The translations under genes were made by a program, and so were the position numbers. From Candidatus Omnitrophota bacterium (GTDB lineage: Bacteria > Omnitrophota > Gorgyraeia > Gygaellales > Gygaellaceae): 40,206 bases of DNA. Position 1 is the stretch's first letter; every line of letters starts with the position of its first letter. The notes beneath the pieces were generated by a model that was not told where the DNA came from, searched no databases, and saw only the letters and a program-made list of their open reading frames with translations. Positions 1 through 40,206 of the stretch are shown piece by piece. The stretch covers positions 1-40,206 of the forward strand of contig JAGYNB010000007.1 in NCBI GenBank assembly GCA_018400015.1. The letters run 5' to 3'.

Positions 1-1
1 A

Positions 2-1072
2 GCAAAGCTTGAGGATTTAGTCGGTTCAATCGTACAGCGCTGCAAATCTCCTATAGAAGAGGCGATTAAAGATGCTAAACTGACAAAAGACCAGATCAAT
101 AGAGTAATCATGGTAGGAGGTCCTACCAAGATGCCTGTGGTGCAGAAGTTCGTTGAAGATTATGTCGGCAAAAAAATCGAGCGCGGCATTGACCCGATGG
201 AGTGCGTAGCTATGGGTGCGGCTGTTCAGGCTGCGATCATAAAAGGCGATGTTAAAGACGTATTGCTTTTAGACGTTACGCCGCTATCATTAGGGATTGA
301 GACCTTGGGCGGAGTAAGTACCAAGCTCATTGAGCGCAATACGACAATTCCCACAAAGAAGTCACAGACATTCTCAACCGCAGCCGATAATCAGACTGCA
401 GTTACTATACGCGTTCTACAAGGTGAGCGTTCTATGGCTAAAGATAACGTTGAATTAGGCAGGTTTGATCTTGTTGGGATACCGGCAGCACCAAGAGGCA
501 TTCCGCAGATTGAGGTCACCTTTGATATCGATGCCAATGGTATTGTGCATGTGCATGCTAAAGATTTGGGTACAGGCAAAGAACAATCGATAAAAATCAG
601 CGCTCCCAAGAAACTCTCCAAAGAAGAGATCGATAAGATGATCAAAGACGCGGAAAAATACGCCGCAGATGATGTAAAGAAAAAAGAAGAGGTGGAAGTC
701 GTTAACCAGGCAGATACTTTGGTTTATTCTACGGAAAAATCCCTGAAGGAGTTCGGCGACAAGGTTTCACAAGGCGAGCGTGCCGATATCGAAGCAAAGC
801 TGAATGATTTAAAAGCTGCGGTAAAAGATAAAAATATCGACCGGATGAAAAAGGGTATGGAAGAGTTAACCAAGGCATCCCATAAGCTGGCTGAGGAGAT
901 CTATAAAAACTCAGCTGCCAAACAGCAGGCTCAAGGCCAGGCTCAAGAGCAACAGCAGGCTGATTCAGACAATGCTGGAAGCCAAGATGCATCTGGTGCA
1001 AGCGATAATTCAGGCAAAGACGATATAATAGATGCCGAGTATAAGGCTGAAGACGATAAAGAGAATAAGTAA
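2..1072 (+). CDS. dnaK: Chaperone DnaK (Hsp70), 5'-truncated by the window start
   Basis: ATP-driven cytosolic chaperone that works with DnaJ and GrpE. The frame is open from base 2, so only the last 356 residues are present. It begins near the end of the ATPase domain, with the VGGPTKMP phosphate loop around residue 38. The conserved interdomain linker and start of the substrate-binding domain follow ([14 protein letters not shown]), then the beta-sandwich and helical lid. The tail is Gln/Ala/Ser/Asp-rich low complexity and ends in an IDAEYK-type motif typical of bacterial DnaK. dnaJ follows after 73 bases, the usual pairing. The nucleotide-binding half lies outside the window, so its intactness cannot be judged. 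Confidence 0.97.
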
Positions 1073-1091
1073 GCGTTAGCTATTACTGACT

Positions 1092-1132
1092 TGCCGGTAT
1101 GGTGTTAAGTGAATACATAAACCATACCGGCA
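1092..1132 (+). other. Intergenic stem-loop between dnaK and dnaJ
   Basis: A perfect 12-base inverted repeat (1092-1103 with 1121-1132, core gccggtatggt) encloses a 17-base loop. No run of T follows, so it does not look like a standard intrinsic terminator. It could stabilise the dnaK message or set the dnaK/dnaJ ratio by processing. That role is inferred from position only. Confidence 0.55.
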
Positions 1133-1145
1133 GTATTCATTATTT

Positions 1146-2303
1146 ATGAGCACAAAAAGAGACTATTACGAAATACTGGGGTTAAATAAATCCGCAAGCA
1201 TAAACGATATTAAATCTTCATATCGTAAGCTTGCCATGCAGCACCATCCGGATAGGGTTTCAGCTGACCAAAAAAAATCAGCTGAAGAGAAATTCAAGGA
1301 GATTTCCGAAGCCTATGCAGTTCTTTCCGATGAAGGTAAACGCTCTCTCTATGATCAGTATGGTCATGCGGGGATAGACCAAAAATATAATTCCGAAGAC
1401 ATCTTTCGGGGAGCTGATTTTAGCGATATATTTGGCAATATGGGTTCTGGCACAGGTTCTGGCGGAAGCATATTCGAAGAGCTTTTTGGCGATATGGGGT
1501 TTGATATTTTTGGAGGAAGTTCCCGTGGAAAAAGATCCCGCCGCGGACGTAATATTCAGTTTGAACTCACTATAAGTTTACAGGATGCCTATAAAGGAAT
1601 AACCAAAATAATCAATGTTCCCAGGTTTGAGTTGTGTTCTGACTGTAATGGTTCAGGGGCAAAACCAGGTACTAAGAAAATGACCTGCCCTGCCTGTAAG
1701 GGCAAAGGAAAACAGGTCATCTCTCAAGGATTTTTCCAGCTTGCCCAGACATGTCCCAGATGTTCCGGAGAAGGTACGATTATCAATACGCCTTGTCCGA
1801 AGTGCGCCGGACGCGGCAAGGTAAAAGTTACGCGTAAGATTGAAGTTAAAATCCCTGCAGGAGTTGATACAGGTTCACATTTGCGTATTAGAAGCGAAGG
1901 AGAAGCCGGATCAAATGGTAACGGGGATTTATTTATTATTGTAAATGTAAGAGAAGATAGCGTTTTAAAAAGAGACGGCAGCTATATAATTTGCAATATT
2001 GATATTGCCTTAACCAAGGCAATCTTAGGCTCAGAAGTTGAAGTCCCCACTCTTGACGGAGATGTGCAGATGAAAATACCTTCTGGCACGCAAAGCGGTA
2101 AAGTGTTTAGGCTGCGCGGCAAGGGAATGCCAAGTGTGAATAGCTATTCCCGGGGAGATGAATTGGTAAAGGTCAATGTAATTATTCCTAATGATTTAAC
2201 GAGTGCTCAGCGCAAACTCATTGAGGAACTTGCCAGGTTACGAGGCGAAGACGTTACGCCTTCAGGGGGTTTTAAGGAAAAGATTAAACGAGCGTTCAAA
2301 TAA
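1146..2303 (+). CDS. dnaJ: Chaperone DnaJ (Hsp40)
   Basis: Co-chaperone that delivers substrates to DnaK and stimulates its ATPase. The 385 residues show all class A parts in order: a J domain with HPD at about residues 35-37, a Gly/Phe-rich stretch (about 80-130), and four CxxCxGxG zinc repeats (CSDCNGSG, CPACKGKG, CPRCSGEG, CPKCAGRG, roughly 165-225). Two C-terminal beta domains ending in a dimerisation region follow. Length is normal for the family. The ATG lies a few bases past the end of the dnaK-dnaJ stem-loop. I see no strong ribosome-binding site and no separate promoter, so it is probably co-transcribed with dnaK. Confidence 0.97.
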   Translation: MSTKRDYYEILGLNKSASINDIKSSYRKLAMQHHPDRVSADQKKSAEEKFKEISEAYAVLSDEGKRSLYDQYGHAGIDQKYNSEDIFRGADFSDIFGNMGSGTGSGGSIFEELFGDMGFDIFGGSSRGKRSRRGRNIQFELTISLQDAYKGITKIINVPRFELCSDCNGSGAKPGTKKMTCPACKGKGKQVISQGFFQLAQTCPRCSGEGTIINTPCPKCAGRGKVKVTRKIEVKIPAGVDTGSHLRIRSEGEAGSNGNGDLFIIVNVREDSVLKRDGSYIICNIDIALTKAILGSEVEVPTLDGDVQMKIPSGTQSGKVFRLRGKGMPSVNSYSRGDELVKVNVIIPNDLTSAQRKLIEELARLRGEDVTPSGGFKEKIKRAFK

Positions 2304-2315
2304 AAGGATTAAAAT

Positions 2316-2594
2316 ATGCCAAATTATGATTACGAATGTCTAAGCTGTAAACATAAGTTCGAAGCGTTCCAAAGCATGAATGATGCGCCTTTAAAAGAAT
2401 GTCCTAAATGTGGCCAAAAGGTTAGGCGGCTTATTGGAAGCGGTATGGGGATAATTTTTAAAGGTACGGGATTTTACCATACGGATTATAAGAACAAATC
2501 AAGCGGAAATACCGCAAAGAAAGATTCCTCGGGCGGCAGCTGTTCTTGCTGCAGTGACTCAAAGTGCCCCAAGAGTCCTGAATCCAATAAATGA
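2316..2594 (+). CDS. FmdB-family zinc-ribbon protein
   Basis: A 92-residue protein with the FmdB/CxxC_CxxC_SSSS-type ribbon: it opens MPNYDYECLSC and pairs two CxxC knuckles (CLSC near residue 8, CPKC near 29). A conserved GIIFKGTGFYHTDY segment follows. The tail is rich in Ser and Cys (GSCSCCSDSKC) and might bind another metal ion. The family is widespread and its cellular role is poorly defined; FmdB was named as a regulator in an amidase operon, which says little here. It sits 12 bases after dnaJ, preceded by an aaaagg ribosome-binding site, and overlaps the next gene by 4 bases. Confidence 0.85.
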   Translation: MPNYDYECLSCKHKFEAFQSMNDAPLKECPKCGQKVRRLIGSGMGIIFKGTGFYHTDYKNKSSGNTAKKDSSGGSCSCCSDSKCPKSPESNK

Positions 2595-2941
2595 AAAAGT
2601 TTTTTTCTCTTTGGTTTCCGGTATTCGTTTACGCCGGGATTATTTTTTATTTTTCAAATATCCCAGGCAAAGAGTTGCCAAGTGTGTGGATTTCTGATAA
2701 GATTATGCATCTAATTGAGTATACAGGTTTTGGTTTTTTAATGATCAGGGCGATTGATGAGAAAAGAAGGTTTGTTTTAAGAAAAGCCCTGATTTATTCG
2801 ATAATTATTGTATTGTTTTATGGTTTGACCGATGAAATACACCAAAGTTTTGTGCCTTCAAGAGAATTCTCGTTCTCTGATTTATTCTATGATTGTTTCG
2901 GTGGATTAATAGGAGGGTTAGTTTACAGATGGATAAAGTAA
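2591..2941 (+). CDS. VanZ-like membrane protein
   Basis: A 116-residue integral membrane protein with about four hydrophobic segments. It carries the VanZ-family signature: SDKIMHLIEYTGFG near residues 35-48, then DEIHQSFVPSREFSFSDLFYDCFGG near 80-105. VanZ was first linked to teicoplanin resistance, but most homologues are uncharacterised and that phenotype should not be assumed. The start codon overlaps the fmdB-family stop (ATGA), and the end overlaps the chosen start of the DUF1015 gene by 13 bases, so translation is probably coupled. Confidence 0.85.
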   Translation: MKKFFSLWFPVFVYAGIIFYFSNIPGKELPSVWISDKIMHLIEYTGFGFLMIRAIDEKRRFVLRKALIYSIIIVLFYGLTDEIHQSFVPSREFSFSDLFYDCFGGLIGGLVYRWIK

Positions 2942-4188
2942 TTCCTTTTAAGGCGCTGTGTTATAACCAGAAAAAAATAAAAGATATTTCCCGCGTCGTG
3001 TGCCCGCCATATGATGTGATAAATGATTCCATGCGCAAAGGCTATCTGGAAAAAGATAGCTATAATATCGTGCGCGTTATTTTAAGCCAAGCCTCAAAAC
3101 AAAAAAATAAATATGATGTAGCAAAAGAGTTGTTTAACGATTGGCAAAGAAAGCAAATTTTGGTTAAGGATAGCGATGATTGTATTTATTTATACCGCGT
3201 GAGTTTTAAGATTAACGGCGTAAAAAAGCAAAGGATCGGTTTTTTAAGCCTGTTAAATCTTGATATAAACAAAAATAACAAAGTCTTCCCTCATGAACAT
3301 ACCCACAAAGCTCCCAAAATAGACAGGCTTAAATTGGTAAGCAAGGTAAAGGCGAATCTTTCGCCGATATTTGTTCTCTATGAAGATAAGAAACATTTTA
3401 TCGATAATCTTTGTAAGAAATACGCTAAACAGTACAAACCGTTTATGAAGTTTACCGTTGACGGCCTTACTAATGAGATCTGGCGGATTAACGATATTGC
3501 AACGATAAAAAATATCCAGGCGGTTTTAAACTCCAGTCAGCTTTTTATTGCCGACGGTCATCACCGTTTTGAAGTAAATAAGATGTATCTACAGAAGATG
3601 CGCAAAAAACACAAAGGGGCCGATTTAAGAAAGTTTTCATATTGCCTGAGTTATTTTCTTGATGCGACTTCTAAAGGCGTGGAGATCTTGCCGATTCACC
3701 GTGTATTAAGAAACATCCCAAAGCAAAAAGTTAAGGACCTGATAAGGCTTCTTGAAAAGCACTTTACGATTAAACAACTTAAAAACAAAGGAATATTTTT
3801 AAGTGAGTTAAAAAAGAATAAATCTGCAATCGGGTTGTATAATGGACGTTATTATCTTTTATTCTTGAATAATCGCGTATGTTTAGATAAAATGATGAAT
3901 AAAGCATCCCGTTATTATAAGGGGCTTTCGGTTGTGGCCTTGAATAAGCTTGTTGTTGAGAACATTCTAGGGCTTAAGTTATTGGATTATGACCATATAA
4001 GATACACTCATGATTTAAACGAGGCTGTTTCTATGGTTGATAAAAATCAGGCTAATTTTACATTTTTAATGAATCCGGTAGAAATAGAGTCTCTTTTAGG
4101 GGTGGCGTTTTCAAATGAAAAGATGCCGCCAAAATCAACTTTCTTTTTTCCAAAAGTCCTGACCGGGCTTTTAATCAACAAATTCTAA
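2929..4188 (+). CDS. DUF1015-family protein (SerB-co-transcribed type), unknown function
   Basis: Member of the DUF1015 family, whose biochemical function is not established. The 419 residues show the family landmarks: an N-terminal VVCPPYDVI motif, a central HEHTH motif, and ADGHHRFE around residue 210. I chose the ATG at 2929 because it is followed directly by MDKVIPFKAL, the expected family start, and has aggagg at 2911-2916. A TTG at 2893 in the same frame would add 12 residues that look unrelated. In other genomes the family is often near serine-pathway genes; none is seen here. accD follows after 5 bases. Confidence 0.88.
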   Translation: MDKVIPFKALCYNQKKIKDISRVVCPPYDVINDSMRKGYLEKDSYNIVRVILSQASKQKNKYDVAKELFNDWQRKQILVKDSDDCIYLYRVSFKINGVKKQRIGFLSLLNLDINKNNKVFPHEHTHKAPKIDRLKLVSKVKANLSPIFVLYEDKKHFIDNLCKKYAKQYKPFMKFTVDGLTNEIWRINDIATIKNIQAVLNSSQLFIADGHHRFEVNKMYLQKMRKKHKGADLRKFSYCLSYFLDATSKGVEILPIHRVLRNIPKQKVKDLIRLLEKHFTIKQLKNKGIFLSELKKNKSAIGLYNGRYYLLFLNNRVCLDKMMNKASRYYKGLSVVALNKLVVENILGLKLLDYDHIRYTHDLNEAVSMVDKNQANFTFLMNPVEIESLLGVAFSNEKMPPKSTFFFPKVLTGLLINKF

Positions 4189-4193
4189 AGAAT

Positions 4194-5036
4194 ATGCCGT
4201 TATTCTCAAGACATCCAAAATATACGCTTATAAATATCCAGAAAAAAGAAATTCCCGAAGGTCTCTGGACTAAATGCGACGGCTGCGCTCAGCCTATATA
4301 TAAGAAAAAATTGGAAGAAAATCTTATGATATGTCCGAAGTGTAATCATCATTTTACTCTGAACGCAAAAGAGAGAATCGATCTTTTGATTGATAAAAAA
4401 TCTTTTAAGGAATTCGATAAGGGTATGACCAGCAATGACCCTTTAGTGTTTAAGGGGCCTAAGACATATAAAGAAAAGCTTGATCAGGATAAAAAGTCAA
4501 CCGGGATGAAAGAGGGGGTAATTACCGGCGAAGGTGAAATAGACAATAAATCTGTTGTAATATGCGTAACCGATTCAAGGTTTATTATGGGTTCTATGGG
4601 TTCGGTCGTGGGTGAAAAAATCACACGTGCGATTGAGACGGCAACTGAAAAAAAATTTCCCTTGATAATTGTTTCCGGTTCAGGCGGTGGAGCGCGGATG
4701 TATGAAGGGATGTTTTCCCTTATGCAGATGGCTAAAACTTCCGCTGTTTTAGCGCGGCATAACAAAGCAGGGCTGCTGTATGTTTCCGTATTGACTAATC
4801 CGACAATGGCAGGGGTGTTTGCTTCTTTTGCCGGGTTAGGGGATGTGATTATTGCCGAACCCAAAGCATTGATCGGTTTTACCGGTCCGCGCGTAATCGA
4901 ACAGACGATAAAACAAAAACTTCCCCAGGGGTTTCAGCGTTCGGAATTCCTTTTGGATCACGGCTTGATAGATAAGGTAGTAGACAGAAAAGACCTAAAG
5001 AGTACGCTTTCAAGCTTATTAAGTTATTTAGTTTGA
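4194..5036 (+). CDS. accD: Acetyl-CoA carboxylase carboxyltransferase subunit beta
   Basis: Beta subunit of the carboxyltransferase that moves CO2 from carboxy-biotin to acetyl-CoA, the first committed step of fatty-acid synthesis. The 280 residues start with the AccD zinc ribbon (Cys 28, 31, 47 and 50). The crotonase-like carboxyltransferase domain follows with GSMGSVVGEK, then SGSGGARMYEG, and GFTGPRVIEQT near the C terminus. Length is normal. The partner gene accA is not in this window, so the subunits are encoded apart. The stop codon overlaps the -35 element of the next transcription unit. Confidence 0.96.
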   Translation: MPLFSRHPKYTLINIQKKEIPEGLWTKCDGCAQPIYKKKLEENLMICPKCNHHFTLNAKERIDLLIDKKSFKEFDKGMTSNDPLVFKGPKTYKEKLDQDKKSTGMKEGVITGEGEIDNKSVVICVTDSRFIMGSMGSVVGEKITRAIETATEKKFPLIIVSGSGGGARMYEGMFSLMQMAKTSAVLARHNKAGLLYVSVLTNPTMAGVFASFAGLGDVIIAEPKALIGFTGPRVIEQTIKQKLPQGFQRSEFLLDHGLIDKVVDRKDLKSTLSSLLSYLV

Positions 5037-5060
5037 CAAATCTCACTAAAAAGCTATAAT
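5033..5060 (+). promoter_or_regulatory. Consensus sigma-70 promoter for the ABC ATPase/GGDEF unit
   Basis: TTGACA (5033-5038) and TATAAT (5055-5060) are separated by 16 bases, so both hexamers match consensus exactly. The -35 box overlaps the accD stop codon. The expected start site near 5067 leaves a short leader with gaaggaaggg (5081-5090) ahead of the ATG at 5094. Confidence 0.85.
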
Positions 5061-5093
5061 AAATTTCAAAATTAATTCAAGAAGGAAGGGAAA

Positions 5094-6197
5094 ATGGCAC
5101 AGGTTAGTTTAAGAGATGTAAGCAAAATTTACCCGCCTGATGTAAAGGCGGTTGATAATGTTCGATTCGGAGTAGAGAATAAGGAATTCATGGTTCTTTT
5201 AGGCCCCTCTGGTTGCGGTAAGTCCACAACCCTCAGGATGATCGCCGGTTTAGAAGATATCACCAAAGGCGATATATTTATTGCCGATAAGCGGGTTAAT
5301 AATATTCCTGCAAAGGACCGTAATATCGCCATGGTTTTCCAGAACTATGCACTCTATCCGCATATGACCGTATTTGAAAATATGGCCTTTGGCTTGAAGC
5401 TTCGTAAGTATCCAAAATCAGAGATCATTTCCAGAGTCCATGAGGCAGCGGATATTTTAGGATTAAAAAAGTATTTGGACAGAAAACCAAAAAAGCTCTC
5501 CGGTGGTGAGCGTCAGCGTGTTGCCGTAGGGCGTGCAATCGTGAGAAAACCCACTGTATTTTTATTTGATGAACCTTTAAGCAATCTTGATGCGAAGCTG
5601 CGTGTGCAGATGAGAACAGAACTTAATAAACTGCATTTGCGCCTTCAGACCACGATGATTTACGTCACCCACGATCAGACCGAAGCTATGACTATGGGTA
5701 ATAGAATTGCGGTTATGAAAGGTGGCACACTTCAGCAGCTGGCAGACCCGTTGACTATATATGATAAGCCTACGAATAAATTCGTTGCCGGTTTTTTAGG
5801 TACACCTCCGATGAATTTTTTAAATGGGAAAATATTAAAGAAAGAAAGCAGGCTTTATTTTGATGAGGGAAAATTCCAGGTTAAGGTAAATGAGAAGATG
5901 TACAAAAAACTTGACGGATATGTTGGCAAAGATATTGTTTTCGGTGTAAGACCGGAAGATATATATGATAAACTTTTTACTTCTCAGCCAGCAGCTGAAA
6001 ATATAATTAGGGTCAATTGTGAAGTGGTTGAGCCAATGGGTTCGGAAGTATATCTACATCTTAATACGGGATTGCATCAGTTTATTGCTAGAGTTGGTTC
6101 ACATAATCGACCGCCTATAAACCAAGAAATGGATCTTGTAATCGACATGAGCAAGGTACATTTCTTTGATAAAGAGACCGAATCGGCAATTGTTTAG
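5094..6197 (+). CDS. Sugar ABC transporter ATP-binding protein (UgpC/MalK/MsmX family)
   Basis: ATPase subunit of a CUT1-type carbohydrate importer, expected at the inner face of the cytoplasmic membrane. The 367 residues contain Walker A GPSGCGKS (37-44), the Q-loop in VFQNYALYPH, signature LSGGERQ (135-141), Walker B FLFDEP (156-161) and the switch His 193 in THDQTEA. A C-terminal MalK-like OB-fold regulatory half follows (from about 235), with GVRPEDI. No permease or binding-protein gene is nearby, so it may serve several permeases as MsmX does in Bacillus; that is inference. Its stop lies inside the start region of the first diguanylate cyclase gene. Confidence 0.93.
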   Translation: MAQVSLRDVSKIYPPDVKAVDNVRFGVENKEFMVLLGPSGCGKSTTLRMIAGLEDITKGDIFIADKRVNNIPAKDRNIAMVFQNYALYPHMTVFENMAFGLKLRKYPKSEIISRVHEAADILGLKKYLDRKPKKLSGGERQRVAVGRAIVRKPTVFLFDEPLSNLDAKLRVQMRTELNKLHLRLQTTMIYVTHDQTEAMTMGNRIAVMKGGTLQQLADPLTIYDKPTNKFVAGFLGTPPMNFLNGKILKKESRLYFDEGKFQVKVNEKMYKKLDGYVGKDIVFGVRPEDIYDKLFTSQPAAENIIRVNCEVVEPMGSEVYLHLNTGLHQFIARVGSHNRPPINQEMDLVIDMSKVHFFDKETESAIV

Positions 6198-7437
6198 AGC
6201 AAAGGATAAAACCCTTTTTATCCTTATTACGTTTTCTTGCCTTTTGACCATACTGGTTACATTTAAAAAGGCCAATCATGAAGTTTACTTTTTATCTGGT
6301 TTGTATCTGATTTTGGCTGTTTTTATCCTCACAAGAAGAAACTTCATTTTAAAAAAAGAAATTCCGCTTTCATTAAACCTCGAAAAAATAGCAGAAAAAA
6401 TAAATCTTTTAAGAATCAATAATTCCGATGTTGTTAATTACAATAATTCTGTAAGAAACAGAATCGCCAATTATCAGGCATTGGGAAAAATTCAAGAAGA
6501 GTTGTCTTCTGCAAATACTGTTGATGAAGTTACCTCCATTATTGCCGAAGCAGCCTGTAGCCTATTGTCAAAATCAAGGGCAAGATGTTTGGTTTATCTG
6601 GTGTCGCAAAAAGATCAAAGACTAACGCTTGCAAAATCAAAACCAAATGAGAAGAATTCAAAGAAAACCTACAATCCGGATTTATTTGATGAATGGGTAA
6701 TGGTCAAGATGGCTCCTTTGTTGGTTTCTAATATTGATGATGATTTCCGCTTTGATAAAGATAAAATAATAAGTTCTAAGAATGTTTCGTCTCTTATAAG
6801 CGCTCCTTTAATGCGTAAGGATCGTTTCTTAGGGATAATTAGGTTGGATAGCGCAGAAAATAATTTATTCAGCCAGGAGGATTTACGTATTCTTGATACT
6901 TTGGCGGATCTATCCATGATTTCACTTGAAAATGCGATTTTGTTTACGGAAATGGAAAGGCTATCTTTACAGGATGGCCTAACCGGATTTTATTTAAGAA
7001 GATACACGGATATTATTCTGGAGGGGTGTTTTGCAAAGGCAAAGGACAAAAAAGAGTCTTTCAGCGTGGCGATGATAGACGTAAACGACTTTAAGCTTTG
7101 TAATGATAATTACGGTCATATTGCCGGAGATATGGTTTTAAAAAATATCAGCATGTGGCTGAAGGAAACCCTTTTGCAAAAAGGCATTGTTATCGGGCGT
7201 TTTGGCGGAGACGAGTTTATTGTTATTGCTTCGGATTTTAAGAAGCAGCAACTGGAGGATCTATTGTTTGAAGTAAGAGATAAAATAAAAATGCAGACAT
7301 TAATGCTGCGCAAACAGGAAATAATGATTGATATTTCTTTTGGCGTTGCCGAATACGGTCAGAAATTCGGTTCTGCGCATGAATTGATCGCCTTAGCTGA
7401 TAAAAGGCTTTATGCGATGAAAAAAAACAATAAATGA
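6166..7437 (+). CDS. Membrane GAF-GGDEF diguanylate cyclase
   Basis: Predicted enzyme making cyclic di-GMP from two GTP. Two transmembrane segments (about residues 17-33 and 38-56) precede a GAF-like sensor domain (about 105-260). The catalytic GGDEF domain follows, with DGLTGFYLRR at about 270-279 and an intact GGDEF at 347-351. The inhibitory RxxD I-site nine residues before GGDEF is absent (QKGI), so product inhibition at that site is not expected. The start is uncertain: TTG at 6166 has aagg nine bases upstream, while TTG at 6190 would remove eight residues. Either way the gene overlaps the ABC ATPase. It overlaps the next cyclase by 4 bases. Confidence 0.9.
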   Translation: MIKRPNRQLFRAKDKTLFILITFSCLLTILVTFKKANHEVYFLSGLYLILAVFILTRRNFILKKEIPLSLNLEKIAEKINLLRINNSDVVNYNNSVRNRIANYQALGKIQEELSSANTVDEVTSIIAEAACSLLSKSRARCLVYLVSQKDQRLTLAKSKPNEKNSKKTYNPDLFDEWVMVKMAPLLVSNIDDDFRFDKDKIISSKNVSSLISAPLMRKDRFLGIIRLDSAENNLFSQEDLRILDTLADLSMISLENAILFTEMERLSLQDGLTGFYLRRYTDIILEGCFAKAKDKKESFSVAMIDVNDFKLCNDNYGHIAGDMVLKNISMWLKETLLQKGIVIGRFGGDEFIVIASDFKKQQLEDLLFEVRDKIKMQTLMLRKQEIMIDISFGVAEYGQKFGSAHELIALADKRLYAMKKNNK

Positions 7438-8435
7438 TAATTTATTCCGTTGTGATTTTTCAGGTAATTGCGATGATAATCTTTTTTGAACGGATTATGC
7501 GCAGCAATCTAAATAAGTTTTATCAGAAATATGATTTACTCGTTAAGCAGATAAATGAGTTAACCAATAAGTCAGCTTTATTAGAAGATGAAAAAAAACA
7601 GCTTGAGCATAATGAGCAGCATATTTCTGCGATATATGAAATGGGGAAATCTTTTGTTAGGCAAATAAAAGAAGAGGATCTTGTTTATATACTCAAGGAA
7701 CAGCTCGAACATAATCATATATCTTTTAGCCGGTTAAGGCTAGAGGATGATTTATCCGATATCGTTTATTCTAAAGATAAAGAGGTTTTTTCTTTGATTG
7801 CCCAGAATGAAAAACTCGGTTATCTGGTCATTGAAGGTTTGGATGAAGAATATGTCCAAGATATAAATATATTGTCAAAGCGCCTAGCTTTAAGCATAAG
7901 GCGTTTTCATCTTTATAGGGGAGTTCAACAACTTGCCATAACCGATTCATTGACAGGCACTTTAAGCCGTAATTATTGTTTAGAGAGGCTGGATAAGGAA
8001 CTCGCTAGGGCTAGGAAATTCAGTTTCAGCTTATCTGTTGCCATGCTCGATCTGGATAATTTTAAAACCTATAATGATAAATACGGACATATTTCCGGAG
8101 ATAAGATTTTAAAAGAACTGTCATTAATCATGAGACAGTCTTTAAGAAACGTTGATTTTATCGGCAGATACGGGGGGGAAGAGTTTCTTTTAGTCATGCC
8201 TGAGGCGAGTTCCAAAGGCGCGAAGTTTGCTTTGGAGCGTATCAGAAGCCAGATTGCTTCTCATGCGGTAGATTTATTTAAAGACAGGGTTAATCTTACG
8301 GTAAGCGTGGGTATTGCTTCTTTTCCAGCTGACAGTGAAGCCTTTTCTGACTTGATAGAAAAAGCTGATAAGGCTTTGTATATATCCAAAAAAAGCGGAA
8401 AGAATAAAGTAATTTTGTTCAGTTCACAAAAATAA
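7434..8435 (+). CDS. GGDEF diguanylate cyclase with I-site and coiled coil
   Basis: Second predicted c-di-GMP synthase, 333 residues. One N-terminal membrane anchor (about 2-18) leads to a charged, probably coiled-coil stretch (about 25-80). A degenerate GAF-like region follows (about 85-160), then the GGDEF domain with DSLTGTLSRN and GGEEF at 247-251, an active variant of the motif. RNVD at 238-241 fits the RxxD inhibitory I-site, unlike the preceding cyclase. The ATGA overlap with that gene implies coupled translation of both enzymes. The nearest visible c-di-GMP target is the riboswitch about 7 kb downstream. Confidence 0.92.
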   Translation: MIIYSVVIFQVIAMIIFFERIMRSNLNKFYQKYDLLVKQINELTNKSALLEDEKKQLEHNEQHISAIYEMGKSFVRQIKEEDLVYILKEQLEHNHISFSRLRLEDDLSDIVYSKDKEVFSLIAQNEKLGYLVIEGLDEEYVQDINILSKRLALSIRRFHLYRGVQQLAITDSLTGTLSRNYCLERLDKELARARKFSFSLSVAMLDLDNFKTYNDKYGHISGDKILKELSLIMRQSLRNVDFIGRYGGEEFLLVMPEASSKGAKFALERIRSQIASHAVDLFKDRVNLTVSVGIASFPADSEAFSDLIEKADKALYISKKSGKNKVILFSSQK

Positions 8436-8445
8436 TTTTTTGTTC

Positions 8446-8474
8446 TTGAAATTAACCTGTTTTTAGGTTAAAAT
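8446..8474 (+). promoter_or_regulatory. Promoter for the ROK kinase unit, likely leaderless, with overlapping inverted repeat
   Basis: TTGAAA (8446-8451), a 17-base spacer and TAAAAT (8469-8474). The expected start site (about 8481) is almost on the ATG at 8483, and no ribosome-binding site is visible, so the message may be leaderless. A perfect 7-base inverted repeat, ttaacct (8452-8458) with aggttaa (8465-8471), fills the spacer and enters the -10 box. It could be a small operator. Confidence 0.65.
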
Positions 8475-8482
8475 CCCTTAAT

Positions 8483-9403
8483 ATGTTTGAAGAAATATAC
8501 TTAGGAATAGATATTGGTGGAACGAATATCAAAATCGGGCTTGTGTCAAAGTCAGGAAAGCTCTTAAAGAAATTCATATTCCCTACGCCAAAAAAAAGAG
8601 CGGACATAATCGATAAAATTTGTTCACAGGTAAATTTGCTTAAAACTAGATTTAAGGTTAAGGCTTTAGGTATTGGTATGCCGGGGCCGGTAGACTCAAT
8701 TAATGGTATTGTGCGTTATTTACCTAATCTTCCCGGATGGGAAAACGTAAAACTAAAAGCTATATTTGAGAAAAAACTTTTAATTCCAGTTACCGTAGAT
8801 AATGATGTCAATTTTATGGGGTTGGCAGAATACAACTTTGGTGCAGCAGGAAAATCACGTAATTGCGTTTGCCTTACTTTAGGTACGGGCGTGGGAGGGT
8901 GTTTGATTTTAGAAGGTAAGATCTATCATGGTTCAACGATGAATGCAGGTGAAATCGGTCATATGCCTATAAGTATAGACGGCCCGCGCTGCGGTTGTAA
9001 AGCCAGAGGGTGTCTTGAGGCGTATGTGGGCAATACCAGAATAATCGCTTTAGCGAAAAAAGTTTTTAAAAAGAAAGTTTCGTTGGAAGAGCTTTCTATC
9101 ATGGCTAAGAGAAACAATAAAAAAGCAGCTGCGGTTTGGGAACAGGTTGCAGATTATCTATCGGTTGCGCTTACTTCAGTTGTAAATCTTATTAATCCTG
9201 ATACTATTGTAATCGGAGGAGGCGTGGCCAAGTCTGGAAAAGTGTTAATGAGCAGACTAAAAAAACAAATAATAAAAAGAGCGATGAAAGCCGCAACAAA
9301 AAATTTAAAAATTGTTTTTGCCTCTCTTGGTAACGATTCAGGGATAATCGGCGCAGGTTATGCAGCGAGTTTATCAACCAGGAAAAACGCACAAAAGAAA
9401 TGA
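8483..9403 (+). CDS. ROK-family sugar kinase (glucokinase-like)
   Basis: Predicted cytosolic hexose kinase of the ROK family, 306 residues. It shows the N-terminal ATP loop [10 protein letters not shown] (10-19), the catalytic region VDNDVN with Asp 108, and the LGTGVGG loop (133-139). The ROK zinc site is formed by His 160 in GEIGH and Cys 170, 172 and 177 in CGCKARGC. There is no N-terminal helix-turn-helix, so it is a kinase rather than a ROK repressor. Glucose is the likeliest substrate by family, but N-acetylated hexoses cannot be excluded. It overlaps the transaldolase gene by 4 bases. Confidence 0.9.
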
Positions 9404-10044
9404 AAATTTTTATCGATACGGCGAACATAGAGGAAATAAAAAAGGCTGCAGAGCTTGGTTTGATCGATGGAGTGACAACTAACCCTACTCTTGTTGCAAA
9501 GGAAAACAAGACTTTCGATGTAATTTTAAAAGAGATTTGTAAGATTGTCAAAGGGCCGGTAAGCGCAGAGGTTATTTCCTTAGAGTGCGACGGCATGATC
9601 GAAGAGGCGCGTAAACTAAGAAAAATTGCCGAGAATATCGTGATCAAGATACCTTTGGTCAAAGAAGGTTTAAAAGCCGTACGGATACTCGATAAGGAAA
9701 ACATAAAAACAAACGTTACGCTTTGTTTTTCCGCTATGCAGGCGCTTTTGGTTGCCAAAGCAGGTGCTAGTTTTATCAGTCCTTTTGTGGGAAGGCTCGA
9801 TGATATCAGTCATGACGGTATGGATCTTGTGGAGAAGATAAAAACGATTTACGCCAATTATGGCTTTAAAACCGAAATTATCGTTGCCAGTATTAGGAAT
9901 CCACTGCATATTCAGCGTGCTGCTTTAATCGGTGCTGATATTGTCACTGTTCCTTTTTCTGTAATTGAAAAATTGATTAAACACCCTTTAACGGATATCG
10001 GTATAAAAAGGTTCTTGGATGACTATAAAAAAATACCCAAATAA
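9400..10044 (+). CDS. fsa: Small transaldolase / fructose-6-phosphate aldolase family protein
   Basis: Class I aldolase of the 214-residue transaldolase subfamily (TalC/FSA/MipB). It would transfer dihydroxyacetone units in the non-oxidative pentose phosphate pathway or cleave fructose 6-phosphate. [16 protein letters not shown] and [12 protein letters not shown] match the family start, and the Schiff-base lysine is Lys 83 in NIVIKIP. The length fits the short form. Sequence alone does not separate transaldolase from aldolase activity. It overlaps the kinase gene by 4 bases and the lptD-like gene by 26 bases. Confidence 0.9.
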
Positions 10045-12154
10045 ATCAAAAGTTTTTGTAATCTATTTATTTATTTCTGTTTGTATTGTTTCTATTGGTT
10101 TTGCCCAAGAAGTAAAACAGCCGTACATTGTAAAGGGTGATAAAATAGAGTATGCACAGGAAGAAAATGTAGTAGTCATCGAAGGCAATGCAGTAGTAAT
10201 CTATACGGGGTCTAAACTCACCGCAGATAAAATTATTTATAATAATGTTACTAATGATGCCAGAGCACAAGGCAATGTCCGCTTAGTGTTTGAAAGCGGA
10301 ATCTTAACCGGTGAAAATGTAGTCTATAACTTTGTCAGTAAGGTAGGATATGTTCAAAATGCCAATCTTTATGCCGACCCTTTTTTCCTGCAGGCTCCGA
10401 TAATCGATAAAATCGATGATAACGAATTTGGCATGAAGCGGGGTTATTTTACTACCTGTAACCACGATAAAGTCCATTGGCGCATAAAGTCAAAAAAAAT
10501 CGATGTTTATCCTAATGACCGGATTACCGCTAAAGGATCGATTTTCTTTATCGGCAATATACCGCTTTTTTATTTTCCCCGTTTTACCCAGAATCTAAAG
10601 GAAAATGTCTTGCGCGTCCAGGTTGAGCCCGGTTACAGCAAGGATTGGGGAATGTATTTATTGACTGCCTGGCGTTATTATGTCAGTGAAAATCTAATGG
10701 GCAGAATCCATGTTGATTTCAGGGAAAGAAAAGACGTAGCAGTCGGTGTTGATGCAAAATACGATACGGTTAAATATGGTAAAGGCATATTAAGAAGCTA
10801 TTATATGCATGAAAGAGATGCTAATAGAGATCATTTTTGGCAGAAGTGGACAGACGAGGATTCTCTTGGCGCAGATGAAACAGAGCGTTTTCGAGTGCAG
10901 TTAAGGCATATCTGGGATATAGATGATACTGCGCAATTTATCGCAGAGTATAATAAGCTATCCGATGATACGATAATAAAGGATTATTTTTATGAACAGG
11001 AGTATGAACAGGAAGAAACGGAAGATACATATTTGCAGTTAACCAAAAATTTCCGTTATTCCACGCTAAGCGCATATTTAAACAAAAGAGTTAATCGGTT
11101 CGAGTCTATTACGGAAAAGCTTCCCGAATTAAAGCTGGATACTTCATCTTTTAAGATCTTGGATACGCCATTTTACGTAAAGAACAATACCACAGCTTCA
11201 TATTTACATTCTACCAACGCCCACAGCGATATTGACGATGAGATAAAAATAGTCGATACCTATAGTGAAATATCCATGCCGTTTAAGCTTTTATTCTTTG
11301 AATTGCGCCCTTATTTTGGCAGCAGGCAGACATATTTCAGTAAAGACGTAGACGGGGGAAGCATCAGCCCGAGGGTAGTAAATTATAACGGGATCTCCTT
11401 AAATACCAGATTTTATCGCGTGTTTGATTTAGTTACAGATTTTGCCGGGTTTGATATAAACAGGCTGCGCCACATAATCAGTCCGACTATAGAATATAGC
11501 TATACGCATGATCCGACTATTGGCCCGGACAGGCTGGCGGAATTAGGAAATGATAATATTGAAAAATCCAAGGTTATAACACTGTCTTTAGAGAATAAAC
11601 TGCAGACAAAACGCAATAATAAATCAGTGGATTTAGTGAGGTTTATTCTTGACGGAACTTATGATCTAACACCGAAAAAGAAAAGAAGATTATCTGATGT
11701 CAGCGCGGATTTAGAGATTATTCCTTATGATTGGCTGGAATTTGATGCGGATGCAGGATATGATACCAGAGAGCATTGGTTTAAAACAGTTAATTTTGAT
11801 TTGACGGCAAAGCCTTTTGACCGTTGGTCTGCCAGTATCGGCCATCGTTATGAAAGAAAAGGCACGAAGGAATTGACTACTAGTTTAGAATACAGACTTA
11901 ATCCTATATGGAAATTCAGAACATATCAGAGGTATCAGTTTGCTACAAGCGATCTGTTGGAACAGGAATATGGTATTACCAGAGATCTTCATTGCTGGCT
12001 TATGGATATAAATTATAATGTTAATCGTTCTAAAGGTGAAACGATCTGGGTAGTATTTCGTTTAAAGGCATTCCCGGAAACAGAATTTGGGTTTGAACAG
12101 GATCATCATACTCCAAAGGCAGGCAGCCAGAGTACGCTTGGTGAGTACGACTAA
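10019..12154 (+). CDS. lptD: LPS-assembly protein LptD-like outer-membrane barrel
   Basis: Predicted outer-membrane component that inserts lipopolysaccharide into the outer leaflet. The 711 residues begin with a signal peptide ending near SIGFAQ (about residue 29). An OstA/LptA-like beta-jellyroll follows (about 35-150: [20 protein letters not shown], repeated G-N-V elements). The LptD hallmark YFTTCNHD and a long barrel with alternating aromatic strands come next. The mature protein has exactly two cysteines, Cys 147 and Cys 659, placed like the interdomain disulfide of known LptD. It is shorter than the E. coli protein. The start lies inside the transaldolase gene. Confidence 0.88.
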
Positions 12155-12166
12155 GAAAGGAAAGTC

Positions 12167-13462
12167 ATGAGAATTGGAGTTATTGGCACAGGTTATGTAG
12201 GCTTAGTTACCGGAACCTGTTTTGCCAATTTAGGCAACTATGTGATTTGTGCGGATAATAATAAGAAAAAAATTGATGCATTATTAAAAGGTAAAGTTCC
12301 CATATATGAGCCGGGCTTAGATGAGCTGGTTGTGCATAATACCAAACAGAAGCGATTGACCTTTACAACGAGTATAAAAAAAGTTGTGGAGAAAAGCGAT
12401 ATTATTTTTATTGCAGTGGGTACGCCTTCAAAGAAAAACGGCGATGCGGACCTTTCTTTTGTTGGGGCCGTAGCCAAGCAGATCGCGAAATATCTGACTA
12501 AATATAGAATAATTGTGGAAAAGTCAACTGTTCCCGTAAAAACCGGTGAATGGGTAAAAAGCACGATTGAGCGCTTTGCGCGCAAGAATGTAAAGTTCGA
12601 TGTTGCCTCAAATCCCGAGTTCTTAAGGGAAGGTACGGCAATTAAGGATTTTTTAAATCCTGATAGGATCGTTATCGGAGTCAGCAGCAAGCGCGCAGAA
12701 AATATGCTTAAAAAATTATACGCTCCCTTAAAATCACCTATTCTTGTTACCGATGTAAAGTCAGCTGAAATTATCAAACATGCTTCAAATTCATTCTTGG
12801 CAACGAAGATCTCATTTATAAATGCAGTAAGCAATATTTGCGAAAAAGTAGGTGCAGATATTTTAAAGGTCGCTGAAGGCATGGGCATGGATAAAAGAAT
12901 CGGCAGACAGTTTTTAAGCGCAGGTCTTGGCTTTGGCGGAAGTTGTTTTCCTAAGGATGTGGATGCATTCATCAGTATTTCTAAAAAACTCGGATATGAT
13001 TTCGATCTTTTGGAAGAAGTGCGCAGGGTAAATGCTCGCCAGATAGAATTGTTTGTATCTAAAATAAAAAGCAACTTAATAAATCTAAAAGATAAAACCG
13101 TGGGTTTATTGGGTCTTGCTTTCAAGCCAGAAACCGATGATATGCGCGAGGCGCCGTCTTTGAAGGTTATCGACTGGCTTAAAAAACAAAAAATAAAAGT
13201 AAAGGTTTTTGACCCTAAGGCAATGCCCAAATCAAAAGACCTGTTAAAAGGGGTAAAGTTTTGCAAAGATACTTATGAATTAGCCAAAGGCTGCGACTGT
13301 CTTCTTGTAATAACAGAATGGAATGAATTTAAACAGCTTGATTTAGTGCGCATAAAAAGATTAATGAAACGCAATTTAATAATTGACGGCCGTAATATTT
13401 TCGATAGCGTTAACCTTAAAAATATCGGTTTTAAGTATATTTCAACTGGAAGGGGAAGATAG
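12167..13462 (+). CDS. ugd: UDP-glucose 6-dehydrogenase
   Basis: Oxidises UDP-glucose to UDP-glucuronate with two NAD+. The 431 residues show the N-terminal Rossmann motif GVIGTGYVGLVTG (4-16) and YEPGLDELV (48-56). They also show SNPEFLREG (148-156) and the catalytic cysteine in GFGGSCFPKD (Cys 260). The C-terminal UDP-binding domain contains LAFKPETDDMREAPS. The ATG has a good aaggaaag site just upstream. The gene leads a three-gene nucleotide-sugar block with 1-base and 4-base overlaps. It supplies the precursor for the decarboxylase two genes on. Confidence 0.96.
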   Translation: MRIGVIGTGYVGLVTGTCFANLGNYVICADNNKKKIDALLKGKVPIYEPGLDELVVHNTKQKRLTFTTSIKKVVEKSDIIFIAVGTPSKKNGDADLSFVGAVAKQIAKYLTKYRIIVEKSTVPVKTGEWVKSTIERFARKNVKFDVASNPEFLREGTAIKDFLNPDRIVIGVSSKRAENMLKKLYAPLKSPILVTDVKSAEIIKHASNSFLATKISFINAVSNICEKVGADILKVAEGMGMDKRIGRQFLSAGLGFGGSCFPKDVDAFISISKKLGYDFDLLEEVRRVNARQIELFVSKIKSNLINLKDKTVGLLGLAFKPETDDMREAPSLKVIDWLKKQKIKVKVFDPKAMPKSKDLLKGVKFCKDTYELAKGCDCLLVITEWNEFKQLDLVRIKRLMKRNLIIDGRNIFDSVNLKNIGFKYISTGRGR

Positions 13463-14403
13463 TGATTTTTTTAGTGACAGGCGGTGCAGGCTTTATCGGT
13501 TCCCATATAACAGAACGCTTAGTAAAAGAAAACCATACTGTAAGGGTGTTGGATAATTTTGTTTCCGGTAAAGAAGAGAATTTAAGCGCTTTTTTGGATA
13601 AAATAGATTTAATCAAAGGCGATGTAAGAGATAAAGAGATTTTAGAAAAAGCAGTTAAAGGATGTGACTACGTCCTGCATCAGGCTGCATTAAGAAGCGT
13701 GCCTAAATCAATGTCTCGCCCTGAAGAGTATCATGATGTTAATGTTACCGGAACTCTTAGACTTTTACTGGCTGCAAAAGAAGCTAAAGTAAAGAGAGTT
13801 GTGTTTGCATCATCAAGCTCTGTTTATGGTGAAACAGATATTTTTCCTCAAAAAGAAGATTTTCCCACTAATCCTATCTCACCATATGCAACTACTAAGT
13901 TGATGGGAGAGTATTATTGCAGGCTATTTTCCAATTCATTCGGTCTGGATACGTTTTGTTTGAGGTATTTTAATGTGTTCGGAGCGAGGCAGTCTTTGGA
14001 ATCTTTATATGCCGTGGTTGTGCCCAAATTCATAACCAGTATTCTTAATAATAAAAGTTGTCCTGTGCATGGCGATGGTACTCAAAGCAGAGATTTTACC
14101 TTTGTCGGCAATGTCGTAGACGCCAATATTAAAGCAGCTTTAAATACGGAATCTTTAAAAGGAGAAGCGGTTAATATCGCTTCCGGTAAAGATCATACTG
14201 TATTAGAGCTTATCGATACATTAAACCAGATTCTAAATACCGATATAAAACCGGAACTTATCGACAAGCGTCCTGGCGATGTTCAAAAGACCAATGCCGA
14301 CATTTCCAAAGCAGCTAATCTTATCAAGTATGCTCCTCTGATAGATTTTAAAAATGGCCTTGAGATCACAGCAAGCTACTTCAAACAAATTCAAAATAAA
14401 TGA
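13462..14403 (+). CDS. NAD-dependent UDP-sugar epimerase (extended SDR)
   Basis: Extended short-chain dehydrogenase of 313 residues. [10 protein letters not shown] (6-15) binds NAD, SSSSVYG (117-123) supplies the catalytic Ser, and Tyr 142/Lys 146 form the YxxxK pair. The [11 protein letters not shown] motif resembles UDP-hexose 4-epimerases of the WbpP type. Position between ugd and a UDP-glucuronate decarboxylase suggests a UDP-glucuronate or UDP-N-acetylhexosamine 4-epimerase; the exact substrate cannot be fixed from sequence. I take the GTG at 13462, which overlaps the ugd stop by 1 base and has aaggggaag upstream. Confidence 0.87.
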
Positions 14404-15341
14404 GCAATAAGAAAACTTTTCTTGTTACCGGCGGAGCGGGTTTTATCGGGTCTTATCTTTGCGAGCGTTTGATTAGAGAAGATAAAAAAGTGATCTGCCT
14501 GGATAATTTGATAACCGGGCATATGGAAAATGTCAAGCGCCTGAAAAGTTTTAAGGATTTTAAGTTCATAAAACACGATATCAGCAGGCCGGTCATCCTA
14601 AAAGAAAGAATTGATTATATTTTGCATTTTGCATCTCCTGCCAGCCCTATTGATTATTTGAATTTTCCCATTCAGACATTAAAGGTAGGTTCATTAGGTA
14701 CGCATAATGCCTTGGGGATTGCTAAAGCAAAAAAAGCAAAGTTCTTACTTGCTTCTACATCGGAGACTTATGGAGATCCAAAAGAACATCCGCAAAAAGA
14801 GACTTATTGGGGTCATGTAAATACTATTGGTCCAAGAGGCGTATATGATGAGGCAAAGCGTTTTGCTGAGGCTATAACCATGGCTTACCACAGATATCAT
14901 AAGTTAGATACGCGCATAATCAGGATATTTAATACCTATGGGCCTCGCATGAGAATGCAGGACGGCCGGGTGATTCCTAATTTTATTACTCAGGCATTAA
15001 GAGGTAAGCCGATTACAGTTTACGGCAGAGGCACCCAAACAAGAAGTTTTTGTTTTGTAGATGATTTAGTGGAGGCGATATTGCGTCTTGTTGAGGTTGA
15101 TTTCCATGAGCCGGTTAATTTAGGCAATCCTAATGAAATGACTGTTCTTAGCCTCGCCAAGTTGATAATCAGTCTGTCTAAAAGTAAATCAAAGATTATC
15201 TATAATGATCTGCCTATAGATGACCCTAAACAAAGACAGCCGGATATATCAAGAGCCAAAAAGCTTCTTAAATGGACGCCTAAAGTGGCGTTAGAAAGCG
15301 GGCTTTTGACCACAATAACCTGGTTTAGAGAGAATATTTAA
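14400..15341 (+). CDS. uxs: UDP-glucuronate decarboxylase (UDP-xylose synthase)
   Basis: Extended SDR of 313 residues that would convert UDP-glucuronate to UDP-xylose. Diagnostic UXS motifs are [11 protein letters not shown] (76-86), [14 protein letters not shown] (119-132) and [11 protein letters not shown] (144-154) with catalytic Tyr 149 and Lys 153. [13 protein letters not shown] follows later. Most relatives read GPRSCYDEGKR, so this is a slightly divergent member. It overlaps the epimerase gene by 4 bases. Together with ugd it completes a two-step path from UDP-glucose to UDP-xylose, probably for surface polysaccharide. Confidence 0.93.
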
Positions 15342-15347
15342 CCCACC

Positions 15348-15376
15348 TTGAAAAACCTTAAAATCCGTGTTATACT
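15348..15376 (+). promoter_or_regulatory. Promoter P1 for the riboswitch-pilin transcript
   Basis: TTGAAA (15348-15353), 17-base spacer, TATACT (15371-15376). It starts 7 bases after the UDP-xylose synthase stop codon. Transcription from about 15383 would place the aptamer close to the 5' end of the RNA, as expected for a riboswitch. Confidence 0.75.
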
Positions 15377-15404
15377 TTTAATAGATAATTAGGAAAGTTA
15401 AATT

Positions 15405-15515
15405 CGCATGACGCGAAGCCGCAAAGTTTGCGGCGGCAAACCCATTCGTAAGATGGGGACGCAAAGCTAAAGGGCCTTATAAATAGATTTAATCATAAGG
15501 TAGCCAGTTGCCTAA
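15405..15515 (+). promoter_or_regulatory. Cyclic di-GMP-I (GEMM) riboswitch aptamer
   Basis: The conserved class I landmarks occur in order: GGCAAACC (15435-15442), a hairpin CCCAT/ATGGG capped by a GTAA tetraloop (15448-15451), GGGACGCAAAGC (15456-15467), a second arm CCTTAT/ATAAGG (15475-15480 with 15495-15500), and GGTAGCCAGTTGCC to 15512. The base equivalent to G20 of the Vibrio Vc2 aptamer is G (15436) and the C92 equivalent is C (15511). Both fit c-di-GMP, whereas an A at G20 would suggest the cGAMP-binding GEMM-Ib type. An unusual extra perfect 8-base inverted repeat (15418-15425/15427-15434) interrupts the 5' strand. I could not draw a convincing outer P1 helix. Confidence 0.9.
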
Positions 15516-15524
15516 AGTAATGTG

Positions 15525-15560
15525 ACCTATTCCTGCGAAGGGAATAGGTTTTTTCGTTTT
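15525..15560 (+). terminator. Intrinsic terminator: riboswitch expression platform
   Basis: A perfect 9-base stem, acctattcc (15525-15533) with ggaataggt (15541-15549), has a 7-base loop and is followed by ttttttcgtttt. It lies 12 bases after the aptamer and about 190 bases before the pilin start, so it is the likely switchable element. I could not identify a clear antiterminator by eye, so whether c-di-GMP turns the gene on or off is unknown. Confidence 0.85.
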
Positions 15561-15572
15561 TAAAGGTTTTTC

Positions 15573-15601
15573 TTGACAAGAAGGGAGGTCTTGAATAAAA
15601 T
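15573..15601 (+). promoter_or_regulatory. Promoter P2, downstream of the riboswitch terminator
   Basis: TTGACA (15573-15578), 17-base spacer, TAAAAT (15596-15601): a near-consensus promoter. A transcript from about 15608 would carry the pilin gene without the aptamer and terminator. The stretch from here to the pilin start (15602-15746) holds only a weak inverted repeat (ttagca 15650-15655 with tgctaa 15681-15686) and no gene I can support. Confidence 0.6.
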
Positions 15602-15746
15602 AAATAGTAATGAGGTAGGACTTGGCGCAATAAGTGTAATTGCTTAATTTTAGCAGAAAAAAAGGTATTATAATAAATCTTGCTAAATGAGTAGTTGCAA
15701 AAAAGCGCAAGATCTAATCAGCCTCAGAAAGGGGGCGCAAAAGAAA

Positions 15747-16172
15747 ATGAGAAACAGAAAAGGTTTTACATTAGTCGAAATCATGATCGTTGTGGCAATT
15801 ATAGCATTGTTGGTCGCTATAGCCGTTCCTAATATCGCTGCCCAGCGTAGAATCGCTAATAACTCAGCAGCAGCAGGTAACTTAAGAAGTCTTCTTTCCG
15901 TATTGGAAACTTACAATACAGCAGAAGGAGAGTATCCTGCAGCTTTGAGTTCTTTAACTGACGGCACTAATCCGTATATCAGTACAGTTCCAACAGGTAC
16001 TGCCGGAGGTTATGTTTGGACTTCAACACCTGCAACAACTGGTTATACTTTACAAGCATGTCCAAGCACAACTTCAACAGGTATTTACTGCTGGAGAATC
16101 CGTACAGGCGGTATTATGGAAAGATGTTCTACTTCAGGTACAAGTTGTTCAACTTACACAACTCAGTATTAA
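15747..16172 (+). CDS. Type IV pilin (major pilin-like prepilin)
   Basis: A 141-residue prepilin with a six-residue leader MRNRKG cleaved before Phe 7. The classic N-methyl Phe helix FTLVEIMIVVAIIALLVAIA follows, including the conserved Glu at mature position 5. The globular part is small and Gly/Ser/Thr-rich, with four cysteines (105, 115, 127, 134) that could form two disulfides. I chose the ATG at 15747, with aaaggggg 12 bases upstream. A longer frame from 15687 would put 20 extra residues before the leader and lacks a binding site. The gene is flanked by a riboswitch and a terminator, so it is monocistronic and probably the abundant subunit. A type II pseudopilin is the alternative. Confidence 0.92.
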   Translation: MRNRKGFTLVEIMIVVAIIALLVAIAVPNIAAQRRIANNSAAAGNLRSLLSVLETYNTAEGEYPAALSSLTDGTNPYISTVPTGTAGGYVWTSTPATTGYTLQACPSTTSTGIYCWRIRTGGIMERCSTSGTSCSTYTTQY

Positions 16173-16197
16173 TCTAGCGCCGTAGAAGTATTTTTTT

Positions 16198-16231
16198 AAG
16201 GCGGTACCCGTAAAAAGGTATCGCCTTTTTT
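16198..16231 (+). terminator. Intrinsic terminator after the pilin gene
   Basis: An 11-pair stem (16198-16208 with 16217-16227, one G-T pair) encloses an 8-base loop and ends in a T run to 16231. It isolates the pilin message from the following glycosyltransferase gene. Confidence 0.85.
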
Positions 16232-16240
16232 ATTGATTAT

Positions 16241-16249
16241 TGGTATAAT
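16241..16249 (+). promoter_or_regulatory. Extended -10 promoter, probably leaderless
   Basis: TGGTATAAT is an extended -10 element with a consensus TATAAT (16244-16249). No good -35 box is present. The -10 box ends only 8 bases before the ATG at 16258 and there is no ribosome-binding site, so the message would start at or next to the start codon. Confidence 0.55.
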
Positions 16250-16257
16250 TATCGTTA

Positions 16258-18255
16258 ATGAATAAGCGAACAATAGCAATAATACTTTTGGTTGTAATAG
16301 GTTTTACGATTTATGCCAATACTTTTGCCAACCCGTTTATTTGGGACGATTTTGGTTTAGTTGTTGATAATAAATATATAAAAGATTTTAAGTTCCTGCC
16401 TAATATTTTCAGCGAGCATTTATATTCCGGTGTAGATTACCCGAGCAATTTCTATAGGCCTTTTCAAAGTTTAAGTTATTTAATCGATCACAGTTTATTT
16501 AAGCTTAACCCGGCAGGATTCCATTTTACCAATACGCTGCTGCATGTAATTAATTCTATACTAGTGTTAGGGTTAATTTTCTTATTAAGCAAGAATTTAT
16601 TTATTTCATTTATAACGTCTGTTTTATTTATCGTCCATCCTGTACATACCGAGGCTGTGACATATATTGCCGGCAGGGCAGATCTACTGTTGGCTTTATT
16701 TTCGCTGTCCTGCGTATTAGCTTTTTTAAAATACATTTTTACAAAAAAGAAGATTTTATATTATTTATCGCTTTTAGCATTTATCTGCGCATTATTATCA
16801 AAAGAAGTGGCTGTTATCCTGCCGGGTGTTTTAATACTTTGCCAATATACTTTTAGTAACCATGGTTTAAAATCTAAGCTGAAGACAATCGCACCGTTCT
16901 TAGCAGTCTGCGTTATATACGTATCACTTAGGCTGACTGTCTTAAACTTTGCAACGCATTCGGTATTTTATTTTCCTTTTGCTTTAGGCGTAAGGATGCT
17001 GACATTTTTTAAGGCTATTGTTATTTATTTGAGGTTAATCGTATTTCCTGTCGGGCTGCATATGCAGTATAAGTTGGAGCCTTGTTTTAGTGTTTTTTCA
17101 CCAGTAGCAATGTTAGGAATAATAATAATTATTATGTTTATTTTTTCCCTTATATATACGGCCAAAAAAAATAAGTTAATTCATTTTGCTCTATTATGGT
17201 TTATTATCTGGCTGATTCCACAAACTAATATTTTTCCTATAAATGCTTCCATAGCCGAACATTTTTTATATCTGCCTTCTGTGGGGCTGTTTCTGATTTT
17301 GGGTTTATTTACTAAAAGATTAATAAACGATAAAAGCAGAATTTTTATACAATTACTTATTGCGGTTTTGGTATTTTCTTTTGCGGTCATTACTGTTAGG
17401 CAGAATACACGATGGAATGACCCTGTTAAGTTCTATGAATATAACCTGAAATTCTCACCAGATAATTTCTTGATTATGCGCAGCCTCGCTTCGGTTTATA
17501 ATCAGCAGGGCGAGACAGATAAGGCGATTAAGCTATATGAGAAATCTATAGAATCTGCCGCAAGATGGAAGCTCGATTATTTTAATACTTCTATTGCCCT
17601 TAGTTATGCGAATCTGGCAGGGATATATGAAGAGAACAAAGAATCGGATTTGGCTGTTGATTATTATAATAAAGCGCTTGAGTTCATGCCGGATTCCCAT
17701 TCGTTGTATTTACAGATTGCAGGTATCTATAACGATAATGGCGATTATAAAAATGCCCTTAGCGTTTTAAATAAAGGAATTGTTAATTTAAAGGGCAAGG
17801 ATACTGAATTTATTTATTTTGAGATAGCGCGCATATACGAGAGGCTAAACGAATTGGATAAGGCAATGGATCATTATGAAAAAGCGATTGCTGTAAATTC
17901 AGAGTTTAGTGCTGCATATAATAGACTTGGGTTTATGTATGATTTAAGGAATGATGATAATTTAGCAATAGCAAATTACAAGAAGGCTCTTATATTAGAC
18001 CCAAACGATGCGTTTTTATATAATAATTTAGGGATATTTTTTGCAAAAAGAGGTAATTTCAAGCAAGCAGAGATTTCATTTAAAAAGGCAATTGAGCTTG
18101 CTGATGAGAATGCGGAGTTTTATTATAACTTGGGTGCGATGTATGCCGAAAGCAATAATTATCTGAAGGCTCGGCAGATGCTAAAGAATGTTTTGGAGCT
18201 TGATAAAGATTTTAAAAAAGCAAAGATTATTCTTGATAAAATAGAAGGAGAATAA
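16258..18255 (+). CDS. TMTC-like GT-C glycosyltransferase with C-terminal TPR repeats
   Basis: A 665-residue membrane protein. The N-terminal part has about ten hydrophobic segments and a first loop with NPFIWDD (25-31), placing the paired acidic residues as in GT-C enzymes. HPVHTEAVTYIAGRAD (127-142) is the hallmark of TMTC/DUF1736 proteins. From about residue 385 to the end, five or more TPR units follow (for example around FSAAYNRLGFMYDL and ENAEFYYNLGAMYAE). Animal TMTC proteins are O-mannosyltransferases; bacterial members are largely uncharacterised. Its place between pilin and minor-pilin genes makes pilin glycosylation an attractive but unproven role. Confidence 0.85.
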   Translation: MNKRTIAIILLVVIGFTIYANTFANPFIWDDFGLVVDNKYIKDFKFLPNIFSEHLYSGVDYPSNFYRPFQSLSYLIDHSLFKLNPAGFHFTNTLLHVINSILVLGLIFLLSKNLFISFITSVLFIVHPVHTEAVTYIAGRADLLLALFSLSCVLAFLKYIFTKKKILYYLSLLAFICALLSKEVAVILPGVLILCQYTFSNHGLKSKLKTIAPFLAVCVIYVSLRLTVLNFATHSVFYFPFALGVRMLTFFKAIVIYLRLIVFPVGLHMQYKLEPCFSVFSPVAMLGIIIIIMFIFSLIYTAKKNKLIHFALLWFIIWLIPQTNIFPINASIAEHFLYLPSVGLFLILGLFTKRLINDKSRIFIQLLIAVLVFSFAVITVRQNTRWNDPVKFYEYNLKFSPDNFLIMRSLASVYNQQGETDKAIKLYEKSIESAARWKLDYFNTSIALSYANLAGIYEENKESDLAVDYYNKALEFMPDSHSLYLQIAGIYNDNGDYKNALSVLNKGIVNLKGKDTEFIYFEIARIYERLNELDKAMDHYEKAIAVNSEFSAAYNRLGFMYDLRNDDNLAIANYKKALILDPNDAFLYNNLGIFFAKRGNFKQAEISFKKAIELADENAEFYYNLGAMYAESNNYLKARQMLKNVLELDKDFKKAKIILDKIEGE

Positions 18256-18300
18256 GTTATAAAACTCGTTGATTATATTAGAGTTAAGTGTATTTAAGAC

Positions 18301-18328
18301 TTGACTTTTTTTACGGTTGTTATAGAAT
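18301..18328 (+). promoter_or_regulatory. Promoter for the minor pilin/PilMNOPQ operon
   Basis: TTGACT (18301-18306), 16-base spacer, TAGAAT (18323-18328). The ATG at 18341 has only aaggg (18334-18338) as a binding site. The preceding 45 bases hold no gene. Confidence 0.55.
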
Positions 18329-18340
18329 TAAATAAGGGTT

Positions 18341-18802
18341 ATGGAAAATATTAATAATAAAAGGAAGGCATTTACATTAGTTGAGTTCTTGATTGCCATG
18401 GTTATAATGACTGCGGCAATTTTTTCTCTTTTGGCAGCCCATTTCGGTGTCCTTGTCTTAAACGAAACCTCCCGCAATGTTACTTTGGCTACTCAGGAAG
18501 CACAGGCGAAATTAGAAGAGTTAAAAAATATTGCTTTCGATGCTTTAGCTTCATACGATGATATAAGTTTCGATGTAGTTAATTTTCCTAATGATGAAGC
18601 CAAGGGGCATATCGATGTAGATGGTACAGTCTATAGCGATTTAAAGCGCGTTCATATCAGCGTAAGCTGGAAACAGCGCAAAGATAGAATTATAGGAGAG
18701 GATATGAATTTAAACGGAATATTAGATGCCGGTGAAGATAAAAACGGGAACGGTGAACTTAATTCTCCAGCTGATTTAGTAACTTTTATTTCTGAATGGT
18801 GA
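18341..18802 (+). CDS. PilV-like minor prepilin with calcium-loop-like motifs
   Basis: A 153-residue prepilin-type protein. KRKA precedes the cleavage point and FTLVEFLIAMVIMTAAIFSLL forms the hydrophobic helix, with Glu 15 at mature position 5. The residue before the cleavage site is Ala rather than the usual Gly. Near the C terminus, residues 121-145 hold two tandem DxNxNG-type loops (DMNLNGILDAGE and DKNGNGELNSP) resembling calcium-binding loops. The position at the head of the minor-pilin set and the PilV-like N terminus suggest a tip or priming subunit. It overlaps the next gene by 7 bases. Confidence 0.82.
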   Translation: MENINNKRKAFTLVEFLIAMVIMTAAIFSLLAAHFGVLVLNETSRNVTLATQEAQAKLEELKNIAFDALASYDDISFDVVNFPNDEAKGHIDVDGTVYSDLKRVHISVSWKQRKDRIIGEDMNLNGILDAGEDKNGNGELNSPADLVTFISEW

Positions 18803-19401
18803 TAATACAAAAAAACAAGAAGGCGTTTACTTTTGTTGAACTTCTAATAAGCGTTACGATATTCGTTTTGCTTTTCGGTGTTTTGGTGTCAATATTTTTG
18901 ACTACCAATAAAACATATAGCATTGAGTCTGTACAGCTGGAAAAACAGCAACAGGCCAGGATCGCTATAGATAATATAATTTCCAGCTTGAGAAAGAGCT
19001 CTACTAATTGGGATATAGAAGGGATTGAATATCCTACTTTGATCAATGGCGATGGAACACAGATAGATTATTATCTTCCTGTATTCGATACCGATAATGT
19101 TATTACCCAGTTAAGAGGCGCAAGGATTTATTTATCTTCGACAGTTAGCGGGCAGCTGCTTTTAAGAATCGGTTCAGATCCGGCTAAAGTCATCGGTAAT
19201 TTTATCGATACTGATGCAAATAGTCGTCCCTTTTTTGAGTTTTCTGCAGGCAGTAATAACCTGGTTGAGGTAAGTATTCCTGTAAAAAAAGATGATGAAG
19301 GCGCTTTTGTTCTTAAGGCAAAGGTGTTGATGCGTAATTCAGACAGGACATTGAACAGTGTTGTAATAGAGGAACTTTTAGAGGAAGAGGGCGAAACATG
19401 A
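18796..19401 (+). CDS. PilW-like minor prepilin
   Basis: A 201-residue prepilin-type protein. NKKA precedes FTFVELLISVTIFVLLFGVLV, with Glu 15 at mature position 5. As in the previous gene, Ala replaces Gly just before the predicted cleavage point. The rest is a beta-rich domain without recognisable catalytic motifs. Gene order (PilV-, PilW-, PilX-like, then PilM-N-O-P-Q) supports a minor pilin; the J-type pseudopilin of type II secretion is the alternative reading. ATG 18796 overlaps the previous gene; a GTG one codon later is also possible. It overlaps the next gene by 4 bases. Confidence 0.82.
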   Translation: MVIIQKNKKAFTFVELLISVTIFVLLFGVLVSIFLTTNKTYSIESVQLEKQQQARIAIDNIISSLRKSSTNWDIEGIEYPTLINGDGTQIDYYLPVFDTDNVITQLRGARIYLSSTVSGQLLLRIGSDPAKVIGNFIDTDANSRPFFEFSAGSNNLVEVSIPVKKDDEGAFVLKAKVLMRNSDRTLNSVVIEELLEEEGET

Positions 19402-21059
19402 TTTCCAAAAAAAGAGGGGCGATTTTAATAATAAGCAGCATTATAATCGTAGTTGCGTTAATTTTGGCAGGAACATTTTTTTATGCCAGCGTTAATGAGA
19501 AAACTTCTGCGGATAAAGAAAAATTTTCTCTTCTGGCTATGGATTTTGCCGAGGCAGGAGCGTCTCAAGGTATATCGGAACTGCGCGAAAGAATAAAAGT
19601 GGATCTTAAGGATAATATTGAAGCCGGGATCAGCCAGAGTGTCTTGAACGGTTATATTAATTCCGAAGACAGCTTAAGTATTCTAAGAGATTATGCATAT
19701 GCAACAGGTGATACTCAGTTTACAATCGATGGTGATAAGGCGACTTTGACAATTACGCCTTTAGATTTATCTACTGTAGTCGCAGGTAGTTTCTCTACAA
19801 CTGTAGAAGTAACTAAAAATGGTTCACCCGTTCATTCCAGCGGTTTTACCTATGTGTTTCCTTATAGTTTTGAGATTTATTCGCAAGGTATTGTTACTGA
19901 GCACGACCCAAATATCACTAAGCGCGTAAGGCTTACAGGCGGTGAATTTGCTGTAACGGTTTCACGGGATAATTTTGCAAAATATGCTTTATTTACCGTT
20001 AGCCATAAGACTCCTGGTGGGCAGACAGTATGGTTTACTAACGATACTCAGTTTACCGGGCCGGTTTCCACAAACGACAGGTTTAATTTTGCCAATAATC
20101 CAGGGCCGGTCTTTACCGAAGAAGTAACCCAGCATCAGAAAAAAGCGCGTTTTTACAATAACGGCTGGCCAAAGCTTATTGATGCTGATAATAATAAAGA
20201 TATAGATGTGCCTGATTTTCAAAAAGGTTTTGTAAGAGGTTATGACAATATTAATTTGGAACCAAGTATTGGTCAGTCTGAGCTTAAGTATGAAGCAAGT
20301 GCGAGTGTTTCGGAGATGCCTACTGACGGTATATATGTTCCTAATGACGGCAGCGATTTAACCGGAGGTATTTATATCAAGGGAGATTCCGATATCGTTA
20401 TGGATAAAGACGCAGGCGATAATCCTCAGTTTACGATAACCCAAGGATCAACCACTAAAGTTATTACAGTTGATTACGCCAGCAATACAACCGATGTAGA
20501 TGGCGACGTATATAATGGTATTCCTGACGGAGTTACCAATGACGGTATAATTATTTATGCCAATGGTGAGATAGATTCTCTTCAGGGGTTAGTGCAAAAG
20601 GATACGCAGCTTACTGTTGCCAGTGAACGCGATATTAATATAACCGATCATATTGTGTATGAAGAATATGATACTACGCCTACTTTAAACGCCGATAGCT
20701 ATACAAATCTTTTGGGCATTCTTTCCTGGGGAGGAGATGTGGTGATTACTACGAGCGCTTCGGATAATTTGGATATCCATGGCGTTGTTATGGCCCATCT
20801 TGGTTCTTTCGAGGTTGATAATTATAATCAGGGTTCTGCTCGTGGAAATGTTACGCTTTTAGGCGGGATGATTGCAAAGTTTTACGGACCATTCGGTACT
20901 TTTTCCGGAGAGAGCATGCTTACAGGCTACGGAAGGAATTTTATTTATGACGGCCGTATGTTAACTGGGAGCGCACCGCCATATTTTCCGATTATGACTA
21001 ATTTTACCGTATTTGAAGACGGTGGATTGTCTGAACAGTTGATCTGGAAGGAGGAGTAA
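19398..21059 (+). CDS. PilX-like / GspK-like pilus-associated protein
   Basis: A 553-residue protein with a short basic N terminus (MISKKRG) followed by one hydrophobic helix (AILIISSIIIVVALILAGTFFY). A helical neck with EKTSADKEKFSLLAMDFAEAG comes next, as in PilX N-terminal and GspK-type proteins. It lacks the FTLVE signature and the mature Glu 5, which fits a K/X-type subunit. The remainder is large and beta-rich with many Asp/Gly/Asn/Thr and no recognised enzyme motif. It is much larger than classical PilX. The next gene follows after 1 base, with a strong aaggaggag site formed in the last codons here. Confidence 0.75.
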   Translation: MISKKRGAILIISSIIIVVALILAGTFFYASVNEKTSADKEKFSLLAMDFAEAGASQGISELRERIKVDLKDNIEAGISQSVLNGYINSEDSLSILRDYAYATGDTQFTIDGDKATLTITPLDLSTVVAGSFSTTVEVTKNGSPVHSSGFTYVFPYSFEIYSQGIVTEHDPNITKRVRLTGGEFAVTVSRDNFAKYALFTVSHKTPGGQTVWFTNDTQFTGPVSTNDRFNFANNPGPVFTEEVTQHQKKARFYNNGWPKLIDADNNKDIDVPDFQKGFVRGYDNINLEPSIGQSELKYEASASVSEMPTDGIYVPNDGSDLTGGIYIKGDSDIVMDKDAGDNPQFTITQGSTTKVITVDYASNTTDVDGDVYNGIPDGVTNDGIIIYANGEIDSLQGLVQKDTQLTVASERDINITDHIVYEEYDTTPTLNADSYTNLLGILSWGGDVVITTSASDNLDIHGVVMAHLGSFEVDNYNQGSARGNVTLLGGMIAKFYGPFGTFSGESMLTGYGRNFIYDGRMLTGSAPPYFPIMTNFTVFEDGGLSEQLIWKEE

Positions 21060-21060
21060 T

Positions 21061-21291
21061 TTGTCAAAGGCAAAATTAAATATAAAGGTGTTATTAATTA
21101 TACTGGTTATCTTTATTGTTTTGACGTTAGTTATAACAACTAATCTTTTAAATAGCGATAAAAAAATAACAGTTACTGATGTCAAAGGCGATAAAAGCAA
21201 GATTCAATCTATTCAATCGGACCCTACAGGTGACGAATCGGAATTAGAAGTAGAGTTTGAAGAGAAACTCCAAGGACCATTGATTCAATAA
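21061..21291 (+). CDS. Small single-pass membrane protein in the pilus operon, unknown
   Basis: I do not recognise this 76-residue protein. It has one membrane segment (about 9-27, VLLIILVIFIVLTLVIT) and an acidic, probably extracytoplasmic C-terminal tail (DESELEVEFEEK). The start is TTG at 21061. It is well supported by aaggagg at about 21048-21056 and by a 1-base overlap of its stop with the pilM start. No FTLVE signature is present, so it is not an ordinary prepilin. Its place between the PilX-like gene and pilM suggests a membrane accessory of the pilus machine; function unknown. Confidence 0.7.
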   Translation: MSKAKLNIKVLLIILVIFIVLTLVITTNLLNSDKKITVTDVKGDKSKIQSIQSDPTGDESELEVEFEEKLQGPLIQ

Positions 21292-22286
21292 TGTCAAAAC
21301 AAAATAAAAAGATTATCGGCTTAGATCTAGGCAGTGCATTTATGAAGATATCCAAAGCAAGCTTTACGGATGTTATCACTTTGGATTCTTGTAAAATATT
21401 ATCTTTACATAATGGAAACAAAATAAATCATGATACTTTAAAGAATTTAATCGGCGAGAAAGATTTTTCCGGGTATAGGTTTATTACTTCTTTGCAGGGG
21501 CAGGGCATTGTTATCAGGTATTTGTTTTTGCCTAAGATCAATAAAGATGAGCTTAAGAGTGCTTTGAAATTCGAGCTTGAAAAGAATATCCCTTTCTCAA
21601 TCGATGATGTGGTTACGGATGGTCAGGTTATAAAAGAGCTTGATGATAAGATATTGGTTTTGGCAGTTGCAGCAAAAAAGAATTTCGTACAAGACCATAT
21701 TGATAGTTTGGCTAAAATGGGCATAAATCCTAGTATTGTTGATATTACAAGTACTGCCTTAGCGAATTCTTTTAGTTTTGCCGCATTAAAGGATAAAAAT
21801 CAGGTATGCGCATTGCTTAATTTAGGAAGTAATTTTACAAATTTGACGATCTTAAAAGACGATATCCCTTATTTTAACAGGGATATTCCTATTGGTTCTT
21901 CCCAATTTGATAAAAAAGTTTCTGAAAGTTTCGGTGTAGGGATTGAGCAGGCAGAAAAGATGAGGATAAATCCTGTTGAAAAAGGCGATCAGGTATTTAA
22001 GACTTACGAGTCGGTAATCGAAGACCTTATTGCAGAGATAAAATTTTCTTTTGATTATTTTGAAAATAAAGAAGATGCCGGTATCCAGGAAATTTACTTA
22101 AGCGGTGGCGTAGCTCAATCGGATAGTTTAAAAGATGTTTTAAAGACTGCATTGAATATGGAATGCAAAGTATGGGATCCTGTCGCGCCATTTAAGAAAT
22201 CCGATTTGTTTGAGATAGATTCTCAGTTGGGTAATGGAGTTTATGGTGTGAGTTTAGGGTTGGTTTTAAGAGGCAGAGATGATTAA
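21291..22286 (+). CDS. pilM: Type IV pilus assembly ATPase-fold protein PilM
   Basis: A 331-residue actin-like cytoplasmic protein. It opens with the phosphate-binding motif IIGLDLGSAFMKI (8-20) and has a second ATP-fold motif EIYLSGGVAQS near residue 268. Known PilM binds the cytoplasmic N terminus of PilN and anchors the inner-membrane alignment complex. The following gene encodes a protein with the expected N-terminal motif, which supports the call. It overlaps the small membrane protein gene by 1 base and pilN by 8 bases. Confidence 0.92.
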   Translation: MSKQNKKIIGLDLGSAFMKISKASFTDVITLDSCKILSLHNGNKINHDTLKNLIGEKDFSGYRFITSLQGQGIVIRYLFLPKINKDELKSALKFELEKNIPFSIDDVVTDGQVIKELDDKILVLAVAAKKNFVQDHIDSLAKMGINPSIVDITSTALANSFSFAALKDKNQVCALLNLGSNFTNLTILKDDIPYFNRDIPIGSSQFDKKVSESFGVGIEQAEKMRINPVEKGDQVFKTYESVIEDLIAEIKFSFDYFENKEDAGIQEIYLSGGVAQSDSLKDVLKTALNMECKVWDPVAPFKKSDLFEIDSQLGNGVYGVSLGLVLRGRDD

Positions 22287-22830
22287 AATAAATATTTTAC
22301 CAGATGAACTGAGGATAAAAACACAGGCGTATGCTTTGCCAAAGGATACGATGGTAAAGGTTTCTTTTTTTGCCGTATCTTTCTTGGTGGGTGTGCATTT
22401 GATTTTATTGTTAGTAACTATTTTTAAGTTTTTTGTTGTTTCCGGCTATGAAAGTAAACTCCCCGGGCTTGAACCGAAAATAGTTTACCTTGAAAGCATA
22501 AAGAAAGAGTTGAATGTCTTAGAATCAAAGACAAAAGTTATTGATGAATTGGCCAGAAAAAATACTCCTTGGTCTGTTTGTCTATACAAATTGAGCAAGA
22601 ATTTACCTTCCGGTATTTGGTTCGAACAGCTTATTCTAAAAGATGAATTATTTACCGTAACTGGGAAGGTTGTTTCTCGTTCAGATAATGATTTGTCTGT
22701 ATTAAATGTATATTTAAACCGTATAAACCAGGACCCGAGATTCAGGTCTGTTAAATTGTCCGATATCAAAAAGACGGTATTTCGTAATCAGGAAGTCACG
22801 ACTTTTTCGATTAGAGGGATGCTGCAATGA
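22279..22830 (+). CDS. pilN: Type IV pilus inner-membrane protein PilN
   Basis: A 183-residue bitopic protein. It begins MIKINILPDELR, the INLLP-type motif that docks into PilM. One transmembrane helix follows (about 30-53) and then a periplasmic domain with a coiled stretch (KKELNVLESKTKVIDELA). The periplasmic part shows the PilN-type LPSGIWFEQL. PilN pairs with PilO to link PilM to the secretin. It overlaps pilM and pilO by 8 and 4 bases. Confidence 0.9.
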   Translation: MIKINILPDELRIKTQAYALPKDTMVKVSFFAVSFLVGVHLILLLVTIFKFFVVSGYESKLPGLEPKIVYLESIKKELNVLESKTKVIDELARKNTPWSVCLYKLSKNLPSGIWFEQLILKDELFTVTGKVVSRSDNDLSVLNVYLNRINQDPRFRSVKLSDIKKTVFRNQEVTTFSIRGMLQ

Positions 22831-23459
22831 TTAAAAAAGTAGAATTAATAAATAAGATTAAGCCATACATGAAAAAAGTTTTAGATTTTTATGCTAAAAT
22901 TGATTTCAAATATAAAGATTTGGCTTTAGTTTTTATAGCGGGTTTATTGGTTTTAATTCTTGATTACAGCCTTATTTTAAGTAGGCAGATGCATCTTTTA
23001 GGAAATCTTAATAAAAAATATTCTGAGTATAAGGAAAAGATATCTCTAGCTGATGATTCAAGCTCAAGAGTAGAAAGTTTTCAGAACAGAAGAAAAAGTT
23101 TAAAAGAAAAAGCTGAGCAGTTTGCAAAAGAAATCATTACCGAATCGCAGATTTCCGGTTTGATCGAGGATATAGAGCTATGCGCCAAAGATGAATTTGT
23201 CAGGATCTCTTATATTAAACCGACCGAGTTGGTTAAATCTGCTAAGCCTGTCAGTAGTGAGTATTCCTTTTCTACGTTAGGAATACATATTGAAGCTGTT
23301 GCCGGGTATCATCAGTTTGGTAAATTTGTTAATAGACTAGAACGTCTTAATTCGTTTATAACCGTAAAGGAGCTTAGCATTGCTTCTAATTCCTCTAGCA
23401 ATTTAAGGCATAATATTAAGTTTTTATTAAATGTGTTTATAAAAATGCCCAAGACATGA
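22827..23459 (+). CDS. pilO: Type IV pilus inner-membrane protein PilO
   Basis: A 210-residue bitopic protein. One membrane helix (about 30-48, LALVFIAGLLVLILDYSLI) is followed by a coiled-coil stretch (KKYSEYKEKI to about 95) and a small ferredoxin-like periplasmic domain. GYHQFGKFVNRLERLNSFI near residues 155-173 is typical of PilO. It partners PilN. The identification rests on this motif plus exact operon position. The gene overlaps pilN and pilP by 4 bases each. Confidence 0.9.
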   Translation: MIKKVELINKIKPYMKKVLDFYAKIDFKYKDLALVFIAGLLVLILDYSLILSRQMHLLGNLNKKYSEYKEKISLADDSSSRVESFQNRRKSLKEKAEQFAKEIITESQISGLIEDIELCAKDEFVRISYIKPTELVKSAKPVSSEYSFSTLGIHIEAVAGYHQFGKFVNRLERLNSFITVKELSIASNSSSNLRHNIKFLLNVFIKMPKT

Positions 23460-23815
23460 AAAAAATATTGGCTGTAATTCTATTTCTAGGTTTATTTATC
23501 AACGCTGTATTTTTGTTTGCCGAAGATGGCAGTTTTATCTATAACTATGAAGGCCTAAGAGATCCTTTTTTTGTCCTTGTTGATGAAAGCGGCAGGATCA
23601 TTGATTTTGAGCCTAAGGGCGGGCTTTCTGAGATTTATTTAGAAGGCATAATCTATGATGAAAATGGTGTTTCTCTTGCCGTAGTTAACTCAGAGATAGT
23701 TAAGGAGCAGGATGTGGTTGCTTCTTATGTTATAAAAAAAATTAAACCGAGTTCTTTGATTTTGATTAAAGACGCTCAGGAGATAGAAGTAAAATTAGAA
23801 AGAGAGGAAGAATGA
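23456..23815 (+). CDS. pilP: PilP-like pilus periplasmic protein
   Basis: A 119-residue secreted protein with a signal peptide (about 1-22) that lacks a clear lipobox cysteine, so it is probably not a lipoprotein as classical PilP is. YNYEGLRDPFFVLV near residues 28-41 is the PilP Y-x-x-x-G-RDPF motif. A small beta domain with LEGIIYDENG follows. PilP bridges PilN/PilO to the secretin N domains. It is shorter than typical PilP (about 170 residues). It overlaps the genes on both sides by 4 bases. Confidence 0.82.
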   Translation: MKKILAVILFLGLFINAVFLFAEDGSFIYNYEGLRDPFFVLVDESGRIIDFEPKGGLSEIYLEGIIYDENGVSLAVVNSEIVKEQDVVASYVIKKIKPSSLILIKDAQEIEVKLEREEE

Positions 23816-25395
23816 TTTTAAATAAAAATTTTAAAATTATCTCTGGTATATTATTAATAATATTTTTAGGGTTTTTTATGAATAAGGGTTTTACTCAAGG
23901 CGATGAAAATAAATCTTTCGGAAAGCTAGTTTCAATCGCTCCTGAAAACAGCTCAGGGGTACATGCTGGCAATATAACCCTTGATTTTAAAGATGCAGAT
24001 ATTCATAGCGTTTTTAAAGTTATTGCCTATAAAGCCGGAGTGAATATTGTTTCCAGTCCGGAAGTTGCCGGTACGGTAACCATTAAGCTGGCAGATGTAC
24101 CTTGGCGTAAGGCATTAGAAGTGATTCTAAAGACCCAGGGGCTTGCTTATGAAGAACAGGGTAATATTATTTTGATTGCTCCTTTGGAGATAATGACTGA
24201 GCAAAAGTTGAAGGAATCAGAGCTTTCGCAAATTCAACCTGTGCAGACAGAAGTTTTTGATTTGAAATTCTTGGATGCATTGGATGCAAAAAAAGCTTTG
24301 GAGGGTCAGCTTTCTTCTCGCGGTAAAATTACGGTTATGCACATGACTGGTCAGGCTGGGTGGGAGTTTGGAGGAATGGATACGACAAAGCGCGGTCGTG
24401 CCTCAGATGAAGTGATGGGCCGTTCTAAAGTGTTGATCGTAAGCGATATTCAGCCTAAACTGCAGAAAATAAAAGAGATCTTGCAGGAAATCGATGTTAT
24501 GCCTGAACAGATCTTAATAGAAACCAGGATCGTAGAGGTAAATCACGATAAGTTAAAAGATATTGGTTTTGATTTTGGTACTGGTTCTACCGGTGCAGAA
24601 TCATCCACCATAACCACGGTTCCGGTTAATAAATCAAACGGAGAACCACAATCAGTAGCAGGAGGTAATATGTTGGGTTCACAGGTTAGTCCTTCTGTTT
24701 TTGGCCCGAAAACTACCACTATTACAGGGACAACCCCTTTTAATTCAGGCCTGGAATTGGTTTTTCAAAAGCTTACCGGCACGCAGTTTCAAGCTATTCT
24801 TCATGCCGTAGAGGAAGATGTGCAGGCAAATGTATTGTCAGCTCCGCATATCTTAGCTTTGAACAACCAGGAAGCATCTATCATAATCGGAACAAAATAT
24901 CCGATTTTAAAATCTGAAATCAGTACTGAATCTGCAGGCCAAACCGTTACTTCAACCCTAGATTATTATCAGGATATTGGAATCCAACTTAATGTTGTTC
25001 CTCAGGTTAATAGAGATGGATATATAAATATGGTTGTTCATCCCGCAGTGACCAGTAAAAGCGGTGAAGTAGGAGATAATCGATATCCGATAATCGACAC
25101 CCGCGAAGCCGAAACCAGGGTTATCATAAAAGATAAGGAGACTATAGTTATTGGCGGATTGATTAAAACCGTTAAGAGCGAAGGCGTTATAGGAGTACCT
25201 TTTTTAAGACATATTCCCATACTTGGTTTTATTTTTGAACGTAAAACCAATGATTTGGAAAAAATAGATTTATTGATCTTTATTACAGCAAAGATCATAA
25301 AAGAAAAAGATTTCAGCAAAGAAAGCATAAAAAAGCTGGAGTCTCGCGTTGGCGTAAAACCTGTAGTGCAGGATAAAGCAATAAAACAAGATTAG
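23812..25395 (+). CDS. pilQ: Secretin (PilQ-like outer-membrane channel)
   Basis: A 527-residue secretin that would form the outer-membrane pore for the pilus. After a signal peptide (about 1-28) comes an STN/N0-like domain (ITLDFKDADIHSVFKVIAY, about 52-120), then N1-type repeats. The secretin core follows with SAPHILALNNQEASIIIG, VVPQVNRDGYINMVVHP, ETIVIGGLIKT and VPFLRHIPILGFIFERK. No AMIN domains are visible ahead of the N0 region, so it is shorter than proteobacterial PilQ. It closes the operon and is followed by a terminator. GspD of type II secretion is the alternative, but pilM-P next to it favours PilQ. Confidence 0.93.
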   Translation: MILNKNFKIISGILLIIFLGFFMNKGFTQGDENKSFGKLVSIAPENSSGVHAGNITLDFKDADIHSVFKVIAYKAGVNIVSSPEVAGTVTIKLADVPWRKALEVILKTQGLAYEEQGNIILIAPLEIMTEQKLKESELSQIQPVQTEVFDLKFLDALDAKKALEGQLSSRGKITVMHMTGQAGWEFGGMDTTKRGRASDEVMGRSKVLIVSDIQPKLQKIKEILQEIDVMPEQILIETRIVEVNHDKLKDIGFDFGTGSTGAESSTITTVPVNKSNGEPQSVAGGNMLGSQVSPSVFGPKTTTITGTTPFNSGLELVFQKLTGTQFQAILHAVEEDVQANVLSAPHILALNNQEASIIIGTKYPILKSEISTESAGQTVTSTLDYYQDIGIQLNVVPQVNRDGYINMVVHPAVTSKSGEVGDNRYPIIDTREAETRVIIKDKETIVIGGLIKTVKSEGVIGVPFLRHIPILGFIFERKTNDLEKIDLLIFITAKIIKEKDFSKESIKKLESRVGVKPVVQDKAIKQD

Positions 25396-25424
25396 TTTTC
25401 TAAAAAATCTATTTTTTTTGAATT

Positions 25425-25454
25425 AAAGAGGGCAAAAGGGATTGCCCTTTTTTT
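25425..25454 (+). terminator. Intrinsic terminator after the pilus operon
   Basis: The stem gggcaa (25430-25435) with ttgccc (25442-25447) is extended by A-T and G-T pairs on both flanks, has a 6-base loop, and is followed by T to 25454. The T run ends exactly at the ATG of the next gene (25455). Confidence 0.85.
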
Positions 25455-25760
25455 ATGCGTAAGATTAAATATAAAGTTATATTTTCAAAAAAAGAAGAGA
25501 TGGTCTATATTTCGCATTTAGATCTTATGCGGCTTTTTACGCGAGGATTAAGAAGGGCTGGCGCGCCGCTATTTATTACGTCCGGTTTTAGTCCTCATCC
25601 GAAAATATCTTTTGAAAGGGCGTTGAAACTCGGTAAGGCAAGCGAAGAAGAATCGGCATATATTTTTTTAACTAAAAAGATCAAAGAAGATAAATTTAAA
25701 AAAGATTTCCAACTGCAGTTGCCAGAAGGGATCGATATCAAGGAGATAAAGTTAACATGA
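25455..25760 (+). CDS. DUF2344 (TIGR03936-type) radical-SAM-associated protein, half length
   Basis: The 101 residues match the N-terminal half of DUF2344 proteins: KYKVIFSKKEEMVYISHLDLMRLFTRGLRRAGAP, then GFSPHPKISFERALKLG. Family members I know are around 200 residues and often adjoin a radical-SAM gene and an RNase E/G gene. Here the RNase gene follows with a 4-base overlap, but there is no radical-SAM gene and the C-terminal half is missing. The ATG at 25455 directly abuts the terminator T run and has no free binding site. A second ATG at 25500 would cut into the conserved start. The role is not established; a link to rRNA or tRNA processing is inference. Confidence 0.8.
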   Translation: MRKIKYKVIFSKKEEMVYISHLDLMRLFTRGLRRAGAPLFITSGFSPHPKISFERALKLGKASEEESAYIFLTKKIKEDKFKKDFQLQLPEGIDIKEIKLT

Positions 25761-27211
25761 GTAAAGAAATTTTAATCAACATCGAGGCGTTCCAGGAGAA
25801 AAGATTAGCAATAACCGAAAACGGCATTTTAAACGAGTATTTTATTGAGCGCCCCAATGATAAAACAATAGTCGGCAATATTTATAAAGGCAGGATTGAT
25901 TCTGTTGTACCGTCAGTTTCAGCGGCATTTGTAGATATTGGGCAAGAGAAAAACGGTTTTTTATATACTCAAGATGTTTTAGATTTGTCTGATTTCCTCC
26001 AGGTTTCTAAAGGGCAAGATCCAATTGCATTAAAATCGGGAGAAGAGATGTTGGTGCAGGTTGTTAAAGAGCCGTTTGCTACTAAAGGAGCGCGGCTTAC
26101 TACCCACATAAGCCTTGCGGGAAGATATCTTGTATTGATGCCGCAGGATGCCTCCTTGGGGATTTCTAAGCGGATAGAAGGCGATGCAGAAAGAAAGCGT
26201 TTGAATGAGATGCTGCAGGAGTTAAAACTTCCTAAGGATATGGGTTTGGTAATGAGGACAGCGTGCGTAAAGCATTCCAAGAAAGAGATCGCCAGGGAAT
26301 TAAGCATACTTTTAAAATTCTGGAGCAAGATACAGAAAATCAGCTCTCGCATGAAGGCTCCGGCTTTAGTGTATGAAGATTACGATATGGTTTTAAAGGT
26401 GCTAAGAGATTCATTCCGAGACGATATATCCTGTCTTTGGGTGGATTCAAAACAGGAATTCTCAAGAATCAGCAAATTTGCCAAGAATTTTATGTACGGC
26501 ATGCAGAAAAAAATCAAATTATACACCAAAGATGTTCCATTGTTTGAGCACAAGAAGATTGAATCCCAGATCGAGAAGCTTTTTCATAGTAAGGTATACC
26601 TTAAATCAGGTGCTTATATAATAATTGAACCTACAGAAGGTCTTGTGGTTGTAGATGTCAATAGCGGGCATTTTAAGAAGAAGAACCTGAAACAGGAAGA
26701 CGCTGTATTCTTAATCAATAAAGAAGCTGCCATTGAAATTGCAAAACAGCTCCGTTTAAGGGACTTGGGTGGTATTATCGTTATTGATTTTATCGATATG
26801 GAACGTGAGAGAAACAGAAAAGGAGTGCTTAAGACCCTAAAGGACGCATTAAAACAGGACCGTGCAAAAACCGATATTCTTGGGATTTCCAAGATTGGAT
26901 TAGTCGAGATGACCAGAGAGCGAGTTTTAAAAACCGTAGAAAGCATTTCTTACGAGACTTGTCCCTATTGTAATGGTAGAGGCAGAGTAAAGTCACCTGC
27001 AACCATATCGATTAAGGTGATGAAAGAAATCAAGATGATCCTTTCTAAAGATAAATACTTGGAGCTTAACGTGATGCTTCATCCAAAAGTAACCGAGTTT
27101 ATTATGAAAAATAGCCTTAGTACCCTTAAGGGCCTGGAAAGGCGATTTCGAACGCGCATCGTAATCGGTTCTAATCCTAATTTACATATAGAGGATATTA
27201 AGGTTCTTTAG
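25757..27211 (+). CDS. rng: Ribonuclease E/G family endoribonuclease
   Basis: Single-strand-specific endoribonuclease for rRNA and mRNA processing. The 484 residues match the RNase G-like catalytic core, without the long RNase E scaffold tail. An S1 domain occupies about residues 36-120 (GNIYKGRIDSVVPSVSAAFVDIG). The metal-binding aspartates are Asp 300 in VDVNSG and Asp 344 in VIDFID. The zinc-link cysteines are Cys 402 and Cys 405 in CPYCNGRG. The C-terminal small domain follows. It overlaps the DUF2344 gene by 4 bases. Confidence 0.94.
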   Translation: MSKEILINIEAFQEKRLAITENGILNEYFIERPNDKTIVGNIYKGRIDSVVPSVSAAFVDIGQEKNGFLYTQDVLDLSDFLQVSKGQDPIALKSGEEMLVQVVKEPFATKGARLTTHISLAGRYLVLMPQDASLGISKRIEGDAERKRLNEMLQELKLPKDMGLVMRTACVKHSKKEIARELSILLKFWSKIQKISSRMKAPALVYEDYDMVLKVLRDSFRDDISCLWVDSKQEFSRISKFAKNFMYGMQKKIKLYTKDVPLFEHKKIESQIEKLFHSKVYLKSGAYIIIEPTEGLVVVDVNSGHFKKKNLKQEDAVFLINKEAAIEIAKQLRLRDLGGIIVIDFIDMERERNRKGVLKTLKDALKQDRAKTDILGISKIGLVEMTRERVLKTVESISYETCPYCNGRGRVKSPATISIKVMKEIKMILSKDKYLELNVMLHPKVTEFIMKNSLSTLKGLERRFRTRIVIGSNPNLHIEDIKVL

Positions 27212-27224
27212 GCTTTAAAAGAAT

Positions 27225-27253
27225 TTGACCGTAAGTGTCTAATATGCTAAAAT
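27225..27253 (+). promoter_or_regulatory. Promoter for rplU and the following genes
   Basis: TTGACC (27225-27230), 17-base spacer, TAAAAT (27248-27253) preceded by TGC, so the -10 is also extended. The leader carries aaggag (27271-27276) ahead of the ATG at 27288. Confidence 0.78.
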
Positions 27254-27287
27254 AGCCAAACAAAAATGATAAGGAGAGTGAGTATAA

Positions 27288-27614
27288 ATGTATGCAATAA
27301 TAGAAGTTGGCGGAAAACAATATAAGGTTGAGTCAGGAACTAGCCTGGAAGTTGAAAAACTCAATAAAAAGCAGGGTTCCAGTATAACTATTAATAAGGT
27401 GTTGTTGGTTGCCGGTAACGGGAAAAAAGCACCTATAGTAGGGACGCCGTATATAAAAGAGGCTAAAGTTACTGCTAAAGTATTGGGCGATAAAAAGACA
27501 AAGAAAACAATTTCTTTTAAATACAGGCGCCGCAAATCATCCCATAATACCAAAGGGCATCGACAATCTCTTACAAGGATATTGATCGATAAAATCTCTG
27601 CAGATAATTCTTAA
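27288..27614 (+). CDS. rplU: Large ribosomal subunit protein bL21
   Basis: A 108-residue ribosomal protein that binds 23S rRNA. MYAIIEVGGKQYKVESG at the N terminus and FKYRRRKSSHNTKGHRQ near the C terminus are characteristic of L21. It has its own promoter and a good ribosome-binding site. In most bacteria rpmA (L27) comes next, followed by obgE. Here only 26 bases separate rplU from obgE, so rpmA is not in its usual place. Confidence 0.97.
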   Translation: MYAIIEVGGKQYKVESGTSLEVEKLNKKQGSSITINKVLLVAGNGKKAPIVGTPYIKEAKVTAKVLGDKKTKKTISFKYRRRKSSHNTKGHRQSLTRILIDKISADNS

Positions 27615-27640
27615 AGCTTTTTTAAGTCTTTTAACTTGAC

Positions 27641-28624
27641 ATGATAGACGAAGTAAGAATTTCAGTGAAAGCTGGAACTGGAGGAAAAGGTTGCAGGAGC
27701 TTTTATCGCGATAAATACACGCGTTTACGCGGGAAATCAAAAGGTGTTCCCGACGGCGGTGATGGCGGCAAAGGCGCAGATATTATAATCCAGTCCGATA
27801 AAAGCGTTACCAGTCTTTTGGACTATAAGTATAAAAGGGTATATCAGGCAGACAACGGTGCGCACGGTTCTGGCAATAGGCGTAACGGTAAGGACGCAAA
27901 AGACTTGAAGCTTCTTGTTCCAGTGGGAACACTTGTAAAAGATGAGGATACATCCTGTCTTTTAAAGGATTTAGATAAAGATAAAAGTTTTGTTGTCGTG
28001 GTGCGAGGCGGTCGTGGCGGATTAGGTAATTCGCACAGGACAGAAGCAAAATTAGATCCCAAAGAGGGAGAAAAAAGAAACCTTTTATTAGAATTAAAGG
28101 TTATTGCCGATATTGGAATCGTTGGTTTTCCTAATGCAGGCAAATCCACTCTTATATCAACCATTACAAAAGCTAATTCCCGTATTGGGAAGTATCATTT
28201 TACTACGCTTAGTCCGGTGATCGGAGTTGTAAGGTGTGAAGATTTTTCATTTTCATTAGCGGATATTCCTGGGCTTATCGAGGGGTCTCATAGCGGCAAG
28301 GGTTTAGGTTATAGATTTTTAAAACATATTGAGCGCAATAAAATCATACTTCATTTGGTCGATATGTCTGCAAGCGAAGGAAGAGATCCAGTTGAAGATT
28401 ATAAAAGTCTGAACAGGGAATTATCTTTTTACTCAAAAGAGCTGGCAAATAAGCCTCAGGTTATAGTGGTCAATAAAATGGATTTAGAAGGCGCGCAAGA
28501 AAACCTAAAGATATTTAAAACACAGATCCGTAAAAAAGTAATAGCAATTTCAGCCCTTGAAAAAAAAGGATTGGAGTATTTAATAGATGAACTCGCAAAA
28601 AAGATTCAAAAGATTGGTAGTTAA
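27641..28624 (+). CDS. obgE: GTPase Obg
   Basis: Ribosome-associated GTPase acting in 50S maturation and stress control. The 327 residues start with the glycine-rich Obg fold (VKAGTGGKGC, PDGGDGGKGADI, GGRGGLGNS). The GTPase domain follows: G1 GFPNAGKS near 160-168, G3 DIPG, G4 NKMD and a G5-like SALEK. No OCT or other C-terminal extension is present. The ATG has no visible ribosome-binding site, so translation may be coupled to rplU. proB starts inside its 3' end (38-base overlap). Confidence 0.96.
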   Translation: MIDEVRISVKAGTGGKGCRSFYRDKYTRLRGKSKGVPDGGDGGKGADIIIQSDKSVTSLLDYKYKRVYQADNGAHGSGNRRNGKDAKDLKLLVPVGTLVKDEDTSCLLKDLDKDKSFVVVVRGGRGGLGNSHRTEAKLDPKEGEKRNLLLELKVIADIGIVGFPNAGKSTLISTITKANSRIGKYHFTTLSPVIGVVRCEDFSFSLADIPGLIEGSHSGKGLGYRFLKHIERNKIILHLVDMSASEGRDPVEDYKSLNRELSFYSKELANKPQVIVVNKMDLEGAQENLKIFKTQIRKKVIAISALEKKGLEYLIDELAKKIQKIGS

Positions 28625-29651
28625 GATAGGCTCCAGCGTATTTGCCGATAATCATGCAAAGATAAATAATAAAAACATTAACATGCTTTGTGGGCAGTTT
28701 GCAAAGTTGCGTAAGCGGGGAATCGAGGTGGTAGTGGTCTCTTCCGGTGCCGTAGCAAGCGGAATGTCTTTGTTAAAAATTAAAACTCGACCGAATAAAA
28801 TTGCAGATTTACAGGCCCTGGCAAGCTTGGGACAGGTTCATCTGGTTGATCTTTATCAGAAGTATTTGAATAAATACCGCTTAAAATGCGCGCAGATTCT
28901 TCTTACGTGGGATGATTTTAATAATAGAACCAGGTATTTAAATGCCAAAAATACACTTTTGAAAGTATTGGAATTTGGAGACATCCCGATCGTAAACGAA
29001 AATGATGTTGTGTCTATTGATGAGATAAAGTTTGGTGATAACGATAAGCTTTCCAGCCTGGTGGCGGTTTTGATCGAAGCGGATTTATTAGTAATTTTAT
29101 CAGACGTGGAAGGCCTTTATGATGATAAGAAAAAAGTAGTCAATTTTGTGGATAAAATTACCAGAGAAATCGAGTCTTTCGTTAAGACAAAGAAAAAAAA
29201 TACTACAGTCGGCGGAATGTTTTCTAAGCTTCAGGCTGCCAAGATTAGTGTTGACGCAGGAATTTCATGTCTTGTTGCAGACGGTAGGAAAAAAGATATT
29301 TTATTAGATATAGCAAAAGGAAAAATCCCGGGAACATTATTTTCTGCCTGCAGAAAAACATTGGGTGCAAAAAAACGCTGGCTTGCGTTTAGTTCAAAAA
29401 CAACAGGGAAAATTTATGTTGATAAAGGAGCTGAAGATGCGCTTAAGCAACATAAAAGCCTGCTTTCCGTGGGTGTTGTTGATTGCAAGGGAAATTTCTC
29501 TAAGGGTGATTCGGTGGATATTATTGGCCTGCAAGGTAATGTTTTCGCAAAAGGTATTGCAGATTGCAGCGTGGATGAAGTTGATAGCTGCAAGGGCAAA
29601 AAATCCGCCAGGGAAATAGTTCACTGCGATAATCTGGTAATCTTAGGTTAA
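28587..29651 (+). CDS. proB: Glutamate 5-kinase
   Basis: First enzyme of proline synthesis, phosphorylating glutamate. The 354 residues combine an amino-acid kinase domain (VVKIGSSVF near 10-18, VSSGAVASGM near 52-61, NENDVVSIDEIKFGDND near 134-150, SDVEGLY, and GGMFSKLQAA for ATP binding) with a C-terminal PUA domain (from about 260). The ATG at 28587 lies inside obgE and fits the family start. A TTG at 28614 would remove part of the first strand. proA follows after 3 bases. Confidence 0.95.
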   Translation: MNSQKRFKRLVVKIGSSVFADNHAKINNKNINMLCGQFAKLRKRGIEVVVVSSGAVASGMSLLKIKTRPNKIADLQALASLGQVHLVDLYQKYLNKYRLKCAQILLTWDDFNNRTRYLNAKNTLLKVLEFGDIPIVNENDVVSIDEIKFGDNDKLSSLVAVLIEADLLVILSDVEGLYDDKKKVVNFVDKITREIESFVKTKKKNTTVGGMFSKLQAAKISVDAGISCLVADGRKKDILLDIAKGKIPGTLFSACRKTLGAKKRWLAFSSKTTGKIYVDKGAEDALKQHKSLLSVGVVDCKGNFSKGDSVDIIGLQGNVFAKGIADCSVDEVDSCKGKKSAREIVHCDNLVILG

Positions 29652-29654
29652 TCT

Positions 29655-30908
29655 ATGAATAAAAAAAATATTATACAATTAGCAAAGAACGCAAGAAAAG
29701 CAAGTTTTGAGCTTGGTAGTCTTTCTATTGGAATGAAAAGAAAAGCTCTTTTTCTCATGGCCAGGGCTTTAGTAAAAAATGGTAAATATATAATTAAAGA
29801 GAATAAAAAAGACTTAAACTTTGCAAATAATAAGGGTTTATCCAAAGCCATGTTAGACCGTCTTACGCTTAATGATAAGCGTATAAAGGAGATGGCTGAC
29901 TCATTAAAACAGGTTGCCAGGCTCCATTGTTATGTGGGAGAAGTTGTTTCTATGCGAAAACGGCCGAATGGCCTTATTATCAATAAAGTCAGGGTCCCTA
30001 TAGGCGTTATTTTTATCATTTACGAGGCTCGTCCGAACGTAACAAGCGATTGTATGGGGCTTTGTCTAATGTCATCTAACGCGCTTATCTTAAAAGGCGG
30101 TTCTGAGGCGCTTAATTCAAATTTGGCTTTATTTAATGTGTTAAGTGAGGCTGCCTATAAAGCGGGTGTACCGAAAAACAGCTTTAGTATTTTATCTACT
30201 ACTGAGAGAAAAGCAGTAGACATACTTTTTAATCAGTATGAAGATATTGATCTTGTAATCCCGCGCGGCGGGGAATCTCTTATAAGAAGCGTTGTGGCAA
30301 AATCTAAGATACCGGTTATTAAGCACTATAAGGGTGTGTGTCATTTGTATATTGATAAATCGGCTGATTTTGGTATGGCTGATAAAATTACTTTAAATGC
30401 CAAACTGCAGAGGCCGGGAGTGTGTAATGCCATAGAAACTTTATTGATACACAAAGATATTGCTGAAAGATTTTTGAAATCTACAGGTAAAAAGCTTTTA
30501 GCTAATGGAGTCCAATTGCGCGGTTGCGAAAAGTCCAGAAGGTTTTTAAAAGGCATTAAAAAGGCCAGCCTTAAGGATTGGACAACGGAATATCTTGATT
30601 TGATATTGTCTGTAAGAATAGTTTCTAATACGGAGGAAGCAATCAATCATATAAATACATTTGGTTCGCATCATTCGGATGCAATAGTGACTAAAAGTAA
30701 AGTAAACGCCGAAATGTTTTTAAAGAAAGTAGACTCTGCTTGTGTTTACGAGAATGCCTCTACGCGTTTTACCGACGGATATCAGTTTGGCATGGGCGCA
30801 GAAATCGGCATATCAACCGATAGGCTTCACGCAAGAGGGCCGATGGCCTTAGAAGAGCTTTCAACGTATAAGTATGTTATTCGAGGGCGAGGACAGATAA
30901 GGAAGTAA
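29655..30908 (+). CDS. proA: Gamma-glutamyl phosphate reductase
   Basis: Second enzyme of proline synthesis, reducing gamma-glutamyl phosphate with NADPH. The 417 residues are of normal length. Visible markers are IFIIYEARPNVTSD, the RGGESLI segment, the catalytic cysteine in QRPGVCNAIETLL, and FTDGYQFGMGAEIGIST near the C terminus. ProA and ProB work together because the intermediate is labile, and the genes are adjacent here. nadD follows after 7 bases. Confidence 0.96.
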   Translation: MNKKNIIQLAKNARKASFELGSLSIGMKRKALFLMARALVKNGKYIIKENKKDLNFANNKGLSKAMLDRLTLNDKRIKEMADSLKQVARLHCYVGEVVSMRKRPNGLIINKVRVPIGVIFIIYEARPNVTSDCMGLCLMSSNALILKGGSEALNSNLALFNVLSEAAYKAGVPKNSFSILSTTERKAVDILFNQYEDIDLVIPRGGESLIRSVVAKSKIPVIKHYKGVCHLYIDKSADFGMADKITLNAKLQRPGVCNAIETLLIHKDIAERFLKSTGKKLLANGVQLRGCEKSRRFLKGIKKASLKDWTTEYLDLILSVRIVSNTEEAINHINTFGSHHSDAIVTKSKVNAEMFLKKVDSACVYENASTRFTDGYQFGMGAEIGISTDRLHARGPMALEELSTYKYVIRGRGQIRK

Positions 30909-30915
30909 TTGATAA

Positions 30916-31488
30916 ATGAAGAAAATAGGTATACTCGGGGGAACATTTAATCCGATTCATTTCGGTCATTTAATTTTAGCCGAGGAAGTCAGGGAGGCTC
31001 TTAAATTAGACAAGGTTATTTTTGTTCCTACCAATTTACCGCCGCATAAACATAATAATATATTAGAGGGTAAGTACCGCTATGATATGATTAAGCTGGC
31101 AATTGCTGATAATAAGTATTTTGATGTTTCCGATGTTGAAACTAAAAGAGGCGGGGTTTCTTTTACGATTGATACGCTTAGACTGTTACGCTCGCGATAC
31201 AAAAAAACACAGCTATTTTTTATATCCGGTTCAGATGTATTAAAATATCTTCCCAAGTGGAAAGATGTGGATAAAATCCTAAAAATTGCTAAATTCGTCG
31301 TTGCCAATAGGCCAGGGTATTCTTTAAAGAAAATACCAAGGAAGATTACGACATTGGAAATTCGTCCGTTAGCGATTTCCGCATACGAGATAAGAAAACT
31401 AATCAAGAAAAAAAGGAGCATACGTTATTTTGTTCCCAAGGAGGTCTTTAAATACATTGAAAAAAACAAACTTTATTCAAAAAATTAA
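30916..31488 (+). CDS. nadD: Nicotinate-nucleotide adenylyltransferase
   Basis: Makes deamido-NAD from nicotinate mononucleotide and ATP. The 190 residues show the nucleotidyltransferase motif GILGGTFNPIHFGHL (4-18), PPHKH near 44, ISGSDVLKYLPKWKD, and a C-terminal IRKLIKKKRSIRYFVP segment. The usual ISSTxIR motif reads ISAYEIR here, a small departure. The last 32 bases overlap the chosen rpe start. A perfect aaggaggt ribosome-binding sequence for rpe sits inside this gene at 31438-31445. Confidence 0.94.
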   Translation: MKKIGILGGTFNPIHFGHLILAEEVREALKLDKVIFVPTNLPPHKHNNILEGKYRYDMIKLAIADNKYFDVSDVETKRGGVSFTIDTLRLLRSRYKKTQLFFISGSDVLKYLPKWKDVDKILKIAKFVVANRPGYSLKKIPRKITTLEIRPLAISAYEIRKLIKKKRSIRYFVPKEVFKYIEKNKLYSKN

Positions 31489-32116
31489 GGTAGCTCCATC
31501 AATTTTGGCAGCTGATTATTCTCACCTTGCAAAAGATATTAAGAAAGTTGAAGCAGCCGGTTGTGATTTATTGCATATTGATGTAATGGACGGGCATTTT
31601 GTCCCTAATATTACAATCGGTCCAATGGTGGTAAAGGCAATCAGGAAAATCACGAAACTGCCGCTTCATTCGCATTTAATGATCGAAAATCCGTTTAGAT
31701 ATATTAATGAATTTATCGACGCAGGAAGTGATATTATCACTGTTCATATCGAAACCGTTACAAAAAACGAGATTAATAAGTATAAAAAAACGGTTAATGC
31801 CAGAGGAGTAAAGCTGGGAGTTTCTTTAAATCCGGCTACGCCCGTTGAAAGGATTTTGCCTTTGGCAGGTTCTTTAGACTGGGTTTTAGTCATGAGTGTC
31901 AATCCCGGTTTCGGCGGACAGGAATTTATTCCGTCGGTAATACCAAAAATCAAGAAATTAAGAGGGGTTTATAGCTGCGATATTGAAGTTGATGGAGGCG
32001 TAAATGATAAGAATGCTCCTCTTTTAATAGAGGCCGGTGCAAATGTAATGGCCGCAGGAACATATATTTTTAAGGCAAAAAATACCAAACAAGCAATGGA
32101 GAAGCTAAGAAGATGA
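31457..32116 (+). CDS. rpe: Ribulose-phosphate 3-epimerase
   Basis: Interconverts ribulose 5-phosphate and xylulose 5-phosphate. The 219 residues show the TIM-barrel markers APSILAADYSHL (about 12-23), LLHIDVMDGHFVPNITIG, LPLHSHLMI, VMSVNPGFGGQ and EVDGGVND. I chose the TTG at 31457 because aaggaggt (31438-31445) lies 11 bases upstream and the protein then begins close to the family start. A TTG at 31430, with aaggag at 31413-31418, would add nine residues. It overlaps the next gene by 4 bases. Confidence 0.94.
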   Translation: MKKTNFIQKIKVAPSILAADYSHLAKDIKKVEAAGCDLLHIDVMDGHFVPNITIGPMVVKAIRKITKLPLHSHLMIENPFRYINEFIDAGSDIITVHIETVTKNEINKYKKTVNARGVKLGVSLNPATPVERILPLAGSLDWVLVMSVNPGFGGQEFIPSVIPKIKKLRGVYSCDIEVDGGVNDKNAPLLIEAGANVMAAGTYIFKAKNTKQAMEKLRR

Positions 32117-33516
32117 AAAATCAGGAAATTAAATTCGGTACGGACGGTTGGCGCGCAGTTATAAGCGATAGTTTTACTTTTAAAAACGTAATGATCGTGG
32201 CTCAGGCTATCGCAGATTATTACAAGAAGCATTCTGTCAGTAAGGTAAAGATTGCCGTAGGTTACGATACGCGTTTTTTATCTGCTGATTATGCAAAAGC
32301 AGTAAGTGAAGTTTTAGCAACAAATAATATTAAAGTATATTTATCAGATAGAGCAATCCCTACGCCGACGTTGAGTTTTACCGTCGAGAGACTTTCTCTA
32401 ACCGCAGGTGTAATGATAACTGCAAGTCATAATCCTGCAGAATTTAACGGTATAAAAATTAAAGAGGCAACCGGTGGCGCCGCTAGCATAAAGGTAACGC
32501 GCTCGGTTGAAAAGCTGCTTAAGAAAATCCCTCCAAAGCTAAATGAAAAGAAGTTTAATTTAATCGAAAAGTCTGATTTTGTTTCAGATTATGTTGATTT
32601 TATTAGAAAATATTTAAGGTTGGATTTGTTGAAAAAGGCTAAACTAAAAATCTTAGTTGATGCCATGCATGGCAGCGGTGATGGCCTGATAAAAGATATT
32701 TTAAAAGGCACCAGTATAAAAGTAGAGTTATTAAGAAGCGGCATTAATCCTTCTTTTGAGGGTAAGCGCCCTGAGCCGGTTGTGGAGAATCTGGAAAATA
32801 CGCTGAGAATAATGAAGGAAAAAGATTTTGATATCGCTTTAGTTTTAGATGGCGATGCTGATAGAATTGCCGCAATTGAGAAAGGCGGAAGATTTTTGCA
32901 TCCTCAGAAAATTTTAGGCCTTTTGGCTTTACATTTAAAAGAGGATAGATTTTTAAATGGCGGTATTGTAAAAACCATTGCCGGCAGCACGATGATCGAC
33001 CATATCGCAAAGCACCTTAAGGTGAAACTGTACGAAACCCCCGTTGGATTTAAGTATATATCTGACTTGATGATAAAACAGGAAATCTTAGCAGGCGGCG
33101 AAGAAGCAGGCGGTATGGGAGTAAAAGATTTTGTTCCCGAGCGGGACGGTTCGTTGGCAGGGCTGTTATTGGCAGAGATGATGGTTATGAGAAGAAAGTC
33201 GATTAAACATATTGTTGATGAAATGGAATCGAATTTTGGTCGTTACTATTATCAAAGAAGAGACCTCAGTATTGCCAGAACCGGTTTAGTTGTAAAACCG
33301 AAAGATTTCCCGGCCAGTCTCTTAGGTAAAAAGATCGTAGAATTTAAAACCTACGATGGAATAAAGGCTATAACAAGCGATGAAAGCTGGCTGATGATTC
33401 GTGCTTCCGGGACAGAACCTATGGTTAGGGTTTATTCAGAGTCAAAGTCCTTGAAGAAGGCAATAGATTTATTAGATGTGGGAGAAAAGATAATAAATAA
33501 GCTGGTTAAAAAATAA
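32113..33516 (+). CDS. Phosphohexomutase (phosphoglucomutase/phosphomannomutase family)
   Basis: Alpha-D-phosphohexomutase of 467 residues. FGTDGWRAVI starts the protein, the phosphoserine loop is TASHNPAEFNG (near 103-113), and the metal loop is DGDADR (near 243-248). The sugar loop reads GEEAGG where most relatives have GEESGG, and the phosphate-binding loop is RASGTEP near the C terminus. It could supply glucose 1-phosphate or mannose 1-phosphate for the nucleotide-sugar genes in this window; the Ala in the sugar loop leaves the substrate open. Confidence 0.88.
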   Translation: MKNQEIKFGTDGWRAVISDSFTFKNVMIVAQAIADYYKKHSVSKVKIAVGYDTRFLSADYAKAVSEVLATNNIKVYLSDRAIPTPTLSFTVERLSLTAGVMITASHNPAEFNGIKIKEATGGAASIKVTRSVEKLLKKIPPKLNEKKFNLIEKSDFVSDYVDFIRKYLRLDLLKKAKLKILVDAMHGSGDGLIKDILKGTSIKVELLRSGINPSFEGKRPEPVVENLENTLRIMKEKDFDIALVLDGDADRIAAIEKGGRFLHPQKILGLLALHLKEDRFLNGGIVKTIAGSTMIDHIAKHLKVKLYETPVGFKYISDLMIKQEILAGGEEAGGMGVKDFVPERDGSLAGLLLAEMMVMRRKSIKHIVDEMESNFGRYYYQRRDLSIARTGLVVKPKDFPASLLGKKIVEFKTYDGIKAITSDESWLMIRASGTEPMVRVYSESKSLKKAIDLLDVGEKIINKLVKK

Positions 33517-33517
33517 G

Positions 33518-34096
33518 ATGTTCTACTCTTTTTTTAGAAATATTTTTAAATTATTGCTTAAGATATTTTTCAGGCTTGAGATTAGGGGAGTGGAAAATAT
33601 TCCTAAGACAGGTGGTTTTGTTCTGGTAGCTAACCATATCAGTTATCTTGACCCGATGGTTTTAGGTGCAGGTTGTACAAGGCGGCTTGATTATATGGCC
33701 AAGAGAGAGCTTTTTAAAAACCCTCTGTTAAGATTTTGGCTTATTCATTGCCGGGTATTTGCGGTTAATAGATCAGGTAATGATCTAGCTAGTATAAAGG
33801 AAGCTGTAAGAAGATTAAAAAATGGTCGTGTAATCGGGCTATTCCCGCAAGGCTCCAGAAAAGCTGCTGGAACCGATGATATTAAAAAAGGCCTGGCATT
33901 TTTAGCTACAAAAGCAGAAGTGCCGATAATACCGGCTTTTATAAAAGGAACGGATATAGCATTGCCGTATCATAGTAAAAAAATCAAATTAACTAAAATT
34001 AGCATCTGTTTTGGTGAAAAAATGGATGTAGAAAGGGGGCAGGCCTACACTGATATAGCCGATTTGGCTTTACAGCGTATTAGGCAGCTTGGATGA
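33518..34096 (+). CDS. 1-acyl-sn-glycerol-3-phosphate acyltransferase-like (PlsC family)
   Basis: Membrane-associated acyltransferase of 192 residues in phospholipid synthesis. The catalytic HX4D motif is NHISYLD (about 38-44), RVFAVNR is block II, and block IV reads VPIIPAFIKG. Block III is FPQGSRK instead of the common FPEGTRS, so Gln replaces the conserved Glu. In many genomes cmk precedes plsC and rpsA; here a phosphohexomutase gene takes that place. It is the last gene before the rpsA promoter. Confidence 0.88.
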   Translation: MFYSFFRNIFKLLLKIFFRLEIRGVENIPKTGGFVLVANHISYLDPMVLGAGCTRRLDYMAKRELFKNPLLRFWLIHCRVFAVNRSGNDLASIKEAVRRLKNGRVIGLFPQGSRKAAGTDDIKKGLAFLATKAEVPIIPAFIKGTDIALPYHSKKIKLTKISICFGEKMDVERGQAYTDIADLALQRIRQLG

Positions 34097-34183
34097 ATTC
34101 TGTTTTAAAATCGATAAAATCCTACCTATTTTTAGCTTTAAATTCCCAATTTTTTAGCCTATTTTTTAGGCATATATTAGATG

Positions 34184-34212
34184 TTGACAAAGCCTGTTTT
34201 TTTGGCTATAAT
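34184..34212 (+). promoter_or_regulatory. Perfect-consensus promoter for rpsA
   Basis: TTGACA (34184-34189), 17-base spacer, TATAAT (34207-34212): both hexamers and the spacing are ideal, as expected for a highly expressed ribosomal gene. The leader runs about 75 bases to the ATG at 34296, with aaaggagag (34279-34287). The 200 bases between plsC and rpsA otherwise hold only a weak inverted repeat (gcct 34157-34160 with aggc 34168-34171). Confidence 0.9.
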
Positions 34213-34295
34213 TACAATTTCGGTTGGGTTAATTTTTGTCGTAACCGTATATTTTGCAAGAAATTAAATTCCAAGAGAAAAGGAGAGATGTTATC

Positions 34296-35840
34296 ATGTC
34301 AAATGAAGCAACTAACGTAGATATGAAAGCTATCTACGAACAAACCTTCAAGGATATCAAAGAAGGTGAGATCACAAGGGGTAAGATTATTGCAATTAAT
34401 AATCAGGATGTTTTAGTAGATGTCGGTTTTAAATCCGAGGGGATAATTGCATTGGACGAGTTTAGACAAGATGAACGCGAAGTTGGTAAAGAGGTAGACG
34501 TTTATGTGGAGTCCATTGAAGACGAAAACGGGGTGATTTCATTATCTCGTGACAAGGCCATGAAGTTAAAAGGTTGGGACACGATAATGAAAAATACCAA
34601 AGAAGGCGATTATTTAACTGCCAAAGTGGTTAAAAAAGTAAAAGGCGGTTATATTATAGATTCTATGGGTATTGAAGGGTTTTTGCCTGCATCGTTATCG
34701 ATGTTTAAAAACGTTCCTGATAGAGATGTTCTATCCCATGAATTCCAGTTTAAGCTTCTTAAAGTTAACTATGCCAGAAAGAGCTTGATAGTTTCCCGTA
34801 AAGAAGCTGTTATGAAGCAAAAAGAAGAGGTAAAAGAAAAGCTCTGGCAGGCAGTTAAGCCGGGTGAAGTTAAAAGCGGTTTGGTAAAGGCGATTACCGA
34901 TTTTGGTGCTTTTATTGATTTAGGTGGAATTGATGGCCTGTTGCATATTACTGATATGAGCTGGTCGAAGATAAACCACCCGTCTGAAATCGTTGCTATT
35001 GGAGACAAAATCGAAGTTATGATTTTAAATGTGGACCCTAAAGGACAAAAAATTTCACTGGGCCTGAAGCAGCAGCAGCCGGATCCGTGGAATGATATTG
35101 AGAATAAATATAAAATCGGCAGCAACATAAAAGGTAAAGTTGTAAATATCGTTAACTACGGAGTGTTTGTTGAATTAGAAAAAGGAATTGAGGGCCTGGT
35201 TCATGTGTCTGAGATTTCATGGTTGCGTAAAGTAAATCATCCGCAGGAGATGTTTGCAGTTGGCGATGCTGTTGAAGCACAGATACTCAATATCGACAAA
35301 GACAATAGGCGCATTGCATTAAGCATTAAACGCTTAGAGCCTAATCCCTGGACAGATATCGAGAATAAGTATCCGGTTGATTCAAAAATAACCGGCAAGG
35401 TAAGAGGTTTTACTGATTACGGTGCTTTTGTGGAATTGGATTCTAATCTTGAGGGGATGATCCATGTTTCTGATATTTCATGGACAAAAAGAGTTGCCAA
35501 ACCCGAAGACGTCCTTAAAAAAGGACAGAAAATCGAAGCAGTAGTTCTAAACGTTGATGCAGCCAATCAGAAGATCTCACTTGGCTTAAAGCAGCTTGAG
35601 GAAAATCCTTGGCCGAAAATCGCAGAAAAGTATCCCGTTGATACATCACTTGAAGTTGAGGTGGTTAGTGTTACCGAATTCGGCGTGTTTGTTAAAATCG
35701 AGGATGATATCGAAGGGTTGATCTATAGCTCGGAAATCGATAAGGAACAAATGTCCACTTTAAAGCCTGGGGAAAAGATCAATGCCAAGATAATCAAGGT
35801 TGATGTTGAACAGGCAAAGATCGGATTAAGCGCAAAATAA
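34296..35840 (+). CDS. rpsA: Small ribosomal subunit protein bS1, six S1 domains
   Basis: mRNA-binding ribosomal protein of 514 residues. I count six S1/OB units. The first two are divergent (GKIIAINNQDVLVDVGF and AKVVKKVKGGYIID). Four more regular ones follow, each ending in a K-ISLGLKQ or ALSIKR-type strand and a PW-IE-KYP-V linker. Six units match the full-length form. I chose ATG 34296 because it has aaggag 10 bases upstream; the frame runs 14 codons further back without a plausible start site. tyrS follows after 7 bases. Confidence 0.95.
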   Translation: MSNEATNVDMKAIYEQTFKDIKEGEITRGKIIAINNQDVLVDVGFKSEGIIALDEFRQDEREVGKEVDVYVESIEDENGVISLSRDKAMKLKGWDTIMKNTKEGDYLTAKVVKKVKGGYIIDSMGIEGFLPASLSMFKNVPDRDVLSHEFQFKLLKVNYARKSLIVSRKEAVMKQKEEVKEKLWQAVKPGEVKSGLVKAITDFGAFIDLGGIDGLLHITDMSWSKINHPSEIVAIGDKIEVMILNVDPKGQKISLGLKQQQPDPWNDIENKYKIGSNIKGKVVNIVNYGVFVELEKGIEGLVHVSEISWLRKVNHPQEMFAVGDAVEAQILNIDKDNRRIALSIKRLEPNPWTDIENKYPVDSKITGKVRGFTDYGAFVELDSNLEGMIHVSDISWTKRVAKPEDVLKKGQKIEAVVLNVDAANQKISLGLKQLEENPWPKIAEKYPVDTSLEVEVVSVTEFGVFVKIEDDIEGLIYSSEIDKEQMSTLKPGEKINAKIIKVDVEQAKIGLSAK

Positions 35841-35847
35841 AAAAATC

Positions 35848-37014
35848 ATGGAAATAAAAGAACAACTCTCCATTTTAAAAAGAGGTGTAGTTGAGATTAT
35901 TTCTGAGGACGCATTTGTTAAGAAGTTAGAAAAAAGCAGGAAAAATAAAAAACCTCTAAGTGTCAAGGCTGGGTTTGACCCCACAGCGCCTGATATCCAC
36001 TTGGGGCATACTGTTTTATTGAATAAATTAAGGCAGTTTCAGGATATGGGGCATGTGGTGTATTTTCTTATAGGGGATTTTACCGGGATGATCGGGGACC
36101 CTTCTGGTAAAAGCGAAATAAGAAAAAAACTTTCTGCAAAAGAGGTAAAGCAAAACGCCCTTACTTATAAAAAGCAGGTTTTTAAGATATTAAATCCTAA
36201 GAAGACAAAAGTTGTATTTAATAGCCATTGGCTAAGGAAGTTAAACAGTCTAAAGCTTCTTGAGTTATCAGGCCATATCACAGTAGCCCAGATGCTCGCC
36301 CGGGCTGATTTTAGTCAAAGGTACGCACAAGGTAAAGACATTTCACTGTTAGAGTTTTTCTATCCGCTTCTGCAGGCCTATGATTCGGTTCATTTAAAGG
36401 CCGATATCGAGCTTGGTGGCACGGATCAGAAATTTAACCTGCTTTTAGGCAGAGAACTACAGAAGGATTTTTCTCTTTCGGAGCAGGTGGTGATGATGCT
36501 GCCGTTATTAGAAGGTACTGACGGTGTAAACAAAATGAGCAAGTCGTTAGACAATTATATCGGCATTAACGAATCTCCCAATGAAATGTTCGGTAAGGTT
36601 ATGTCAATAACGGACGAGTTGATGTTTAGGTATTATGAAGTGCTCACTACGGAAGATATAGGCCGTTTGAAAGAACTTCATCCTAGAGAAGCAAAGGTTA
36701 AGCTTGCCAAGCTGATTGTTGATAGATTCTATGGTGATCGGGCTGCGAATAATGCAAGAGCTCATTTTGAGAAAGTTTTTACTCGTAAGGAAACACCCGC
36801 TGATCTGCAAAGCTACAAGATTACAAAAAAAGAAAATATCTTAGAGCTTCTTGTTAATACAAAGCTGGTAAAATCTAAAAACGAAGCAAGGCGGCTCATA
36901 AAACAACAGGCAGTAAGTCTAGATAATGAAAAGCTCGCGGCTGAAGATGAGGTAATAACAAGAAGCGGGATTCTCAAAGTTGGTTCAAGAAGGTTCATTA
37001 AACTTACTGAGTAA
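35848..37014 (+). CDS. tyrS: Tyrosine--tRNA ligase
   Basis: Class I aminoacyl-tRNA synthetase of 388 residues. It has the HIGH-type motif HLGH (51-54) preceded by KAGFDPTAPDI, FLIGDFTGMIGDPSGKS, and KMSKS (229-233). A C-terminal S4 RNA-binding domain starts at about 325 (ENILELLVNTKLVKSKNEAR). The overall form resembles the TyrZ-like branch. Its stop overlaps the flippase start by 1 base (TAATG), tying this housekeeping gene to a polysaccharide export gene. Confidence 0.96.
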   Translation: MEIKEQLSILKRGVVEIISEDAFVKKLEKSRKNKKPLSVKAGFDPTAPDIHLGHTVLLNKLRQFQDMGHVVYFLIGDFTGMIGDPSGKSEIRKKLSAKEVKQNALTYKKQVFKILNPKKTKVVFNSHWLRKLNSLKLLELSGHITVAQMLARADFSQRYAQGKDISLLEFFYPLLQAYDSVHLKADIELGGTDQKFNLLLGRELQKDFSLSEQVVMMLPLLEGTDGVNKMSKSLDNYIGINESPNEMFGKVMSITDELMFRYYEVLTTEDIGRLKELHPREAKVKLAKLIVDRFYGDRAANNARAHFEKVFTRKETPADLQSYKITKKENILELLVNTKLVKSKNEARRLIKQQAVSLDNEKLAAEDEVITRSGILKVGSRRFIKLTE

Positions 37015-38273
37015 TGATTAAAAGAATAAAGGGACTTTTTGCTGACGAAGATTTTTTTAAACCGACAAGCATAATCTTCGCTTCCAGCATAATTGTAAAT
37101 ATTTCCAATCTTTTATACTGGTTTATTATGGTGCGTGTTTTAAAAACGCACGAATACGGTACACTTAATTCGTTAGTGAGCCTGTTTGCAGTTTTTTCTC
37201 TTCCTGTAGGGGTTTTGCAAACCGTAACTACTAAGTTTGTCGCCCAGTTTAACGCTAAAGATGAACTGAACAAGATATCGCAGTTCTTTTTTTATTTTTT
37301 AAAAAGAATATCGGTTTTTAGCGCTTGTTTAATACTGGTTTTTCTTTTGTTTAAAGGACTTCTATCCGATTATCTTAATCTTGAACAATCCAGCCTAGTA
37401 ATAGTTTTAGGGATTATGCTTGCATTATCTTTATTCCATCCATTGGTGCTTGGTTTATTGCAAGGCATGCACAGGTTCCTGGCTTTAAGCGTTAATTCTA
37501 TAGTTAATGTTTTAGGCAAACTTTTATTTGGGCTTTTATTGGTTAGCTTAGGTTTTGGCGTATCCGGAGCCCTTTGGGGCTTTGGCTGTTCTTTTTTGAT
37601 TGCGGTTATTATAGGTTTGATTCAGTTACCAAAAAGTATTTTTAATAAAATTAAATCAAGTTTAGACTTTAGCATTAAGGATATTTATAAGTATTTTATT
37701 CCTACGGCAGTAGCTTTGTTTTGTTTCAATGCTTTAATCAATATGGATATAGTTTTGGTAAAACATTTTTTTACTGCGAATGAGGCCGGAATATATTCGA
37801 TTTCCCAACTTGTAGGTAAGATTGTTTTCTTTTTGCCGAGTGCGTTAAGTGTTGTAATGTTCCCAAAGCTCACCAAGCTTTATTCAAATCAGGAAGATAC
37901 AACTAAATTATTAAAGAAAAATCTTCTTTTAGCATTTGTATTATTGGTGTTAGCGGGAAGTTTTATATATATGTTTCCAAAGTTCAGCTTGAATATTTTA
38001 ACTGGCACTAGTTTTGCAGAGAGCATATTTTTGTCTAAATTATTCGTGCTTTCCATGGGTTTTTATTCGCTTGTTTATATTCTGATGTTTTATTTCTTAT
38101 CAATGCATAAATTTATTTATGTCTGGTATATCGCTATCTCCAGTATTTTGCAGTTTACATTGATTAATATTTTTCATGTTAATCTGCAGCAGGTGCTTTA
38201 TGTCGTGATTGCCAATTCGTTTGCGTTGTTTTTATCCGGTTTATTTTTAATAAAGGGAGCGAAAAATGATTGA
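37014..38273 (+). CDS. Polysaccharide flippase (Wzx/MATE-like, oligosaccharide export)
   Basis: A 419-residue integral membrane protein with about twelve hydrophobic segments and few long loops. The N terminus (SIIFASSIIVNISNLLYWFIMVRVLKTHEYG) and the LGLLQGMHRFLALS region are typical of polysaccharide-biosynthesis flippases that move lipid-linked sugars across the inner membrane. The cargo cannot be told from sequence. The following three genes make dTDP-activated sugars, which supports a surface-glycan role. It overlaps the next gene by 8 bases. Confidence 0.87.
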   Translation: MIKRIKGLFADEDFFKPTSIIFASSIIVNISNLLYWFIMVRVLKTHEYGTLNSLVSLFAVFSLPVGVLQTVTTKFVAQFNAKDELNKISQFFFYFLKRISVFSACLILVFLLFKGLLSDYLNLEQSSLVIVLGIMLALSLFHPLVLGLLQGMHRFLALSVNSIVNVLGKLLFGLLLVSLGFGVSGALWGFGCSFLIAVIIGLIQLPKSIFNKIKSSLDFSIKDIYKYFIPTAVALFCFNALINMDIVLVKHFFTANEAGIYSISQLVGKIVFFLPSALSVVMFPKLTKLYSNQEDTTKLLKKNLLLAFVLLVLAGSFIYMFPKFSLNILTGTSFAESIFLSKLFVLSMGFYSLVYILMFYFLSMHKFIYVWYIAISSILQFTLINIFHVNLQQVLYVVIANSFALFLSGLFLIKGAKND

Positions 38274-38712
38274 TGGTGTAAAGATTAAAAAATTAAAGAT
38301 TATTCCTGATGAGCGGGGCCGGCTTATGGAGATATTACGCTGTGATGACGATATTTTTGAGAACTTCGGTCAGGTGTATGTTACTACGGCAAAGCCGGGC
38401 GTTGTCAAGGCTTGGCATTATCATAAACTGCAGGATGATCATTTTACCTGTCTTATGGGTAAGGTTAAAGTTGCTCTTTTTGATGCCAGAAAAGATTCCA
38501 AGACCTATGGTGAAATTAATGATTTTGTTATGAGTTTGGATGATCCGTTTGTATTAAAGATTCCAAAGGGAGTTTATCACGGGTTTAAGGGGATTGCAGA
38601 TATAGAATCCATGGTTTTAAACGTGCCTACAAAGAGTTATAACTACGATAATCCTGATGAATTAAGAGTGGACGCATTTGATAAGGATATCGGTTACGAT
38701 TGGGGGAAATAA
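38266..38712 (+). CDS. dTDP-4-dehydrorhamnose 3,5-epimerase-like cupin (RmlC-related)
   Basis: A 148-residue cupin-type protein. It shows IPDERGRLMEIL (17-28), the cupin strand GVVKAWHYHKLQDDHFTCLMGKV, IPKGVYHGFKGI, and a tail LNVPTKSYNYDNPDELR resembling RmlC. Classic RmlC has a VRGLHYQ motif and about 180 residues; here AWHYHK and a shorter length suggest a diverged relative that may be a different dTDP- or NDP-sugar epimerase or isomerase. The next two genes, an RmlA-like and an RmlB-like enzyme, support dTDP-sugar chemistry. Confidence 0.82.
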   Translation: MIDGVKIKKLKIIPDERGRLMEILRCDDDIFENFGQVYVTTAKPGVVKAWHYHKLQDDHFTCLMGKVKVALFDARKDSKTYGEINDFVMSLDDPFVLKIPKGVYHGFKGIADIESMVLNVPTKSYNYDNPDELRVDAFDKDIGYDWGK

Positions 38713-39440
38713 TGAAAGAGCTTAAAGGGGTAATCTTAGCAGGCGGCCTAGGCAAGCGCTTAGAGCCTTTAACCAGGATTACGAATAAGCATCTCTTGCC
38801 GGTATATAACAAACCGATGATTTATTATCCTTTAGAGCTTCTTGTAAGCGCTGGCATAAAAGATATTATGATCGTAACCGGCGGTAACAACGCCGGAGAT
38901 TTTTTAAAGTTACTTGGCAATGGCTCGGAGTTTGGCTTAAAACATATCCATTATACTTATCAGCGCGGAGAAGGCGGCATTGCCCATGCTTTAAAGCTGG
39001 CAGAAGACTTTGCGGAAGGAAAAGATATTGTCGTGCTTTTAGGTGATAATTTAGTGGAGAAGCCGATAAATAAATATGTCGAAAGGTTTAAGAAACAAAA
39101 AAAGGGAGCAAGATTGCTTTTGAAGAAAGTCCATGACCCGCAGCGTTTTGGTGTAGCGGTTTTTGAAAAAAACAAAGTAACAAAAATAGAGGAAAAACCC
39201 AAAAAACCAAAATCAGATTATGCCATAACCGGAATTTATATGTATGACAATCAGATCTTCAAGCACATAAATAAGCTTAAACCTTCCAAAAGAGGAGAGC
39301 TTGAAATAACCGATGTAAATAATATCTATATCAAGCAAGGGCTTTTGGAGTATGACATTTTAAGAGGTTGGTGGACTGATTGCGGAACGCATGATTCTTT
39401 AATAAAAGCAACTAATCTGGTGGTTTCAAAGAAGAGATAA
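38712..39440 (+). CDS. rfbA: Glucose-1-phosphate thymidylyltransferase (RmlA-like, short form)
   Basis: Nucleotidyltransferase of 242 residues that would join dTTP and glucose 1-phosphate. GVILAGGLGKRLEPLT (5-20), KHLLPVYNKPMIYYPLE, the LLGDNLVE metal site and KIEEKPKKPKSDYAITGIYMYD are diagnostic. It lacks about 50 C-terminal residues found in the long RmlA form, so it belongs to the short class. I chose ATG 38712, with gggga 5-10 bases upstream; it overlaps the previous stop by 1 base. rfbB follows after 2 bases. Confidence 0.92.
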   Translation: MKELKGVILAGGLGKRLEPLTRITNKHLLPVYNKPMIYYPLELLVSAGIKDIMIVTGGNNAGDFLKLLGNGSEFGLKHIHYTYQRGEGGIAHALKLAEDFAEGKDIVVLLGDNLVEKPINKYVERFKKQKKGARLLLKKVHDPQRFGVAVFEKNKVTKIEEKPKKPKSDYAITGIYMYDNQIFKHINKLKPSKRGELEITDVNNIYIKQGLLEYDILRGWWTDCGTHDSLIKATNLVVSKKR

Positions 39441-39442
39441 CA

Positions 39443-40206
39443 ATGAAAACTATTTTAGTCACCGGCGGTGCAGGATTTATCGGTTCGAATTTTATCAGGT
39501 ATTTGTTAAATAAGTACCGAAATTATAAGGTTATCAATCTTGATAAGCTCACCTATGCAGGAAACCCGAAGAACCTTAAAGATATTAAGAATAACTCCAG
39601 ATACAGTTTTGTAAGAGGGGATATCTGCGACAACGCCCTTGTTGAGAGATTGGTTAAAAGAGCAGACATAATCATTAATTTTGCCGCTGAAACCCATGTT
39701 GACCGTTCAATCTTATCAAGCGATGATTTTTTAAAAACAAATGTATTTGGCTTAAATCAGTTGTTAAAATCCGCCTTAAAGCATAAAATAAAGCGCTTTG
39801 TGCAGATTTCCACAGATGAGGTTTATGGCAGTATTAAAAAAGGCAAGTTTAAAGAAACTGATACTTTAAAGCCATCAAGTCCTTATTCATCGAGTAAGGC
39901 TGCAGGAGACTTACTGGCTCTTTCCTATCATGCGACTTATAAATTACCTGTAATTGTAACTAGATCAAGCAATAATTTCGGCCCGTTTCAGTATCCTGAG
40001 AAAATAATTCCTTTATTTATTACAAATGCTCTATGTGATAACCAGTTGCCGTTGTATGGCAAGGGCGATAATGTCAGAGACTGGATTTTTGTTGAGGATA
40101 ACTGCTCTGGTATAGATGTAGTCTTACATAAAGGCAAGCCCGGAGAAGTTTATAATATCGGAGGAAGCTGCGAGAAAACCAATATTGAGCTTACCCATCA
40201 GGTGTT
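39443..40206 (+). CDS. rfbB: dTDP-glucose 4,6-dehydratase, 3'-truncated by the window end
   Basis: Extended SDR that makes dTDP-4-keto-6-deoxyglucose. About 254 residues are visible. [11 protein letters not shown] (7-17) binds NAD, AAETHVDRSI (near 81-90) and STDEVYG (near 122-128) are typical of RmlB, and YSSSK supplies the catalytic Tyr/Lys pair. TRSSNNFGPFQYPEK and the VRDWIFVEDNC segment follow. The C-terminal quarter lies outside the window. It is adjacent to the RmlA-like gene, so the two steps are encoded together. Confidence 0.95.
   Translation, partial: MKTILVTGGAGFIGSNFIRYLLNKYRNYKVINLDKLTYAGNPKNLKDIKNNSRYSFVRGDICDNALVERLVKRADIIINFAAETHVDRSILSSDDFLKTNVFGLNQLLKSALKHKIKRFVQISTDEVYGSIKKGKFKETDTLKPSSPYSSSKAAGDLLALSYHATYKLPVIVTRSSNNFGPFQYPEKIIPLFITNALCDNQLPLYGKGDNVRDWIFVEDNCSGIDVVLHKGKPGEVYNIGGSCEKTNIELTHQV

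Follow-up and report, generated by a model that had tools for sequence, protein, structure and literature searches.

At the Omnitrophota locus analysed here, two RNA elements in series probably determine the output of the major type IV pilin gene pilA, and not c-di-GMP alone. The reading that we favour, with a little more than even confidence, is that two successive modules control pilA: a promoter (P1) with a c-di-GMP riboswitch and a terminator, and then a second promoter (P2) with a structured leader RNA, so that c-di-GMP would adjust the pilin and would not gate it. The window (the whole stretch of DNA analysed, 40,206 nucleotides) comes from a genome of 1.41 Mb in 69 contigs, placed in Omnitrophota by named relatives of the pilin. 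Its relevant features are as follows.

6166-7437 (+): GAF-GGDEF diguanylate cyclase with a GGDEF motif (domain and intact motif)
7434-8435 (+): GGDEF diguanylate cyclase with a GGEEF motif (domain and intact motif)
15348-15376 (+): predicted promoter P1, TTGAAA-17-TATACT with TG before the -10, sigma-70-like, conserved in the same-genus genome G001; would transcribe the riboswitch
15389-15393 (+): 5' strand (UUAGG) of the outer stem of the GEMM-I RNA, with the 3' strand CCUAA at 15511-15515; from folding and a two-sided change in G001
15403-15434 (+): two extra hairpins (UUCGC/GCGAA and GCCGCAA/UUGCGGC) within the A-rich 5' linker of the aptamer; both form in G001 too
15425-15515 (+): c-di-GMP-I (GEMM-I) aptamer as placed by RF01051 (56.1 bits)
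15524-15550 (+): intrinsic terminator that would end the riboswitch transcript; separate from the aptamer, with a T run behind it
15573-15601 (+): predicted promoter P2, TTGACA-17-TAAAAT (11/12 consensus matches), between the riboswitch terminator and the pilin
15609-15735 (+): pilA leader RNA, the structured 5' UTR of the P2 transcript (about 127 nt), ending at the Shine-Dalgarno (SD) site
15611-15615 (+): 5' strand (UGAGG) of the leader closing stem, pairing with CCUCA at 15722-15726
15722-15735 (+): CCUCA, the closing stem's 3' strand, together with the SD region GAAAGGGGG; an alternative partner of CCUC is GGGG of the SD
15747-16172 (+): pilA, type IV major pilin of 141 aa with an N_methyl domain match (PF07963)
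16198-16227 (+): terminator after pilA, which is monocistronic
21291-25395 (+): pilM, pilN, pilO, a small gene and the secretin, a separate downstream unit

A class I c-di-GMP riboswitch upstream of the pilin gene

The riboswitch upstream of the pilin is real and ordinary in kind. RF01051 (c-di-GMP-I) was the sole Rfam family detected by cmscan in the whole window (15425-15515, forward strand), with a score well above the gathering cut-off (56.1 vs. 35 bits, E 1.7e-8). The original prediction had called a class I c-di-GMP aptamer at this place and had named this Rfam search as the check; the match above the curated cut-off bears it out, and the motifs that it listed (GGCAAACC, a GTAA loop, GGGACGCAAAGC and GGTAGCC) are all present. 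The GEMM-I core is likewise complete (GGCAAAC, a GNRA-type tetraloop stem, GACGCAAAGC and GCC at the 3' end). The perfect 9-base terminator predicted behind the aptamer was also found, as a hairpin of nine perfect pairs (11 counting the end pairs) with a T run after it. In G001, the only other genome of the genus examined, the aptamer, the terminator and both promoters are kept and the pilin is 87% identical. The outer stem of the riboswitch RNA differs there on both sides (TTAGG/CCTAA in the window, GGTAA/TTACC in G001), with pairing retained.

The gene behind these elements is, as predicted, a monocistronic pilin gene, encoding an N-methyl type IV pilin and followed by its own terminator. 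Its start codon (15747) lies approximately 200 nt past the riboswitch terminator, with the second promoter between them. The proposal that the riboswitch heads a whole locus is not supported: the pilin ends in its own terminator, and the minor pilins and pilMNO/secretin genes belong to later units. The two cyclases noted 7 kb upstream are genuine GGDEF proteins with intact GGDEF/GGEEF motifs; they deserve no special weight, being two of the eight in the genome.

The 5' linker of the aptamer is unusual. In the order, the positions two and three bases ahead of the conserved GG are nearly always AA (142 of 149 GEMM-I sites). The window aptamer and its G001 ortholog do not have this AA at the usual place before GGCAAACC and carry the two hairpins there instead; in the window, an AAAG lies upstream of the inserted hairpins, which separate it from the GGCAAACC core. 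The earlier description of the aptamer was right about the motifs and overlooked this displacement of the linker AA. An aptamer with such a displaced linker may still be able to bind c-di-GMP, with uncertain affinity. The base before GCAAA is G (15435), presumably a ligand-contacting position, and points to the c-di-GMP rather than the cGAMP type. Elsewhere in the order, A replaces this G before GCAAA/GTAAA in 10 of 149 GEMM-I sites (e.g. L150, L152, L173, L194, L017, L026 and L228), which are possibly cGAMP-type variants. We rejected the idea that the inserted hairpins are a shared functional variant. The other disrupted-linker sites, L231 (G006:C15) and L243 (G028:C106), from two genera, carry inserts at the same place inside the aptamers, just before GGYAAAC; these are not independent support for a hairpin variant because they are REP-like, with a GTTAG motif.

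A conserved predicted promoter between the riboswitch and pilA

The survey covered 155 GEMM-I sites, found in the window's genome and in relatives of the same order. A P2-type promoter, defined as at least 10/12 consensus matches between aptamer and gene, was present at 11/11 GEMM-I sites preceding a type IV pilin vs. 6/141 other GEMM-I sites (6.5 expected from shuffling); the 11 loci are related to each other and hence do not represent 11 independent events. In the alignment of 47 leaders, an exact TTGACA lies upstream of 46, the spacer is 17 nt in 44, and TG precedes the -10 in 41 of those 44; the -10 ends 2-16 nt before the leader. P2 and the leader are also present at pilA loci without GEMM-I, indicating that GEMM-I is optional for pilA; within 450 nt upstream, the GEMM-I motif was found by pattern for 7/47 leaders, plus L039 by covariance model. 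As read from these loci, pilA genes as a rule have the predicted promoter; the riboswitch is a module added upstream of it in some cases and would be unable to gate all pilin transcription. Direct c-di-GMP control of the pilin, the central claim of the original prediction, is supported only in part. The aptamer, the terminator and the recurrence of GEMM-I upstream of pilA, at the same place and on the same strand, in several Omnitrophota families speak for it. The role of main switch is not supported, since a conserved promoter and leader follow the riboswitch and P2 would bypass the terminator. At many pilA loci (e.g. L276, L262 and L271), the spacer of P2 contains AAAGGAGGTG, which resembles a perfect Shine-Dalgarno/anti-16S sequence.

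GEMM-I is not a dedicated pilin regulon in the order, a possibility that was considered and rejected: only 11/155 sites directly precede a type IV pilin, and a few others precede class III-like pilins. A recurring target encodes a protein of approximately 400-580 aa that combines a membrane/export segment at its N terminus with a C39-peptidase-like domain (L164, L151, L142, L212 and others), and at L206 and L239 GEMM-I precedes RAYT-like Y1 transposase genes with a C-terminal membrane segment.

Direction of the riboswitch

The terminator is independent of the aptamer at all 11 pilA GEMM-I sites, and the aptamer's own 3' strand serves as a terminator arm in 38/142 other GEMM-I sites. The latter arrangement predicts a switch that is ON with ligand, and a separate terminator predicts OFF or no coupling. 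An ON switch acting through the aptamer 3' strand was rejected for the window, where terminator and aptamer do not overlap. A search for an antiterminator gave nothing above the chance level in the window (p 0.62), and significant ones were detected in two relatives only (L165 and L250). The predicted folds point weakly to an OFF switch as more likely than an ON switch. The window genome's only other GEMM-I site (L002 1501-1588, G000:C6:4570-4657) lies about 48 nt ahead of a cluster of short class III/Flp-like pilins (KKAQAVLEY, KKAQSFIEY); its terminator arm is inside the aptamer, which makes it a predicted ON switch, the type opposite to the pilA one.

A structured leader RNA specific to pilA

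The pilA leader is a more novel element at this locus than the riboswitch. The predicted start of the P2 transcript falls at the first base of the leader or a few bases away. Typically, UAAGGU at the 5' end of the leader pairs with ACCUUA adjoining the SD site. Inside, GACU pairs with AGUY, often GCGC with GCGC (outside the model), and ACCUCUU with AAGAGGU; this last stem closes a large loop, in which AGUUAUAAUU recurs.

A covariance model (R1) was built from 11 sequences, with the window element outside the seed; it matched the window leader with 35.7 bits (E 7e-5). Among 58 relatives, R1 matched exactly once in each of 23 genomes, always just upstream of pilA, and in 384 genomes of the phylum it gave 45 matches, 44 of them at pilA. 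The remaining match (G254:C3), away from any pilin, was rejected as chance and is gone with a second model (R2), built from 47 sequences. R2 gave 45 matches in 45 of the 384 genomes, all at the same pilA sites and directly upstream of the gene; the recovery of those sites is by construction, while the absence of other matches is not. The association with one gene is therefore constant (45/45 R2 matches at pilA). The model includes the SD site, which biases it to places before start codons in general, not to pilins in particular. No credible Rfam 15 family was found at the leader in the window and relatives searched, and sub-threshold PyrR and STnc550 matches near the pilin, obtained at a relaxed threshold, were rejected as chance. 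In open-licence papers, we found none on a structured pilA leader and none linking Omnitrophota with riboswitches.

Conserved secondary structure with covariation was found in the leader. In the 47-sequence alignment, which like the larger alignments in general was fitted to the model structure, 13/15 pairs change on both sides, and the covariation score was 0.450 vs. 0.222 in shuffled alignments (reached in 0/500). When the structure was slid along the alignment, the score was at most 0.128. Covariation was weaker in a seed-only MAFFT count (5/500 shuffles). Against dinucleotide shuffles, the mean folding z was -2.66 (-4.36 for the window). RNAalifold, run on the 47-sequence covariance-model alignment, returned only the anti-SD hairpin, and aligning 24 leaders with MAFFT yielded hardly any consensus structure because loop lengths vary.

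CCUUA (CCUCA in the window) can pair either with the 5' end of the leader or with GGAGG/GGGGG of the SD site, and the two pairings are mutually exclusive. The predicted energies of the two states differ by a median of 0.8 kcal/mol and lie within 3 kcal/mol in 38/47 leaders. The closing stem shows covariation; in the same alignment the anti-SD pairing hardly varies, with covariation not beyond shuffles, and no covariation was found for a shifted register of the alternative stem. The exclusive choice between the closing stem and a possible anti-SD hairpin suggests translational control. We infer this switch from complementarity and energy balance, given that neither the anti-SD pairing nor the shifted register covaries. 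It is conceivable, though doubtful, that the leader is a new riboswitch class or another signal-sensing RNA that controls major-pilin translation in Omnitrophota. In some lineages, where it lies downstream of a c-di-GMP riboswitch that has a promoter of its own, pilus production would then respond to two inputs.

A model of pilin control and its alternatives

In the model that we favour, in which P1 and P2 are sequence predictions, P1 would make a short RNA containing the GEMM-I aptamer and the non-overlapping terminator, both present in the window, and c-di-GMP, the presumed ligand, would set the amount of P1 read-through. Behind the terminator, the independent and conserved P2 would start most or all basal pilin transcription. 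The P2 transcript would open with the structured leader, whose covarying closing stem (UGAGG/CCUCA here, usually UAAGG/CCUUA) would leave the SD free; once a putative trigger opened this stem, CCUC/CCUU would pair with GGGG/GAGG of the SD and translation would be blocked. Read-through transcripts from P1 would carry the same leader, so that c-di-GMP would adjust pilin output and the leader would be the core conserved regulator.

An alternative in line with the original prediction is that P1 alone drives essentially all pilin transcription, gated by c-di-GMP via the terminator, with P2 a chance match or inactive. A GEMM-I aptamer and a terminator directly upstream of the gene and conserved in the genus, as well as the recurrence of GEMM-I before pilA across several families, are what this account expects. 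However, of the 47 pilA loci with a leader, 46 have P2, and most of these loci lack a GEMM-I motif in the 450 nt upstream, which makes their dependence on P2 probable. Among GEMM-I loci, P2 is specific to pilA. We regard exclusive control from P1 as unlikely. The opposite view, that the P1-GEMM-terminator unit leaves pilA unaffected and is a stand-alone RNA (a c-di-GMP sink or a trans-acting RNA, like Bdellovibrio merRNA) or a relic, fares somewhat better and is still improbable. The unit ends in its own terminator ahead of an independent promoter, the window has no better-than-chance antiterminator, the aptamer linker is atypical, and merRNA offers the precedent of a GEMM-I sRNA without a target gene (PMC3627812). 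Nevertheless, an RNA unrelated to pilA would not be expected to recur at the same place and strand before pilA in several families, and the pairing of the outer stem was kept through a two-sided change.

Tandem same-strand promoters with a regulated terminator between them could also interfere with each other: P1 read-through would pass over P2 and repress it, and c-di-GMP-induced termination would then raise the pilin. P1 is, however, no closer to consensus than P2 (10/12 vs. 11/12 matches), and we consider interference very unlikely.

Comparison with known systems

Class I c-di-GMP riboswitches are usually taken as direct switches of the next gene. The conserved promoter behind the terminator means that this reading can mislead. 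With the leader, the locus also offers a candidate regulatory RNA dedicated to the major pilin; at 127 nt and with 47 examples aligned, it is compact and lends itself to testing how a mostly uncultured phylum sets its pilus output.

With RF01051 and its variants RF03167 and RF03168, the window shares an above-cut-off score, the core motifs and a terminator platform. In relatives, the best-scoring model for the pilA-linked sites is RF01051, RF03167 (GGC) or RF03168 (UAU), with scores slightly below the cut-off for the last two. Unlike the usual GEMM-I, the window has two hairpins in the A-rich linker and an independent promoter between terminator and gene. The pilA leader resembles translational riboswitches and SD-sequestering leaders in that its closing stem excludes a hairpin over the SD site, and it differs from the known SD-sequestering leaders in matching no Rfam 15 family.

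In Clostridioides difficile, the c-di-GMP-II riboswitch Cdi-2-4 and a terminator lie upstream of the major type IV pilin gene pilA1 and form an ON switch (PMC6366702). The placement of a c-di-GMP riboswitch and terminator before a major type IV pilin is the likeness; Cdi-2-4 differs in being class II and ON, and the text reviewed mentions no combination of a second promoter and a leader there (PMC6366702). Bdellovibrio merRNA, a massively expressed 445-nt RNA with a GEMM-I aptamer and no conserved ORF downstream, is similar in carrying the aptamer within a self-contained transcript (PMC3627812). By contrast, GEMM-I loci of the window's type have a conserved gene downstream, which is pilA in 11/11 of those surveyed.
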